DNA from: Chloroflexota bacterium
Lineage (GTDB): Bacteria > Chloroflexota > Anaerolineae > Aggregatilineales > Phototrophicaceae
Length of the DNA stretch: 64,000 bases
Assembly (NCBI GenBank): GCA_028875245.1
Contig: JAPPEU010000057.1
Span: 1-64,000, forward strand
Reading direction: 5' to 3'
Under the pieces are notes generated by a model that did no database searches, was not told the DNA's origin, and saw only the letters and a list, made by a program, of their open reading frames with translations. The translations under genes and the position numbers were made by a program. This document shows positions 1 to 64,000 of this stretch, piece by piece. Every line of letters begins with the position of its first letter. The stretch's first letter is position 1.

Positions 1-41
1 TTTCCTTTGTTTTGTATTGGCGGTAGCGTTGTTCGCGGGGG

Positions 42-656
42 GTGGGGGGGCCGCGGCGCCCCCCCCCCCCCCCCGCAGATCTGCAACTGAAATGTGATGC
101 CGACGGCTTGTTCTTTCAATGGCGAGCGGTCAAAAAAGCGCAACACTATCGTTACCGGCTCGTAGCTGATGGCGAGCGCCTTATCAATTCCCGCACGAAA
201 AAGACCAGTATTCACTTGGGCGCCGGCGATCCGGGACAAGAGTATACCGCTAGAGTTCGAGTCAAGAGAAAAGGTAAACTATCCAAGTGGTCGAGCGTGA
301 CCGCTAGATGTCCGGCCGCCGCGCCGATCCCAGTTCACACTGCTACGCCCCTTCCAGCTCCCTTGGTCGAAGTCACTATTACAAATATCGGACGCGACCG
401 CGCGACTATCGAGTGGAACTGGAAGCGTCTGCCCGCTTCAACAGTGGAAGTAGCCTTTATTATGCGCCCAGAAGTCTATGAGGATTTCTGCGCCGGCATG
501 AATGGGGGAATTTGGCCGCTGCGTAGCGAAGGCAAGGAAAAGAGGTACTATGTCCACATGTGCCCCGATACCAGCTACTATTGGGCCTTCATGATAGCGC
601 ACAAATCAGGCCTCGTCGAGACGCTGAAAGAGGGGCTTTTCCGCACTTTACCCTAG
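42..656 (+). CDS. Fibronectin type III-like domain protein, 5' end uncertain
   Basis: ORF of 204 aa; FN3-like pattern (FFQWRAVKKAQHYRYRL...YTARVRVKRKGKLSKWSS). N-terminus runs through a G/C homopolymer tract, so the start is unreliable. Confidence 0.45.
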   Translation: MGGPRRPPPPPADLQLKCDADGLFFQWRAVKKAQHYRYRLVADGERLINSRTKKTSIHLGAGDPGQEYTARVRVKRKGKLSKWSSVTARCPAAAPIPVHTATPLPAPLVEVTITNIGRDRATIEWNWKRLPASTVEVAFIMRPEVYEDFCAGMNGGIWPLRSEGKEKRYYVHMCPDTSYYWAFMIAHKSGLVETLKEGLFRTLP

Positions 657-677
657 TCAGTGGTCAAGCCCGTGTTT

Positions 678-1481
678 TCATTCGCGGCGCGCCTCTGGCG
701 GCTTCACCGGCGCGATATGGAGATCAATTCCCATATCGAGCAGCGCTTGCCTGTCAGCGTCCGCGATGCCCTCATCCGTCACCAGCGCTTGAATCTCCCG
801 CGTTTGCATGACTTGCACCATGGCGGTATGACCGATTTTGCTCGAGTCGATGACGACGATCGTCGTTTCAGCCGAGCGCGCCATGGACTTCTTGACCGCC
901 GTGTCGAGCATCTGCGAATCCGCCAGGCCGGCCGCAATCGTGAAGCCGACGCCCGAGATGAACGCTTTGCGGGCGAAGAAATCCTCAAAGAAGCGCTCGG
1001 CAACCGGCCCAACGAAGGTCTGCGCGGTGGCGCTCAGCAGTCCGCCGGTGCTGAGAATGGTGCTGCCCGGCAAATGACGGTGAAGCGCGTCGATGGTGCG
1101 GATGCTGTTGCTCGCGATCGAGAGATTCGCTTTGCCTTTAAGGCAGGGGACCATGGCGCGCACCGTCGTGCCCGAGTCGAGGAAGAGCACATCCCCCGCA
1201 TCGACGAATTTCTCCGCGGCATATTGGCCGATCGCCCGCTTCTCCGCCGCGCGGATGGTCGCCCGCTCGATTTGATGAGTCTCGTGCTGTTGAAAAGAAT
1301 CGCCATTATAGATGGCGCCGCCGTGCGACATTGTGACAAAGCCGGCTTCTTGCAAGGTCTTCAGATCGCGCCGGATCGTCATGGTCGACTTGTGGAATCG
1401 CTTGCCCAGATCAATGATGGTATCGCTGCCAACCTGGGCAAGGTGTCTTAGGATGGCGCGGCGTCTCGCTTCTGGCAACAT
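678..1481 (-). CDS. DeoR/GlpR-family transcriptional regulator
   Basis: N-terminal HTH (RRRAILRHLAQVGSDTIIDLGKRFHKSTMTIRRDLKTLQEAG) and DeoR C-terminal sensor pattern (DAGDVLFLDSGTTVRAM). Confidence 0.9.
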   Translation of the reverse strand: MLPEARRRAILRHLAQVGSDTIIDLGKRFHKSTMTIRRDLKTLQEAGFVTMSHGGAIYNGDSFQQHETHQIERATIRAAEKRAIGQYAAEKFVDAGDVLFLDSGTTVRAMVPCLKGKANLSIASNSIRTIDALHRHLPGSTILSTGGLLSATAQTFVGPVAERFFEDFFARKAFISGVGFTIAAGLADSQMLDTAVKKSMARSAETTIVVIDSSKIGHTAMVQVMQTREIQALVTDEGIADADRQALLDMGIDLHIAPVKPPEARRE

Positions 1482-1786
1482 GTTAAACTGTACATCCCCC
1501 GCAAATGCAAGAATCCCGGGCGTCTAGTCCTGTATCTTCTCACTGTCACATTGAAGTCTGGGCTGCGCGCTGAGGCATCGGCGCTGAACAGAAGCTGAGC
1601 ATGTCAAGCGATCAAAACCTCATAGCTTGTTTGCTGGCGACCCTCGCCATCCCGCCCCCAGTTTCAAGGCCCCAAGCGCTGCGCGGGGGCCATGCGCAGC
1701 ATTGGTCTTTTCCGATAGAGTTTGCAAAATCAAGACATTTCCGAGATATTACCGAAGGCTCTCGAGTTTTGCAAATTCGCAAAGGT

Positions 1787-1988
1787 GCGGTAGTGTATCG
1801 AAGTCGGTGGAAATTAGGTAAATTGCATCCACCTAGCAGTCTGTAGGGGCGAGCCTTGGCTCGTCCGTCGGCGGTTTTGACAGTGGGCGACTCAAGAGTC
1901 GCCCCTACAAAATCTTAGGTATTTGGGGTTGATGAAATAATTCGAGGACTGGCTCAAAGAATTTCAACCGAAAAGGGCACACTACCGC
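1787..1988. repeat. MITE-like element, family C (terminal inverted repeats) with nested family A hairpins
   Basis: Left GCGGTAGTGTATCGAAGTCGGTGGAAATT; right end reverse-complement GCGGTAGTGTGCCCTTTTCGGTTGAAATT. Confidence 0.65.
1843..1908. repeat. Family A REP-like hairpin pair
   Basis: GGGCGAGCC-TT-GGCTCGTCC and GGGCGACTC-AA-GAGTCGCCC bounded by GTAGGGGC/GCCCCTAC. Confidence 0.8.
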
Positions 1989-1997
1989 CCCAATCGC

Positions 1998-3134
1998 TCA
2001 ATCTGACAATCTGTCTACCCGGTAGCGAGCGAGTGTCCTTTCATCAAGGCTGAGGCCCAAACCGGCGCCATCGTTCGGTTTGAGCGCGCCTTCGGCGAAG
2101 TGTATCGCTTCGCGCATCACCGTGTGCCGCAGCGGGTTGAACAATTGGTTGTATTCGTAGATGAGGAAGTTGGGCATGACCGCGCAGGCGGCGACCGCGG
2201 CGACGATGCCGATGCCGGCGCCCACCCCGTGCGGCGCGACCGTCACATTCTCCAGCGCCGCCAGATCAGCGATCTTCATCATGCCGGTGATGCCGCCGCA
2301 GCGCGTGATGTTGGGCATGATGACATCGACCGCTTCCGCTTTCAGCAGGTCGCGGAATTGATGCCAGGCGCCCAGCCACTCGCCCGACGCCACCGGCAGG
2401 TCAACGCGTCTGCGGATGCGCGCTAGATCGTCGGGATACTCCGGATGAACCGGCTCTTCCAGCCAGTAGACGCCGAGCTTCACCAGATCTTTCGCCAGCG
2501 CAACCGCCTCGCTCACGGTATAGGCCCCGTTGGCATCCACCAGCAGCTTGATATCCGCGCCGACGGCCTCCCGAACCGCTTCGACATGCGCGATATCCCT
2601 GCCGAGGCCGCGCCCGATTTTGAGCTTGACCGCGTGAAAACCCCGCCGCAGGAACGCGCGCGCCCGCTCCGCCGAGTCAGCCGCTGTCGCCATGTAGGGT
2701 ATCGGGCTGGCGTAGCAATCGACCATCTCGCGCATGGGGCCACCCAGCAGATTCACCAGCGAATCGCCGTAGAGCTTCCCGCGCAGATCCCAAAGCGCTA
2801 TATCAACGCCGCTGATGCCCATTGGGGCGAAGCGCATACCCTCGTTCATCGCCGTCCAGAGCGCCAGATAATGCCGCGGGTCGACGCCGAGCAGCATGGG
2901 CGCCAGCACCTCGTTGATATGCGCCGCCGTGCCGCGCGGGCCCGGGCGCCCCATCGCCTCGCCGATGCCTGCCAGTCCCTCGTCTGTCTCAACGCGCACG
3001 ATGACCGCGCCTTGACCGAGCAGGGAATTGTTCCGCATGCTGAAGGCGGGCTGCGAGAGCTCCGGCGGGACGACATCCAGCGCGTCGGCGAATGATGCGA
3101 AGAGGGGGATGGCTTCGACTTTGGTGATTTTCAT
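1998..3134 (-). CDS. Mandelate racemase/muconate lactonizing enzyme (enolase superfamily)
   Basis: KLKIG, LLVDANGAY, LEEPVHPEY, VASGE, VAPHGVG motifs of the MR/MLE fold. Confidence 0.9.
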   Translation of the reverse strand: MKITKVEAIPLFASFADALDVVPPELSQPAFSMRNNSLLGQGAVIVRVETDEGLAGIGEAMGRPGPRGTAAHINEVLAPMLLGVDPRHYLALWTAMNEGMRFAPMGISGVDIALWDLRGKLYGDSLVNLLGGPMREMVDCYASPIPYMATAADSAERARAFLRRGFHAVKLKIGRGLGRDIAHVEAVREAVGADIKLLVDANGAYTVSEAVALAKDLVKLGVYWLEEPVHPEYPDDLARIRRRVDLPVASGEWLGAWHQFRDLLKAEAVDVIMPNITRCGGITGMMKIADLAALENVTVAPHGVGAGIGIVAAVAACAVMPNFLIYEYNQLFNPLRHTVMREAIHFAEGALKPNDGAGLGLSLDERTLARYRVDRLSD

Positions 3135-3221
3135 GCAAAATTCCGGCGGCGCGAACTGGCGCTGCTTCTGCTGTGGATCGAGCGGACTGCTCGCGCCCGC
3201 GGAGCGCGTGATGTTCAGCCG

Positions 3222-4019
3222 CTAGCCCAACAGCGGATTCTTCTCGGTCGCCGCCAGATCGCCCGGCTCGGTCCCCGGCAGCCAGTGATTGCGGTCGTTG
3301 ACGCGGCTCTTGTTGTCCAGCTCGCTCACCCGCGTCCCATCGGCGAAGTAGATGACCGTCATCGCCGGGCGCATCCGGCCGGAAAAATTCGGCGGCGCCG
3401 AGTGCAGCGTCCAGCCGCTATGAAAGGTGGCCGCGCCCGCTTTCATCTCAGCGGCTTGTTCCAGCGTGAAACCCTTTCGCTCGACGAAGGCTTTCAACTG
3501 CGCTTCCGACTCATCCGAAATCGGGATATCGCCCAGATAGCCCGCGACATGCGAGCCGGAGGCAAAACGCAGCGTACCCATGTCGGCAGTGATATCGGCC
3601 AAGGTCATCCACATCGTGACGGTCTTGTCCGTCGCCAGCGGCCAATAATGCTGATCTTGATGCCAGGGCGTGATGCCGCCGCCCGCCTCTTTGAAAAGCG
3701 CCTGATCGTGATACAGCCGTACGCGCTCGACGCCCATCAGCCGCGCCGCGATGCCGGCGAAGCGCTTGGCCGTTACATATTCCTTCACCTTGGCGCTGTG
3801 TTCCCAGAGGTTGGTGGTCTGCAAAAAAGCCTTGCCGTAGGTGTCGCGGTCTTTGAGCGCGCGCGTTTCCTTGTTGCGGCGGGATACCGCTTCTTCGATG
3901 GCTTCCTTGTAGGGCGGGATCTGCGCCGCGTCGAGCACATTGTCCAGCAGGATGTGGCCATCCCGCTGATACTGGGCGACTTGCTCGTCGGATATAGGGT
4001 ATTCAATATCGAGAATCAC
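3222..4019 (-). CDS. Phytanoyl-CoA dioxygenase (PhyH) family protein
   Basis: Fe(II)/2OG pattern WHQDQHYWPL...TLHSAPPNFSGRMRPAMTVIYF. Confidence 0.85.
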   Translation of the reverse strand: MILDIEYPISDEQVAQYQRDGHILLDNVLDAAQIPPYKEAIEEAVSRRNKETRALKDRDTYGKAFLQTTNLWEHSAKVKEYVTAKRFAGIAARLMGVERVRLYHDQALFKEAGGGITPWHQDQHYWPLATDKTVTMWMTLADITADMGTLRFASGSHVAGYLGDIPISDESEAQLKAFVERKGFTLEQAAEMKAGAATFHSGWTLHSAPPNFSGRMRPAMTVIYFADGTRVSELDNKSRVNDRNHWLPGTEPGDLAATEKNPLLG

Positions 4020-4067
4020 GGACAGTCCTCCGGGCGGCTCACCCAGTCGCCCCTGCAGAATTACGCA

Positions 4068-5102
4068 TTAATGATCGTGCTCGGCATCTACATGCGGCAC
4101 GAGCACCATGAAACCGGCGTCGTCGCCCATCATCGATTTGACGCGCTTGTCATCAAAGCGCTCGCCGTAAAGTTCCGGCGCGTTGGCGGCGCAGAGCGTG
4201 CCGAACCGGGGCTGGGCATAGGGCAGGTGGGTCGAGCCGCGCGCCAGGATATGCCGGTGATTGGTAGCGCCGGTGGCGTCGGCGCCTTCATAATGCGCGC
4301 GGTTGCTGCCATGGTCCCAGGCGATGCGCGAGCGGGCGTTGCAATAATGGCTGACGAAGGCGCGCCGCGGCCGGTCGGAATCGTTGCGATGCGAGCGGTG
4401 AAACACGTGACCGCCGAAGAACACGACATCGCCCGGCTCGGCAGAAATCGGCACTTCCTCCTTATATCTTAGCGCCACCTGCGCCAAGGTGTTGATTTCC
4501 ACGTCGCTGTGGCTGACGCTCTTGACCGCTTCGATATCGCTGAGGATGGTATCGCCCTGCTGCGTTACGCCATCGCAATCGGGATAGATCGGCTCATGCT
4601 GCGAGCCCGGCGTCATCCAGAGGCAGCCGTTTTCCTCATCGGCCGGGTCAATGGCCATCCAGGCGCCGATCAGCGTGTCGGGCTGGGTGGGGATGTAATA
4701 CGAATCCTGATGGAAACCCTGCCCGCCCTGACCGGGCTGCTTGAAAAAAAGCATGGTCTGCAAGCCGAGCACATCCGGGCCGATCAGCGCCTCCAGCACA
4801 TCGACGATGCGCGGATGCAGCAGGAAGCGCTCGGCGATATCGCAGCTGCGATGCGGCATGTGAATGCGGTCGTAAAAATGGCGGCGTTCCGCTTCGGTCG
4901 CGTTGGCCGGCGGCGCGGGCAAACCGGGCATGACCCGCCGGCCCGCCATCATGTCATCGGTGAAATCGGCCAGCTCGCGCGCTTCATCCGGCGCGACCAA
5001 GCCGCGGACGACCAAATAACCATCGCGGCGGAACGTTTTATACTCTTCCACCCGTACTTGATACGGCTCATGCGTACGCGCGGGTGTTTCTGCTAAAACC
5101 AT
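4068..5102 (-). CDS. Phytanoyl-CoA dioxygenase (PhyH) family protein
   Basis: FHQDSYYIPT...HVFHRSHRNDSDRPRRAFVSHY; start at ATG 5102 preferred because ggag precedes it (ORF extends to 5126). Confidence 0.85.
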   Translation of the reverse strand: MVLAETPARTHEPYQVRVEEYKTFRRDGYLVVRGLVAPDEARELADFTDDMMAGRRVMPGLPAPPANATEAERRHFYDRIHMPHRSCDIAERFLLHPRIVDVLEALIGPDVLGLQTMLFFKQPGQGGQGFHQDSYYIPTQPDTLIGAWMAIDPADEENGCLWMTPGSQHEPIYPDCDGVTQQGDTILSDIEAVKSVSHSDVEINTLAQVALRYKEEVPISAEPGDVVFFGGHVFHRSHRNDSDRPRRAFVSHYCNARSRIAWDHGSNRAHYEGADATGATNHRHILARGSTHLPYAQPRFGTLCAANAPELYGERFDDKRVKSMMGDDAGFMVLVPHVDAEHDH

Positions 5103-5258
5103 AGCAATACACTCCGAAATTTCCATTCATCTATAAGATTATCGCTTTCTCGCCAGATTTCACAGTGTCCCTGACCGATTTCCGACCTTTGATGACGGCG
5201 AGTAAACCGTTGGCTATACTTGTCGAAGCATTTGTAACGCTTAGGAAAGGAACTCAAC

Positions 5259-6299
5259 ATGGAACAGCGAACCTTCGGCAATACCGACTTGACGTGTTCT
5301 GCAATCGGATTCGGCACCTGGGAATTGAGCACGACGCAATACGGCGAGATCGACATCGACGCGGCGGTGCGCGCCGTGCACATGGCCATCGACCACGGCA
5401 TTACCCTCTTCGACACGGCCGAAGTTTACGGACCGTATACGTCTGAGGAATTGCTGGCGCGCGGCTTGGGCGAACGCCGTAAGGATATCGTCCTCGTGAC
5501 CAAAGTCGGCTTTGTCTTTCATGATGACCCGACCATCGTTGGCGACGCCGCCATTGCCGGCCGCAATGCCTCAGCGGCCTACATCACTGAGCGGACGGAG
5601 GGCTGCCTCAGGCGGCTCAACACCGATTACATCGACCTCTTGCTGATCCATTGGCCGGATCTGAAAACAGCGCATGAAGAGACCATTGGCGCGCTCGAAG
5701 CGATGAAAGCGGCCGGCAAAATCCGCCACTATGGCGTCTCCAACTACGATGTGCCGATGATGGAAGGCTGTCAAAAGCACGGGCGCTTGACCGCCAACCA
5801 GGTCGGTTACAATATGTTTGACCGGCGCATGGAATCAGCCGTTTTGCCCTATTGCCTGGAGAACGGGATCGGCTTCATGGCTTACGGCAGCCTGGCCTTC
5901 GGTTTGCTGACCGGCGCTTTGACCCCCGAGACCGAGTTCGCCGAGAATGACTGGCGCGGGCGCGGCATGGCTTTTGGCTTGCCTCTGTTCCAGCGCGAGA
6001 ATTTCCTCAAGGAACTTCGCGTCACCGAGCGGCTCAAGGAGATCGCGGCGCGTCATGGCAAGTCAGTCGCCCAATTGGCGCTCGCCTGGGTGCTCAGCCA
6101 CCCGGCTGTGACGGTCGGTTTGGTGGGCATGCGCAACGAACGCGAACTCGAAGAAAATATCGCCGCCATCGACTGGCGCTTGAGCGAGGCCGATCGCGCC
6201 GAGATCGACGGGATCTTCGAAGATGAAGGTGTACCGACTCATGCGGACGCCGAGCAAATGACCGACACCGCGGCCGGGGGCGACTCACATGCGAAGTAG
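5259..6299 (+). CDS. Aldo/keto reductase
   Basis: GFGTWELS, DTAEVYGPYTSEELL, DLLLIHWPD, YGVSNYD, AQLALAWVLSHPAV motifs; ggaaagg before ATG. Confidence 0.93.
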   Translation: MEQRTFGNTDLTCSAIGFGTWELSTTQYGEIDIDAAVRAVHMAIDHGITLFDTAEVYGPYTSEELLARGLGERRKDIVLVTKVGFVFHDDPTIVGDAAIAGRNASAAYITERTEGCLRRLNTDYIDLLLIHWPDLKTAHEETIGALEAMKAAGKIRHYGVSNYDVPMMEGCQKHGRLTANQVGYNMFDRRMESAVLPYCLENGIGFMAYGSLAFGLLTGALTPETEFAENDWRGRGMAFGLPLFQRENFLKELRVTERLKEIAARHGKSVAQLALAWVLSHPAVTVGLVGMRNERELEENIAAIDWRLSEADRAEIDGIFEDEGVPTHADAEQMTDTAAGGDSHAK

Positions 6300-6321
6300 G
6301 GCGGCAAGGCGGCAGCGCGCG

Positions 6322-7494
6322 TCAGCCTTCATGCAGCCCCGCCGGCGCCAGCTCGCCGATTGAGCGCTCCAGCTCGGTCGCGGATTGTGGGCTTGCCGCC
6401 TCGGGCGGGGGCTCGGGATTGGCCGTCGGCGGCAGCGGCGTATCGTACTGATAATCGGGCTCGGTTTTCTGCCGCTCCCAAATCATGCGCATTTCTTTCC
6501 AGGCGCCCGCAAGACTGCGCGGCGCCGGCATGTCATCTTTGATCTCGTCGTAGAGTTTGCCGAGGTTGTAGCATGGTACGCCAGCGTACATGTGATGCTC
6601 GATATGCCAATTCATGCGCCAGTACAAAAATGAAAACAGCGGGTTGATCTTGATCGAGCGCGTGTTCTTGCGGAAGTCCCGGCTGTAATCGCGCAAGCCG
6701 CAATGCTGCGTCAAACCGACGAAATACGACAGCCAATTGGCGATGAAGGCGGGCGCGCTGAGCAAGAGCGGCAGCACCCACCAGCCGCTGACGACGGCCA
6801 CTATCAAGACGCCGCCGTGGAAGGCCAGCAGAATCCGCGACCAAAGAATCGACCGCCGATGCTGATCGGGCTGGTCGCTGTGCAGGGCTTTCAGCCATTC
6901 GTTGATCGGCGCCCGCTCATCGGCCGGCACGCGCCCGACCGCGCCCAGCGCCGTGATGATCAGCGTTGAAATCAGCCCGCCTTTGCCAAAGGTGCGGCCG
7001 CGCTGCGTCAGCAGGTTGATGGTGAATAGCTGCAGCATGAATGCGGAAGCGAGCGACGGCTCCAAGGGCAGCAGATTCTCCCGATCGCCTTCCACATGCA
7101 GCGTGTAGCGATGGTGATAGGTGTGGCTGCTGGCATAATCAAAGGGGTCCCACCAGCCGATGAGGCTGAAGAGATAGAGAAAGACCTTGTTCAGCCATTT
7201 GGTCTTGAAGACGGTGCCATGCCCCAGCTCATGGGGCGCGGTGCCGGTGAAGAAGCTGGCCACCGTGCCATGGCAGAAGAGGGCGAGTAGAAAGCCCAGC
7301 CACAGTTCGTTCCACCAATAGCCGAATACGAATGCGCCCGTCAACAGGAACAGCCCAAAATGGCCGCCGGCCTGGAACCAGGCTTGCGCGTCGCTGCGGC
7401 GCGAAAGCTCGCGCAATCGGCCGGGTTTCATGGCGCAGCGATACCAATCCACCCTCAGCGTCTTCCGTACTTCCGAGAGAGGTTGGTATGTCAT
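6322..7494 (-). CDS. Membrane fatty acid desaturase/hydroxylase family
   Basis: Three His boxes: HELGHG, HTYHHRYTLH, NWHIEHHMYAGVPCYNL; multiple TM stretches. Confidence 0.88.
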   Translation of the reverse strand: MTYQPLSEVRKTLRVDWYRCAMKPGRLRELSRRSDAQAWFQAGGHFGLFLLTGAFVFGYWWNELWLGFLLALFCHGTVASFFTGTAPHELGHGTVFKTKWLNKVFLYLFSLIGWWDPFDYASSHTYHHRYTLHVEGDRENLLPLEPSLASAFMLQLFTINLLTQRGRTFGKGGLISTLIITALGAVGRVPADERAPINEWLKALHSDQPDQHRRSILWSRILLAFHGGVLIVAVVSGWWVLPLLLSAPAFIANWLSYFVGLTQHCGLRDYSRDFRKNTRSIKINPLFSFLYWRMNWHIEHHMYAGVPCYNLGKLYDEIKDDMPAPRSLAGAWKEMRMIWERQKTEPDYQYDTPLPPTANPEPPPEAASPQSATELERSIGELAPAGLHEG

Positions 7495-7531
7495 GCAATT
7501 TCCTCGATTCGCAGCTTAATTCTCCAACTCA

Positions 7532-7561
7532 TTGAAATTATGACGAATATGGTGTTAGAAT
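7532..7561 (+). promoter_or_regulatory. Predicted sigma70-type promoter upstream of the sugar-binding protein gene
   Basis: TTGAAA (7532-7537), 18-bp spacer, TAGAAT (7556-7561); RBS gaggtagg before ATG 7603. Confidence 0.5.
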
Positions 7562-7602
7562 ACAACTGATCGTAAGCTGTTCATTAAACGAGGTAGGTAA
7601 CG

Positions 7603-8946
7603 ATGAAATCCAAATTATGCCTAACAGTATTGCTCCTTTTTGTCTTTGGACTGCTGGCTGGAGTCGCGGTCGCGCAAGATTCCGTCAGCATCACCGTCCG
7701 CTGTAAAGCCAGCCCGCCGGAAGAAGATTGGCGCTGCAACAATTTCGCCGTCGTTGAAGAGCAAGTCGAAGCCGACCTGGGCATCGACATCGACCTGAAC
7801 CTGATTCAGGACAACGCCGGCTGGGGCGATTACAAGAATGAGTTCGTCCTGGCATCCGAAGCGGGCGAAGCGCCGGACATCATCCTGTCCGGTCATGAGG
7901 ACATTGGCGCCTGGGCGCCGGCCGGCTTCATCATCCCGCTTGATGATGTGATCCCCTTGCACAGTGAATTCGACGATATGGTGCCCTCGCTTTGGGATTC
8001 GCATGGCTACGCCGGCCAGATTTGGGGCATCCCGCAAGATGCCGAAGCGCGCCCCATCTTCTATAGCAAGCTGCTCTTGCGCGACCTGGGCTGGAGCGAA
8101 GAAGACATCGAGTCCCTGCCCGACCGCGTCGTCGCTGGCGAATGGACCTTCGCCGATATGCTGGCGACCGCTGAAGCCGCCATTGACGAAGGCGTCGTCG
8201 ACGCCGGCAACGGCTGGTGGCACCGCCCGAGCAACGGTCCCGACTTCCTCTACTACTATTACGGTCATGGTGGCGAAGTCCTCGATAATGAAGGCAACCT
8301 GGTGGTGGATAGCGACGCCTTGGTCGCGACCTATGAACTGCTGGGCGGCGCGGTGGCCTCCGGCGTGCTGCGTTCCGATGTCATCGGTCTCGACTGGAAC
8401 GAGGTCTGGCATCCGACGGTGGCGCAGGCCGATACCGTGCTCTTTGCCGCCGGCGGCACCTGGAACTGGCCCAACTGGGCGATCAACTACGTGGCTGACA
8501 AGGGCGGCGATGAGTTCCTCTTCGAGAACATCGGCTTGACGCTGATCCCGGCGATGGCCACCGGCAACGCCATCACCCTGACGCATCCGCTGACCTATAT
8601 GATCAGCAGCGGCAGCGAGAATCCGGATGTGGCCCTGGCGCTGATCGCGGCCATCACCACGCCCGAGCACAACAACAAGCACGCCATCGACAGCTTCCAT
8701 CTGGGCATTCTCAACGCGCAGCTGGAATCGGAAGCCTACGCCAACAACCGTCTGCTCAGCAGCGCGCATTACATGCTCGATCACACCACGGCACTGCCCA
8801 ACCATCCGGGCTGGAACGCCTGGTCAAACGCCTATTTCCTGGGCATCCAGGCGGTCGAAACCGGCGAGGCTGACGCGGCCGGCGCGGCCGATATCGCCAT
8901 TGCCCAAATGCAAAACGAGCTGGGCGACGGCATTACGGTACGCTAG
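7603..8946 (+). CDS. Sugar ABC transporter substrate-binding protein
   Basis: Signal peptide; extracellular solute-binding family 1-like sequence; followed by permease, permease and ATPase genes. Confidence 0.9.
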   Translation: MKSKLCLTVLLLFVFGLLAGVAVAQDSVSITVRCKASPPEEDWRCNNFAVVEEQVEADLGIDIDLNLIQDNAGWGDYKNEFVLASEAGEAPDIILSGHEDIGAWAPAGFIIPLDDVIPLHSEFDDMVPSLWDSHGYAGQIWGIPQDAEARPIFYSKLLLRDLGWSEEDIESLPDRVVAGEWTFADMLATAEAAIDEGVVDAGNGWWHRPSNGPDFLYYYYGHGGEVLDNEGNLVVDSDALVATYELLGGAVASGVLRSDVIGLDWNEVWHPTVAQADTVLFAAGGTWNWPNWAINYVADKGGDEFLFENIGLTLIPAMATGNAITLTHPLTYMISSGSENPDVALALIAAITTPEHNNKHAIDSFHLGILNAQLESEAYANNRLLSSAHYMLDHTTALPNHPGWNAWSNAYFLGIQAVETGEADAAGAADIAIAQMQNELGDGITVR

Positions 8947-8977
8947 CGGATTGCTGTGGCATTCTGTCGCGGACCTT

Positions 8978-9105
8978 GGGGGCGGGCCACCGGCTCGCCC
9001 GTACAAGCCTGCTCAAACGAAATGATTCTGTGGGGGCGGTTCTTTGAATCGCCCGTCGCATCCGCAACAACGTTGAAATTGTAGGGGCGGCTCTGTGAGT
9101 CGCCC
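8978..9105. repeat. Three family A REP-like hairpins
   Basis: GGGCGGTTC-TTT-GAATCGCCC (9034-9054), GGGCGGCTC-TGT-GAGTCGCCC (9085-9105), weaker copy at 8978-9000. Confidence 0.75.
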
Positions 9106-9123
9106 ACAAACCAATGCCAACCC

Positions 9124-10107
9124 ATGTCCCAACCTGGTCCTAAACCCAAATCGTCAGCCACTCTATTACAAAGCCGCCGCAACGCCCTAAGATCCTATCT
9201 GGGCGCTTACGGCTTTATGGCGCCGGCCGGCGTTCTCGTCATCATATTCTTTCTGATTCCCGTCGCTATCGTCCTCTATCTCAGCGTCACCAACCTGGCC
9301 AGCTCCAACTTCACCTCCGACCTGGCCAAGATGGAATATGTCGGTCTCAAGAATTATGAAACGCTGCTCAACGATCAGTTCGCGCGCAAGATCTTTTTCA
9401 ACACGATATTTTATGTGCTGGTGACGCTCTCCATCTTCAACGTGTCACTGGCGCTGATTGTTTCCCTGCTCACGACCCATATTGATCGCAGCGCCGGCTT
9501 TGTATTTCGCGCGCTCTGGATCTTGCCTCGCATCACCTCGCCGGTCGTCTATATCCTGATCTGGAAGCGGATGATGGCGGAAGCGCCCTTTGGCATCCTT
9601 AATCAATTCAACGAATTCCTGGGCCAGCCCACCTTCAATTATGTGTCGACCAATCCCTGGGTCTTTGTGGTTGTGGTGAACGGCTTCATCGGCGTCTCAT
9701 TCGGGATGATCATCTTCACATCCGCAATCGAATCGATCCCCAAAGACTTGCTCAACGCCTCGCTGGTCGATGGCTCGTCGAGGATGCAGCGCATTCGCTA
9801 TGTGATCTTGCCTTTGATACGCTGGCCGCTGCTCTTTGTGGTCACGTATCAGACCTTGTCCCTCTTGACTTCCTTCGTGGAAATCCAATTGCTGACTGAC
9901 GGCGGGCCGGGGCTCTATCGCACCGAGGTCTGGTCGCTGACCGCTTATCATCGCGCCCTGTCCAATTACTTCGGCAACGCGCAATGGGGCTATGGCTCGG
10001 CTTTCGCTGTCCTGTTGGTGATGATCGGCGTCGTGCTCGCGGTGATCTATATGCGCGTCTTCCGCTTTGACGAGTTGGTGGCCGAGCCACGCGTGGAGGC
10101 TTTATGA
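9124..10107 (+). CDS. Carbohydrate ABC transporter permease (MalF/UgpA-like)
   Basis: Six-TM pattern and EAA-like loop (NASLVDGSSRMQRIRYVILPLIRWPL). Confidence 0.9.
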   Translation: MSQPGPKPKSSATLLQSRRNALRSYLGAYGFMAPAGVLVIIFFLIPVAIVLYLSVTNLASSNFTSDLAKMEYVGLKNYETLLNDQFARKIFFNTIFYVLVTLSIFNVSLALIVSLLTTHIDRSAGFVFRALWILPRITSPVVYILIWKRMMAEAPFGILNQFNEFLGQPTFNYVSTNPWVFVVVVNGFIGVSFGMIIFTSAIESIPKDLLNASLVDGSSRMQRIRYVILPLIRWPLLFVVTYQTLSLLTSFVEIQLLTDGGPGLYRTEVWSLTAYHRALSNYFGNAQWGYGSAFAVLLVMIGVVLAVIYMRVFRFDELVAEPRVEAL

Positions 10108-11681
10108 CCGCGCGCGAGAGCCTGTTCGACTCGGGCAAACTCAAGGTCGAGGAGGCGCCGCCCGCGCTCGCTCGGGATTTGAAAGACGGCCTGCGCCTTG
10201 GCGTCATCGGCATTCTCGTCATGTTGGGCGCCGCCTTTTTCTTAAGCGGCATTGTCGGCCCCCTCTTCGCCCTGGGCAACGTCGAAGAGACGGTGATGGA
10301 TGTCTTGACCCGCCTTGCATTGCTGGCGCTGCCATTCGTCGCCTACATCGCCGCCGCAAGCGTCGCCCGCCGCTATACAGTAAGGGACAGTCCGCGCGCG
10401 CTTGGCTTGGCATTGACCACGACGGTCATACTCTTCGCCGCCATATCGGCCGGGCATTATGTCTTCAACTATGGCGTGTTCGCGCCCCGCCCGTCGTTGC
10501 AGATGACGCTGCGCCAAACCGACGCCGGCATTCGTGTTGAAGCGCTGGTCGCCGGTGGCGCGGCCGATACCGCCGAAATGCAGGTCGGCGATGTCATCAC
10601 GGCGATCCGGCGCGACCGCGTCGACTTGGCCGCCTTCAACAAACGGCTGAGCCAATCAGAGGCGGACGCGCCGCTTCGGCTGCGCTTCATGCGCGGCGAT
10701 GAGGAATTGCAAGAGACAGTCCGTGTCATTCTTGTCTCCGACAAGCAGTTGAGCGTCTTGCTGCCGGGCCTCCTCTTTGGCCTTGCCTTCACGGCAATCA
10801 TCGTATTCCTGCCCGGCCATTGGGCGCCTTATATCGCGCTGGTTGGCTTGCTGTCTCCCTTGCTGGTCGGCTATTTTTGGGTCATCGTCGCCACCTTCTC
10901 ATACCGCACCGAAGGGCTCGTGCCTCTCGACAGCAACGACAATTTCGGCGGCTTCACCTTGAAAAACTGGGAATCTATCTTCGCCGGCAATATCTCGGGC
11001 CTGGAATTCAATATCTGGCCGATTCTGATGACCTCGCTGGCGATTGCGGTTGTCATGACCTTTGTCGTCCTGCTGGTATCGTCGATGGCCGGCTATGCCC
11101 TGTCTCGCATGCACTTTCCCGGGCGCCGTTTCTTCCTCTCCTTCACCTTAATCCTGCACGGCTTCCCGGCGATAACACTCTTGATTCCGATATTCATCGT
11201 GCTGCTGCGGCTGGGCAACATGCCCATCATCGGTGAGGTGATCGGTTTCAACACCATCGGCGGCATCGCCTTGGTCATGGTCGCCTTTCAACTGCCGCTC
11301 GGCGTCTGGCTGATGAAAGGCTTTTTCGACAACATCCCCTGGGATATGGAGCGATCCGCCCTCATCGACGGCGCTTCTCGCTTCCGCACCTATTGGGAGA
11401 TCCTGCTGCCGCAGATCCGCCCCGGCTTGCTGGCGCTGGGCATATTCGCTTTCATCGGCGGCTGGAACGCCTACATCATTCCGGCCACCTACTCAATCGG
11501 CACCGGACTTAGCAACCTGCCGGTGTTCTTGAACGAGCTGATCGACGAAACCGCGCCGGTGGATTGGAATCAGGTGGCGGCGGTCGGTTTATTCCAACTG
11601 ATTCCGATCTTCATATTCTTCATCTTTGCTCAGGAATACCTGCTCAATATCTATGCCGGCGGCACCAAAGGCAGTTCGTAA
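10104..11681 (+). CDS. Carbohydrate ABC transporter permease (MalG-like) with inserted PDZ-like domain
   Basis: C-terminal MalG-type permease (ERSALIDGASRFRTYWEILLPQIRPGL); internal segment IRVEALVAGGAADTAEMQVGDVITAIRRDRVDLAAFNKRLSQSEADAPLRLRFMRGDEELQETVRV reads as PDZ. ATGA overlap with upstream permease. Confidence 0.88.
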   Translation: MTARESLFDSGKLKVEEAPPALARDLKDGLRLGVIGILVMLGAAFFLSGIVGPLFALGNVEETVMDVLTRLALLALPFVAYIAAASVARRYTVRDSPRALGLALTTTVILFAAISAGHYVFNYGVFAPRPSLQMTLRQTDAGIRVEALVAGGAADTAEMQVGDVITAIRRDRVDLAAFNKRLSQSEADAPLRLRFMRGDEELQETVRVILVSDKQLSVLLPGLLFGLAFTAIIVFLPGHWAPYIALVGLLSPLLVGYFWVIVATFSYRTEGLVPLDSNDNFGGFTLKNWESIFAGNISGLEFNIWPILMTSLAIAVVMTFVVLLVSSMAGYALSRMHFPGRRFFLSFTLILHGFPAITLLIPIFIVLLRLGNMPIIGEVIGFNTIGGIALVMVAFQLPLGVWLMKGFFDNIPWDMERSALIDGASRFRTYWEILLPQIRPGLLALGIFAFIGGWNAYIIPATYSIGTGLSNLPVFLNELIDETAPVDWNQVAAVGLFQLIPIFIFFIFAQEYLLNIYAGGTKGSS

Positions 11682-11698
11682 CGCGAAAGCGCTGGACA

Positions 11699-12781
11699 AT
11701 GGAAATACGCATTGACAACCTGACCAAGAAATTCGGCGATGTGGTCGGCGTTGAGAATCTGACCTTGCACATTGACGATGGCGAATTTGTGGCTTTTTTG
11801 GGGCCGTCGGGCTGTGGCAAGACGACCACGCTGCTGACCCTGGCCGGCATCTACAAGCCGACCGACGGCCTCATTCGCTTCGGCGACCGGGTGGTCAACA
11901 CCGTGCAGCCGAAGGACCGCAATATCGGCATGGTCTTTCAAAGTTATGCCCTCTATCCCCACATGACCATCTTTCAAAACATCGCCTACCCGCTCAAGCT
12001 GAAGAAAGTGCCCAAGAACGAACAGAATGAGCAGGTGCGGCGTGTCGCCAATGTTATGGGCATCGGCGATTTGCTCGATCGCCGCCCCGGCCAGCTTTCC
12101 GGCGGGCAGCAGCAGCGGGTCGCTCTCGGGCGCGCGCTGGTGAAAGAGCCGGATGTGCTGCTCTTTGATGAACCCTTGTCCAATCTGGATGCCCGCCTGC
12201 GCTTGACCATGCGCGGCGAGATCAAACATTTGCAGAAGAACCTGGGCATCACATCCATTTATGTGACGCATGACCAGGTGGAAGCGATGACCATGGCCGA
12301 TCGCATCGCCGTCATGAATCTGGGGCACTTGCAGGCTTTTGACGCGCCCGATGAATTGTACGACCGGCCCAAGACGCGCTTCGTCGCCGGCTTCGTCGGC
12401 AATCCACCGATGAACTTTCTCGATGTGGAAGTCTCCCGTTTGAATGGGCAATTCCTGGCGGAGGCGGATGCGATCCGTCTTCCACTGGGCGCAGAGCGAG
12501 GCGAGCCGCCCGCGGGCCACCCCGGCGCCGTTGTCATGGGCATCCGGCCGGAGGATATCCAAATCGCTGATGATGGCGATGTCCGCGGCGAGATATTCGT
12601 GGTGGAACCGCTCGGCCGCGAAGACCTGATCGATGTGCGCATCGGCTCAAACAGTTTCATCTTGCTCGCCGATACCGAGAAGCAGTACCGAGCCGGGCAG
12701 CCGGTCGCGCTCAAGTTCGACATGTCGCAGGCGCAATTCTTCGATCCGCAGACTGAGCGATCCCTGCTTTGGCGCCAGTAA
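11699..12781 (+). CDS. Sugar ABC transporter ATP-binding protein (MsmK/UgpC-like)
   Basis: Walker A GPSGCGKTT, LSGGQQQRVALGRAL, LLFDEPLSNLDARLR; C-terminal TOBE-like region. Confidence 0.93.
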   Translation: MEIRIDNLTKKFGDVVGVENLTLHIDDGEFVAFLGPSGCGKTTTLLTLAGIYKPTDGLIRFGDRVVNTVQPKDRNIGMVFQSYALYPHMTIFQNIAYPLKLKKVPKNEQNEQVRRVANVMGIGDLLDRRPGQLSGGQQQRVALGRALVKEPDVLLFDEPLSNLDARLRLTMRGEIKHLQKNLGITSIYVTHDQVEAMTMADRIAVMNLGHLQAFDAPDELYDRPKTRFVAGFVGNPPMNFLDVEVSRLNGQFLAEADAIRLPLGAERGEPPAGHPGAVVMGIRPEDIQIADDGDVRGEIFVVEPLGREDLIDVRIGSNSFILLADTEKQYRAGQPVALKFDMSQAQFFDPQTERSLLWRQ

Positions 12782-14220
12782 ACAGCCGCATGTTGGATGC
12801 GCAGCTGGATAGCCTTCGGCGAATCCCGCAAATAGAACCGGCTTGCCAGCTTGCGCTGCGCCATGCGCCTATCATTCGCTTTGACGCGCGCGAGCCTTTC
12901 CTTCCCGCAGCCGTCGGTTATACGGTATTTCGAGGCGACGCGCCATCCGCCTCCTTTCCACGCGACATCAAACTGCGCGCGGGTTGCGCCTTCGCCATCG
13001 AATACGCCATCTGGTGGGACTGGGACATCCAGCACCTCTATGAGTTGGAACATATATGGGTCTATGTCGATCGCGCCGGGGAACTTGTCGACGCTGAAGC
13101 GAGCTGGCATGGACGTTACCATAGAATGCGGGATGACGACGGAAGGCTGCCCACGCAAGACGGCAGATTAGCGCTCCATTCGGAGCCGGGCAAGCACGCT
13201 TTCGCCCCGTCGCCCGAATGGTTGCTGCAACGGAAAGCGAAGACGCTCGCCAGTTGCGGCGTCCGCGCCGGGGCGATGGGCCTGCATGTCACGCCCCTCT
13301 TCAACGGCCTCATCACTGACGACAAGCCGCAAAACCACCGCCTGGTGCACACATACCTGGAGCGGCGCGCTTTCGAGCCCACATACAGCTTTTCCCAGCG
13401 CTTTGATCTTCGCTGCGCCAGATTTGTCCCTTGGCCGCATCTCTTCGCCTGGATTCCGGCGCGCGTTTCAGCCTGGCTGGACGAACTGGAAGCGACCATC
13501 CCGCCAGAAGAAAGACGCGTCCTGCGAATCGCCCATCGCGGCGCATCAGCATACGCGGCGGAAAACTCACTGGCGGCCATAGTCGCGGCGGCTGAACTGG
13601 GCGCCGATATGGTGGAAATCGACATCCGTACGACGGCGGATGATGTGCCCATTGTGATTCATGACGGCAGCCTCATGCGGATGCACGGCGTTGAAGGTGA
13701 TGTTTCGGACTTGACGATGGACGAGCTTTGCCGCTTGACGGCGAGCGGGAGCCCGGTCATCAGCTTTGACGAAGCGGTCGCCCTGTGTCGCGAACTGCAG
13801 TTGGGGCTGTACCTGGATATCAAGCGGCTCACCGTTGCCGCAGCGCGTTCTATGTTCGCGGCGCTGGATGAGCGGCACTATCTGAAGCACACGATCTTTG
13901 GCTCATTCCGCCCCGATTATCTGGCCGATATCAAAGCGGCGCGCCCCGACGCCAGGACCTCCGTTTTATTCGGCGCGGTTCACATCGATCCAGTCAAATT
14001 GGCGGGCGCGGTCAATGCCGATTACGTCCACCCCTGTTGGGAGCATCGCGCCGAGGAGCCGCACAAGCTCTTGACGCCGGCCTGGATTGAAAGCGTGCGA
14101 GCGGCGAACCTGGGCATCGTCTGCTGGCATGAAGAGCGGCCGGCGGAAATCGCGGCGCTGATGGCCCTGGGCGTCGATGCCATCTGTTCCGATAAGCCCG
14201 AACTGCTCTTGCGAGCGTGA
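12769..14220 (+). CDS. Glycerophosphodiester phosphodiesterase-domain protein with ~240-aa N-terminal extra domain
   Basis: C-terminal GDPD motifs (IAHRGASAYAAENSLAAIVAAAELGADMVEIDIRTTADDVPIVIHD); start could be the ATG at 12790. Confidence 0.85.
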   Translation: MAPVNSRMLDAQLDSLRRIPQIEPACQLALRHAPIIRFDAREPFLPAAVGYTVFRGDAPSASFPRDIKLRAGCAFAIEYAIWWDWDIQHLYELEHIWVYVDRAGELVDAEASWHGRYHRMRDDDGRLPTQDGRLALHSEPGKHAFAPSPEWLLQRKAKTLASCGVRAGAMGLHVTPLFNGLITDDKPQNHRLVHTYLERRAFEPTYSFSQRFDLRCARFVPWPHLFAWIPARVSAWLDELEATIPPEERRVLRIAHRGASAYAAENSLAAIVAAAELGADMVEIDIRTTADDVPIVIHDGSLMRMHGVEGDVSDLTMDELCRLTASGSPVISFDEAVALCRELQLGLYLDIKRLTVAAARSMFAALDERHYLKHTIFGSFRPDYLADIKAARPDARTSVLFGAVHIDPVKLAGAVNADYVHPCWEHRAEEPHKLLTPAWIESVRAANLGIVCWHEERPAEIAALMALGVDAICSDKPELLLRA

Positions 14221-14233
14221 AAATGAAAGGCAA

Positions 14234-15361
14234 ATGATGGCAACGGAGCCACTGTTCCCAACGAGCGTCATCGGCAGTTTGCCCCGTCCGAAGTGGGTCA
14301 TTGACCTGCTGCTCAAGCATCAGGACGGCTCGCTGAGCGATGAAGCGCTGGATGAGGCGCTCGACAAGGCAATCGTCTATGCGATAGGCATGCAGGAAGC
14401 GGCCGGCATCGACATCATATCGGATGGCGAATGGCGCAGAATCGGCTACTTTGAAGTCTTCGCTCAGCGGGTCGGCGGTTTTCAAGGCGCTGAATATCAG
14501 ACGCAAGCGCTGGCGCCTGAAGTGCTGCCCGATAGCGGGCTCTCCCGGCCGCAGCAATGGACGCTGAAGGAATTCCAGCAAGCCCTCGTGGTGGATCGCA
14601 TGACTTATTCGCGCCCGATTGCGGCGGGTAGCGCGGCCTTCCTGCGTCAAAACACCGAACATGAAATCAAAGTCGCCTTGCCAACGCCGCATATGATCGG
14701 CGGACGGCTCTGGCATCCCGAATACTCCAGCGGCGCTTATCCGACGCGGCGTGAATTCATCGAAGCCGTCATTCCGATTCTGCGGGAAGAAGTCATCGCC
14801 TTGCGCGCTGCCGGCGTCGATGTCGTTCAGTTCGATGATCCTTGGCTTTGTTTCTTCGTTGACCCCGAGCATCGCGCCCGATTTGACGATCCCGATGCCG
14901 AGATTGAGCGCGCCATTGATGACCTGAATCGCGTCCTCGCCGGCATCGACGGGCTCAAAACCGCCCTCCATGTCTGCCGCGGCAATCGCGCCCGCACCGT
15001 TTACGCCAGCGGCGATTATGAGCCGATCATGCCTCATCTGCTGCGCGCTGATGTCCACCAGCTCGCAATGGAATTCGCCGTCACGCAAGCGGGGGATGTA
15101 TCGATATTCGAGCGCTTCCCGACCGATAAGGAGATCGGCTTGGGCGTTGTGGATGTGCGCGGCGAGGTCGCCGATAGGCCGGCCCTTGTTGTGGAGCGGG
15201 TCGAAAAAGCGCTGCGATACCTAGAGCGGGAACAGATCACGCTCAACCCGGATTGTGGCTTCGCGCCCACCAGCACCAACCCGATTTCGCTTGAAGAAGC
15301 CTACCAAAAGCTGAACGCGATGGCGCAGGCCGCGGCGATTCTGCGCGAACGTTATGCCTGA
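14234..15361 (+). CDS. MetE C-terminal-like (cobalamin-independent methionine synthase family) protein
   Basis: TSVIGSLPRPKW...; DGEWRR; VDVVQFDDPWL; HVCRGNR; LNPDCGFAPTSTNPISLEEAYQKL. Confidence 0.85.
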   Translation: MMATEPLFPTSVIGSLPRPKWVIDLLLKHQDGSLSDEALDEALDKAIVYAIGMQEAAGIDIISDGEWRRIGYFEVFAQRVGGFQGAEYQTQALAPEVLPDSGLSRPQQWTLKEFQQALVVDRMTYSRPIAAGSAAFLRQNTEHEIKVALPTPHMIGGRLWHPEYSSGAYPTRREFIEAVIPILREEVIALRAAGVDVVQFDDPWLCFFVDPEHRARFDDPDAEIERAIDDLNRVLAGIDGLKTALHVCRGNRARTVYASGDYEPIMPHLLRADVHQLAMEFAVTQAGDVSIFERFPTDKEIGLGVVDVRGEVADRPALVVERVEKALRYLEREQITLNPDCGFAPTSTNPISLEEAYQKLNAMAQAAAILRERYA

Positions 15362-15433
15362 AGATCCCCCGCCAATTCCCCGTCAAAGCATGACGAATTG
15401 TAGGCAGGTCGCCCGTCGTGCCGCGAAATGTTA

Positions 15434-15528
15434 GGGCGAGCCACCGTCTCGCCCCTACGAACTGATGGCTCGTTCGCCAATGCCGACCCCAACAATGCCA
15501 AATGTAGGGGCGACATATCATGTCGCCC
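15434..15528. repeat. Two family A REP-like hairpins
   Basis: GGGCGAG-CCACCGT-CTCGCCC (15434-15454) and GGGCGACAT-ATC-ATGTCGCCC (15508-15528). Confidence 0.8.
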
Positions 15529-15612
15529 GCCGCCGCGCGCCATTGCCATTCGACAGCCGCCGCGCCATGTGTTAGATTCTGCCTGTAGCAAAGGCGAATG
15601 TGAAACGCAAAA

Positions 15613-17847
15613 ATGGAACGCTCCAAGCGATTCGACCTGCTGGCGCAGCGCGATATCAACAAAGAGACCTATGTCGAGCCTTGGCCCGAAGCCGGCTTGA
15701 TCGTCGCCGACAGCCCTTACGACCCGTCGCCCAGCATAAAAATTGAAGATGGCCGCGTCCGTGAAATCGACGGCGTCGCGCGGGCTGACTTTGACGCGCT
15801 GGATATTTTCATCGCCACGCGCGCACTGGACCTGAGAGTCGCTGAAGAAGCGATGGCGCTGCCTTCAAAGGACTATGCGCGCATGCTGGCAGACATCAAC
15901 GTGCCGCGCGCGGAGATCGCTCGTTTGATCGCAGGCTGCACGCCGGCCAAGCTGACCGACATCATCCGGCACATGAATGTCCTGGAAATGATGATGGGCT
16001 TGGCCAAGATGCGCATCCGGCGCACCCCGGCCAATCAAGCCCATGTCACCAACTGGCGCGAGCATCCGGCGCTGCTGGCGGCGGACGCGGCCGAAGCCGC
16101 ATTGCGCGGTTTCGCCGAAGTCGAGACGACGGTTCGCGTCGCCCGCTTCGCCCCCTTCAACGCGCTGGCCATCCTGGTCGGCACGCAGACGGGCCGCGGT
16201 GGCGTGCTGACGCAATGCTCGGTAGAAGAAGCCCTGGGTTTGCGCCTGGCGATGAAAGGGCTGACGAGCTACGCCGAGACGCTTTCGGTCTATGGCACCG
16301 AAAAGACATTCGTCGATGGCGACGATACGCCCTGGTCCAAGGCTTTTCTCGCTTCCGCCTATGCCTCGCGCGGCGTCAAAATCCGCTTCACCTCCGGCAC
16401 CGGCTCGGAAGCGCTGATGGGCCGCGCCGAGCGGAAATCGATGCTGTACCTGGAAGCGCGCTGCCTGCTGGTCGTCAAGGGCGCCGGCAGTCAAGGCGTG
16501 CAGAACGGCTCGATTTCCTGCATCGCCCTGCCGGAAGCCCTGCCCGGCGGCGTGCGGGCCGTGCTGGCGGAGAACCTGCTCGCCTCCATGCTCGGCCTGG
16601 AAGTGGCGGCCGGCAACGATGCGCTGGCATCGCATTCGAGCATTCGCAAAACCGCCAAGCTCATGCTGCAATTCATCCCGGGGGCGGATTTCATCTTCAG
16701 CGGCTACAGCGCCATCCCCAAGCGCGACAACCTCTTCGGCGGCGGCAATTTCGATGCCGAAGACTTCGACGATTACAACGTCTTGCAGCGCGATATGCAG
16801 GTCGACGGCGGCGTCCGCCCGATCACCGAGGCTGAGGCCCTGGCTATCCGGCGCAAGGGCGCCCGCGCGATTCAAGCTGTCTACCGCGAAATGAATCTGC
16901 CGGAAATCACTGACGAGGAGATTGACGCAGCCGCCCTGGCGCATGGCAGCGACGACATGCCCGAGCGCGATATCGTGCCCGATCTGGAAGCGGCCGACGC
17001 CTTCATGGCCGGCGATGACGATTTTCTCGCCGTCATCCGCGCCTTGCAGAAGACCGGTTTCAGCGATGTCGCCGACAATATCCTGGAAATGGGGCGGCAG
17101 CGCATCGCCGCCGATTACTTGCAGCCATCGGCGATATTCGACGCCGACTTCAAAGTGCAAAGCGCGATCAACGACGCCAACGATTATGTCGGGCCCGGCA
17201 GCGGCTATCGCCCGGGTGGGGAGCGCTGGCGCGAGATGCAGGCCATCCCGCAAGCCAAATCGCCGGAAGGCTTCGTCGACCCGCATATTGGCGAGCCCCT
17301 GTCGCGCTTGGTGGAGCTCGGTCCCGCGGCCCCGGGAACGCAACGCGAAGTTGTTCTTGCGCTCGGCCCGGCATTTGGCGGCGCGCTTGCGACGACAATC
17401 GGCGGCTTGGATCATGACGCTGTGCTTGAGGCGATATTGAGCGGCGTCGCCTCCGAGGGCATTGTGGCGCGCATCGTCCGCGTCTATCACTCATCGGATT
17501 GCGCCGCCATCGGTTACGTCGGCGCGCGTTTGAGCGGCAGCGGCATCGGCATCGGCCTGCAATCACGCGGCACCGCCGTCATCCATCAGAAAGACCTGGC
17601 GCCGTTGAACAACCTGGAGCTATTCCCGCAATCGCCCAGCCTGACGCTGGCGACCTATGAAAACATCGGGCGCAATGCCGCGCGTTATGCCTTGGGTTTG
17701 GCGACGGTGCCGGTCGCGGTCGAAATTGACAACGGCGCCCGCCTGCGCCTCATCGTGAAGACGGCCCTGCTCCATCGCCGCGAAACCGACGAGGTCTGCC
17801 CCGAGCAGCCGCCGATGGAATTGCGCTTCGATTGGGAGCCGGAGTAG
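15613..17847 (+). CDS. B12-dependent propanediol/glycerol dehydratase, fused large + medium subunits (PduC-PduD-like)
   Basis: N-terminal ~550 aa follow PduC (SKRFDLLAQRDINKE..., VTNWREHPALLAADAAEAALRGFAEVETTVRVARFAPFNALAILVGTQTGRGGVLTQCSVEEA, MRFTSGTGSEALMG-like); C-terminal ~170 aa follow PduD (SDCAAIGYVGARLSGSGIGIGLQSRGTAVIHQKDLAPLNNLELFPQSPSLTLATYENIGRNAARYA). Confidence 0.95.
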   Translation: MERSKRFDLLAQRDINKETYVEPWPEAGLIVADSPYDPSPSIKIEDGRVREIDGVARADFDALDIFIATRALDLRVAEEAMALPSKDYARMLADINVPRAEIARLIAGCTPAKLTDIIRHMNVLEMMMGLAKMRIRRTPANQAHVTNWREHPALLAADAAEAALRGFAEVETTVRVARFAPFNALAILVGTQTGRGGVLTQCSVEEALGLRLAMKGLTSYAETLSVYGTEKTFVDGDDTPWSKAFLASAYASRGVKIRFTSGTGSEALMGRAERKSMLYLEARCLLVVKGAGSQGVQNGSISCIALPEALPGGVRAVLAENLLASMLGLEVAAGNDALASHSSIRKTAKLMLQFIPGADFIFSGYSAIPKRDNLFGGGNFDAEDFDDYNVLQRDMQVDGGVRPITEAEALAIRRKGARAIQAVYREMNLPEITDEEIDAAALAHGSDDMPERDIVPDLEAADAFMAGDDDFLAVIRALQKTGFSDVADNILEMGRQRIAADYLQPSAIFDADFKVQSAINDANDYVGPGSGYRPGGERWREMQAIPQAKSPEGFVDPHIGEPLSRLVELGPAAPGTQREVVLALGPAFGGALATTIGGLDHDAVLEAILSGVASEGIVARIVRVYHSSDCAAIGYVGARLSGSGIGIGLQSRGTAVIHQKDLAPLNNLELFPQSPSLTLATYENIGRNAARYALGLATVPVAVEIDNGARLRLIVKTALLHRRETDEVCPEQPPMELRFDWEPE

Positions 17848-18257
17848 TGGCTGAAACCAAGAGCGAGTACCCGCTGCGTGACAGCGAGGCCGACCAGCTC
17901 CGCACCCATAGCGGGCTCCCCCTGGGCGACATCACGGCCGAGGCGATTGCGGCCGGCGCGCTCAGAGGCGATGACCTGCGCACCCATGCCGATACCCTGC
18001 GGCGGCAAGCGGCGATCGCGCGCGACAGCGGCTATCCGCAACTGGCGGCCAATCTATTGCGAGCGGCGGAACTGACCGACGTGCCCAACGAGGAGCTGTT
18101 GAAGATTTATGAACTGCTGCGCCCGGAGCGCGCTTCCTACGGCGAACTTGTCCGCCTGGCGGATTACCTGGAAGAGACTTACGGCGCGCGGGAAAACGCC
18201 GCCTTCATCAAGGACGCGGCGGAAGTCTATCGCGAGCGCGGCCTGCTGCGCCGCTGA
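17847..18257 (+). CDS. Propanediol/glycerol dehydratase small subunit (PduE-like)
   Basis: LRTHADTLRRQAAIARDSGYPQLAANLLRAAELTDVPNEELLKIYELLRPERASYGELVRLADYLEETYGA matches PduE pattern; GTG start overlaps upstream TAG (TAGTG). Confidence 0.93.
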   Translation: MAETKSEYPLRDSEADQLRTHSGLPLGDITAEAIAAGALRGDDLRTHADTLRRQAAIARDSGYPQLAANLLRAAELTDVPNEELLKIYELLRPERASYGELVRLADYLEETYGARENAAFIKDAAEVYRERGLLRR

Positions 18258-18282
18258 AGCGCATGCTTGCGTTACAAATGCA

Positions 18283-18355
18283 GGGCTGTTTCGCTGAAAC
18301 GCCCGCAGTCAAATTGTATACGGTCAAAACGGGCGTCTCGGCGAGATGCCCCTGC
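18283..18355. repeat. Two family A REP-like hairpins
   Basis: GGGCTGTTTC-GCT-GAAACGCCC and GGGCGTCTC-GGC-GAGATGCCC. Confidence 0.75.
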
Positions 18356-18380
18356 ATGTGATATGCGATAGGGACAGCCG

Positions 18381-19655
18381 ATGACAGACAGGCCGCTTGA
18401 ATCCAACATCAACACCCACTCGCGCCCGAGCGATCTCAAAATCACCGATCTGCGCATCGTCAATCTCGAGCCGCTGCCCTTCAACGTCACCTTGCTTCGC
18501 CTCGACACGAACCAGGGCATCAGCGGCTATGGCGAAGTCCGCGACGGCGCCAGCCCGACATACGCGCTCTTGCTCAAATCGCGCCTGCTGGGCGAGAACC
18601 CCTGTAACATCGACAGGCTATTCCGCAAAATCAAGCAGTTCGGCTACCATGGCCGGCAAGGCGGCGGCGTCTGCGGCATCGAGATGGCGCTCTTCGACCT
18701 GGCGGGCAAGGCTTACGGCGTACCGGCTTATCAACTGGCCGGCGGCAAGTTCCGCGACAGAGCCCTGATCTACAGTGACACCGACACGGTCGCCGATGGC
18801 GCGGCCATGGGCGAACGACTCAAACGGCGCATGGACGCCGGCTTCAAATTCCTGAAAATGGATATCGGCATCGGCCTGCTGGACGGGATCGACGGCGCGA
18901 TCTCGGCGCCGCCGGGCGCGCTGGAACGGCGCGATGTCATGCATCCCTTCACCGGCATCCAACTCACTGATATCGGCATCGACTACCTTGTGGAATACGT
19001 CCGACAGGTGCGCGGCGCTATCGGCTATGAGATTCCGCTGGCGGCGGACCACTTCGGGCATATCAATGTCGAATCCTGCATCCGGCTGGGGCAAGCGCTC
19101 GACCCGTTCTCGCTCGCCTGGTATGAAGACATGATCCCCTGGCAGTTGACCGAGCAGTGGCGGCAGCTGAAACAATCGGTGCTCACGCCCGTCTGCACTG
19201 GCGAGGACATCTATCTGAAAGAGGGCTTTCGGCCGCTGCTGGAGGCCGGCGCCGTCTCGATCATCCACCCTGACCTGGCGACCTCCGGCGGCATCATGGA
19301 GACGAAGAAGATCGGCGACATGGCGCAGGATTACGGCGTGCCGATGGCGATGCACATGGCCGGCTCGCCCGTCTCCTTCCTGGCCAATGTCCACTGCGCC
19401 GCCGCCACCGAGAACTTCTACGTGCTGGAGAATCACTCGGTTGACCTGCCCTGGTGGAGCGATCTTATCGATGGCATATCGAAGCCGCTGATCGTCGATG
19501 GCTACGCGCCCGTGCCGGAAGCGCCCGGCCTTGGCTTCGGCGATCTCAACGAAGCGGTCATCCGCGAGCACATCGACAAGACGCGCCCCGACGGCTATTT
19601 CGAGCCGACTGAGCGCTGGGATGGCGAGCGCTCGCTTGATCACTTGTGGAGTTGA
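18381..19655 (+). CDS. Mandelate racemase/muconate lactonizing enzyme family (enolase superfamily)
   Basis: GFKFLKMDIGIG, LAADHFGHI, WYEDMIPW, CTGEDIY, HMAGSPV motifs. Confidence 0.9.
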   Translation: MTDRPLESNINTHSRPSDLKITDLRIVNLEPLPFNVTLLRLDTNQGISGYGEVRDGASPTYALLLKSRLLGENPCNIDRLFRKIKQFGYHGRQGGGVCGIEMALFDLAGKAYGVPAYQLAGGKFRDRALIYSDTDTVADGAAMGERLKRRMDAGFKFLKMDIGIGLLDGIDGAISAPPGALERRDVMHPFTGIQLTDIGIDYLVEYVRQVRGAIGYEIPLAADHFGHINVESCIRLGQALDPFSLAWYEDMIPWQLTEQWRQLKQSVLTPVCTGEDIYLKEGFRPLLEAGAVSIIHPDLATSGGIMETKKIGDMAQDYGVPMAMHMAGSPVSFLANVHCAAATENFYVLENHSVDLPWWSDLIDGISKPLIVDGYAPVPEAPGLGFGDLNEAVIREHIDKTRPDGYFEPTERWDGERSLDHLWS

Positions 19656-19763
19656 CGGGCGGACAAAACAGACCAGGCCAACGCGAAAAAACTCTGTGCC
19701 CTCTGTGTCCTCGGTGGTAAAAATAAACGACATCTTCACTGCGACTCACAACTGGTACGCACC

Positions 19764-21041
19764 ATGCGCATAAGCGAAATCCACATCACACCCGTCGCCG
19801 TGCCGGACCCGCCGCTGCTGAACGCGGCCGGCCTGCACGCGCCTTACGCCCTGCGCATCGTCATCGAAATCGTCAGCGCCGACGGACTCTCCGGCTGGGG
19901 CGAGATTCCAGGCGGCGAAGCGACGCTTGCCGCCCTGGCACATGCGGCCGACCATCTCATCGGCCTGGATCCTTGGGCGCTCAACGCCATCTTCGCGAAA
20001 CTGGAATCGCTGGCGCAACCGGACGCCCGCGGGGCGAATCCCTGGGATCAACGGACCTGGGTGCACATCCGCAGCGCCATCGAAGTCGCCTGTTACGATC
20101 TGATGGGCAAGTCGGTTGGACGGCCGGTCGTTGATTTGCTCGGCGGCCCCGCTCGGGAGCGTGTGCCCTTCGCCGCCTATCTCTTCTACAAATATGAAGG
20201 CGCTGGCGGCGACTTCGGCTTTGGACGCGATGAGAGGGCGACGGGCTGGTTTGCCGACCGGGCTCAAGCGGCGCTCGATCCTGATGGCATCGTCGCCCAA
20301 GCGCGCGCCATGGTCGCGCAGTACGGATTCAAATCGATCAAGCTCAAGGGCGGCGTCTTTGAACCGGGGCGCGAGGTGGCTGCCATCCTGGCTTTGCGCG
20401 ACGCATTCGGGCCGGATATGCCGCTGCGGCTCGACCCCAACGCAATCTGGCGCGTCGACACCGCCATCGCCGCCGGCAAACAGCTCGAAGGCGTGCTGGA
20501 ATATTTCGAGGATCCCGTGCGCGGGCAGGCGAATATGGCGGCGGTCGCGACTGCGGTCGACATTCCACTGGCGACCAATATGTGCACCACGTCTTTCGCC
20601 GATCTGCCCGGCAGCGTCGCCCATCAATCGGAGGCAATCATTCTGTCGGATCATCACTTTTGGGGCGGCTTCCGCGCCTCGCTGGATCTGGCGCGCTTCT
20701 GCGCCGTCTTCGACCGCGGCATGTCGATGCACTCAAACAGTCACCTCGGCATCTCGCTGGCGGCGATGACGCATCTGGCCGCCGCCGCGCCAAACCTGAC
20801 CTACGACTGCGACAGTCACTATCCCTGGCAAGACGGCCACGATTTACTCGTTGAACCGCTGCAATTTGAGGACGGCGTCATCGCTGTTCCGCGCAAACCC
20901 GGCTTGGGCATTGAAGTCGACCGCGCTAAACTTGCCTCTTTGCACAAGCAGTATCTCGCTTGCGGCTTGACCGAGCGAAATGACGAAATCGAAATGCAAA
21001 AGGTTCAGCCCGGCTGGACCTTCCAGCCGACGCGCTGGTGA
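19764..21041 (+). CDS. Enolase superfamily, glucarate dehydratase-like
   Basis: KSIKLKGGVFEP, LRLDPNAIW, MHSNSHLGISLAAMTHLAAAAPNLTYDCDSHYPWQ (glucarate dehydratase signature). Confidence 0.88.
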   Translation: MRISEIHITPVAVPDPPLLNAAGLHAPYALRIVIEIVSADGLSGWGEIPGGEATLAALAHAADHLIGLDPWALNAIFAKLESLAQPDARGANPWDQRTWVHIRSAIEVACYDLMGKSVGRPVVDLLGGPARERVPFAAYLFYKYEGAGGDFGFGRDERATGWFADRAQAALDPDGIVAQARAMVAQYGFKSIKLKGGVFEPGREVAAILALRDAFGPDMPLRLDPNAIWRVDTAIAAGKQLEGVLEYFEDPVRGQANMAAVATAVDIPLATNMCTTSFADLPGSVAHQSEAIILSDHHFWGGFRASLDLARFCAVFDRGMSMHSNSHLGISLAAMTHLAAAAPNLTYDCDSHYPWQDGHDLLVEPLQFEDGVIAVPRKPGLGIEVDRAKLASLHKQYLACGLTERNDEIEMQKVQPGWTFQPTRW

Positions 21042-21096
21042 TCGCCATTGACGAAATCTGTGCGGTTTGTCCGTAAAATCAAATCACAGGCAATGT

Positions 21097-21160
21097 TCCC
21101 CTTCCTCATTTTGGGGATGCTTCCACATAGAGATGTGGAAGGGGCCGGGGATGGGGGTAA
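21097..21160. repeat. Family D palindromic repeat
   Basis: ccccttcctcattttggggatg CTTCCACAT-AGAG-ATGTGGAAG gggccggggatggggg. Confidence 0.65.
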
Positions 21161-21169
21161 AATCAAGCC

Positions 21170-22114
21170 ATGACAATCGAAACGCCAGCCTTGCTTGACG
21201 GACTTAATTCGGTGATCGGCATCCCGCTGATCCCCTTCGCCGGGCCCTGCATCGACTTCGCCGGTCATGCCAAAAATGTCAGCTATCTGATGTGCAACAA
21301 TTCTCTGAGCGGCGGACGGCCCCGCGTCATATCCATCGCCGGCACCAGCCTTGTGCATCATGTTGGCTACGACGATCAGGTGAAGCTGCTGCAAATCGCC
21401 GGGGAGCGCATGGAAGGGCAGGGCATCTTGATGGCGGCCCTGGCGCCCAATCCACTGCCGGCCGCCGTCAACTTAATCAGACAGTTGGCCGCTTTGAAGC
21501 GCCCGCCGGATGTCTACCTGATCATGCCGCTCAGTGGCACTTACGGACCGGTCGGGCTCTACGAGACCCTGATGGCTTTCGCTGAAGAGCAGGCGCGCGA
21601 GCATGAGGCGCGCTTCCTCTATTATTATCGACGCCCGCGCGACCGCGCCATGATCATCCGCCTGCTGCAGGACTCGCCCCACTTCATCGGCGTCAAGATC
21701 GGCACGGGCGAAGACGACGTGCTGCCCTTCACCGAGGCCCTTGACGATAGCGCCAAGATCGTCATCTGGGGCATCGGCGACCGCTCGACGGCGGCGGCCG
21801 AGATGGGCGCGCAGGGGCACACTTCCGGCATCAACATCGTCGCCGCGCGCGCCTCGGACGAGATCAACAACGCCCAGCGCCGGCGCGATTATGAAGCGGC
21901 GCGACAGATCGAGGACGAAGTGTCGCCGCTTGAGGACATCCGCTTCATGGAGGAACGCGCCTACAATTATTCAGCCGTGATGGAAGCGATCAATTGCAGC
22001 GGCTTCTCTGACGTGGTCGGCGGGACGGGCGGTCCCTTCAACCCGCGCGTGCCTGCGGAAATCGCCCGCCGGATTCAGCGCATCATGGCAGCGATTGAAC
22101 ATTATCATTATTAG
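21170..22114 (+). CDS. Dihydrodipicolinate synthase/N-acetylneuraminate lyase (DapA) family protein
   Basis: IGIPLIPFAGP, ISIAGTSLVHHVGYDDQVKLLQIAGERM, FLYYYRRPRDRAMIIRLLQDSPHFIGVKIG (Schiff-base Lys region). Confidence 0.85.
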   Translation: MTIETPALLDGLNSVIGIPLIPFAGPCIDFAGHAKNVSYLMCNNSLSGGRPRVISIAGTSLVHHVGYDDQVKLLQIAGERMEGQGILMAALAPNPLPAAVNLIRQLAALKRPPDVYLIMPLSGTYGPVGLYETLMAFAEEQAREHEARFLYYYRRPRDRAMIIRLLQDSPHFIGVKIGTGEDDVLPFTEALDDSAKIVIWGIGDRSTAAAEMGAQGHTSGINIVAARASDEINNAQRRRDYEAARQIEDEVSPLEDIRFMEERAYNYSAVMEAINCSGFSDVVGGTGGPFNPRVPAEIARRIQRIMAAIEHYHY

Positions 22115-22188
22115 ACTCATGCAAGCCAAATCACGCTTATTTCTCTGCGCCTCTGTGTCTCTGTGGCAACGACAAAAAAGGAACTCAC

Positions 22189-23352
22189 ATGAAAATCACC
22201 GATGTTCAAGCTTGCGTCATCGGCCGGCAGGAACCGGATAGCGGCGGCAGCGTCTGGACCTTCGTGCGCGTCTATACCGACGAAGGCATCGTCGGCACCG
22301 GCGAATGCAACTCGGGCGGTCCCGGCTACAGCGGCTTCGCCACCAAGCATGCCATCCTCGCGCTCAAGGATCTGCTGATTGGCGAAGATCCCTTCAACAT
22401 CAATCGCGTCTACGAGAAGCTGCGCCGCGCGGGGCGCTATGGCGGGGCGAGCAGCGCGCCTTTGATCTTTGCGCTGACCGGCATCGATAACGCCCTGTAC
22501 GATATCGTCGGCAAGGCGCTCGGCGTCCCCGTTTACAAATTGCTGGGCGGCAAGTTTCGCGATGATATTCGCCTCTACGCCGATTGTCACTTCGGCGAGG
22601 ACGACAGCCCGCAGTCCTTCGGTGAAAAGGCGCTGGAGGCGGTGGCCGAGGGTTACGGCGCGGTCAAATTCGATGTCGATTACACCGGTCATGGCAAGCT
22701 TGATGACTTCAACTGGACGGTCGGCGCGCAGGAAATGAGCCATATCATCGGCTTGGTGGAAGGCGTCCGCGAGGCGATCGGCTTCGAGATCGACCTGGCC
22801 ATCGATTGTCACGGCCACTTCGATCTGCCCTCGGCCATCACATTGGCCCGCGCGCTGGAGCCGCTGCGCTTGATGTGGCTGGAAGAGCCGCTGCCGGCCG
22901 AGAATGTCGACGCCCTGGCCCAGGTGCGCGCCTCCACCTCAACCGTCATCTGCACAGGCGAGAATCAGTACACACGCTTCGATTTCCTCGAGCTGTTCAA
23001 GAAGAACGCCGTCGATGTCATCATGCCCGACCTGGCGAAAGCGGGCGGTATCGCCGAAGGGGTACGCATCGCCGACCTGGCCGACGCCCACTACATCCCC
23101 ATTGCGCCGCATAATGTCTCGTCGCCTCTGGGCATGATGGCGGCCTGCCATGTGCTGGCGGCCGTGCCGAACTTCCTCTTCCTCGAATTCCACGCTCGCG
23201 GGATTCCCTGGTGGAGCGAGCTCTGCGATGGCGAGAAACCCTTCGTGCAAAACGGCGTCATGACCGTCTCCGAGCAGCCCGGCATCGGCGTCGAGCTGAA
23301 CGACGCGGTCGCCAAATCCCTGCTCTGGAACGGGGACAGCTATTTCGACTGA
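22189..23352 (+). CDS. Mandelate racemase/galactonate dehydratase-like (enolase superfamily)
   Basis: YGAVKFDVDY, LAIDCHGHFDLPSAI, WLEEPLPAENVDAL, CTGENQY, MPDLAKAGG, IAPHNVSSP motifs. Confidence 0.92.
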   Translation: MKITDVQACVIGRQEPDSGGSVWTFVRVYTDEGIVGTGECNSGGPGYSGFATKHAILALKDLLIGEDPFNINRVYEKLRRAGRYGGASSAPLIFALTGIDNALYDIVGKALGVPVYKLLGGKFRDDIRLYADCHFGEDDSPQSFGEKALEAVAEGYGAVKFDVDYTGHGKLDDFNWTVGAQEMSHIIGLVEGVREAIGFEIDLAIDCHGHFDLPSAITLARALEPLRLMWLEEPLPAENVDALAQVRASTSTVICTGENQYTRFDFLELFKKNAVDVIMPDLAKAGGIAEGVRIADLADAHYIPIAPHNVSSPLGMMAACHVLAAVPNFLFLEFHARGIPWWSELCDGEKPFVQNGVMTVSEQPGIGVELNDAVAKSLLWNGDSYFD

Positions 23353-23449
23353 GCTCGCGCGCTAGAATTGCAAGGCTTCACTACAGCCGCTCGCGAGTGA
23401 CAACTCGGCTCACACAAAATAATGAACCCTCAAAAACAGGAATCTGTAG

Positions 23450-23515
23450 GGGCGTTTCGCTGAAACGCCCGTCCATGCGATGGCGCGAAGTTTAGGGCGA
23501 GCCACCGTCTCGCCC
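23450..23515. repeat. Two family A REP-like hairpins
   Basis: GGGCGTTTC-GCT-GAAACGCCC (23450-23470) and GGGCGAG-CCACCGT-CTCGCCC. Confidence 0.8.
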
Positions 23516-23726
23516 CTACAAATTTCGCTATGATAGCAGATGGAATTTGGCAAGTTCATAAAATAAGAGGACGCAGAGGGATAAATCGTTGTAGCCCGGG
23601 AGGCGATGCAGCGGCGTTTGATCCGTAGTGTCGGCGGTCAGAGTCGGTTCGATCTGCGCGACCCTCTGTGTACTCGGCGTCCTCGTGTTGAAAAGCCGCT
23701 TGCCAGAAAACTCCGAGGACCAGCCC

Positions 23727-24743
23727 CTAGAGCCTGACCGTCTCCCCGCTGTCACAAGCCCGCATCACACCGAAGACGAATTCCATCGTATGAATATTGT
23801 CTTGCGCCGTCGTCGCGAAGCTTGAGCCGCTCGTCGCCGCTTCGCAGAATTCATGCAGCAGATAATCCTGCCCTTCGCGCGCCATCGCAGTCAGCGGCAT
23901 TTCGCGTATGGCGTCGTGCAGGCCGGCAAGCCCGCGCGCGCCCTCGTCGGCGCGAAGCAGCTGTTGCGCGAATATGCGATCGTCCTCGACCCGCAGGACG
24001 CCCCGCTCGCATTCGAAGCGCCAGTTGGCATTCCAACTGGTCTCAAAAGCCTGCGAACACCAGGAGCCGCTGTATGTTGCCCGCAGGCCATCAGCGAACT
24101 CGATCTGGGCGGCGGCGCTGGCATCGCCGGCGAACCAGCTCCAGGGCGGGTTCCAGCTGCGCGCTGAGATCGCTTTCGCGTCTCTGTCGAGGAAGAGGCG
24201 CATCAAATCAAAGTGATGGATCGACATATCGAGGATCAGCGGATGGGCCATCTCCTCGCGGAAGCCGCCGAAATGCGGTCCGCGGTAGAACTCGGCCTGC
24301 AGCGCTCCCAAAGCGCCCAGTTCTCCGCTATCCAAAACCGCCTTAATCGTCTGTGTCAGGGGGCGGTAGCGATAATTCTGGGCGACGCCGCAGAGGAGGC
24401 CGCTTTCATTTGCGACCGCGACGATCGCGCGGGCGTCCTCCAACGTACCGGCCAGCGGTTTCTCCGTCAATACGGGCATGCCCGCGTTCATGGCGGCGAT
24501 GCAAATTTCGCGATGAAATTGCGGCGGCGTCACGTTGATCACCGCGTCGGCGTCGGTGGCATGAAGCGCTTCCGGCAGCGACTTGTAGATCAACGCGCGA
24601 TCCAGATCATAGGCTTCCGACTGCGCTCGCGCGATCTCGTCGTCAATCTCGACGAAACCGGCGAAATCCACATGGGGCGAGCGCTGCACCGCCCGCAGCC
24701 AGGTATTGCCCATCCCGCCGATGCCGACTTGAATGACTCTCAT
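23727..24743 (-). CDS. Gfo/Idh/MocA-family oxidoreductase
   Basis: MRVIQVGIGGMGNTWLRAV (Rossmann), VLTEKPLAGTLEDARAIV; start placed at ATG 24743. Confidence 0.9.
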   Translation of the reverse strand: MRVIQVGIGGMGNTWLRAVQRSPHVDFAGFVEIDDEIARAQSEAYDLDRALIYKSLPEALHATDADAVINVTPPQFHREICIAAMNAGMPVLTEKPLAGTLEDARAIVAVANESGLLCGVAQNYRYRPLTQTIKAVLDSGELGALGALQAEFYRGPHFGGFREEMAHPLILDMSIHHFDLMRLFLDRDAKAISARSWNPPWSWFAGDASAAAQIEFADGLRATYSGSWCSQAFETSWNANWRFECERGVLRVEDDRIFAQQLLRADEGARGLAGLHDAIREMPLTAMAREGQDYLLHEFCEAATSGSSFATTAQDNIHTMEFVFGVMRACDSGETVRL

Positions 24744-24781
24744 GGTGATGCCTTCTTGGACCATTTGTCGTTGCCGGCGGC

Positions 24782-25813
24782 TCAGCGTACGCGCCCGCCG
24801 TTGAAGCGCTGGAAGATCAATGACAGAATGATGATCAAGCCGTAGAAGAATTGCGTGAAGAAGCCGGTCAGCCCGGCCGCGATGACGCCTGTTTCGATGA
24901 AGGCGACGATTGTCGTGCCAATTGCGCCGCCGAAGACCGTGCCGATCCCGCCCCAGGCTGGGGTTCCGCCGACGAATATGCCCGCCAGGACTGGCAGCAG
25001 CAAGCCGTCGCCGGTGGTCGGCCACCAGACGAAATTGATCATGACCGAGAAGATGCCGGCCAAAGCCGCGCCGACGCCCGTGAAGATGAAGACCATCGTG
25101 CGCGTACGCTTCACATCAATTCCCATCTCAGCCGCGCTTTCGGGGTTATCGCCGACGCAATGCACGCGAACGCCGAAGCTGTGCCGGTTATAAAGGAAGA
25201 CGCCCAAGGCGGTGAAGGCCAGCGCCCAGAGCATCTGATTGGGGATGCCCAAATGATCGACGATTTTGATGGGATCGTCAGTCAGCAAGTTATGGATGAA
25301 AGTGTCGCGGATCTCCGGGATGGCGATGGAAAAGCCTTCCACGATGATGTTGATCAAACCGCGCAAGAAGAAATTCATGCCCAGCGTCGCCACCAGCGCC
25401 GACAACCCGATGCGCACAACCAAAATCGCATTCAAGTAGCCCAAGGCCGCGCCCACCGTCAGCGCCGCCGCGATGCCGACGAGCGGATCGCCACCATGAT
25501 CGACGATGGAGGCGAAGGCGTATGACGCGAGACCAACGACCGATGGGAATGACAAGTCGATCTCGCCAGCCGTCACGACGAAGACCAGCGGCACGACCAG
25601 GAACATCGATATTGGCAGGGCGATCATCACCGAGCGGTAGGTCTTGAATTGGGTGAAGACATCGGTATTGGCAAGGGTGAAGCCTATTAACATGACGATC
25701 AGGAAGAGCGTCGAGGTAATGGCGCGGCGATTGTTGCGCGCCCACTTGACCAGAGCGCTCGCGTCCTCCCGCGCTTTTTGCTGTTGCCCGCCTGGCTTTG
25801 CGCCTAATCCCAT
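24782..25813 (-). CDS. Ribose-type ABC transporter permease (RbsC-like)
   Basis: Multiple TM segments; GEIDLSFPSVVGLASY; VHCVGDNPESAAEMGIDVKRTR. Confidence 0.9.
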   Translation of the reverse strand: MGLGAKPGGQQQKAREDASALVKWARNNRRAITSTLFLIVMLIGFTLANTDVFTQFKTYRSVMIALPISMFLVVPLVFVVTAGEIDLSFPSVVGLASYAFASIVDHGGDPLVGIAAALTVGAALGYLNAILVVRIGLSALVATLGMNFFLRGLINIIVEGFSIAIPEIRDTFIHNLLTDDPIKIVDHLGIPNQMLWALAFTALGVFLYNRHSFGVRVHCVGDNPESAAEMGIDVKRTRTMVFIFTGVGAALAGIFSVMINFVWWPTTGDGLLLPVLAGIFVGGTPAWGGIGTVFGGAIGTTIVAFIETGVIAAGLTGFFTQFFYGLIIILSLIFQRFNGGRVR

Positions 25814-25827
25814 GCTTGCCCAGCTCC

Positions 25828-26607
25828 TTACGCGTCCAACATGCCAGCATCGGCGTGGGCCATTTCGGCGATTTCCTGCATATGTTTCATCAGCACCTCG
25901 GCTGACGCGATCTCGTCTTTGGCAACGGTCATGACAACCTTGCCGCGGTCCAGGACCACGAAGCGATCGGCGATATCGTAAACGTGATAAATGTTATGCC
26001 CGATAAAAATAATCGACCGGCCCCGGTCGCGCACATTCTGCACGAAGCCGAAGACCTTCGCCGTTTCGACCAGCGACAGCGCGGTCGTCGGCTCGTCCAG
26101 CACGATGAGATCGGCATCGAAGTAGAGCGCCCGCGCGATCGCCACGCCTTGCCGCTCCCCGCCGGACAAGGTCGCCACTGGCGAATCGGGATCGAATACT
26201 TTCGAGGTGAAACCGATTTCGCGCATCAGCCGATTGGCTTCTTCATATTGCGTCTTCACCTTGATGACGCCGAATCGGTTCTTGATCTCTCGACCCATGA
26301 AAATATTGCGCGTGATCGTCTGCTGAGGCGCGAGGGCGCGGTCTTGATAAACCGTTTCGATCCCGGCCTCGCGGGAGCGCGCGGCGTTCCAATTGCGGAC
26401 CTCGCGTCCACGCACGATAATCTGCCCGCTATCGGGCGGATGCACGCCGGACAAGATCTTGATCAGCGTGGACTTGCCGGCGCCATTATCGCCGATTAAG
26501 CCGACCACCTCGCCCGGCCGCACGCCGAAGCTGATGCCATCCACCGCATTGACATTGCCGAAGGATTTGCTGACGTTGCGCAACTCAATGATGTAATCGT
26601 CTTTCAT
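25828..26607 (-). CDS. Ribose-type ABC transporter ATP-binding protein
   Basis: Walker A GDNGAGKSTL, LSGGERQGVAIARAL, IVLDEPTTALS; single ATPase domain. Confidence 0.92.
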   Translation of the reverse strand: MKDDYIIELRNVSKSFGNVNAVDGISFGVRPGEVVGLIGDNGAGKSTLIKILSGVHPPDSGQIIVRGREVRNWNAARSREAGIETVYQDRALAPQQTITRNIFMGREIKNRFGVIKVKTQYEEANRLMREIGFTSKVFDPDSPVATLSGGERQGVAIARALYFDADLIVLDEPTTALSLVETAKVFGFVQNVRDRGRSIIFIGHNIYHVYDIADRFVVLDRGKVVMTVAKDEIASAEVLMKHMQEIAEMAHADAGMLDA

Positions 26608-26726
26608 CGCGCTCCCGTTACTATGGAGTGTTGACGGGGCGACCAACCGGCCGCCCTCGAATGTACTGACTGTGCCGCGGGCGACCCGCCGGGCCGCCCC
26701 TTCGATTGCCGAATGTTACACGTAAA

Positions 26727-27728
26727 CTAGCGATAACCCGCGATCGCCAAATCAGACACCTGCTCGTAGTTGCTGGTGTCGATGAAGCCGGCGCCGGTAT
26801 CCGCGTTGAGCGGCGCCAGGCCGAACTTCGCTGTCAGGCAGATGCTGAGGACCGGCAGGTAGCCTTGCAGGAAGGGCTGCTGATCCGCGGTCAAGTGAAT
26901 CCAGTCCTCGGCGAATCCCTGCATGATGAATTCGTTGGTATCAAAGCCGACGGCTTTGATCTGACCCGCTTCCAGGCCAGCCGCCTCGAAGTAGGTCTGG
27001 GTATTGCCAAGGGTCTGCCCGCCAGAGAAGACGACAAGCTTAACGTCCGGATTGTCGGTGAGGGCGGCGACCATGGCCGGGATGCCGATATTCGGGTCAG
27101 CAGCCCAGGTTGGAGCCGAATCGACGTGGACGATTTCCACGCCGGCTTCTTCTAACACTTCCCAGGTGCCCAATTCGCGCAAGGCGCGTTCACGCTGCGC
27201 TAAGTTAGCCAGGACGATGGCTTTATCGCCCGCGCCGATGCCAAATTGGCGGACGGCCTCTGCGCCCAAGGCGCGGCCCTGGGAATAGAGTTGGGCGCCG
27301 ACATAGCCGCCACCGTAACGGGCGCGGACCTGATCGACATCGACATTCTGGTACATCATGATAATGCCGGCTTCGGCCGCTTCCGCCGCCAGCGGCATGA
27401 TCGCTTCGTTGCCCGGGTGCCCCATCATGGCGATGCCATCGGGGGCCTGCGCCACCGCTTCGCGCAACTGCTGCGTCATCAACTCGCTGTCCCAGCCAGA
27501 AAAGACATATTCGACATTGGCGCCGAGATCGCGCTCAGCCGCCAGCGCGCCGCGATAGACGATACCAGCGAATGCGTCGCCCTCGGTGCCGCCAGCGAAG
27601 AAGCGGATCGTCACGCCCTCGCACCAGTGCGCCTGATCGAGATCATCCTGGGCGAGCGCCGGCGCCGCCAAGGCGAACAGCACCGCCGCGACCAACAAGA
27701 GACTTGCCATTTTCCGATTGTTAGACAT
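26727..27728 (-). CDS. Ribose-type ABC transporter substrate-binding protein
   Basis: Signal peptide MSNNRKMASLLLVAAVLFALAAPALA; periplasmic binding protein pattern; ggagga RBS upstream of ATG 27728. Confidence 0.88.
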   Translation of the reverse strand: MSNNRKMASLLLVAAVLFALAAPALAQDDLDQAHWCEGVTIRFFAGGTEGDAFAGIVYRGALAAERDLGANVEYVFSGWDSELMTQQLREAVAQAPDGIAMMGHPGNEAIMPLAAEAAEAGIIMMYQNVDVDQVRARYGGGYVGAQLYSQGRALGAEAVRQFGIGAGDKAIVLANLAQRERALRELGTWEVLEEAGVEIVHVDSAPTWAADPNIGIPAMVAALTDNPDVKLVVFSGGQTLGNTQTYFEAAGLEAGQIKAVGFDTNEFIMQGFAEDWIHLTADQQPFLQGYLPVLSICLTAKFGLAPLNADTGAGFIDTSNYEQVSDLAIAGYR

Positions 27729-27989
27729 AACTTCCTCCATCGAATCTCGTAACGAAACGGAAGCCAGCTTGCATCGTGAGACCGCCACAACAGCGCGCAA
27801 AGCCTGAATCTGCAAAACTGACCTGGCAAAGTCTAACATCTAATTTCGTTAACTGACAAGACCGCTGTGGCTATGGCAGCCTGCAAAGCACATACGGTAC
27901 AATGGCGCAATCTGTCCGACGCACTGCAATTCTGTAACAGATTGTTGTGTCTTGTCTAGTTCTGCAAGTTGATTTGCACGGAGGAAAAC

Positions 27990-29546
27990 ATGTTCAAACG
28001 TACACTGTTCACCTGCCTGGTGCTGAGCATCCTGCTCATCACATCGCCGGCCGTCTTGGCGCAGGATGACATCCTGCTCTACGGCGGCAACCAAGACATC
28101 GACAATATCGACCCGGCCATCGGCGAGAACTACTCGATCAATGCCGCCCTGCGCAGCCTGTATGACGCCTTGTTCATCGCGCGCGGCTACGATATCGAGC
28201 CGCATCTGGTCGAGAGTTGGGAAGTCAACGATGACGCCACCGTCTGGACCTTCACCTTGCACGATCACGCCGTCTTCCATGATGGCAGCCCGGTGACGGC
28301 TGATGCGGTGGTATACAGTTTCAACCGCATGATGGCGATTTCCGGTCCGCCAACCTGGCGCTGGGAAACGATCACGGACGAGAATTCGGCCCAGGCCTTG
28401 GACGACCATACGGTGCAATTCACGCTGACCCAGCCCTACGCGCCCTTCATCGGCACCTTGACCCAGGTCTTCATTGTAAATCCCGCCATTGTGGAAGCCA
28501 ATGCGGGCGACGACATGGGCCAGGCCTACCTCAAGGAAAACGCCGCGGGTTCCGGCCCCTTCATGCAGGGGCGCTGGGAAATCGGCAACTTGTATGAGTT
28601 CATTGCCGTGCAGGACTATTGGGCCGGCTGGCGCGGAGATGACCATCTGGATGGCTTCATCTGGATCATCCAGCGTGATGGCGCGACGCAGTTGAACTCC
28701 ATATTAGCCGGTGAAACACACGTCGCTGATCAAGCGACGCCGGCCGACAAGGACAAAATCATAGAGTCGCCAAATCATGTATGGGAAGAGCATCCGGGAA
28801 CCTACGTGAATACGTTGAAGTTGAACAACCTGGGCGAGTACACCGGCGACGTCAACTTGCGCAAGGCGATCGCGCATGCGATGAACTACGAAGCCATGGT
28901 GCAGGCCCAGGAAGAAAGCATCAGCTTGATGTTTGGCCCCACGCCTGATTATTTCCCCGGTTATGTCGAAACGCTGAACTACCCGACCTATGATCTGGAC
29001 AAAGCGCGGGAATACCTGGCGATGACACCCTGGCCCGACGGCGGCATCAGCCTGGATTATGTCTATGTCACCGAACTCTCGCACGAGATCGTCCCGGGTC
29101 TGATTCTACTGGAAGGCCTGGCGGAGATCGGCATCGAGATGAACATGGTGCCGATGCTTTGGCCCGATATGGTCGCCAGTTGCGGCTCGCCGGAAACCGG
29201 ACCGGACATTATCAACATTTACACCGTGCCGTCCTTCATTGATCCGGACGCCCACCTCTACAACCAGTATCACTCGGATCAATGGGGCAGCTTCAACTCC
29301 TGCAGCTTCTACGAGAACGAGCGCGTGGACGATCTGCTGGATACCGCTCGCGTCACCGGCGACGCCGAGATGCGCGAGGAAATGTATGTCGAGGCTCAGG
29401 AGATCATCAACGATGATCAGCCCTCGGTCTGGATGTACACCTTGAACAGTGGCACGGCGCTCAACACCTGTGTCAAAGGTTATCGCTACTCGCCCTATTA
29501 TCAGGTCACGGCGCTCTTCCAGGATCTGTGGATGGAAGGCTGCTAG
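27990..29546 (+). CDS. Oligopeptide ABC transporter substrate-binding protein (SBP family 5)
   Basis: Signal peptide; LYDALFIARGYDIEPHLVESWEVNDDATVWTFTLHDHAVFHDGSPVTADAVVYSFNR; ggagg RBS. Confidence 0.93.
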   Translation: MFKRTLFTCLVLSILLITSPAVLAQDDILLYGGNQDIDNIDPAIGENYSINAALRSLYDALFIARGYDIEPHLVESWEVNDDATVWTFTLHDHAVFHDGSPVTADAVVYSFNRMMAISGPPTWRWETITDENSAQALDDHTVQFTLTQPYAPFIGTLTQVFIVNPAIVEANAGDDMGQAYLKENAAGSGPFMQGRWEIGNLYEFIAVQDYWAGWRGDDHLDGFIWIIQRDGATQLNSILAGETHVADQATPADKDKIIESPNHVWEEHPGTYVNTLKLNNLGEYTGDVNLRKAIAHAMNYEAMVQAQEESISLMFGPTPDYFPGYVETLNYPTYDLDKAREYLAMTPWPDGGISLDYVYVTELSHEIVPGLILLEGLAEIGIEMNMVPMLWPDMVASCGSPETGPDIINIYTVPSFIDPDAHLYNQYHSDQWGSFNSCSFYENERVDDLLDTARVTGDAEMREEMYVEAQEIINDDQPSVWMYTLNSGTALNTCVKGYRYSPYYQVTALFQDLWMEGC

Positions 29547-29673
29547 GCAGGCATCGTCCAAATCTCACTGTGACTCCCCTCCTGCTGATATTGTGGGAGG
29601 GGAACTTCGTCGGTGTGTTACATTGAAGTATGAAGCCGAATCTCATTGCGGATAAGATCTACCGTCATTTACC

Positions 29674-30252
29674 ATGAATGCGCAAATGTGGGAGCTTATG
29701 GCGAATCCTACAGTGTTGGATTTGGATCAGTTGAGGAAAGCAATTCCGTATATGTCAGTCAACTTGGCGGATTTAATTCATGAAGCTGTCGTCATGTGCT
29801 TCCACCATGGCCAACATCGTTCTGGAGTAGCTTGCCAAATACGAGACTTTGAAAACATTCTTGCAGCGGCGACAATAGTTTGGACCAAGTCGTTTTCAGA
29901 CATAATTCAAAGAACATTTGGTGAAACTGGATATGCTGTAGAATTCGCCGCAGAAGGCATAGCTTGTCTGACGATTACGGAATTTACCGAATATACTGTA
30001 ATTGAGCGGTCCATTAGACATGATGGCGTCGACTTTTGGTTGGCAAGCAAAGATGAAACCGGTAGGCATACTTTCCAACGCGCGGCAAGAATGGAAAGCA
30101 AAGGAATAACTGAAGCAAGATACCCAAGCGATATAAAGAATCAACTAGACCGGGGAATTAAACAGACCAAACAATCCGATCATACGGATTTGCCTGTGTA
30201 CATTATAGCTACGGAATTCAGTCAACCTGTTATCTATATGGTGCAGCGATGA
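29674..30252 (+). CDS. Hypothetical protein, first gene of a two-gene cassette
   Basis: 192-aa ORF, visibly more AT-rich than neighbours; overlaps next gene by ATGA. Confidence 0.7.
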   Translation: MNAQMWELMANPTVLDLDQLRKAIPYMSVNLADLIHEAVVMCFHHGQHRSGVACQIRDFENILAAATIVWTKSFSDIIQRTFGETGYAVEFAAEGIACLTITEFTEYTVIERSIRHDGVDFWLASKDETGRHTFQRAARMESKGITEARYPSDIKNQLDRGIKQTKQSDHTDLPVYIIATEFSQPVIYMVQR

Positions 30253-31421
30253 ATGAAAAGGTACAAGATGTCACGCGTTTACATCGAAAGGCAATGGAAT
30301 TTGCCGACGAATCCCGAGTGGCCAAACTCTACGGAGATCTCGAAAAGTATCTGCATTACACGCGCCTCGCCCTCGAAAGAGAAGCCGCTGCCGCTGACAT
30401 GATGGTTGACGAGGACGTCGAGCCTACGCGCTCTGTCTTGCATCGCAGCGCCGCAACATTGGCATGGCGCTGCGAAGAATACGACCGGGCGAAACGCCTT
30501 ATCTATCGCGCTCTAGGCGGCAACCCCCCGACCGATATAGAGTATGAGTTGTATAACTTGCTCGGCAAGGTAAAATTTGAATTAGCTGGCATTGAACTTG
30601 GAAAGCACAAGGTTCAATTCGGCCTTCAAGGAAGGGAAGTCGGCTTTGGAACAGCGTCGGCAAGAGAGCTAAATTCTCGGATAATCGCTATTGAGGATTT
30701 GGTGCGGCAGACAATCAGATTCCGCAACCGTTCGGCGAAGTACAGGCCCAACGTAGTTGAGATGGCGGAAGGATATCGAATTTATCAAGGAGAAACAGAA
30801 GCCGCCAGTTTCATTGTACATCTCACATTGGGCAGACCGAGAGAATCAATGTTGCCGGGATTCGTCGATTTCGATCAGATTGTTTCTCCGTTAATTCAAA
30901 ATCTTGGCTTGCTCCAGGACGGACAAATTAGTGCACTAGAAGATCAGTTTGACGAGCCGGCAGACTACGCTAGTTTCATGAATGCCGCGAAGTCTCTCGC
31001 CCCCGACGGCGACAAGATTTCGTCCGTCAATTTGCAGGCAAGGATTGAAAATAAGATTGAACGCCTATTCTTTAAGCGGTCCAAAGCTGAATTACGTGAA
31101 ATTCCCTTGCCGGACATTGGTAAAGAGGAGGAGTTTCAGGCAACATATGAAAACATTGTCAGAAAGGGTGTCTTAAAGGTCGCTGACGATCGTGAAACGC
31201 CTATATGTGTGCTGATAACTGACAGCCGCAAAACATGGTATATTGAGGGACCCGAAGACATAATTGAAAAGATTGGGCGGTCATACTGGCGATCTGCCGT
31301 CGAAGTTGAAGGTATAGACACAAGCAAATCTCCAACGCGCAAAAGCATCCTAGTCGACGATGTGGCCAACATTAGAGAACTTCCATCAGGGCGGTACCTA
31401 ACCTCGTTCGCATTCCCATGA
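30249..31421 (+). CDS. Hypothetical protein, helical repeat-like N-terminus with ~270-aa uncharacterised C-terminus
   Basis: N-terminus AKLYGDLEKYLHYTRLALEREAAAADMM...EPTRSVLHRSAATLAWRCEEYDRAKRLIYRALGGNPP is TPR-like; AT-rich; overlaps dppB-like gene by ATGA. Confidence 0.75.
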   Translation: MNEKVQDVTRLHRKAMEFADESRVAKLYGDLEKYLHYTRLALEREAAAADMMVDEDVEPTRSVLHRSAATLAWRCEEYDRAKRLIYRALGGNPPTDIEYELYNLLGKVKFELAGIELGKHKVQFGLQGREVGFGTASARELNSRIIAIEDLVRQTIRFRNRSAKYRPNVVEMAEGYRIYQGETEAASFIVHLTLGRPRESMLPGFVDFDQIVSPLIQNLGLLQDGQISALEDQFDEPADYASFMNAAKSLAPDGDKISSVNLQARIENKIERLFFKRSKAELREIPLPDIGKEEEFQATYENIVRKGVLKVADDRETPICVLITDSRKTWYIEGPEDIIEKIGRSYWRSAVEVEGIDTSKSPTRKSILVDDVANIRELPSGRYLTSFAFP

Positions 31422-32431
31422 ACATCCGCTTCTACATCTTGCGGCGCATCGCCTTGCTCATCCCGACGCTGATCGGCTTGAGCATCTTGACATTCGCCAT
31501 CGCCCGCATCGTGCCTGGCGACCCGGTCGGTCTGGCGGCGGGTCCACAAGCCACCCAAGAAATCAAGGATGCCTTGCGGCGGGACTTGGGGCTGGATCAG
31601 CCCTTGCCGATACAATATATCAATTACATGGCGGGTCTCTTCCGCGGCGATTGGGGCGAGTCTCTGTACACGCGCCGCGCTGTCATCAGCGAGCTGCGCG
31701 CCTTTTGGCCGGCCACGCTCGAGTTGACGACCGCCGCCGTCGTCATCGCGACGCTGCTGGGCGTGCCAGCCGGCGTCATCTCGGCGATGTATCGCAATCG
31801 CCTGCCCGACCATGTCGCTCGCGTCCTGTCGCTCTTCTTCGTCAGCTTCCCCTCATTCTGGCTGGCCATGATTTTCCAGACCTGGTTCGGGCGCGATCTT
31901 GGGCTTTTCCCCATCAGCAAGCGCCTGCCTGTGCTGGTCGCTCCGCCCGCGTCGACCACGGGCTTATTTCTCGTCGACAGTCTGATTCAACTCGACTTTG
32001 ACACTTTCTTGGTATCGCTAAGGCACATATTCGTTCCCGCGCTTGTGCTCTCATTCGGCGCCTTCGCCAGCATCACGCGCATCACCCGCGCCAGCATGGT
32101 CGAGGCGCTCGAGAAAGATTTTGTGCGGATGGAGCGCGCCATCGGCATCCCCTACCGCGTCATCATCTTCAAATACGTTTTGCGCAACGCACTTATCGCC
32201 ACGATCACGGTGATATCGCTGAATTTCGGCTGGCTAATGGCGGGCGCCGTCTTGATCGAGACGATATTCGATTGGCCCGGGCTGGGCTTATACGCGGTTA
32301 AAGCATCCTTAAGTCTCGATTTTCAACCGATCATGGGCATCGCCATTTTGTACGGCATCGTCTTCAGCCTGGTCAATATCCTGACCGATATCGTCTACGG
32401 CATTCTGGATCCGAGGATTCGTTATGGCTGA
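31418..32431 (+). CDS. Oligopeptide ABC transporter permease (DppB-like)
   Basis: MNIRFYILRRIALLIPTLIGLSILTFAIARIVPGDP; EKDFVRMERAIGIPYRVIIFKYVLRNAL. Confidence 0.93.
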   Translation: MNIRFYILRRIALLIPTLIGLSILTFAIARIVPGDPVGLAAGPQATQEIKDALRRDLGLDQPLPIQYINYMAGLFRGDWGESLYTRRAVISELRAFWPATLELTTAAVVIATLLGVPAGVISAMYRNRLPDHVARVLSLFFVSFPSFWLAMIFQTWFGRDLGLFPISKRLPVLVAPPASTTGLFLVDSLIQLDFDTFLVSLRHIFVPALVLSFGAFASITRITRASMVEALEKDFVRMERAIGIPYRVIIFKYVLRNALIATITVISLNFGWLMAGAVLIETIFDWPGLGLYAVKASLSLDFQPIMGIAILYGIVFSLVNILTDIVYGILDPRIRYG

Positions 32432-33437
32432 CGGGCAACCCCCCTCTAAATCTCCCCCCAATGCATTAGGGGGAGACTTTCAGTCCGCGCCTGATTCGCG
32501 AATTGACGCGAGCCATGCTCCCCTCCCTAATGCTTTGGGAAGGGGCCGGGGGAGGGGTAGAAAAGCGAAGTCCGCCCGCTCCGCCCGCTGGGAGAATATC
32601 GCCCGCGGTCTCTATCGCTTCCGCTCCAACCGGCTTTCCATGGTCGGGCTTACCATGCTGATCTTCATCTTGTTGGTAGCGATCTTCGCGCCGTTCATCG
32701 CTCCTTATCCTGAAGACGCCGCCGGCAAAACGCGCGTGATGGCCCGCTTGCAGCCGCCGAGCGAAGACTTCGCATTTGGCACGGACAAAGTGGGCCGCGA
32801 TATTTTCAGCCGTGTGATCATGGGCACGGGCCTCGCCCTGCAGGTCGGCAGCATTATCATCTTGCTGGCGACGACAATCGGCGTCACCATCGGCGCGATA
32901 TCCGGTTATGCCGGCGGCTGGCTGGACGATATTCTGATGCGCATCACCGATGTCTTTCTGACTGTGCCGGCGCTGGTCCTGGCGATCGCCATTTCGGCCG
33001 CCCTGGGCAAAGGCATCGTCAACGCGATGATCGGCATTTCCCTGGTCTGGTGGCCTGGTTTCGCCCGCTTGACACGCAGCCTGGTGCTGTCCTTGCGCGA
33101 GGAACCATTTGTCGAAGCGGCATACGGCATCGGCGCAGGACACCCGCGCATCATCTTCCGGCACATCCTGCCGAATGCCGTATCGCCGATCATCATCAAG
33201 ATGACGACTGATTTCGGCTTCGCAGTGCTGACCGCGGCCGCCCTCGGTTTCATCGGCTTGGGCGCGCAGCCGCCGACGCCGGAATGGGGCGCCATGATCA
33301 ACGACGGCCGGCGCTTCTTCCCCGACGAATGGTGGATCGCCACCTTTCCCGGCGTTGCCATCTGGTTGATGGTCTTCAGCTGGAACCTGATCGGCGACGG
33401 CCTGCGCGATGTGCTCGACCCGCGCTCGCGGCGATGA
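32424..33437 (+). CDS. Oligopeptide ABC transporter permease (DppC-like) with repeat-derived N-terminal extension
   Basis: FRSNRLSMVGLTMLIFILLVAIFAPFIAPYPED; EPFVEAAYGIGAGHPRIIFRHILPN; first ~47 residues overlap family D repeats. Confidence 0.9.
   Translation: MADGQPPSKSPPNALGGDFQSAPDSRIDASHAPLPNALGRGRGRGRKAKSARSARWENIARGLYRFRSNRLSMVGLTMLIFILLVAIFAPFIAPYPEDAAGKTRVMARLQPPSEDFAFGTDKVGRDIFSRVIMGTGLALQVGSIIILLATTIGVTIGAISGYAGGWLDDILMRITDVFLTVPALVLAIAISAALGKGIVNAMIGISLVWWPGFARLTRSLVLSLREEPFVEAAYGIGAGHPRIIFRHILPNAVSPIIIKMTTDFGFAVLTAAALGFIGLGAQPPTPEWGAMINDGRRFFPDEWWIATFPGVAIWLMVFSWNLIGDGLRDVLDPRSRR
32439..32565. repeat. Two family D palindromic repeat units inside a CDS
   Basis: ccccccctctaaatctccccccaatgcattagggggagactt and ccctccctaatgctttgggaaggggccgggggaggggt. 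Confidence 0.65.
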
Positions 33438-33444
33438 TGGCGCG

Positions 33445-34470
33445 ATGACCGACCTGCTCAACATAGACGACTTGCATCTCGAATTCCACACCTATGACGG
33501 CGTGGCGAAAGTGCTGGCCGGCGTCAACCTGACGATGCGGCGCGGCGATGTGCTCGGCCTGGTGGGCGAGACCGGCTGCGGCAAATCGATGACTGCGCTG
33601 TCCGTTCCCCGATTGATACCGATGCCGCCGGGAGTTATCACCGCCGGACGCGTGACCTTCAATGGCGAGGATATCCTTAGCAAGAGCGAAAGCGAGATGG
33701 AGGCCTTCCGCGCCCGCCATGTCGGCATGATTTTTCAGGACCCGGTGACGAACCTCAATCCGCTCTTTACCATCCGCGAGCAATTGGTCGATGCGGTGCT
33801 CTATCAGCAGGCGCAGGGGAAGAAAGTGCCCGGGCGCTGGCGCGGTTTCAGCCCATCGGTGAGGCAGCTGCGGAAGGACGCGCATGAACGCGCCGTCGAG
33901 TTGATGCGCCTGACCGGCATCCCCGATGGCGACAAGCGGATCTACGATTATCCGCATCAGTTCAGCGGCGGCATGCGGCAGCGCGTGCTGATCGCGATGG
34001 CCCTCGCCGGCGACCCGGACCTGCTGATCGCTGATGAGCCGACAACGGCGCTCGATGTCACGATTCAGGCGCAGATTCTGCGCTTGATTCGCTCGCTGGT
34101 GGCGCAATTGGGCTTGACCGTCCTGCTCATCACGCACAATCTCGGCGTCGTGGCGCGCAGCTGCGAGCGGGTCGCTGTCATGTACGCCGGCCGCGTCATT
34201 GAAGAATCGCCGGTGCGCGAATTGTTCCGCAACCCGAAACATCCTTACACGCGCGGCTTGATTGCGGCGGTGCCACAGAAGGATGTGGGGCGCGGCGGTC
34301 TGGAAGGTATTCCTGGCATGATTCCCAACTTGATCAACCCGCCATCTGGCTGCCGTTTTCACCCGCGCTGCGAACAGGCGATGGATCGCTGCCGGACGAG
34401 CGTTCCACCGGCGATTGATGTTGGCGCCGGGCATAACGCTGCATGTTTCCTCTACCCGGAGGATGCATGA
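33445..34470 (+). CDS. Oligopeptide ABC transporter ATP-binding protein (DppD-like)
   Basis: [40 protein letters not shown]-terminal oligopeptide extension [14 protein letters not shown]. Confidence 0.93.
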
Positions 34471-35462
34471 GTCATTTGCTGGAAGTCAAAGATCTGCGCA
34501 AGTTTTTTCCCGTGCACGGCGGGCTCTTCAATCGAAAAACGACGGATTTCCGCGCCGTTGACGGCGTCAGTTTTGTTTTGCAAGAGGGCAAGACGCTGGG
34601 GCTGGTGGGCGAATCCGGCTCGGGCAAAACGACCATCGGCAAGTGCATCCTGCGCTTGATGGAACCCAGCGCCGGGCGGATCCTCTACGCCGGGGCGGAT
34701 ATCACGCATCTGAAACAGCGTGACTTGCGCCGCCTGCGCAGCGAGATTCAGATGATCTATCAGGCGCCGGCCGCTTCGCTCAATGGGCGCATGACCGTCG
34801 GCCAAATCATCGGTGAGCCGCTTTGGATCCACGAGAGCCTCAAAGGCGACCCGGCGCGCGACCGCGTCCTTGAGTTGATGAATGTCGTCGGCCTCAAAGA
34901 AGAGCACTACTATCGCTATCCGCATGAATTCAGCGGCGGGCAGCAGCAGCGCATCGGCATCGCGCGCGCGTTGGCGGTGCAGCCCCGGCTGATCGTGCTT
35001 GATGAGCCGACCTCGGCGCTGGATGTCTCGGTGCAGGCGCAAATCCTCAATCTCCTGCAAGACCTGCAGGATCAATTCGATCTGACTTATCTTTTCATCT
35101 CGCATGATCTTGGCGTCGTGCGCTATATGTGCGATGAAGTAGCGCTGCTTTATCTGGGCAAGCTCGTCGAGGTCGCGGCTACCGAGGTCATCTTTGAAAG
35201 CCCGAAGCATCCGTACACGCAGGCGCTGATCTCCGCCATTCCCGAGCCGGATCCTGATTCGCAGCGGGAAGAAATCATTCTGCATGGGGAGCTGTCGTCT
35301 ACCATTTCCCCCCTGACGCTTGCGGGGAGCGGCTGCCCGTTCGCGCCGCGCTGCCATGCCGAGAAACTGACGCAATGCGAGACGGTTCCCCCGCCGCTGC
35401 TGGAGGTAGAGCGCGCGCATCAGGTCGCCTGTCATTTGCATCCCCAACTGGACAGCGCCTGA
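34467..35462 (+). CDS. Oligopeptide ABC transporter ATP-binding protein (DppF-like)
   Basis: GESGSGKTTIGKCILRL, FSGGQQQRIGIARAL, LDEPTSALDVSVQAQILNLL. Confidence 0.93.
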   Translation: MSHLLEVKDLRKFFPVHGGLFNRKTTDFRAVDGVSFVLQEGKTLGLVGESGSGKTTIGKCILRLMEPSAGRILYAGADITHLKQRDLRRLRSEIQMIYQAPAASLNGRMTVGQIIGEPLWIHESLKGDPARDRVLELMNVVGLKEEHYYRYPHEFSGGQQQRIGIARALAVQPRLIVLDEPTSALDVSVQAQILNLLQDLQDQFDLTYLFISHDLGVVRYMCDEVALLYLGKLVEVAATEVIFESPKHPYTQALISAIPEPDPDSQREEIILHGELSSTISPLTLAGSGCPFAPRCHAEKLTQCETVPPPLLEVERAHQVACHLHPQLDSA

Positions 35463-36562
35463 TGCTGCGCGAAGTGACCTTGGACGATATCCGCCCCATC
35501 GCCATCGGCGCCGGCATTCTGGGCACGGGCGGCGGCGGCAATCCATACCTCGGCGGCTTGCACCTGGCCGCGGTCATTCGGGAGCGGGGTCCGCAAACTG
35601 TGGTCGATCCATTCGCGCTGGCGGATGATGCCCTGGTCTGCGTCGCCGGCAGCATCGGCGCGCCAACAGTCAGCATCGAGAAGTTGCCCGAAGGCACGGA
35701 GATGTCGCGGGCCCTGCGCCTGCTTGAAGAACATATCGGCCGCCGCTTTGACGCGGTCGCCATTGCCGAAATCGGCGGCGCCAACTCGATGCAGCCCCTA
35801 ATCGCTGGCTTGCAGGCGGGCATACCCACCATCGACAGCGACAGCATGGGGCGCGCCTTTCCCGAGATTCAGATGTCATCTTATCTCTTCGGCAGCGACG
35901 CGACCGTTGCGCCTTACGCCATGGTGGACGCGGCCGATAAGGCAGCCGTCGTGCCATCCGCGGCGAGCGATCTCTGGGGCGAGCGGATCGCCCGCAACAT
36001 CGCCGTCAGTATGGGGGCGCGCGCTGGCCTGGTCGCTTGCAGGATGAGCGGCGCTCAGTTGAAACAGTCGGGCGTCCACTATACGCTGTCGCTGGCGCAT
36101 CACCTGGGCAGGCGAGTCATGGCGGCGCAGGAGCGGAAATCGGATGTGCCGCAGGTGGTGGCCGATGTCCTGGACGGGCGCGTCATCTTCCGCGGCAAGA
36201 TCTCCGATGTCAACCGGCGCACCACCAAAGGCTTCGCCCGCGGCTGGGTGCGGATTGATCGCTTTAACAACGACGACCGACTGGAGATCGAGTTTCAAAA
36301 TGAACTGCTGATCGCGCGGATCAACGGCGAGGTGGTCGTCACAACGCCCGATCTCATCTGCATCGTCACGGAAGAGGAGGGCGAGCCAGTGACGACCGAG
36401 ATGCTGCGTTATGGCACACGAGTCGCGGTGATCGCGGTGCCGGCGCCGGCGCAGCTCAAGAGCGAAGTCGCGCTGGAAGTGGTGGGTCCGCGCGCCTTCG
36501 GCTATGATGTCGAATTCACTCCGTTGCCGGGCGGGGTGATCGGGCGGCCGGAGGCTAGCTGA
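35462..36562 (+). CDS. DUF917-family protein (copy 1)
   Basis: IAIGAGILGTGGGGNPYLGGL; DSDSMGRAFPEIQM; LEIEFQNELLIAR; TTEMLRYGTRVAVIAVPAP; start overlaps upstream TGA. Confidence 0.88.
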   Translation: MLREVTLDDIRPIAIGAGILGTGGGGNPYLGGLHLAAVIRERGPQTVVDPFALADDALVCVAGSIGAPTVSIEKLPEGTEMSRALRLLEEHIGRRFDAVAIAEIGGANSMQPLIAGLQAGIPTIDSDSMGRAFPEIQMSSYLFGSDATVAPYAMVDAADKAAVVPSAASDLWGERIARNIAVSMGARAGLVACRMSGAQLKQSGVHYTLSLAHHLGRRVMAAQERKSDVPQVVADVLDGRVIFRGKISDVNRRTTKGFARGWVRIDRFNNDDRLEIEFQNELLIARINGEVVVTTPDLICIVTEEEGEPVTTEMLRYGTRVAVIAVPAPAQLKSEVALEVVGPRAFGYDVEFTPLPGGVIGRPEAS

Positions 36563-36615
36563 TATCGAACATATTTGCTATCCTAGTTCGGTAGACAATC
36601 TCGGAGATTGGGAAT

Positions 36616-37629
36616 ATGGCGACCGATAATCATATATTGCTCTATGAGACGGCGGATGGGGAAACGCGCCTCGAAGTGCAATACCGAGACGAAAGCGTTT
36701 GGCTCAGCCAACGAGATATGTCTATTCTTTTTCAGAAGGCGATACCTACTATCATAGAACATATTAGAAACGTTTATGCAGAGCGAGAACTTGAGCAAGA
36801 GTCAACTACTCGGAAATTCCGAGTAGTTCAAATTGAAGGCGGTCGCAGGGTTTCGCGTGAAGTGTCACATTACAATCTCGACATGATAATTTCGGTCGGT
36901 TATCGGGTAAATTCTTATCGCGGCACACAGTTTCGGATATGGGCTACGAGGCAATTGCGCGAATTCATCGTCAAGGGCTTCGTCATGGACGATGACCGCC
37001 TGGCGCATGGCGGCTCGAATTACTTTGAGGAACTGGAGCAGCGGATACGCAATATCCGCAGTTCAGAATATAACTTCTATCGCAAAGTTCTCGATGTCTT
37101 CGCCACCAGCATTGATTATCAGTCAAGCAACGCGGTGGCGAAAAAGTTCTTTGGTACGGTGCAGAACAAATTCCATTATGCGATTCACGGGCATACCGCC
37201 GCCGAACTGATTCTGGAACGCGTCGGCCGCGACAAGCTCAATATGGGATTGACTACATGGAAGCGCGACACAATGACCGTGCAAGACGCTTTCGTCGCCA
37301 AGAATTATCTAGAAGCCATTGAATTGACGCGGCTGAATCTACTCGTGGAGCAATTCTTGTCATTTGCGGAATTGCAAGTTGTCGATCAGAGGCCGATGTA
37401 TATGGCGGACTGGGTAAAGAAGCTTGACCAATTCATAGGCGAACTAAATGAAATGCCGTTGCTACAGAATGCTGGTAAAGTCTCGCGGGACGCTATGAAG
37501 GCGCGTGTCCGAAAAGAGTATGAAGCCTATCGCGAGCGACTTATGCTGGAAGAGAAGCTTTCCGAAGAAGAATTCGCCCGCCGTCTGCAAGACGCGGGAG
37601 ACAAGATGCTGCCGCCGGGCGATACGTAG
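36616..37629 (+). CDS. RhuM-family protein
   Basis: LEVQYRDESVWLSQRDMSILFQ...EGGRRVSREVSHYNLDMIISVGYRVNSYRGTQFRIWATRQLREFIVKGFVMDDDRL. Confidence 0.9.
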   Translation: MATDNHILLYETADGETRLEVQYRDESVWLSQRDMSILFQKAIPTIIEHIRNVYAERELEQESTTRKFRVVQIEGGRRVSREVSHYNLDMIISVGYRVNSYRGTQFRIWATRQLREFIVKGFVMDDDRLAHGGSNYFEELEQRIRNIRSSEYNFYRKVLDVFATSIDYQSSNAVAKKFFGTVQNKFHYAIHGHTAAELILERVGRDKLNMGLTTWKRDTMTVQDAFVAKNYLEAIELTRLNLLVEQFLSFAELQVVDQRPMYMADWVKKLDQFIGELNEMPLLQNAGKVSRDAMKARVRKEYEAYRERLMLEEKLSEEEFARRLQDAGDKMLPPGDT

Positions 37630-37728
37630 AAGTAGATAGTGAGATAACCCAAGCCAACGTCGCCAGTGATGCGGTCGGGGGCTTGCGGATAGCCGGTTCG
37701 ACATTTGAGTTTGTAGGGAGGCAGAATT

Positions 37729-38217
37729 ATGAAACGGCTGTTTTGCTTCATTGCGGCGGCGCTATTCGTCTCGCTGTCGATATCGCTTCAAGCGGAGGCC
37801 GCCTGCGACGCCGCCAGGCTGAAGGAAGATATTCAAGCGCGGCTGGAATTGCTTGACGAAGAGCCGGTGCGGGCCATCGCCGAGATTATTGATTTGGCTC
37901 TGGGCGGATTGCATGACTGCTCGGACGAGCCCCATACCTATGAAGGCTTTGAAGGCGCGCAGCCGGTCTTGGGTCCCGTGCCTGTATCCGAAGGCCTGCA
38001 TATTATTACGATGACCACCGAGGGCAGCGCCAGAATCGACGGCGTCGCGTTAGAGGGATGCGGCAAAGAATTGGACGGCCTCATTCACAATATCTCCGCC
38101 GGGCAAGGCATTCGCGGGGCGGCGAATCTCGTCGCGGTGGAAAGCGACTGCATATTTTATCTCGAGCTCAGCAAGATTACGGCGCCCTGGACGCTGACGA
38201 TCGCGAAAGCGCCATGA
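37729..38217 (+). CDS. Hypothetical secreted protein
   Basis: Signal peptide MKRLFCFIAAALFVSLSISLQAEA; overlaps methyltransferase start by ATGA. Confidence 0.75.
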   Translation: MKRLFCFIAAALFVSLSISLQAEAACDAARLKEDIQARLELLDEEPVRAIAEIIDLALGGLHDCSDEPHTYEGFEGAQPVLGPVPVSEGLHIITMTTEGSARIDGVALEGCGKELDGLIHNISAGQGIRGAANLVAVESDCIFYLELSKITAPWTLTIAKAP

Positions 38218-39635
38218 CCGAAGCCAACTTCGCCAGCGGCACAGTCTGGACGGGCGACAACCTGCCCGTCATGCGCGGCATCAACAGCGGCTGCGTCGAC
38301 CTCATCTACCTCGACCCGCCCTTCAATTCCAACGAAGATTACGCCGCGCCCATCGGCAGTCAAGCGGCCGGCGCCGCCTTCAAAGACACCTGGGCGCTCT
38401 CTGATATCGACGTCTACGAACATGGCGAACTGGCGGAGCGCAGCCCAGCCGCCTATGCCGTCATCGACGCCGCGCGGCAGACGCACGGTAAAAACATGAT
38501 GAGCTATCTGATTATGATGGCGGTGCGTCTGATCGAGATGCGGCGCATATTAAAAGCGACTGGCTCGATTTATCTGCATTGCGATGACACGGCGAGCCAT
38601 TATCTCAAACTGCTACTGGATGCGATCTTTGAACGGGACAACTTTCGAAACGAGATTATCTGGAAGCGGACTAGCTCTCACAACGACCCAAACAGGTATG
38701 GTCGCATTAATGACACGATCCTGTACTACGCTAAGTCAAGCGAAATCACATGGAATACTCAGTACACACCATATTCTGAGGAGTATCTTAATCAATTCTA
38801 CAGGCATCAAGATGAACGCGGGCGATACAGAATATCTGACTTAACCGGCCCAAGGATTAGCTCTGGAGATTCAGGTTCCACCTGGCGTGGTTTCAATCCG
38901 TCGAGCAGAGGCCGTTCCTGGAGTGTGCCAAAGAAGATTGTGGAGGAGCTAGCCGGCAAGGAAGCTCTCAAATGGAGCGTAAGCGACCGGCTCGATTTAC
39001 TAGACTCGCATGGATATATTCATTGGCCGCCAACTGCCAATGTGCCGGGATTCAAACGATATCTCCACACTATGCCTGGTGTGCCACTTCAAAGTAATTG
39101 GTCAGACATAAAACCCATAGGCGCGCGCGCTAAAGAACGTGTAGGCTACCCCACGCAGAAACCGATCGCCTTGCTCGACCGCATCATCGAAGCCAGCAGC
39201 AACGAAGGCGACCTCGTCTTCGACCCCTTCTGCGGCTGCGCGACGACGCTGGTCGCGGCTGACCGGCTCAACCGACAATGGGCCGGCATTGACCTGTCGC
39301 CCCTGGCGGTCAAGCTGGTCGACCGGCGCATCCGCGACGACCGCGGCGCGCTCTGGGGCGGCGCTATCGTATTGGACAAGCCGCCGCTGCGCAGTGACTT
39401 CGGGGCGCTGCCCAATTATCGCACGCACCGCCACCGCCTCTATGGCGAGCAGGAGGGCGTCTGCGCCGGCTGCGATACGCATTTCCCCTTCAAGGTCATG
39501 GAAGTCGATCATATCTTGCCGCGCAGCAAAGGCGGCAGCGATCATTACGAGAATTTGCAACTGCTCTGTACGCACTGCAATAAGAGCAAAGGCAGCAAGA
39601 CTATGGCGGAATGGCGAGCCGCGCAAGCCGGCTAG
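38214..39635 (+). CDS. Site-specific DNA methyltransferase (N4/N6) fused to C-terminal HNH endonuclease domain
   Basis: YLDPPFNSNEDY (motif IV) before FDPFCGCATT (motif I), beta-class order; C-terminus CAGCDTHFPFKVMEVDHILPRSKGGSDHYENLQLLCTHCNKSKGSK (HNH). Confidence 0.92.
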   Translation: MTEANFASGTVWTGDNLPVMRGINSGCVDLIYLDPPFNSNEDYAAPIGSQAAGAAFKDTWALSDIDVYEHGELAERSPAAYAVIDAARQTHGKNMMSYLIMMAVRLIEMRRILKATGSIYLHCDDTASHYLKLLLDAIFERDNFRNEIIWKRTSSHNDPNRYGRINDTILYYAKSSEITWNTQYTPYSEEYLNQFYRHQDERGRYRISDLTGPRISSGDSGSTWRGFNPSSRGRSWSVPKKIVEELAGKEALKWSVSDRLDLLDSHGYIHWPPTANVPGFKRYLHTMPGVPLQSNWSDIKPIGARAKERVGYPTQKPIALLDRIIEASSNEGDLVFDPFCGCATTLVAADRLNRQWAGIDLSPLAVKLVDRRIRDDRGALWGGAIVLDKPPLRSDFGALPNYRTHRHRLYGEQEGVCAGCDTHFPFKVMEVDHILPRSKGGSDHYENLQLLCTHCNKSKGSKTMAEWRAAQAG

Positions 39636-39681
39636 ACATTGTGGTATAGTCAAACAAACTGGGATTGTCCGCGAGGTCAAG

Positions 39682-40248
39682 ATGGAAATCCAGCAGCGTC
39701 TCTACGATATTGACGATCTGTGGCGCATGGTCTGCGAGGCGGACGATGACAAGCGCTATGAGCTTATCGAGGGAGAGATTATTGAGATGGCGCCTGTGGG
39801 AGAAGCGCATGGTTTCTTGGCAGGTAAAATATTCCACTATTTTCTGCTCAACGACCCGTTACAGCGGGAGGGTATCCCATCCGTCGAGACTGGATTCTAT
39901 ACCCTTGCCGACCGAAGCACCTTGCTCTCGCCCGATGTCGCCTTTCGCTGTATCTCCACGGCAACCGCAAGCCCACAGAAACGTTGGGTATCCAAAATGC
40001 CAGACATAGCTGTCGAAATCAAGTCGCCCAACGATAGCCTGCCCCAACTCCGCCGCAAAGCCGATATCTACTTGCGGCATGGCGCGCGACTGGTCTGGAT
40101 CGTGCTGCCCGATACAGAAAGCGTGGAAGTCCACCGGCTGGGCGCGGACGGCGAGAAGCAGCGCGAAGTCATCGGCATCAAGGGACAGCTTTCCGGCGAG
40201 GACGTCTTGCCTGGCTTCACATTGCCGCTGACGAAGCTCTTCGCCTGA
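39682..40248 (+). CDS. Uma2-family (DUF820, PD-(D/E)XK-like) protein, copy 1
   Basis: RYELIEGEIIEMAPVGEAH; LSPDVAF; MPDIAVEIKSPNDSLPQLRRKADIYLRHGARLVWIVLPD. Confidence 0.9.
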   Translation: MEIQQRLYDIDDLWRMVCEADDDKRYELIEGEIIEMAPVGEAHGFLAGKIFHYFLLNDPLQREGIPSVETGFYTLADRSTLLSPDVAFRCISTATASPQKRWVSKMPDIAVEIKSPNDSLPQLRRKADIYLRHGARLVWIVLPDTESVEVHRLGADGEKQREVIGIKGQLSGEDVLPGFTLPLTKLFA

Positions 40249-40270
40249 GTAGAAAAGGAGCGAGCTCAAG

Positions 40271-40837
40271 ATGGAAATCCAGCAGCGCCTCTACGACATA
40301 GACGACCTGTGGCGCATGGTCTGCGAGGCGGACGATGACAAGCGCTATGAGCTTATCGAGGGAGAGATTGTTGAGATGGCGCCAACAGGAATATGGCATG
40401 GGCGGCTGGTGATCCGCTTGGGAGGCTATCTGGACCGCTTTGTCGAAGCCAATCAGTTGGGCATCGTCACTGGTGATACCGGCTATTATCAGCCCGCCGA
40501 TCGGCATAATTTGTTGGGTCCAGATATCGCCTTTGCCAGCATTGACCGGATAAAACAGCCGAAATCTCAAGAATTTGCGCCCCTGATGCCTGACCTGGCG
40601 GTGGAAATCAAATCGCCGAGCAACTCGCTGGCTGAGATCCGCCGCAAAGCCGCCATCTATCTCGAACGTGGCACACAGTTGGTCTGGATCGTCCTGCCCG
40701 ATACAGAAAGCGTTGAAGTCCACCGGCTGGGCGCGGATGGCGAAAAACAGCGCGAAGTCATCGGCCCTGACGGCCAGCTGTCAGGCGAGGACGTCTTGCC
40801 TGACTTTAGCCTCGCGCTTTCGACACTCTATGCATGA
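40271..40837 (+). CDS. Uma2-family (DUF820, PD-(D/E)XK-like) protein, copy 2
   Basis: RYELIEGEIVEMAPTG; LGPDIAF; MPDLAVEIKSPSNSLAEIRRKAAIYLERGTQLVWIVLPD. Confidence 0.9.
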   Translation: MEIQQRLYDIDDLWRMVCEADDDKRYELIEGEIVEMAPTGIWHGRLVIRLGGYLDRFVEANQLGIVTGDTGYYQPADRHNLLGPDIAFASIDRIKQPKSQEFAPLMPDLAVEIKSPSNSLAEIRRKAAIYLERGTQLVWIVLPDTESVEVHRLGADGEKQREVIGPDGQLSGEDVLPDFSLALSTLYA

Positions 40838-41018
40838 GGGAATGCGGCAGGCGGCGCCGCGCTCTTTATCGCGCCGAAGCCACCAGGCTTCAAGGGCAAA
40901 TGCTGCAGCGTCAGCGACAGCTTCCGCGCGACCAATTTAGCAAAACAATGACTGAATGGCGAGCCATGCAATCGGCATCCGCTTGATGAATCGAATCGAG
41001 ACACAAGGAGAACACACA

Positions 41019-42560
41019 ATGAGAATCGGAGTAGATGTCGGCGGGACGAATACCGACGCCGTCCTGATGGATGGCATGACGGTCGTCAGCTCGACCAAGA
41101 CGCCGACCACGGCGGAGGTATCGGAGGGCATTGCGAAGGCGCTCCGCACCGTGATCGAAGATTCCGGCATCGACCGGGCGGCGATCGACGGCGTGATGAT
41201 CGGCACGACGCATTTCACCAACGCCGTCGTCGAGCGCAAGCATCTGACGCCCACCGCTTGCATCCGCCTGGGCTTGCCAGCGACTGTCTGCCTGCCGCCG
41301 ATGGTCGATTGGCCCGATGATTTGCGAGATATGGTCGGCGGCAACTCGCACCTCGCGCACGGCGGCCACGAATTCGACGGGCGCGAAATCTCCGAGTTTC
41401 AGCCGGAGGAAGTCCGCGCTATCGCCGAGCAGATCCGCGGCGCCGGCCTGGACGCCATCGCCATCTCGTCGGTGTTTTCACCGGTCAATGCGGCATTTGA
41501 AGAGCAAAGCGCCGAGATCGTCCGTTCGGTCATCCCCGATGCCAATATCACGCTCTCGAGCGAGATCGGGCGCATTGGACTGCTCGAGCGGGAGAACGCC
41601 GCCATCATGAACTCCTGTTTGCGGCAGTTGGCGGCGCGCACGATTGATGGCTTCAAAGCGGCGCTGAATGAACTCCGAATTACGGCGCCTTTCTACATCA
41701 GCCAAAACGACGGCACGCTGATGAACGCTGACTTCGCCAAGGAATATCCGGTGCTCACTTTTGCTTCGGGGCCGACCAACAGCATGCGCGGCGCGGCCTT
41801 CCTCAGCGGCTTGCGCGATGCCATCGTGGTGGATGTCGGCGGCACGACAACCGACATCGGCGTCTTGCAGCACGGCTTCCCGCGCGTGGCGGCTCTGGCG
41901 GTGGATATCGGCGGCGTGCGCACCAACTTCCGCATGCCCGATACCTATTCGATTGGCTTGGGCGGCGGGAGCTTGATCGCGTCCAATCCATTGAAAGTCG
42001 GCCCCCGCAGCGTCGGCTATGAATTGACGGAGAAGGCGCTGGTCTTCGGCGGCGATGTCTTGACGGCGACCGATGTGATTGTGGCCGCTGGCGCGGAAGA
42101 TATTGGCGACGCGAGCGCCGTCAGCCATCTCGATGACAAACTCATTAACGCTGTGCAGGAACGGATCATGGACATGATCGCCATCGCCGTCGATCGCATG
42201 AAGACGAGCGCGACGCCGGTGCCGGTCATCGTTGTCGGCGGCGGCAGCATCCTGGTCACCGGTCAGATCGAAGGCGCTTCCGAGATCATCAAGCCCGATC
42301 ATTTCCCGGTCGCCAATGCCATCGGCGCGGCCATCGCCCAGGTCGGCGGCGAATGTGACCGCATCTTCTCCCTCGCCGAGCTCAGCCGCGATGAAGCCCT
42401 GGATCAAGCCAAAGGCGAAGCGAGCGAGCGCGCGGTCAATGCCGGCGCCGACGCCGAGAGCATCGAGATCGTCGATGTGGAAGAAGTCCCGCTGGCTTAC
42501 CTGCCGGGCAACGCCACCCGCATCATGGTCAAAGCCATCGGCGATTTGGTGGAGGCCTAA
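41019..42560 (+). CDS. Hydantoinase/oxoprolinase family protein
   Basis: MRIGVDVGGTNTDAVLMDG; GTTHFTNAVVERK; DVGGTTTDIGVL; SIGLGGGSLI; aaggag before ATG 41019. Confidence 0.92.
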   Translation: MRIGVDVGGTNTDAVLMDGMTVVSSTKTPTTAEVSEGIAKALRTVIEDSGIDRAAIDGVMIGTTHFTNAVVERKHLTPTACIRLGLPATVCLPPMVDWPDDLRDMVGGNSHLAHGGHEFDGREISEFQPEEVRAIAEQIRGAGLDAIAISSVFSPVNAAFEEQSAEIVRSVIPDANITLSSEIGRIGLLERENAAIMNSCLRQLAARTIDGFKAALNELRITAPFYISQNDGTLMNADFAKEYPVLTFASGPTNSMRGAAFLSGLRDAIVVDVGGTTTDIGVLQHGFPRVAALAVDIGGVRTNFRMPDTYSIGLGGGSLIASNPLKVGPRSVGYELTEKALVFGGDVLTATDVIVAAGAEDIGDASAVSHLDDKLINAVQERIMDMIAIAVDRMKTSATPVPVIVVGGGSILVTGQIEGASEIIKPDHFPVANAIGAAIAQVGGECDRIFSLAELSRDEALDQAKGEASERAVNAGADAESIEIVDVEEVPLAYLPGNATRIMVKAIGDLVEA

Positions 42561-42597
42561 TCATGCTCGCAGTAAACGCCGACATTATCATTTGTAG

Positions 42598-42618
42598 GGG
42601 CGAGGCGGTGACTCGCCC
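42598..42618. repeat. Family A REP-like hairpin
   Basis: GGGCGAG-GCGGTGA-CTCGCCC. Confidence 0.75.
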
Positions 42619-42639
42619 GCAGCTCGTCGGAGGCTCGAC

Positions 42640-43719
42640 ATGCGCATAATCGATGAATCGGTCCTCGAAGATCTTGCGCTGGGCGCGGCCGTCCTCGGCA
42701 CCGGTGGCGGGGGCGACCCCTACATCGGCAAGCTGATGGCGCGCCAAGCCATCCGCGATTATGGCCCGGTCGAGCTTTACACCCTCGATGAGCTCGACGA
42801 TGAGGACCTGGTCGTGCCGACGGCCATGATGGGCGCGCCGACTGTGATGGTCGAGAAGATGCCCAACGGCGATGACATCGTCAACGCCTTTCAGTCGGTG
42901 GGCAAATACATCGGGGCGCCGGTCAAAGCGACGATGAGCATTGAAGCCGGCGGGCTGAACTCGGTCGTGCCGATTTATTGCGCCGCGCGCCTGCGTGTGC
43001 CGATGGTCGATTGCGATGGCATGGGCCGCGCCTTCCCCGAGTTGCAAATGGTCACGCATACGATTCATGGCATTTCATCGACGCCCTTCGCCATGTCCGA
43101 TGAGCGCGGCAACACGGTCTTGATGGAGACGGTCAGCAACCTGTGGACGGAGACATTCGCCCGCAGCGTGACGGTCAACATGGGCGCGATGGCGATGATC
43201 GCGCTCTATGCCGCCACCGCCGCCCAACTGCGCGAAGCCGCTATCCCAGGCACGATCACCCTGGCGGAAGAAATTGGCAAGGTCGTGCGCCGCGCCCGCC
43301 TGGAAGAAGACGAGCCGGTTGAAACGATACGCGAAGCGGTCGGCGGATACCTGATTTTCAAGGGCAAGATAGGCGATGTCGAGCGGCGCACCGAAGCCGG
43401 CTTCGCCAAGGGTGACGCCCTGATCGACGGCATCGACGAATACGCCGGGCAACAATTGCAATTGAGCTTCCAGAATGAGCATCTCGCCGCCCGCATCGAC
43501 GGCGAATTCAAGGTGACGGTACCGGATCTGCTGGCGGTGCTGGATGTGGATACGGGCGAGCCGATCACCACGGAAGGTCTGCGTTATGGCTTCCGCGTCG
43601 CCATCATCGCGATTCCCTGCGCCGATAAATGGCGAACGCCCAAGGGCTTGGAGATCGTCGGTCCCGCTTATTTCGGCTATGACACCGAATACGTCCCGGT
43701 CGAAGAACGATACGGCTAG
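42640..43719 (+). CDS. DUF917-family protein (copy 2)
   Basis: LGAAVLGTGGGGDPYIGKLMA; DCDGMGRAFPELQM; LQLSFQNEHLAARIDGEF. Confidence 0.9.
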   Translation: MRIIDESVLEDLALGAAVLGTGGGGDPYIGKLMARQAIRDYGPVELYTLDELDDEDLVVPTAMMGAPTVMVEKMPNGDDIVNAFQSVGKYIGAPVKATMSIEAGGLNSVVPIYCAARLRVPMVDCDGMGRAFPELQMVTHTIHGISSTPFAMSDERGNTVLMETVSNLWTETFARSVTVNMGAMAMIALYAATAAQLREAAIPGTITLAEEIGKVVRRARLEEDEPVETIREAVGGYLIFKGKIGDVERRTEAGFAKGDALIDGIDEYAGQQLQLSFQNEHLAARIDGEFKVTVPDLLAVLDVDTGEPITTEGLRYGFRVAIIAIPCADKWRTPKGLEIVGPAYFGYDTEYVPVEERYG

Positions 43720-43776
43720 GCAATTGTAGGGACGATTCTGTGAATCGCCCGCGAAAGATCTATATGTAGGGGCGAC

Positions 43777-44058
43777 CTATCAGAATCTGTTGAAGAATGT
43801 CCTCTGTTGCAGAATTGCACACATTTTCACCACAGAGGAAAGAAGGAAACACAGAGAACACAGAGACAATTTGCTGCGCTTTGTGTCGGTTTTTATTTAA
43901 TTTCTCTCGTAGAAGCAGAGTTTTCCGACACCATCGAAACGATTCTATTCAAACAGAAAACTCTGTGCCCTCTGTGAATTCTCGGTGTACTCTGTGGTAA
44001 AAGCTATACGGTGTCCGCTACAGGGAAAATCTGCGTGATTTTCAACAGACTCTATCAG
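43777..44058. mobile_element. MITE-like insertion (268 bp, 43784-44051) with 7-bp target-site duplication CTATCAG
   Basis: TIRs AATCTGTTGAA... / reverse-complement AGTCTGTTGAAAAT; CTATCAG at 43777-43783 and 44052-44058; excising it restores a family A hairpin. Confidence 0.75.
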
Positions 44059-44081
44059 ATCGCCCGTCGCGGAACATGAAT

Positions 44082-44152
44082 GTAGGGACGTTTCGCTGAA
44101 ACGCCCGCAATTGGATAGGAAATGGACGGACGTCTCAACGAGACGCCCCTGC
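44082..44152. repeat. Two family A REP-like hairpins
   Basis: gtagggacgtttcgctgaaacgcccgc and gacgtctcaacgagacgcccctgc. Confidence 0.75.
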
Positions 44153-44179
44153 AAGTCCGCAAAGGGCAGGAGATAAGCC

Positions 44180-45259
44180 ATGCGCCTATTGCACGAACAA
44201 GAAATCGAAGACATCGCCCTGGGCGCCGCTGTCTTGGGCACGGGCGGCGGTGGCGACCCCTACGTCGGCAAATTGATGGCGCGGGAAGCAGTGCGCCAAT
44301 ATGGGCCCGTAGAGCTTTACACCCTCGACGAACTTGATGATGAGGACCTGATCGTGCCATCGGCTGGCATGGGCGCGCCGATCGTCATCGTGGAAAAGCT
44401 GCCGGCCGGCGATGACATGATCCGCGCCTTTGAAGCGCTGGGCCGCTATTCCGGGCGTAAACCGCGAGGCACGATGAGCATCGAAGCCGGCGGTCTCAAT
44501 TCGATCATGCCAATTTATGTCGCCGCCCGCCTGCGCATCCCCATGGTCGATTGCGACGGCATGGGCCGCGCCTTCCCCGAGATACAGATGACGATTTTCA
44601 CCGCGCATGGCATCACCGCCAGCCCCTTCGCCATGTCCGACGAGCGCGGCAACGTGTTGCTGATGGACACGGTCAGCAACAAGTGGGTGGAGACATTTGC
44701 CCGCTCCTGCGTTGTGCACATGGGCGCCGAAGGCATGATCGCGCTCTATTCGGCGACGGTGAAGCAATTGAAAGAAGCGGCCATTCACGGCACGATCACG
44801 CTGGCGGAAAAGATCGGGGTGACGGTTCGCACTGCTCGCCGTGAGGAAGCCAATCCGGTCGACGCCGTGCGCGAGGCGGTCGGCGGCTTTCTCGTCTTTC
44901 GCGGCAAGATCACCGATGTCGATCGGCGGATCGAAGGCGGCTGGAATCGCGGCGACGCCAAGATGGCCGGCACGGGTGACTTCAGCGGGCGGGAGCTGCT
45001 GCTTGAATTTCAGAACGAGCACTTGGCCGTGCGGGTCGATGGTGAATTCGCCGCCACCGTGCCCGATTTGATCGCCGTGCTCGATAGCGAAACGGGCGAG
45101 CCGATCACGACCGAGGCGCTGCGTTATGGCATGCGCGTGGCGGTGATCGCCTTCCCCTGCGCGCCGCAATGGCGGGAGCCGGCCGCGCTGGAGCTCGCTC
45201 ACCCGCGTTACTTCGGCTACGATGTCGACTACGTGCCGGTCGAGGAGCGCTTTGGGTAA
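44180..45259 (+). CDS. DUF917-family protein (copy 3)
   Basis: LGAAVLGTGGGGDPYVGKLMA; DCDGMGRAFPEIQM; LLLEFQNEHLAVRVDGEF. Confidence 0.9.
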   Translation: MRLLHEQEIEDIALGAAVLGTGGGGDPYVGKLMAREAVRQYGPVELYTLDELDDEDLIVPSAGMGAPIVIVEKLPAGDDMIRAFEALGRYSGRKPRGTMSIEAGGLNSIMPIYVAARLRIPMVDCDGMGRAFPEIQMTIFTAHGITASPFAMSDERGNVLLMDTVSNKWVETFARSCVVHMGAEGMIALYSATVKQLKEAAIHGTITLAEKIGVTVRTARREEANPVDAVREAVGGFLVFRGKITDVDRRIEGGWNRGDAKMAGTGDFSGRELLLEFQNEHLAVRVDGEFAATVPDLIAVLDSETGEPITTEALRYGMRVAVIAFPCAPQWREPAALELAHPRYFGYDVDYVPVEERFG

Positions 45260-46080
45260 TTCACCACAGAGGCACAGAGAAAATACTAGAGGCTACGAAA
45301 TGGCTACGAATGAGCCGATTCGCGGATTGGATTTGTCAGGTGAAGATTTGCGGGGTTGGGACTTGTCGGATATGGATTTGTCTGGTGCGAATATGTCTGA
45401 CACGGATCTTAGAGATGTGGACTTAACATATACCAATCTGTCAGAAGCAAATTTGTCTGGCGCGAACTTGTCGAGAGCAATAGCCTATAACGCAATATTG
45501 AATGGAGCGATATTGCATGGAGTGGATTTATCAGGGGCGACTTTTGCTGGGGCGACCTTGAAATTCGTGGACTTTACTGGCGCGAAATTGTCCTGCACAA
45601 GATTCCGTGACGCAATCATGCACGGCGCAGATTTGTCTGGAGTGAGCTTTTCCGGTACGCGATTGTTTGGCGCGAAATTGCATGGCGCCGACTTGACCAG
45701 CGCGGATATGTCTGAAGAGGACCTGACCGGTGTGGATATGTTCAAGGCGAATTTAGCTGAAGCAGATTTGTACGATTCGGACCTGTATGGAGTGAACTTG
45801 ACGCAGGCTAATTTGCACAAAGCGATCATGTCTGGTGCAAAATTTACAAATGCAAACCTGACTGGTTCAGTTTTGCGCTACGCAATCCTGTCATTCGCAG
45901 ATTTGACAAGCGCGGAATTAACCTGTGCTGACATGACCGGCGCAAATTTATATTGTGCTGAATTCAGCAGTGGGACCACCCTCCCCGACGGCAGCAAGTG
46001 GACACCTGAAACAGACATGACCCAATTCACCGATCCTTCAGATTAACCAATCTCTGCGCCCTCTGTGCCTCTGTGGTGAA
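45260..46080. repeat. Perfect 20-bp inverted repeat bracketing the pentapeptide-repeat gene (family B)
   Basis: TTCACCACAGAGGCACAGAG at 45260-45279 and its exact reverse complement at 46061-46080. Confidence 0.85.
45300..46046 (+). CDS. Pentapeptide-repeat protein
   Basis: Run of A(D/N)LSX-type pentapeptides from residue ~10 to near the C-terminus (GLDLSGEDLRGWDLSDMDLSGANMSDTDLRDVDL...). Confidence 0.95.
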   Translation: MATNEPIRGLDLSGEDLRGWDLSDMDLSGANMSDTDLRDVDLTYTNLSEANLSGANLSRAIAYNAILNGAILHGVDLSGATFAGATLKFVDFTGAKLSCTRFRDAIMHGADLSGVSFSGTRLFGAKLHGADLTSADMSEEDLTGVDMFKANLAEADLYDSDLYGVNLTQANLHKAIMSGAKFTNANLTGSVLRYAILSFADLTSAELTCADMTGANLYCAEFSSGTTLPDGSKWTPETDMTQFTDPSD

Positions 46081-46084
46081 GCCC

Positions 46085-47230
46085 ATGAACCAAGTCACCC
46101 TCGACAACACCCTCCCCATCGCCATCGGCGCCGGGATCCTCGGCACGGGCGGCGGCGGCAGCACCTATCTCAACCGCCTCCGACTGAACAACGAACTGAA
46201 GCAACGGGGCGGACCGGTCGCCATCATCCAGGCGGACGATGTGCCTGACGACGCGCTGGTCTGCGCCGTTGGCGGCATGGGCGCGCCGACCGTCAGCAAC
46301 GAAAAGCTGCAAGAAGGGCAGGAGATCAAGCGAGCCATCCGCGCCCTGGAGGAGCACCTGCGGCGGAAAATCTACGCCATCGTCATCGGCGAGATCGGCG
46401 GCGGCAACGCTCTCGGTCCCATGATCACAGCGCTGCAGTGCGATTTGCCGGTCGTGGATGGCGATGGCATGGGGCGCGCCTTTCCCGAGCTGGATATGGA
46501 TACCTTCATGATCTATGGCGTGGCGCCGGCGCCTTTTGCCCTGGCCGATTCGCACGGCAATGTCGCTATTTTCCAGCGCATTGACTCGGCGAGGCAGGCG
46601 GAAGCCTTCGCGCGCAGCTTGACCATCGAGATGGGCGGCTCGGCGGCGCTCGTCATGCCGGTGATGACCGGCGTCGAATTGAAAGCGACGCTCATCCGCG
46701 ACACGCTCAGCCTGGCCAAGCGCATCGGCGACGCCGTCTTAAAATGTCGGGCGCGCAGCATGGAGCCGGCTGAAACCGTGGCGGCGCTCTGCAATGGAAA
46801 AGTCCTCTTCAGCGGCAAGATCATCGATGTCGAGCGGCGGACGGTGCAGGGTTTTGCCCGCGGCAAGCTCATCATCAGCGCGTTTACCTCGCAGCATCCC
46901 CCCAATGCATTGGGGATTCCGCCCTCCGTGAGGCGGGGGGACCGAGGGGGGAACTCGAGGGGGGTTCTCGAAATCGAGTTTCAAAACGAGAATCTGATAG
47001 CGCGGCGCAACGGGGCGATCGTCTGCGCGGTCCCCGACTTGATCACGCTGGTTACGCTCGATGAGGGCGAGCCGATCGGCACGGAGTCGCTGCGTTATGG
47101 CTTGCGCGTGGCGGTGCTGGCGCTGCCGGCGCCGAAAGAGCTGAAGACGCCGGCAGCGCTGGCGGTCGTCGGTCCGCGCGCCTTTGGCTATGATGTGGAT
47201 TATGCGCCGCTGCCGGGGGATTTGTTGTAG
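46085..47230 (+). CDS. DUF917-family protein (copy 4) with in-frame repeat insertion
   Basis: IAIGAGILGTGGGGSTYLNRL; DGDGMGRAFPELDM; VLEIEFQNENLIARRNGAI; extra ~24 aa QHPPNALGIPPSVRRGDRGGNSRG before LEIEFQNE. Confidence 0.9.
   Translation: MNQVTLDNTLPIAIGAGILGTGGGGSTYLNRLRLNNELKQRGGPVAIIQADDVPDDALVCAVGGMGAPTVSNEKLQEGQEIKRAIRALEEHLRRKIYAIVIGEIGGGNALGPMITALQCDLPVVDGDGMGRAFPELDMDTFMIYGVAPAPFALADSHGNVAIFQRIDSARQAEAFARSLTIEMGGSAALVMPVMTGVELKATLIRDTLSLAKRIGDAVLKCRARSMEPAETVAALCNGKVLFSGKIIDVERRTVQGFARGKLIISAFTSQHPPNALGIPPSVRRGDRGGNSRGVLEIEFQNENLIARRNGAIVCAVPDLITLVTLDEGEPIGTESLRYGLRVAVLALPAPKELKTPAALAVVGPRAFGYDVDYAPLPGDLL
46896..46968. repeat. Family D palindromic repeat inside DUF917 CDS
   Basis: catccccccaatgcattggggattccgccctccgtgaggcggggggaccgaggggggaactcgaggggggttc. 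Confidence 0.65.
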
Positions 47231-47252
47231 GGCGCCTGCTGTTGCGGTTTGC

Positions 47253-47281
47253 TTGACAGCCGGTCTATACCCATATACGAT
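47253..47281 (+). promoter_or_regulatory. Predicted sigma70-type promoter for the PIN-toxin operon
   Basis: TTGACA (47253-47258), 17-bp spacer, TACGAT (47276-47281). Confidence 0.55.
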
Positions 47282-47305
47282 TGTGGCGAGTGACCATTGT
47301 TCGAA

Positions 47306-47941
47306 ATGAGACTGAAAGCTATGTCTGAGCAGCTCTCTACGTGGCAACTTGCGCGTGAGTTATTGGATACCATTGCCGTAAAGCGGCAGGAGTATTTGAC
47401 GCGCCTGGCAGAATTCATGGCAACACAGCAAAGCATGGACGCGTCAGCAACCAGACAGCAGCTTGCGCACAAATTGCCCAACGTCGCCGATGTTTCGCGG
47501 GATAGGGAATTGGCGTCCGCGCTAAGCAAAGTTATTGGCGAAAGTGTGATACAAGCACTGACATATGCCCTTCTGTCGGAGTTGAACAGTGCGCTGGCAC
47601 AGACAGATTTGACACAACTTCCTGCGGAGCGCTTGGAAGAGATCGCCCTGGATGTGGATAGACCCGGCGGCATTTCGGCGTCCTTCTACCAGTTGCTAAA
47701 GGAAGGCGTTCATGGCTGCGCCGGACCCGCGCTTGTGCACGGAAACAAGATCTCGCACGCAGAATCGACTCATGACATCTATAGGCAGTTGGCAGCGAAA
47801 CTCGTTCGCGAAATTGAATTGGAAAGCTTCCGAACGATGCCACATGACCAGTTTGTTGACCTGACATTTGGCAGTTTGCCGGATCTGACTCTAGACATGG
47901 TGCGGGATAGACGTGCCGAGACTGCCCAATCCCTGGAATGA
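47306..47941 (+). CDS. Uncharacterised 212-aa protein coupled to PIN toxin (candidate antitoxin/partner)
   Basis: Directly upstream of VapC-type gene with ATGA overlap; start could be 47306 or 47321. Confidence 0.65.
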   Translation: MRLKAMSEQLSTWQLARELLDTIAVKRQEYLTRLAEFMATQQSMDASATRQQLAHKLPNVADVSRDRELASALSKVIGESVIQALTYALLSELNSALAQTDLTQLPAERLEEIALDVDRPGGISASFYQLLKEGVHGCAGPALVHGNKISHAESTHDIYRQLAAKLVREIELESFRTMPHDQFVDLTFGSLPDLTLDMVRDRRAETAQSLE

Positions 47942-48342
47942 AGTATTTGCTGGACACTGACATCTGTATCTATTGCTTGAATGGCAGGCGGCCGCTAGTT
48001 ACGCGTCGGGTGAATGTGATTCCTCGCCACGAAATCGCGGTCAGCACGGTGACAAAAGGCGAGTTGTTCGCCGGCTCCGCGAATAGTACGCAACGCCAAC
48101 GAACCAGAGAGAGGCAGGAAGCGTTCCTGGTACGCTATACAAGCCTGCCCTTCGACGATGCCGCCGCCGATGAATACGGACGAATTGACGGTTTGCTAAG
48201 GAGACGCGGAATGCGTATCGATCCGCTCGATACGCAAATCGCCGCTATTGCTCTCGTCCACAATCTGACGCTCGTAACGCACAACACTCGCCACTTCAGG
48301 CGGGTGCCGAATCTCACCATTGAAGATTGGACGAACGCCTAA
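47938..48342 (+). CDS. VapC-type PIN-domain ribonuclease toxin
   Basis: MKYLLDTDICIYCLNGR, STVTKGELFAGS, LDTQIAAIALVHNLTLVTHNTRHFRRVPNLTIEDW: PIN acidic residues present. Confidence 0.92.
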   Translation: MKYLLDTDICIYCLNGRRPLVTRRVNVIPRHEIAVSTVTKGELFAGSANSTQRQRTRERQEAFLVRYTSLPFDDAAADEYGRIDGLLRRRGMRIDPLDTQIAAIALVHNLTLVTHNTRHFRRVPNLTIEDWTNA

Positions 48343-48370
48343 ACGCGTTTATTTTCAAAGGATAGCCGCC

Positions 48371-49834
48371 ATGCCCAAACGTCCCCACATCATCATCTTC
48401 AACCCCGACCAATGGCGCGGCGATGTCATGGGCCACCTGGGTAATCCGGCCGCTGTCACGCCGTCTCTCGATCAGATCATTGAGAACGACGCCGTCTCCT
48501 TTCGTTACGCCTTCTGCCAGAATCCCGTCTGCACGCCGAGCCGCTGTTCCTTCATGACCGGCTGGTATCCGCACGTCCGCGGCCACCGCACCATGTTCCA
48601 CATGCTGCAACCCGACGAGCCTGTCCTGCTCAAGATCCTCAAAGACAACGGCTACTTCGTCTGGTGGGGCGGCAAAAACGACCTCGTGCCGCGGCAGAAT
48701 GGATTCGCCGAATACTGCGATGTCAAATACGAAGCGCCGCGCGAATTGCGGCCGAACCTGCATCGCGCTGACGATTGGCGTGGCGACCCCGCCGGCGACA
48801 ACTATTATTCCTTCTACGCTGGCCATCTTGACACCGCTCCCGGCGAAGTCTATTACGATAACGATTGGGCGATGGTCAATGGCGCGGTCGATCTGATTCG
48901 CAACGCGCCGGACGATCAACCGCTCTGCATTTACCTGCCGCTGGGCTATCCGCATCCGCCCTACGGCGTGGAAGATCCCTGGTACAGCTGCATCGACCGG
49001 GCCGCGATTCCCGAACGCATTCCCGCGCCGGATTGGGAGAAGAAGCCCAAGCTCGTCGCTGGCATCTACGAGCGGCAGCGCTTGCAGGGCTGGAGCGAGG
49101 AGCGTTTCACCGAATTGCGCGCGACGTATTATGGCATGTGCGCCCGCGTCGACGCGCAGTTCGGCAAGTTGGTCGCCGCCTTGAAGGAGCAAGGCATCTA
49201 CGACGAGAGCGCGATCTTCTTCTTCTCCGACCATGGCGATTTCACTGGCGATTACGGACTGGTGGAGAAGACGCAGAATACCTTCGAAGACTGCCTGACC
49301 CGTGTGCCACTTATTGTCAAGCCGCCGGCGCAAACGCCGATCCAGCCGGGCATCCGCGAGCAAATGGTGGAGTTGATTGACTTCACGGCGACCGCCTACG
49401 AATGGGCGGGCATCAAGCCGGGATACGATCACTTTGGGCGCTCGCTTTCGGGGCTGATCGCTGGCGCGGAGTGTGAAGGCCGGGATGCCGTCTTCTGCGA
49501 GGGCGGCCGGCGCCATGGCGAAGAACAGGCGATGGAGAAAGACAGTCCGTCCTTCTATGATCCGAGCGGGCTCTACTGGCCGCGCGTTCAACTGCAAGGG
49601 AGCGAAGCCGGCGAGCACAGCAAAGCGGCGATGTGCCGGACGCGTGATTTCAAGTATGTCCGCCGGCTGTATGAGAGCGATGAGTTATACGATCTCCGGC
49701 GCGACCCCGGCGAGGAACAGAATCGAATCGATGACCCGGCCTACGCGGCGGTTCTGGCCGAGCTGCGCGAGCGGATGTTGACCTGGTATCAAGAGACCTG
49801 CGATGTCGTGCCTTACAAGACGGATGTGCGCTAG
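48371..49834 (+). CDS. Sulfatase (alkaline phosphatase superfamily)
   Basis: FNPDQWRGDVMGHLGN; NPVCTPSRCSFMTG (canonical CxPSR); FFSDHGDFTGDYGL. Confidence 0.93.
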   Translation: MPKRPHIIIFNPDQWRGDVMGHLGNPAAVTPSLDQIIENDAVSFRYAFCQNPVCTPSRCSFMTGWYPHVRGHRTMFHMLQPDEPVLLKILKDNGYFVWWGGKNDLVPRQNGFAEYCDVKYEAPRELRPNLHRADDWRGDPAGDNYYSFYAGHLDTAPGEVYYDNDWAMVNGAVDLIRNAPDDQPLCIYLPLGYPHPPYGVEDPWYSCIDRAAIPERIPAPDWEKKPKLVAGIYERQRLQGWSEERFTELRATYYGMCARVDAQFGKLVAALKEQGIYDESAIFFFSDHGDFTGDYGLVEKTQNTFEDCLTRVPLIVKPPAQTPIQPGIREQMVELIDFTATAYEWAGIKPGYDHFGRSLSGLIAGAECEGRDAVFCEGGRRHGEEQAMEKDSPSFYDPSGLYWPRVQLQGSEAGEHSKAAMCRTRDFKYVRRLYESDELYDLRRDPGEEQNRIDDPAYAAVLAELRERMLTWYQETCDVVPYKTDVR

Positions 49835-49903
49835 GCGTTTCTCTATGCTCTCAGTAAAACCAAGTTCGTCATGTGAAAACTGACAAGCAATCTATAGACA
49901 AAG

Positions 49904-49928
49904 TGGGCGAGCCACCGTCTCGCCCCTA
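49904..49928. repeat. Family A REP-like hairpin
   Basis: gtgggcgagccaccgtctcgcccctac. Confidence 0.75.
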
Positions 49929-50019
49929 CAACCTTTCGATTGTTATGGCAATTTCCGTTTGTTCTGCGATCATTCTCATTACTTTCTTGGAACTACTTCT
50001 GCGCCTCGGTGGTGAAAGC

Positions 50020-51684
50020 CTAGCCACAGCCGGCGGTAACTTTGTACTGAATCCGCAGGCGCTGGTTGGCCGGCAGGCCGCTGAAACGGCATTCGTCGCC
50101 GTTGCTCCAAACGATGCGCAAATCGGCGCTTGAAGCGGCGCCCAAGCCAAAGTGCAATTCGAGTTGATTGTTGCCGCCCAGTCCAGCGCCGATGCGGACG
50201 GCCTGCATCTGCGTGTCACCGTCCGGGGTGCTCAGGTAGACCTGTGTGCCAACGGCGTCGCGATTCACTAGGGAAGCGCCTGCCGGATAATAGCGCGAGG
50301 GGTTCAAGGATGGGTCGTCGCCGCGCAGGTCCAGGGACAGCCAGCGATTGCCGCCGCTCTGATTCTGATAGAGGCGGTAGCCGCTGTTCCAATTGCCCGT
50401 CACCAGATCGAGATCGCCATCGCGGTCGTAATCGGCATAAGCGACGCCCAAGGTCGGCAACGCTTCGTCGATGCCGCTGCGCGCGCTGACATCGTTGAAG
50501 CCGGCGCGTCCGTTGTTGTGGAAGAGGGCGTCGGCGCGCGGATTCATAAAAGTGGTCTCCAGCTCGGGGAAGGACTGGAAGTATTCAGTTGAGGCGACAT
50601 AGAGGTCTTGCCAGCCGTCATTGTCGAAATCGAAGAAGGCGGCCCCCCAGCCGACGCCGGCGTCGGGCCCCAGATTGATGGCGACGCCGGCCGAATGAGC
50701 GCGGCTGCGGAAGGCGCCGCCGTCGTTCCGCAGCAGATACATCGTGTAGACCATATCGGTGATGTAAAGATCGAGATCGCCATCGTTGTCATAATCGCCG
50801 GCGTCAAAGCCCATGCCGTTGATCAGCAGGTCGGCATTGCTTTCGCTTGACGCATTCGTCCAGCACCAATGCCCGCAGCCGGCGCCGTCGTTCCGCCAGA
50901 GCACATTGCCGATTGCGTTCTGCAGCTTGTCGTTGACGACGTAGATATCCTGGTCGCCATCGCCGTCATAATCGAGAAAGGCGGGCGCGAAACCGGCGCC
51001 CAGCGTGAAGGCGTAGTCGAGCGTCAGCGTGACATCGGTGAAGCTGCCATCGCCGTTGTTGTGATAGAGCCGGTCCCCCTGCGCGCCGAAATCGACCGGG
51101 TCGCATTCGGGGTAGCAGGACCAGTTGGTCAGGTAGAGGTCAAGCCGGCCGTCGTTGTCATAATCGCCCCAGGCGGCCGATGTTCCCTTGCCGATATCGC
51201 CGACGCCGGCCAGGGTGGTGACATCGCTGAAGCCCGCGCCGCCGTCGTTGTGGAACAGGCGGTTCGCGCCGTCGTTGACGATGTAGAGATCGAGCCAGCC
51301 GTCGTTGTCGTAGTCGGCCCAGGTGGCGCCGCCGCTCGGCACATCCGGCAGGCTGAGCGGCCCCGAGTGCGGCGAGACCGCAAAGGTCCCATCGCCTTCA
51401 TTTCGGTAGAGCAAGTTGGGGGCCAGATTGCCAGTTACGAAGAGATCAAGCCAGCCATCGCGATCATAATCGCCCCAGGCCTGCCCGATGGCGAGGTAGC
51501 CCTGCATCGCCTCCTCGTCGTCCCAAATGGCGCGGTGGGTCGCGCTGATGCCGGCTTCGGCGCTGACATCACGGAAGATGGGCTGGTCGGCCTGGGCGAC
51601 TGCGACCGTGACAGACGGCAAAGTGATAACCAACCCAATTATCGCAAAGAGCATCAGTCCCAAGCACCGCGCCCAAGAAATCAT
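50020..51684 (-). CDS. FG-GAP/VCBS repeat secreted protein (CRTAC1/ASPIC-UnbV type)
   Basis: Multiple DYDRDGWLDLFVT/DYDNDGWLDLYIV repeats, C-terminal NRWLSLDLRGD...; start placed at ATG 51684 giving a signal peptide (ORF extends to 51753). Confidence 0.9.
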   Translation of the reverse strand: MISWARCLGLMLFAIIGLVITLPSVTVAVAQADQPIFRDVSAEAGISATHRAIWDDEEAMQGYLAIGQAWGDYDRDGWLDLFVTGNLAPNLLYRNEGDGTFAVSPHSGPLSLPDVPSGGATWADYDNDGWLDLYIVNDGANRLFHNDGGAGFSDVTTLAGVGDIGKGTSAAWGDYDNDGRLDLYLTNWSCYPECDPVDFGAQGDRLYHNNGDGSFTDVTLTLDYAFTLGAGFAPAFLDYDGDGDQDIYVVNDKLQNAIGNVLWRNDGAGCGHWCWTNASSESNADLLINGMGFDAGDYDNDGDLDLYITDMVYTMYLLRNDGGAFRSRAHSAGVAINLGPDAGVGWGAAFFDFDNDGWQDLYVASTEYFQSFPELETTFMNPRADALFHNNGRAGFNDVSARSGIDEALPTLGVAYADYDRDGDLDLVTGNWNSGYRLYQNQSGGNRWLSLDLRGDDPSLNPSRYYPAGASLVNRDAVGTQVYLSTPDGDTQMQAVRIGAGLGGNNQLELHFGLGAASSADLRIVWSNGDECRFSGLPANQRLRIQYKVTAGCG

Positions 51685-51828
51685 CTGCAGGGGCGACTTG
51701 CTGAGCCGCCCGCGATGAGGCCTTTTCAACTGTCCTCCCTGATCAAGAGTCAAGGTCCTTTCCTGAGCATTGTTGTTCTGTTTCGCCGATAGGACGAGTC
51801 ACCGCCTCGCCCCTACAAGTCGCGTCTG

Positions 51829-53436
51829 TCATCTTGCCGTCGTCCGCGCATAGGGCGGCCAATCCAGCGGCACGCCCAGATCATCTTTCAGCAGGCACTG
51901 GAAATCGCGCAGGTGGCTCTTGCTGTTGCGGACCTGGCGCGGGCTCAGGGCCTTGTCCAGGCAATAGGCGGCCAAGGCGCCGGCCGATTCGCCGATATTC
52001 CACTCCACCGGATGCAGGCGATAGCAGCCGTTGGTGATATGGGTGACGCCGAGGTTCTTGCAGGCGGGCAGCAGGTTCTCGACGCGCTGGGGGATCAGCG
52101 AACCGAGCGGGATCTGAAATGGATAGCAACTGATGTCGATGTAATTGCGCAAGCCGGTGCTGGGATGCAGGTCGATGCGATAACTGCCGATGCCAACGCT
52201 GTCATCGAATTGCTCGGCCGAGTCGAAGCCTTCGCGCTGCTCTACGCCGACGTGTTCCTCAAGCACGGTAAACTCGGCCAGGATGCGGCGCGCTTCCCGG
52301 ACATAGACGTATTTCGCCATGCCATCGCTCGTGCCGACGACATCGGGGCGCAGCCGCAAGCCAGGATAGCCACAGCCGCCGTCTGAGCGCGGCGCCTCGG
52401 TTTGCATCCAATAAAGGAAGGCGAAGCTCAGCTGCTTGCATTCGCGCAGGGCCGCCTGCTTGACGTCTTCTGAAACGCCGAGCAGGGGCTTCAGCCAATA
52501 ATCGATCATCGGCCAATTGACCAAGGTGATATCGCTGGGGAAGGCGCCCTCAGGATAATGGCCCTTATAGAGGATGCGGCGGAAATGCCAGAGGTCGCCC
52601 GGCCCGCCGGTGTAGCGATGGCGGAAATCGGCGTGGAAGATCTGGCGATGGACCGGCTCCAGCGTTTGCGGGCTGGAATAAACCCAGCTCAATTGCTTGT
52701 CGGGCCAGAAATCGGCTTTGTACTCGCGCCAGAAGTCATAATCTTCCGGTTTGTCGATTCTGTGGTCTTCGCCTTCAAGATGGTCAACCGCGAAGCACCA
52801 GGAGATCGACTGCTGATCGAGCGGCAGCGGATCGCCTTCGACGGCGTGCAGCTCGCCGGTCTGCGCCTGGCTCTCGGCGCCGATGATGGATTCGACATCC
52901 GCCAGCTCCAGCAGGTCGCCCAGCTCGGTGGCGTCGAGAATGTAGGGCGCGGATATCACAACCTGGTCGCCGCTGCGCGTATCTTCCAGGGTGATGGCCA
53001 GGACGCGGTCGCCATCCGTCTCAGCCGCGACGGGAACATGATAGAGCAGGACATCAAGCTGCCTGCTGGAGCGGTAGCGCGCGAGCATCGCTTCAATGAC
53101 GGCCAGGCTGATGCGCGGCTCGTGGCAGAGGCGGCTGACGTTGCCCTGGCCCGGGTTCCAATTCATAGTGTTGCGCGCTTTTTCCGTCAGCGGATAGTTG
53201 CGGCGGTAATAATCGCGCACACCATCGGAAAAGCGCATATAAGTCGCGGTCGCGCCGCATTGATCGACCCAGGGATTCTCGTCAGGAGGGACGGCCTGGG
53301 CGGTCAGCTGGCCGCCGATCCAGTCGGTTTCCTCGCTCATAATGACGGACTTGCCCATGCGCAAAGCGGCGAGCGCCGCCCCAATCGCGCCCGTGCCGCC
53401 GCCGACGATGAGAATGTCGCAGGTTCGTTCTTTCAT
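51829..53436 (-). CDS. FAD-dependent oxidoreductase
   Basis: CDILIVGGGTGAIGAALAALRMGKSVIMSEETDWIGGQLT; YILDATELGDLLELA; LLPACKNLGVTHITNGCYRLHPVEWNIGESAGALAAY. Confidence 0.9.
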   Translation of the reverse strand: MKERTCDILIVGGGTGAIGAALAALRMGKSVIMSEETDWIGGQLTAQAVPPDENPWVDQCGATATYMRFSDGVRDYYRRNYPLTEKARNTMNWNPGQGNVSRLCHEPRISLAVIEAMLARYRSSRQLDVLLYHVPVAAETDGDRVLAITLEDTRSGDQVVISAPYILDATELGDLLELADVESIIGAESQAQTGELHAVEGDPLPLDQQSISWCFAVDHLEGEDHRIDKPEDYDFWREYKADFWPDKQLSWVYSSPQTLEPVHRQIFHADFRHRYTGGPGDLWHFRRILYKGHYPEGAFPSDITLVNWPMIDYWLKPLLGVSEDVKQAALRECKQLSFAFLYWMQTEAPRSDGGCGYPGLRLRPDVVGTSDGMAKYVYVREARRILAEFTVLEEHVGVEQREGFDSAEQFDDSVGIGSYRIDLHPSTGLRNYIDISCYPFQIPLGSLIPQRVENLLPACKNLGVTHITNGCYRLHPVEWNIGESAGALAAYCLDKALSPRQVRNSKSHLRDFQCLLKDDLGVPLDWPPYARTTAR

Positions 53437-53533
53437 GTGCTGTTTCTCACTTGCGGTCTACATTTGACAGGTCAAGCCAGAGTCTAATATAATCAGCGGA
53501 CGAAAGGCAAGTTTTCCGCCGGAGGCTTGGCGC

Positions 53534-53878
53534 ATGGACCAATTGTTCATTTCTGCAGGCTTGGAGCAACTCTTGCAGTTTGCTATTTTGCTGTTCGTTG
53601 TGGTTGGTTTCTTCCGCCAATTCGCCACGCAAAGGGACATCAAAAAACTGGACGACAGATTGGTCAAACTCGAAACTGGTCAAACCGAATTGAAAGCCGG
53701 GCAGACCGCGCTCGAAGGCCGATTTGAAATCCTCGACTCCAATGTACGCGAAAATGGCAAAAAAACCGACGCCTCGCTGGATCTGCACAATGCTGTCCGA
53801 ACGGACATACAGGTCCTGCAAGCATCGGTCAACCGCCTGGACAGCTATTTCGAAACTCCCAAGCTGAAGTCATCCTGA
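53534..53878 (+). CDS. Small membrane-anchored coiled-coil hypothetical protein
   Basis: N-terminal hydrophobic helix LLQFAILLFVVVGFF then heptad-like KLDDRLVKLETGQTELKAGQTALEGRFEIL. Confidence 0.6.
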   Translation: MDQLFISAGLEQLLQFAILLFVVVGFFRQFATQRDIKKLDDRLVKLETGQTELKAGQTALEGRFEILDSNVRENGKKTDASLDLHNAVRTDIQVLQASVNRLDSYFETPKLKSS

Positions 53879-53917
53879 TTTCAGCGCTGCGTTCTTTCAT
53901 TTGATTATTTTGCACAG

Positions 53918-54814
53918 TTACATGCCGGGCTTGCTCGGTTCGCCAGCGGCGATGACGTGCCCCACCCCCTGCTTGGGCGCGTGATGATAGCCATTTTCGA
54001 CGCACCACTCGGCGATCGGGTTGTAGCCACCGGTGAAATCAAAATTCGGATTGTCATCAACCGGTTCGCCGACCAGATAGCGTTCCATCGGCGATAATTT
54101 CTCCACCATTTCCGGCGCCTGCTGGCGATAATCGGTGGGCGTGATCCAATCGTAGGAATAGCCGATCATGACGGCCTTGCGAATGCGATCGCTCAGATTG
54201 GCGGCGCCGGCGTGCCAGGTGCGGTTCTCGAAGAAGACGGCGTCGCCCGGGTTCAGGCTGGGCTCAACCTTGCTCGCGGGATCAACCTGGCCTTCGGGAA
54301 TCTCGATGGGCGCCTTAAGCTGGTTGCTGCCCGCCGCCATCATGGTGACGCCGGTGTTGGGTTCGCTCAGGTCGGTCAAATAATAGGCGACTTTGAGCGA
54401 GTGCCTGGGAATATGTTGATCACCCAGGTCGCGCATGGACATGTAATGATCGCGGTGCCAGCCCGGGATGCGTCCGGTATCGGGCGAGCCGGGTGGATCA
54501 GGCGCGCGATAAATCAGGTGGCTGGTCAAGAGCGACAAATGCGGGCTGAGCAGCTGCGCCACGATAGCGAAGACCTTGGGGTTGGTGATCAGCGGCAGGA
54601 AGGCGTCGTCCATCGATACGCAGTTGCGGAAACCATCATACAAGCCACCAGGGCGGCGCTGGCGATTGATCTCGCGGTCGGAGGCGATCAACCGGTCGCC
54701 GGCTTCGATCAGGGCGGCGACGGTCTCGCCGTCGATCGCCTCGCGCATGATCAGATAACCTTCTTCATCAAATTGCCGCTTTTGTTCGGCTGTGATGCTT
54801 ACAAAATCCATCAT
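53918..54814 (-). CDS. Phytanoyl-CoA dioxygenase (PhyH) family protein
   Basis: GWHRDHYMSMRDLG...NRTWHAGAANLSDRIRKAVMIGYSYDW. Confidence 0.88.
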   Translation of the reverse strand: MMDFVSITAEQKRQFDEEGYLIMREAIDGETVAALIEAGDRLIASDREINRQRRPGGLYDGFRNCVSMDDAFLPLITNPKVFAIVAQLLSPHLSLLTSHLIYRAPDPPGSPDTGRIPGWHRDHYMSMRDLGDQHIPRHSLKVAYYLTDLSEPNTGVTMMAAGSNQLKAPIEIPEGQVDPASKVEPSLNPGDAVFFENRTWHAGAANLSDRIRKAVMIGYSYDWITPTDYRQQAPEMVEKLSPMERYLVGEPVDDNPNFDFTGGYNPIAEWCVENGYHHAPKQGVGHVIAAGEPSKPGM

Positions 54815-56605
54815 TTATTCCTCCGCTATTGCATAAAGCGCGGTCTGTTCCGCATCCGTTCGTTTCCCCACTTCAGAATAGATTCTATCCAAAAGTTGAC
54901 CGCGCGACCCGCTGAAACTCGCCAACGCCGGCGTATTCGCCCACGATGTCCAGTTGCTGCGGTCGCCGGCCGAGACAGGCTGGTTGAGATTGGCTTGGTA
55001 GCCATCTCCCAGGAAGCCGCGCAAAGCGAAGAACTGCAAAGCCTCATAGTGGTCATCGCCGGGCGCCGCGTCCTCATAGTAGGTCAGCACCGCGCCGGCC
55101 GCAAGAAGACGGCGCTGCATCTCGATGACATTGGCCTCGCGCACCGATGTGCCGTCATCAAGGCTGACGTTGATGGCGATGCCGGCCGCCTCGCCCAGCG
55201 CCATCCAGCAGGGTTCCATGCGCAGCGTGCTGAAGCCGATGTGCGTGCCCGATGCCGGCGCCGGTATCAACAGGTTCTCGACGTCCAGCGGCACGATGAC
55301 GCCGTAGGGGACGCAGTAGGGAGTGGTGGGGTAGGTGAAGATGCCGTCCGTATGCGGGCGCCCTTCTTCACGTTTCAAGCAGGCGTGTGAATCCAGGGCG
55401 TAGTGGCTGGCGGTGATGCTGGTTATGTGCGCGCGCGCCCCCCGTTTGGAGAGGGCGTCGTGGGCGGTGAAGAGATACTCGCCGCGGATGCGCCGCCCCT
55501 CGCGCACGTAGATCTGACGCGGGAAGTTGTCGTTGTCGCTGAATTCGTCGCGCGCCAGCCCCCAGCGATTGCAGCGCTCGCGAAAATCAGCCGGCAGCTC
55601 GGGATCGTTCTGCGCGAAGTAAAACAGGCCCAGGATGTAATCGCGCAGGCGCTGGGCGAAGCGATCGCGCCAATCCCAACTGGCAGTGGGGTAGGGCCAA
55701 TTCTCTTCCGGCAGATCGGTCGAGATGAAGGCGGCGTGCTGATTGTTGCCGTCGACTTTGTCATTGGGCAGGCGCGCCATATTGGTGATGGCGCCGATGC
55801 CATCGAACTCCAGCGGCTTTGGCGGGCCGGCAAAGCGATTCAGGCGCACATCATCAATCAGCGAGACGAACTCCTCGCGATGGTAGGTCGGCGGCTTCTG
55901 GATCCGCCTCAAGTTCGCCGGGTTGTCGGTAAGCGCCAGGCGGTAATTGTAAGACTGCACGGCGTTGTCGCCTTGCCCGGTGGAGTGGTATTCGTCGACC
56001 GGCGCGTCCCAGCGCTGGTAAAATTTGCCGGCGCATGGCTCGCCGTATTCGTTCGCCCCTTCGCGGCCCAGCATGTATGGCGCGCCCGCCGCCGCCGCCA
56101 GGTCGCCTTCGTAAGTGGCGTCGACGAAGACCTTCGCCCGATAGATTTCTTCGGCGCCGCTTTCGCGGTTGATGATTTTGATCGCGCTTAAGGCAGCGCC
56201 GTCTTTGATCGCGTTGCTCGGCTCGTGGTTGAATTGCCGCATCGTGCGGACTTCGAGCAAGTCGCCTTGTTCGGCGATCATTTGATGCAGGATCATCTCG
56301 GCGACATGGGGCTCGAAGCGGTAGCCGTCGCTGCAATCGATCACTTGCTGCGAATCCGCGCCATATTTGTCGCTGTAATGCTGCTTGACGCGCCCGATAA
56401 ATTCCAGAAAGAGACCGCCGGTGGCGCCGCGGGTGTGGATGTCGGTGGCGCCGAGTCCATTGGCGGGCAAACCGCCGATATACGCGCTCCGCTCGAGGAT
56501 GACCGCCCGCCGCCCCGCTTTGGCGACGCTGATGCCGGTCATGATGCCGGCCGGCGTGCCGCCGACGATGACGGCTTCAAATTCGAATGATGGGGGAGGC
56601 GTCAT
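54815..56605 (-). CDS. FAD-dependent oxidoreductase
   Basis: FEAVIVGGTPAGIMTGISVAKAGRRAVILERSAYIGGLPANGLGATDI; VFVDATYEGDLAAAAGAPY; IGFSTLRMEPCWMALGEAAGIA. Confidence 0.92.
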   Translation of the reverse strand: MTPPPSFEFEAVIVGGTPAGIMTGISVAKAGRRAVILERSAYIGGLPANGLGATDIHTRGATGGLFLEFIGRVKQHYSDKYGADSQQVIDCSDGYRFEPHVAEMILHQMIAEQGDLLEVRTMRQFNHEPSNAIKDGAALSAIKIINRESGAEEIYRAKVFVDATYEGDLAAAAGAPYMLGREGANEYGEPCAGKFYQRWDAPVDEYHSTGQGDNAVQSYNYRLALTDNPANLRRIQKPPTYHREEFVSLIDDVRLNRFAGPPKPLEFDGIGAITNMARLPNDKVDGNNQHAAFISTDLPEENWPYPTASWDWRDRFAQRLRDYILGLFYFAQNDPELPADFRERCNRWGLARDEFSDNDNFPRQIYVREGRRIRGEYLFTAHDALSKRGARAHITSITASHYALDSHACLKREEGRPHTDGIFTYPTTPYCVPYGVIVPLDVENLLIPAPASGTHIGFSTLRMEPCWMALGEAAGIAINVSLDDGTSVREANVIEMQRRLLAAGAVLTYYEDAAPGDDHYEALQFFALRGFLGDGYQANLNQPVSAGDRSNWTSWANTPALASFSGSRGQLLDRIYSEVGKRTDAEQTALYAIAEE

Positions 56606-56629
56606 GCAATAGACCTTCCGTTTGATTGT

Positions 56630-56740
56630 ACGACGGGCGACCCAATGGATCGCCCCTACATTTACCAGAATGGCGGGCGACCCAATGGCTCGCCCCTACG
56701 GATTCGCGATTGGAGGGCGCGTCACCGCCTCGCCCCTAGA
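56630..56740. repeat. Tandem family A REP-like hairpins (three units)
   Basis: acgacgggcgacccaatggatcgcccctac, tggcgggcgacccaatggctcgcccctac, ggagggcgcgtcaccgcctcgccccta. Confidence 0.75.
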
Positions 56741-56766
56741 GATTTGCGTTTTGCGGGCTTGGCCAT

Positions 56767-57105
56767 TTATTCCTTCAATGCCAGCGAAACCAGCACTGTA
56801 ATTGATGTCCCGTCCTTTAGGGAGCCGCGCAGCCGCAGCCAGCCGCCGAAGTGCGTCACCCGGCCGAATGTGACCGCATCCACCGTCGTCGGCAGGTCAA
56901 AAACTGTACCCTCGTCGGCCCAATGGATGCCGTCCGCGGAGATCTGAACGCGGGCGATGCCGCTGAAATCCGGCGAGACATCCAGCGCGCGCACGAAGAA
57001 GATCGCCTCGCTGGCCCAAGCCGACTCGTAGGGCTCGCTCGCGAACTCACCCTGCCAGATGACATTCCGTTCAACAGTCGCGGTATAGCTTCGTCTGAGC
57101 GCCAT
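56767..57105 (-). CDS. Hypothetical protein
   Basis: 112-aa beta-rich ORF directly downstream of the 57108-57962 gene on the same strand. Confidence 0.6.
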   Translation of the reverse strand: MALRRSYTATVERNVIWQGEFASEPYESAWASEAIFFVRALDVSPDFSGIARVQISADGIHWADEGTVFDLPTTVDAVTFGRVTHFGGWLRLRGSLKDGTSITVLVSLALKE

Positions 57106-57107
57106 GA

Positions 57108-57962
57108 TTAAAACTCCCCGCTGAGCAGCACAGAATCGAGATAGAGGAAGGCGCGCTTGTCACGATTGGTCTGCACCCAGAAGGCGGCGTTGAGCATGCA
57201 GTTCAGGTTGGGCATGGCCGGGATAGTGATGTATTTCAGCGCCGCGCCGTCGTAGACTAGGTCATTGCACTGAAAGCCGAGGAAGCGCCGTTCAGCGAGG
57301 TCAAAGTTCACACGCAGATAGTGCCAGTTCATCTTGGTGGCTATTTCGTTGTAGCAGAGCTCTTGCGCCGGCGCGTCGACAAATTCCCAGAATTCGGGTC
57401 CGAGATGCGGGGTCGAGACCGTCTCGCCTCTATCGCCGATCTTCTGGAAGGCAGGCGTCTCGCCTTTGACTTGCCAGCGATTAATCATGTCGCCGCCTTG
57501 CGCGTTGAGATAACGTAAATGCGGCATCCAGCGGATGTCTGGGTTCATGCCGTCTTGCAAGTCAAAGAGCACGCCAAAGGCGCGCACATCATTGGACGAC
57601 AGGCGCAATTCGGAAGCTTCCGGCTTGAAACAGAAATAAGCTTCCAGTTGAACGGGTCCCGGCTTGCGAAACGTCACCCGCTTGATGCTGGTTGCCAGTG
57701 ACCCTTCACGCGCTCGACTGGCAAGCTTTAGGGCATAGGTGCCTTCCATTGAACCCGCCGTGCCGGTATCCCACATCGTCAAATTGCTGATCATCGGCGG
57801 CCGATAATCGGCGGAGAGCGGTATGATCGAGTCCAGCGTATGCTCATAATTGCCGATCAATTCGGACCAGCCGTTCACGCCTTCGTCGAAGTCATCATAG
57901 AAGATGATTCGCTTCAGGGGATCGAAGCGGCTAAGGCGTGGATCGACCGAGTAGATGCTCAA
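57108..57962 (-). CDS. Hypothetical protein (possibly DUF6772-like)
   Basis: 284-aa ORF, FYDDFDEGVNGWSELIGNYEHTLDSI..., jelly-roll-like composition. Confidence 0.65.
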   Translation of the reverse strand: MSIYSVDPRLSRFDPLKRIIFYDDFDEGVNGWSELIGNYEHTLDSIIPLSADYRPPMISNLTMWDTGTAGSMEGTYALKLASRAREGSLATSIKRVTFRKPGPVQLEAYFCFKPEASELRLSSNDVRAFGVLFDLQDGMNPDIRWMPHLRYLNAQGGDMINRWQVKGETPAFQKIGDRGETVSTPHLGPEFWEFVDAPAQELCYNEIATKMNWHYLRVNFDLAERRFLGFQCNDLVYDGAALKYITIPAMPNLNCMLNAAFWVQTNRDKRAFLYLDSVLLSGEF

Positions 57963-58005
57963 GATGTTTGCCTCCTAATGATTCCTGCCCTTAGTTAGAA
58001 AATGT

Positions 58006-58281
58006 CTACGACTCCATTAGTGACGGCAGCACATACCACTCATCTTCACCGGGGGAATCATATTTCATCCAATCCGTATCGGGAGACGTCAAGATGTCGA
58101 CCAACAACTCCATTACGCCGCCCCGCCTAATGCTCGCGACTTCTACTGTATTGGCGCCGTTGATATCGTCCATTTCCTTTAATTCCGCGCGGAGCCACTC
58201 CTGATAATCACCGCGGCCGAATCGTTCCAGTTTCACCGCGTTAGCGTATTTCAGAATATTCAGGACACCTGGATTTTCCAT
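58006..58281 (-). CDS. Small hypothetical protein
   Basis: 91-aa ORF MENPGVLNILKYANAVKLERFGRGDYQEWLRAEL... Confidence 0.5.
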   Translation of the reverse strand: MENPGVLNILKYANAVKLERFGRGDYQEWLRAELKEMDDINGANTVEVASIRRGGVMELLVDILTSPDTDWMKYDSPGEDEWYVLPSLMES

Positions 58282-58418
58282 CGCAACCACCCTACTCCTG
58301 TCTGCTGCTTCTGCCGTTTTTTGACATCTCGCCCGCTACAGGGTACACTACCATCGTCTAAACAATGTGGGTAGCAATTCGTCCAAGTATAGCCAGCGTG
58401 CGGCAAACTGCAAATCAA

Positions 58419-58572
58419 CATGCCGTGGGTAGTGTATCGAAGTCGGTGGAAATTCATTTTCACCACAAAGGAAAGAAGGACACAAAGAAATTGCATATAG
58501 CCTACGTTTCTCGGTGTCCTCGGTGGTAAAGTTTTTTTGTTTCCACCGAAAGGGATACACTTCCATGCCGTG
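58419..58572. mobile_element. MITE-like element (136 bp, family C ends, family B core) with 9-bp target-site duplication CATGCCGTG
   Basis: GGTAGTGTATCGAAGTCGGTGGAAA... / reverse-complement GAAGTGTATCCCTTTCGGTGGAAA; CATGCCGTG at 58419-58427 and 58564-58572. Confidence 0.75.
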
Positions 58573-58641
58573 CAATCGAGTTGTGTAGCAATGGCGGAAA
58601 CGCCAATTGATTCGCCCATTATATTTCGATAGGAGGATACC

Positions 58642-60021
58642 ATGAAAGTCTCACGTTTATTTGGCTTGGCAATCGCTGTAATGATGCTCTTTTCGCTCGG
58701 CTTAGTACCGACGCTCGCGCAATGCGACGGCGAGGTCATCGAGCTCGAGTTCATGAATTGGTGGGGCGCCGCCCGCGAAGCGCTGATGGATACGCTCATT
58801 GGCCACTTCGAAGCGGAGAATCCCTGCGTCAGGGTCATCAACCAGGTACAGCCCTGGGATAACCGCGCCGAACTGCTCGCCACCGCCGCCGCCAGCAGCA
58901 ACCCGCCCGGCATCATCATGTCGACGCGGCCGGAGACCTATCAGTTTGCCATCAGCGGCTTGATCATCCCGATCGATTCTTTCGTGGAGGCGCATGGCAC
59001 TGACCTCAGTGTCTTCTATGATGGCGAGATTGGTCTGCAATACTGGAACGGCGAACTTTATGGCTTGCCGATGCCGACCGCCGGCGGATTGACCAGCTTG
59101 TACATATACAACAAAGACATGCTGCGCGATGCCGGTTTTGACCCGGAAGCTCCGCCGAAAACCTGGCAAGAGTTGGAAGAGATGTCTGCGGCGATTACCG
59201 TTGCCGATCCGATGGGTGTTGATGTTATGGGCACTCAAGTAATCGGAATAACCGGAGAAGATGCGTCATTTGTCTCCTGGCTGTATACGAACAATGGCAG
59301 GTATTCCTCGGATGATGGTCGCACCTTGCTCTTCAACAGCCCGGAAGGCATAGAAACGCTTGAGTGGATGGTCAACTTCACCAACAACATAAACGGCGGC
59401 GTGGAAAATGTGGCAGACTTCTTCCAGGACACCGCCTTTGCCCAAGGCGATCATCCATGGTACGACAATCAACTTGCCTTCCTCCGTATCAACACTTCCT
59501 TCTATGGTCACTACAACGTGAACGATCCGGAGGGTTATGCCGATACGAGCCATTGGGGCACGATGCTGCGGCCCTACAACGGAGACAATCCAGACGCGAC
59601 CCATGCCGGCACAACAGGATACAATTACAGCGGCGCCTGGGCTTACACGATTCCAGCAGTGCATTCGCCCGAGAAACAAGAAGCTGCCTTCAAGTTCGCC
59701 GAATTCATCGGTGTCCATCCCTTGGGAGGCTGCGCCTTCCTGTTCGCGCAGAGCCGGCCCTCGCCAGTGCGGGAATGCAACGAGAATCCGGCTTACTACG
59801 AAGTCAACCCCACGTGGTCCGTGGTGCTTGAAGGCTTGGCTACCGATGTGGCCGTATCGATCACACCGGTTCAAGGACAGCTGGCTGAGATCCTTGCCAA
59901 CGCTATCGAAGAAGCTCTGTTCGGCGTGAAGTCGCCGGCTGACGCGCTCAACGACGCGCATGCCGAGATGCAGGCGCTGCTGGATGAATTCTGGGCGGAA
60001 TTCGACGCCGACAATATGTAG
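58642..60021 (+). CDS. Sugar ABC transporter substrate-binding protein
   Basis: Signal peptide; LEFMNWWGAAREALMDTLIGHFEAENPCVRV; ggagg RBS. Confidence 0.92.
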   Translation: MKVSRLFGLAIAVMMLFSLGLVPTLAQCDGEVIELEFMNWWGAAREALMDTLIGHFEAENPCVRVINQVQPWDNRAELLATAAASSNPPGIIMSTRPETYQFAISGLIIPIDSFVEAHGTDLSVFYDGEIGLQYWNGELYGLPMPTAGGLTSLYIYNKDMLRDAGFDPEAPPKTWQELEEMSAAITVADPMGVDVMGTQVIGITGEDASFVSWLYTNNGRYSSDDGRTLLFNSPEGIETLEWMVNFTNNINGGVENVADFFQDTAFAQGDHPWYDNQLAFLRINTSFYGHYNVNDPEGYADTSHWGTMLRPYNGDNPDATHAGTTGYNYSGAWAYTIPAVHSPEKQEAAFKFAEFIGVHPLGGCAFLFAQSRPSPVRECNENPAYYEVNPTWSVVLEGLATDVAVSITPVQGQLAEILANAIEEALFGVKSPADALNDAHAEMQALLDEFWAEFDADNM

Positions 60022-60153
60022 GCGCCGCCCCCCAATCCCCCGACCTCTTCCCCCACAAGGAGGGAAGGGGAGAACTACTGTAATCGGGTGAAGATGGTAA
60101 GTCCCTCCCTCTTTATGGGGGAGGGATTTAGGGTAGGGGTTTCGGAGAAAACC

Positions 60154-61125
60154 GTGCAAGCCTCTTTGAAATCAAAACATGTTCAACACGACGCCACCCG
60201 GAAGCTGCGGCTGCAGGAGTGGTGGTTCCGCAACCGCGCCTTGATCGGCTTCGCGTTTATCTTCCCCTGGTTTGCCGGCTTCATCATCTTTGACGCCTTG
60301 CCCTTCATCTACAATTTGTACCTGAGCTTCACCGATTATCAGATCGGCACAAGGGGTATACCGCCCTGGATAGGCTTTGAAAACTACATCGACATCTTCA
60401 CCGATGACAAGCTCTTCGGCAAGAGCATGTATAACACGGTGTATTATCTGGGATTCAGCGTACCCTTGCGTCTGGTCTTCGCCTTCTTGATTGCGCTGAT
60501 TTTGAATTTGCGCGTGCGAGGGATGGAACTCTATCGCACCTTGTTCTACGTGCCATCGGTGGTGCCATTGGTCGCCGCGACGGTGATATTCGCCGGTTTC
60601 CTCAACACGCGCTATGGATTTCTCAATCAGTTTCTCGTGCTCATTGGCGCCACGCCGGTGCGCTGGCTGTCGTCGCCGGACGCGATAAAACCGTCGCTGA
60701 TCTTGCTCAGCCTCTGGGGCTTCGGCGGGCAGATGATCATCTTCCTGGCCGGCTTGCAGAGCATTCCGGAAGATCTGTATGAGGCGGCGGCGATTGACGG
60801 CGGGACCGGCTGGCATCGCCTCGTCTATATCACCGTCCCGCTGATGACGCCGACGATATTCTTCAATTTGCTCTTGGGTTTGATCGGCGGCTTTCAGATA
60901 TTTGAACAGGTCTTCATTCTCATCGGGACCAATGGGGGACCCTTGCAAGCGGGACTTGTTTACATGCTACATGTTTACAATAAAGCCTTTCGAGATTTCG
61001 AGTTTGGCTATTCGGCCGCGCTGTCCGTGATTTTGTTCCTTATCATCTTTGTTTTGACTATCATGCTCGTCTACACCTCGAATCGCTGGGTGTTTTACGG
61101 GGATGCGCAAGATGATGAGACCTAA
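60154..61125 (+). CDS. Sugar ABC transporter permease (MalF/UgpA-like)
   Basis: IFPWFAGFIIFDALPFIYNLYLSFTDY; YEAAAIDGGTGWHRLVYITVPLMTP; GTG 60154 preferred (cggag RBS), ORF extends to ATG 60088. Confidence 0.9.
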   Translation: MQASLKSKHVQHDATRKLRLQEWWFRNRALIGFAFIFPWFAGFIIFDALPFIYNLYLSFTDYQIGTRGIPPWIGFENYIDIFTDDKLFGKSMYNTVYYLGFSVPLRLVFAFLIALILNLRVRGMELYRTLFYVPSVVPLVAATVIFAGFLNTRYGFLNQFLVLIGATPVRWLSSPDAIKPSLILLSLWGFGGQMIIFLAGLQSIPEDLYEAAAIDGGTGWHRLVYITVPLMTPTIFFNLLLGLIGGFQIFEQVFILIGTNGGPLQAGLVYMLHVYNKAFRDFEFGYSAALSVILFLIIFVLTIMLVYTSNRWVFYGDAQDDET

Positions 61126-61148
61126 GCTGGGGACCCTAGGGTGCAGGC

Positions 61149-62003
61149 ATGATTGAAGATCCCAGAGCAAAAATGGTTCGTTACATCATGATCTATACGA
61201 TTTTGAGCTTGGGCGCGATTGTGATGATGGTGCCGCTGCTATGGACTGTCTCGACGTCGCTGAAAACCCGCGACAAGATCACGATTCGCCGGCTGGAGCT
61301 CATCCCGGATCCAGTCGCCTTTGAGAATTATCCTTACCTCTTCGAGGCGCGCCCGATCCTGCAATACACGCGCAACACGATGGTCATCGTGGTCGCCTCG
61401 CTGTTTGGCGCCTGGGTGCCCTGTACGCTGGCCGGTTACGCTTTCGCGCGGATTCCTTTCCCGGGGCGGAATATATTCTTCGGCATCTTGCTGGCGACGA
61501 TGATGTTGCCTTATGTGGTGCGATTAATTCCCTTATTCCTGTTTTTCGACGAGATCGGCTGGACGCGCACCTTCGGACCGCTGATCTTGCCGCGCGTCCT
61601 CGGGCATAATGCCTTCTATATCTTTTTGTATCGGCAATTTTTCCGTGGCATACCGGAAGACATTTACGACTCGGCTCGCATTGACGGCTGTTCCGAATTC
61701 GGCGTTTGGTGGCGCATATTCATGCCCATGTCGCGGCCGGTGCTGGCGGCGGTATCGATCTTCGCCTTCTCCTTCGCTTGGAACGACTTCCTCAATCCGC
61801 TGATATACCTGGGTTCGAACAAGGAACTCTGGACACTTGCGCTGGGCTTGAACGCCTTGCAGGGTTTTGAAGGCGAGGACAACAGCCTCAACTTGATCAT
61901 GGTCTTCTCGATGCTGATGATCATACCGATGCTGATCGTCTTCTACTTCGGGCAGAAGCATTTGATCACAGGCGTGACGGCATCGGGCAGCCTCAAGGGA
62001 TAG
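61149..62003 (+). CDS. Sugar ABC transporter permease (MalG/UgpE-like)
   Basis: GYAFARIPFPGRNIFFGILLATMMLPYVVRLIPLF; YDSARIDGCSEFGVWWRIFMPMSRPVLA. Confidence 0.92.
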   Translation: MIEDPRAKMVRYIMIYTILSLGAIVMMVPLLWTVSTSLKTRDKITIRRLELIPDPVAFENYPYLFEARPILQYTRNTMVIVVASLFGAWVPCTLAGYAFARIPFPGRNIFFGILLATMMLPYVVRLIPLFLFFDEIGWTRTFGPLILPRVLGHNAFYIFLYRQFFRGIPEDIYDSARIDGCSEFGVWWRIFMPMSRPVLAAVSIFAFSFAWNDFLNPLIYLGSNKELWTLALGLNALQGFEGEDNSLNLIMVFSMLMIIPMLIVFYFGQKHLITGVTASGSLKG

Positions 62004-62008
62004 ACCCC

Positions 62009-63487
62009 TTGGATTCCTCCGCCGCCGAAAAACCCAACATCGTTTACATCGTGCTGGATCAGTGGCGCGGCGATTGCCTGGGCGTCGCGGACAGCGCGCA
62101 TCCGGTGATGACGCCGCATTTCGATCAGATCGCCTATGAGGGCATCTGGTACCGGCGCGCCTATGCCGACTGTCCGATCTGCATGCCCCAACGCGCGACC
62201 ATGCTCACAGGCTTCAGCGCCAGCCAGCACGGCATGCCCTACAACAACATGAGCGGACCGCGCAGTCCAATCGTAATGGAGCAGAGCCTGCCTTTCCGCC
62301 TGACGCGCGAAGCGGGGTATCAGACCAAGGCGGTCGGCAAGATGCACTTTTGGCCCGAGCGCGCCCGCTTTGGCTTTGAAGATATCAGCTTGCATCCGAA
62401 CGATTATGTCAACTTTCTCGAGGAGCAAGGTTACGGCGGCGCCTACCGCGGGCATGGCTTGGGCGGCAACGAGGTGTATCCGGCGGTCAGCGCTGTCCCG
62501 GAGCGGCTGACGCATACACATTGGATCGTCGATGAAGGCATCCGTTTTTTGGGCCGCCGCGATCCTGATTGCCCGTTCATGCTCTGGCTGGTCTTTGAGG
62601 CGCCGCACAGCCCATTCGATCCGCCAGCGCCTTATGATCGCATGTATGATGACTTCGTTATTCCGGAAGCGGTCATTGGCGATTGGGTGGGCACAGATGA
62701 CGAGCCGCCGTCGCTAACTGCGGATCGCATCGCGAGGAATGCCGATCGCATAAGTCCACAGATACTGAAGCGGGCGCGGCGCCACTACTACGGGCAAATC
62801 ACGCATATTGATTATCAGCTGGGGCGCCTCTTCGGCGAGCTCAAGCGCCGGGGCCTCTACGACAACACCGTCATCGTCATCACCTCGGATCATGGCGAGC
62901 ATCTGGGCGATCATCGCCTCTTCGCCAAGGTCAGCTTTTTGGAATCTTCGGCGCGCGTGCCGATCATCCTGCGTCTGCCGCGGGCGCATGACCGCAAAAC
63001 CCCTCTCGGCCCTCTCGATGCATCAGGAGGAAGGCTGTACAATCGACGGGTAAATAGCCCGGCACTGACCGCCGATATCGTACCGACATTGCTTCAGCTG
63101 GCGGGTTTGCAGCCGGCGGCGGAAATGGATGGCGTCTCGCTGCTGCAGCTTTCTGATGAACGCGTTGTCTGCGGTGAAACACAGCAGTCGGTCTTCGTCA
63201 CCGACGGCCGCTACAAGTTCATCCATTATTTTGCAAACGGCGTTGAGCAGCTCTTTGACCTGTCGACCGACAGCGATGATCTGTTCAATCTCGCCGCCGT
63301 CGATGCCTGCGCCGATGTGAAAGCAGCGTTGAAGTCCCGGCTGGTCGCCTATTTGACCGAGCGGGCGCGACCCGCGGCGGTCGACGGCGAACTGCTGACA
63401 GAGCCATCGTCGTTGGATGTCGACGAACTTAGGGCGCGGAACACGGCCGCCTGGCGCGGGCCGCTGCGTTATGGGGATGGATACTAG
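62009..63487 (+). CDS. Sulfatase (alkaline phosphatase superfamily) with CMPQR motif
   Basis: IVYIVLDQWRGDCLGVAD; CPICMPQRATMLTGFSASQHG; ITSDHGEHLGDHRLF. Confidence 0.9.
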   Translation: MDSSAAEKPNIVYIVLDQWRGDCLGVADSAHPVMTPHFDQIAYEGIWYRRAYADCPICMPQRATMLTGFSASQHGMPYNNMSGPRSPIVMEQSLPFRLTREAGYQTKAVGKMHFWPERARFGFEDISLHPNDYVNFLEEQGYGGAYRGHGLGGNEVYPAVSAVPERLTHTHWIVDEGIRFLGRRDPDCPFMLWLVFEAPHSPFDPPAPYDRMYDDFVIPEAVIGDWVGTDDEPPSLTADRIARNADRISPQILKRARRHYYGQITHIDYQLGRLFGELKRRGLYDNTVIVITSDHGEHLGDHRLFAKVSFLESSARVPIILRLPRAHDRKTPLGPLDASGGRLYNRRVNSPALTADIVPTLLQLAGLQPAAEMDGVSLLQLSDERVVCGETQQSVFVTDGRYKFIHYFANGVEQLFDLSTDSDDLFNLAAVDACADVKAALKSRLVAYLTERARPAAVDGELLTEPSSLDVDELRARNTAAWRGPLRYGDGY

Positions 63488-63505
63488 CGGGCCAGGAGCG
63501 CGGGC

Positions 63506-63889
63506 TTACTGCAGCGCCAGGTAGTCGCCGACAATGGTGGTGAATTTGATGCGGTTGCCGAAGGGATCGCAGCAGAAGAAGCGCGGGCGGCCCGGGATAA
63601 CCTCCCCATCGTAAGGCGAATAACCGGCCGCGACCAGTTTCTGCCGCATGCCGGGCACGTCATCCACCACCAGGCAGAAATGTCGATTGGATGTATCGCC
63701 CAGCGGCTCTTCGCGGAAGCAATGCAATTCGGCGTCTTCACCCAATTTGAACCAGATGACCTCGGCCGCCTGGATGCTGTTTGGCGCGGCGATCTCCGGC
63801 AAACCCAGCAGCTCGCCATAGAAGGCGCGCGTCAGGGCCTCGCTGCCGGGCGGGCGCGGAATGCTGACATGCTGTAGACGAACGCTCAT
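63506..63889 (-). CDS. Glyoxalase/VOC-family protein
   Basis: LQHVSIPRPPGSEALTRAFYGELLGLPEI; HFCLVVDDVPGMRQKLVAAGY; FFCCDPFGNRIKF. Confidence 0.85.
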   Translation of the reverse strand: MSVRLQHVSIPRPPGSEALTRAFYGELLGLPEIAAPNSIQAAEVIWFKLGEDAELHCFREEPLGDTSNRHFCLVVDDVPGMRQKLVAAGYSPYDGEVIPGRPRFFCCDPFGNRIKFTTIVGDYLALQ

Positions 63890-63942
63890 CGCTGACCCTC
63901 GCAGTCTCTCTGACGAATAAGTCAATTTTACCAGAACTGGCG

Positions 63943-64000
63943 GCAGTGTATCGAATTCGGTTGAAAATCTTTGAGCCAGTCCTCGAATTTTTTCATCAAC
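63943..64000. repeat. Family C MITE-like element, truncated by window end
   Basis: gcagtgtatcgaattcggttgaaaatctttgagccagtcctcgaattttttcatcaac matches the reverse complement of 1934-1986. Confidence 0.75.

Follow-up and report, generated by a model that had tools for sequence, protein, structure and literature searches.

How a short stretch of DNA without a transposase gene comes to lie in the loop of a REP-like hairpin, and which enzyme brought it there, is the question raised by one locus of the window, the 64,000-nucleotide stretch of a Chloroflexota contig that was analysed as a whole. A sequence-only reading had described the locus as a REP-like hairpin with a mobile MITE nested inside it, and perhaps as a case of hairpin targeting. 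The nesting is borne out by 11 copies with their duplications, hairpin sites and empty sites, and the targeting is supported by the finding that both the MITE and an insertion sequence (IS) of the same genome sit at hairpins. The explanation we consider best, with a probability of roughly 85%, is that the MITE inserts at the apex of REP-like hairpins, with the IS1182-family transposase of this IS as the most likely enzyme acting on it in trans.

Boundaries and parts of the element

The MITE occupies positions 43783..44052 (+ strand), runs from G to C over 270 bp and encodes no transposase; its extent is based on the 11 genomic copies and on composition, the GC content being 42% as against 59% for the window. 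Terminal inverted repeats had been claimed for it, and its ends indeed read as AATCTGTTGAA / TTCAACAGACT. The left repeat, GAATCTGTTGAA (43783..43794, + strand), contains the core TCTGTTGAA that is common to the left end GTGTCTGTTGAAAAAC of the IS, while the right one, GAGTCTGTTGAA in inward reading, lies on the - strand at 44041..44052, and 11 of their 12 bases match. Next to them stand the two copies of the target duplication TATCA (43778..43782 and 44053..44057), and further out the halves of the target hairpin, namely GTAGGGGCGACC on the left (GTAG tag plus arm, 43766..43777, + strand), for which an orthologous empty hairpin exists in the related genome G023, and the arm GATCGCCC on the right (44058..44065, + strand). 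Removal of the element restores a hairpin, GGGGCGACC-TATCA-GATCGCCC, just as had been predicted. The flanking genes are paralogous, both on the + strand and both of 359 aa: an S-Me-THD-like (DUF917-type) gene at 42640..43719 and another S-Me-THD-like gene at 44180..45259 (Pfam PF06032/PF20906 in each case).

The string CTATCAG is present on both sides of a 268-bp core, as had been noted, but the 7-bp target duplication and the 268-bp length read from it have to be corrected to 5 bp and 270 bp, the true boundary lying one base outside the stated core at both ends. This follows from the copy L006, which reads AACT-TATCA-G...C-TATCA-AGCC at its boundaries, where the target is T-TATCA-A and only TATCA is duplicated, and from seven TATCA-type IS insertions, whose left flanks are mostly TTATCAG and right flanks mostly CTATCAA; L006 and these IS copies rule out a 7-bp duplication. 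The longer duplication is only apparent because the outer C and G belong to the hairpin and, in nearly all copies, equal the end bases of the element.

The CACAGAGG arms reported within the core (as family B) are real. A left CACAGAGG module (TTTTCACCACAGAGGAAAGAAGGAAACACAGAGAACACAGAG, 43823..43867, + strand) and an inverted right one (43960..44002, - strand) pair with each other in the folded strand. This CACAGAGG/CTCTGTG module recurs in the window at 58455-58530 and 19688-19716; since it is found both by itself and within two MITE families that differ in their ends and in the length of their duplications, it looks separately spreading or captured. Inverted CACAGAGG arms (TTCACCACAGAGGCACAGAG / CTCTGTGCCTCTGTGGTGAA) are also seen at 45260-45281 and 46049-46080, one at each end of a pentapeptide-repeat-like ORF (45222-46046). 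The second MITE family, about 145 bp long (GGTAGTGTATCGAAGTCGGTGGAAATT...TTTCCACCGAAAGGGATACACTTCC), lies at about 58430-58570 of the window and at L024-L030 and has at least about 17 copies; its duplications appear to be 8-9 bp long (e.g. ATGCCGTG, GCAGAATG, ACAGCAGCG), it carries a related CACAAAGG module inside, and at L020 one copy lies within a decayed relative of the first MITE.

Genomic copies, empty sites and target hairpins

In its own genome (4.2 Mb, 88 contigs) the element has 11 full copies with 99-100% identity over 270 bp; being short, without transposase, bounded by terminal inverted repeats and a target duplication, and present in multiple similar copies, it is a MITE. The earlier reading had asked whether other copies lie in family A hairpins and carry duplications. 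Perfect duplications, 5 bp each, flank nine of the 11 (TACTA, TATCA, CGATG, CATTG, TATCA, TGGTA, TAATA, CAGCA and CAATG), and ten of the 11 are at or adjoin the apex of a GTAG/GGGCGA REP-like hairpin (GGGCGA...TCGCCC type). At least 6 of 8 arm positions are paired at 8 of 11 sites, as compared with 0.63% of window positions (binomial about 4e-16), and this statistic, obtained on near-identical copies (n = 11), places the association of MITE and hairpin far beyond chance. As for the weaker sites, 5/8 arm positions are paired at L010 and 4/8 at L005 as joined; in the latter a CACCG duplication fits given the loss of one terminal C at the right end, and with this loss allowed for the target is the common hairpin GGGCGAGCCACCGTCTCGCCC. 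L009 has only a poor hairpin, with flanks CTCAT/GTCAT that match in 4 of 5 duplication bases, and its site is probably a coding overlap.

For the detection of empty sites, a composite of the joined flanks of nine copies was compared with all 34 genomes of the genus, and the loci were then read. Such sites in related strains, which the first reading had called for, were found in two genomes. In the sister species G011, with about 91% identity at these loci, the sites of L001, L003, L006, L008 and L009 are uninterrupted, and the hairpin is intact at those of L001 (GGGCGACCTATTAGGTCGCC), L003, L006 and L008; the L005 site is also without the element in this species, though hairpin-rich DNA has been added beside it. 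The counterpart of the window copy's site in G023 (80% identity), after the same gene, is a hairpin without the element, GGCGAACCCTTGGCTCGCC. The MITE is thus a mobile element. Elsewhere in the genus, across 33 further genomes, no near-identical MITE (99-100%) occurs; relatives with 70-75% identity are found in G015, G024, G004 and G011, and some of these older relatives are in hairpins with a 5-bp duplication (TATCA in G004, L087; CGGCG in G015, L096).

The target hairpins are GTAG REPs, showing the GTAG tag, the palindrome, the high copy number and a RAYT gene in the genome. GTAG or its complement adjoins the arm in many of them, and 24 hairpin apex centres were counted in the 64-kb window. 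A RAYT-like Y1 transposase gene (Y1_Tnp, 219 aa; G000:C36, locus L166 1456-2190), preceded at about 75 bp by a GTAG-type hairpin, is a possible source of these hairpins. Rfam gave one match only, far below the gathering score and taken as chance, and plasmid records gave none. Among the targets the outer GGGCG/CGCCC bases are nearly constant, and the inner arms vary with pairing kept (GACC/GGTC, GTTT/AAAC, GACT/AGTC). The duplication is centred on the hairpin dyad and equals the 5-nt apex. This apex is of the form YRNYR at 34/34 IS ends, which are non-independent, and in 10/11 MITE copies, versus 17/24 hairpins of the window; since so many window hairpins have it as well, YRNYR is mostly a property of the hairpin and only partly of the enzyme. 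CTGTG at L170, a locus described below, is an exception.

A related insertion sequence of the IS1182 family

The MITE shares its end core TCTGTTGAA with the IS, which is not fully assembled and whose ends differ in the remainder. A pattern search with the right-end motif found GTGTCTGTTGAAAAACAG in 18 places besides the MITEs, 17 of the 18 within 30-53 bases of a contig end, and GACAGTGTTGAAAAACTGG in 16 further places, likewise at contig ends; because nearly all ends are so placed, we infer that the IS is one long repeat which the assembler did not cross, with about 18 copies in the genome as counted from the ends. The end cores, GTGTCTGTTGAAAAAC (n = 18) and GACAGTGTTGAAAAAC (n = 16), nearly all adjoin a hairpin arm. 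Of 16 IS right ends, 15 can be matched by their 5-bp duplication to a left end, whereas the stricter null, which samples the observed 5-mers, gives a mean of 9.3 (P = 0.0003); the pairs of individual contigs are putative, and some of the joins so obtained restore perfect 8/8 arms, e.g. GGGCGTTTCAGCGAAACGCCC. Five IS insertions (L035, L039, L054, L055 and L056) have a longer left flank in common (..CAATCATAGCGAAAT.TGTAGGGGCGACTTATCA), and the hairpin there is therefore part of a larger repeat, multiply hit or duplicated. The sequence-only reading had suggested looking for a transposase with matching terminal repeats and a 7-bp duplication; what exists is an IS whose end cores match, whose targets are the same and whose duplication is constant, at 5 bp and not 7.

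An intact IS transposase gene was not seen in the assembly of its own genome, where the full IS is unassembled. On sequence grounds, namely an internally deleted copy and homologues in other Chloroflexota, the IS is assigned to the IS1182 family. The deleted copy, L031, includes the left end and a variant form of the right end; its flanks, CGCCA / CGGCG, do not match each other, and its coding sequence retains the C-terminal 83 residues of a transposase, with a match to DDE_Tnp_1_6. IS1182-type proteins of full length are encoded by the homologous elements of G096 and G141, whose ends are GACTTTGTTGAAAAAC; the protein of G141 scores 278 bits with the NCBIfam IS1182 model, above the cut-off of 270, and that of G096 265, just below. 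In G141 a GTAGGGGCCGAC hairpin encloses the copy between its arms, and the 6 bp ACATCG are found on either side. G096 was assigned by search to the family of the window's genome; here the left flank of the homologous IS is absent, and the IS adjoins coding sequence. At L170, in an Anaerolineae MAG, a GTAGGGGCGATTCTGTG hairpin arm is directly followed by GACAGTGTTGAAAAACTGG and a transposase N-terminus. The transposase search of genome contigs returned only three loci, all from Chloroflexi/Anaerolineae MAG. A genus-wide IS1182 profile search found only elements in G009 and G021; these are ruled out as parents of the MITE by their quite different ends, TGATACTGTTGGCG, and by flanks that, where read, have no GTAG hairpin.

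Mechanism and comparison with known systems

In the proposed mechanism, the non-autonomous MITE would integrate at the apex of a REP-like hairpin, its two 3' ends being joined with a stagger of 5 bp that is symmetric about the hairpin dyad, whereby the 5-nt apex (mostly YRNYR) would be duplicated and one arm retained in each flank. It would most likely be moved in trans by the IS1182-family transposase, the IS having related ends and the same target preference. Another, unseen transposase with the same 5-bp stagger and hairpin target might have moved the MITE instead, the IS1182 element being only a neighbour; the MITE ends (GAATCTGTTGAAGAAT / GAGTCTGTTGAAAATC) are in fact unlike the IS ends outside the core and hence do not come from a simple internal deletion of the IS. 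However, core, duplication length, hairpin targets and genome are all common to MITE and IS, and the genus-wide profile search gave no IS1182 elements but those of G009 and G021, which makes such an enzyme improbable in our view. Still less can be said for hairpin and MITE being one composite unit that moves together, as the adjacency of nearly every copy to a hairpin might suggest: arms, apex and duplications differ between copies, and the orthologous hairpins without the element refute it, leaving it next to no credence. A derivation of the window MITE from the IS by deletion is ruled out too, for interior and subterminal sequence both differ.

With mobilisation by the IS as the preferred reading, the cue of the enzyme may be the folded hairpin, its two-fold symmetry or the GGGCG/CGCCC sequence. 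That linear duplex sequence is recognised, as GGGCG...CGCCC half-sites around a YRNYR centre with folding irrelevant, is a serious candidate to which we give somewhat less than even odds; the nearly constant outer bases and the YRNYR excess of the non-independent IS ends over the window hairpins speak for it, whereas the inner arms differ with pairing kept, a weak objection given the intrinsic covariation of REP arms, and the family member IS1272 picks hairpins without common primary sequence (PMC4923244). We propose only tentatively that the transposase may act on an extruded or single-stranded hairpin, with joining of the element ends where the 5-nt loop meets the stem and a resulting duplication of the loop, which is the branch proposed for IS1272. 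Comparison alone cannot separate structure from symmetry, because a symmetric enzyme on a symmetric duplex leaves the same trace and REP arms covary independently. With 11 MITE and about 18 IS insertions in one genome, about 29 in all from two related kinds of element and almost all at hairpin tips, and with sister-species empty sites for the MITE, structure versus sequence recognition in IS1182 transposition becomes directly testable.

GTAG-tagged REPs have been reported from Chloroflexi, and 24 families are published (PMC3733652). The hairpins described here resemble them in the GTAG tag, the short stem and the small loop, as well as in the RAYT-like gene with an adjoining hairpin, and differ in being the target, not the element. 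Specific, multi-copy insertion into REP palindromes is likewise known for IS1397, ISKpn1, IS621, ISPsy8, ISRm22 and ISPpu9, of the IS3, IS110, IS4, IS256 and IS5 families; these are other families, and IS1182 goes unnamed in that source (PMC1525189), whose accessible part presents no IS-MITE pair. Our results add IS1182 and Chloroflexota to the REP-targeting elements and show one way in which REPs can offer selfish DNA safe intergenic sites of insertion. The limited open-access literature held nothing relevant on IS1182 with MITE and REP, or on the CACAGAGG repeat.

The closest known system is IS1272 / TnSha1 of Staphylococcus, which has an IS1182-family transposase and targets inverted repeats capable of forming hairpins (PMC5678879, PMC4923244). 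IS1272 replaces hairpins, deleting all or part of them without duplication; here the MITE and the IS keep both arms and duplicate the 5-nt apex, unlike the stem-loop replacement of the IS1272 type. A duplication of the loop only, by joining at the loop, was drawn by Wan et al. as hypothetical pathway c (PMC5678879), and the Chloroflexota sequences fit this branch, proposed but not reported for IS1272. As far as the limited open-access literature could be checked, the loop-duplicating outcome, the MITE partner, the GTAG-type hairpin target for the IS1182 family and the Chloroflexota host are new.
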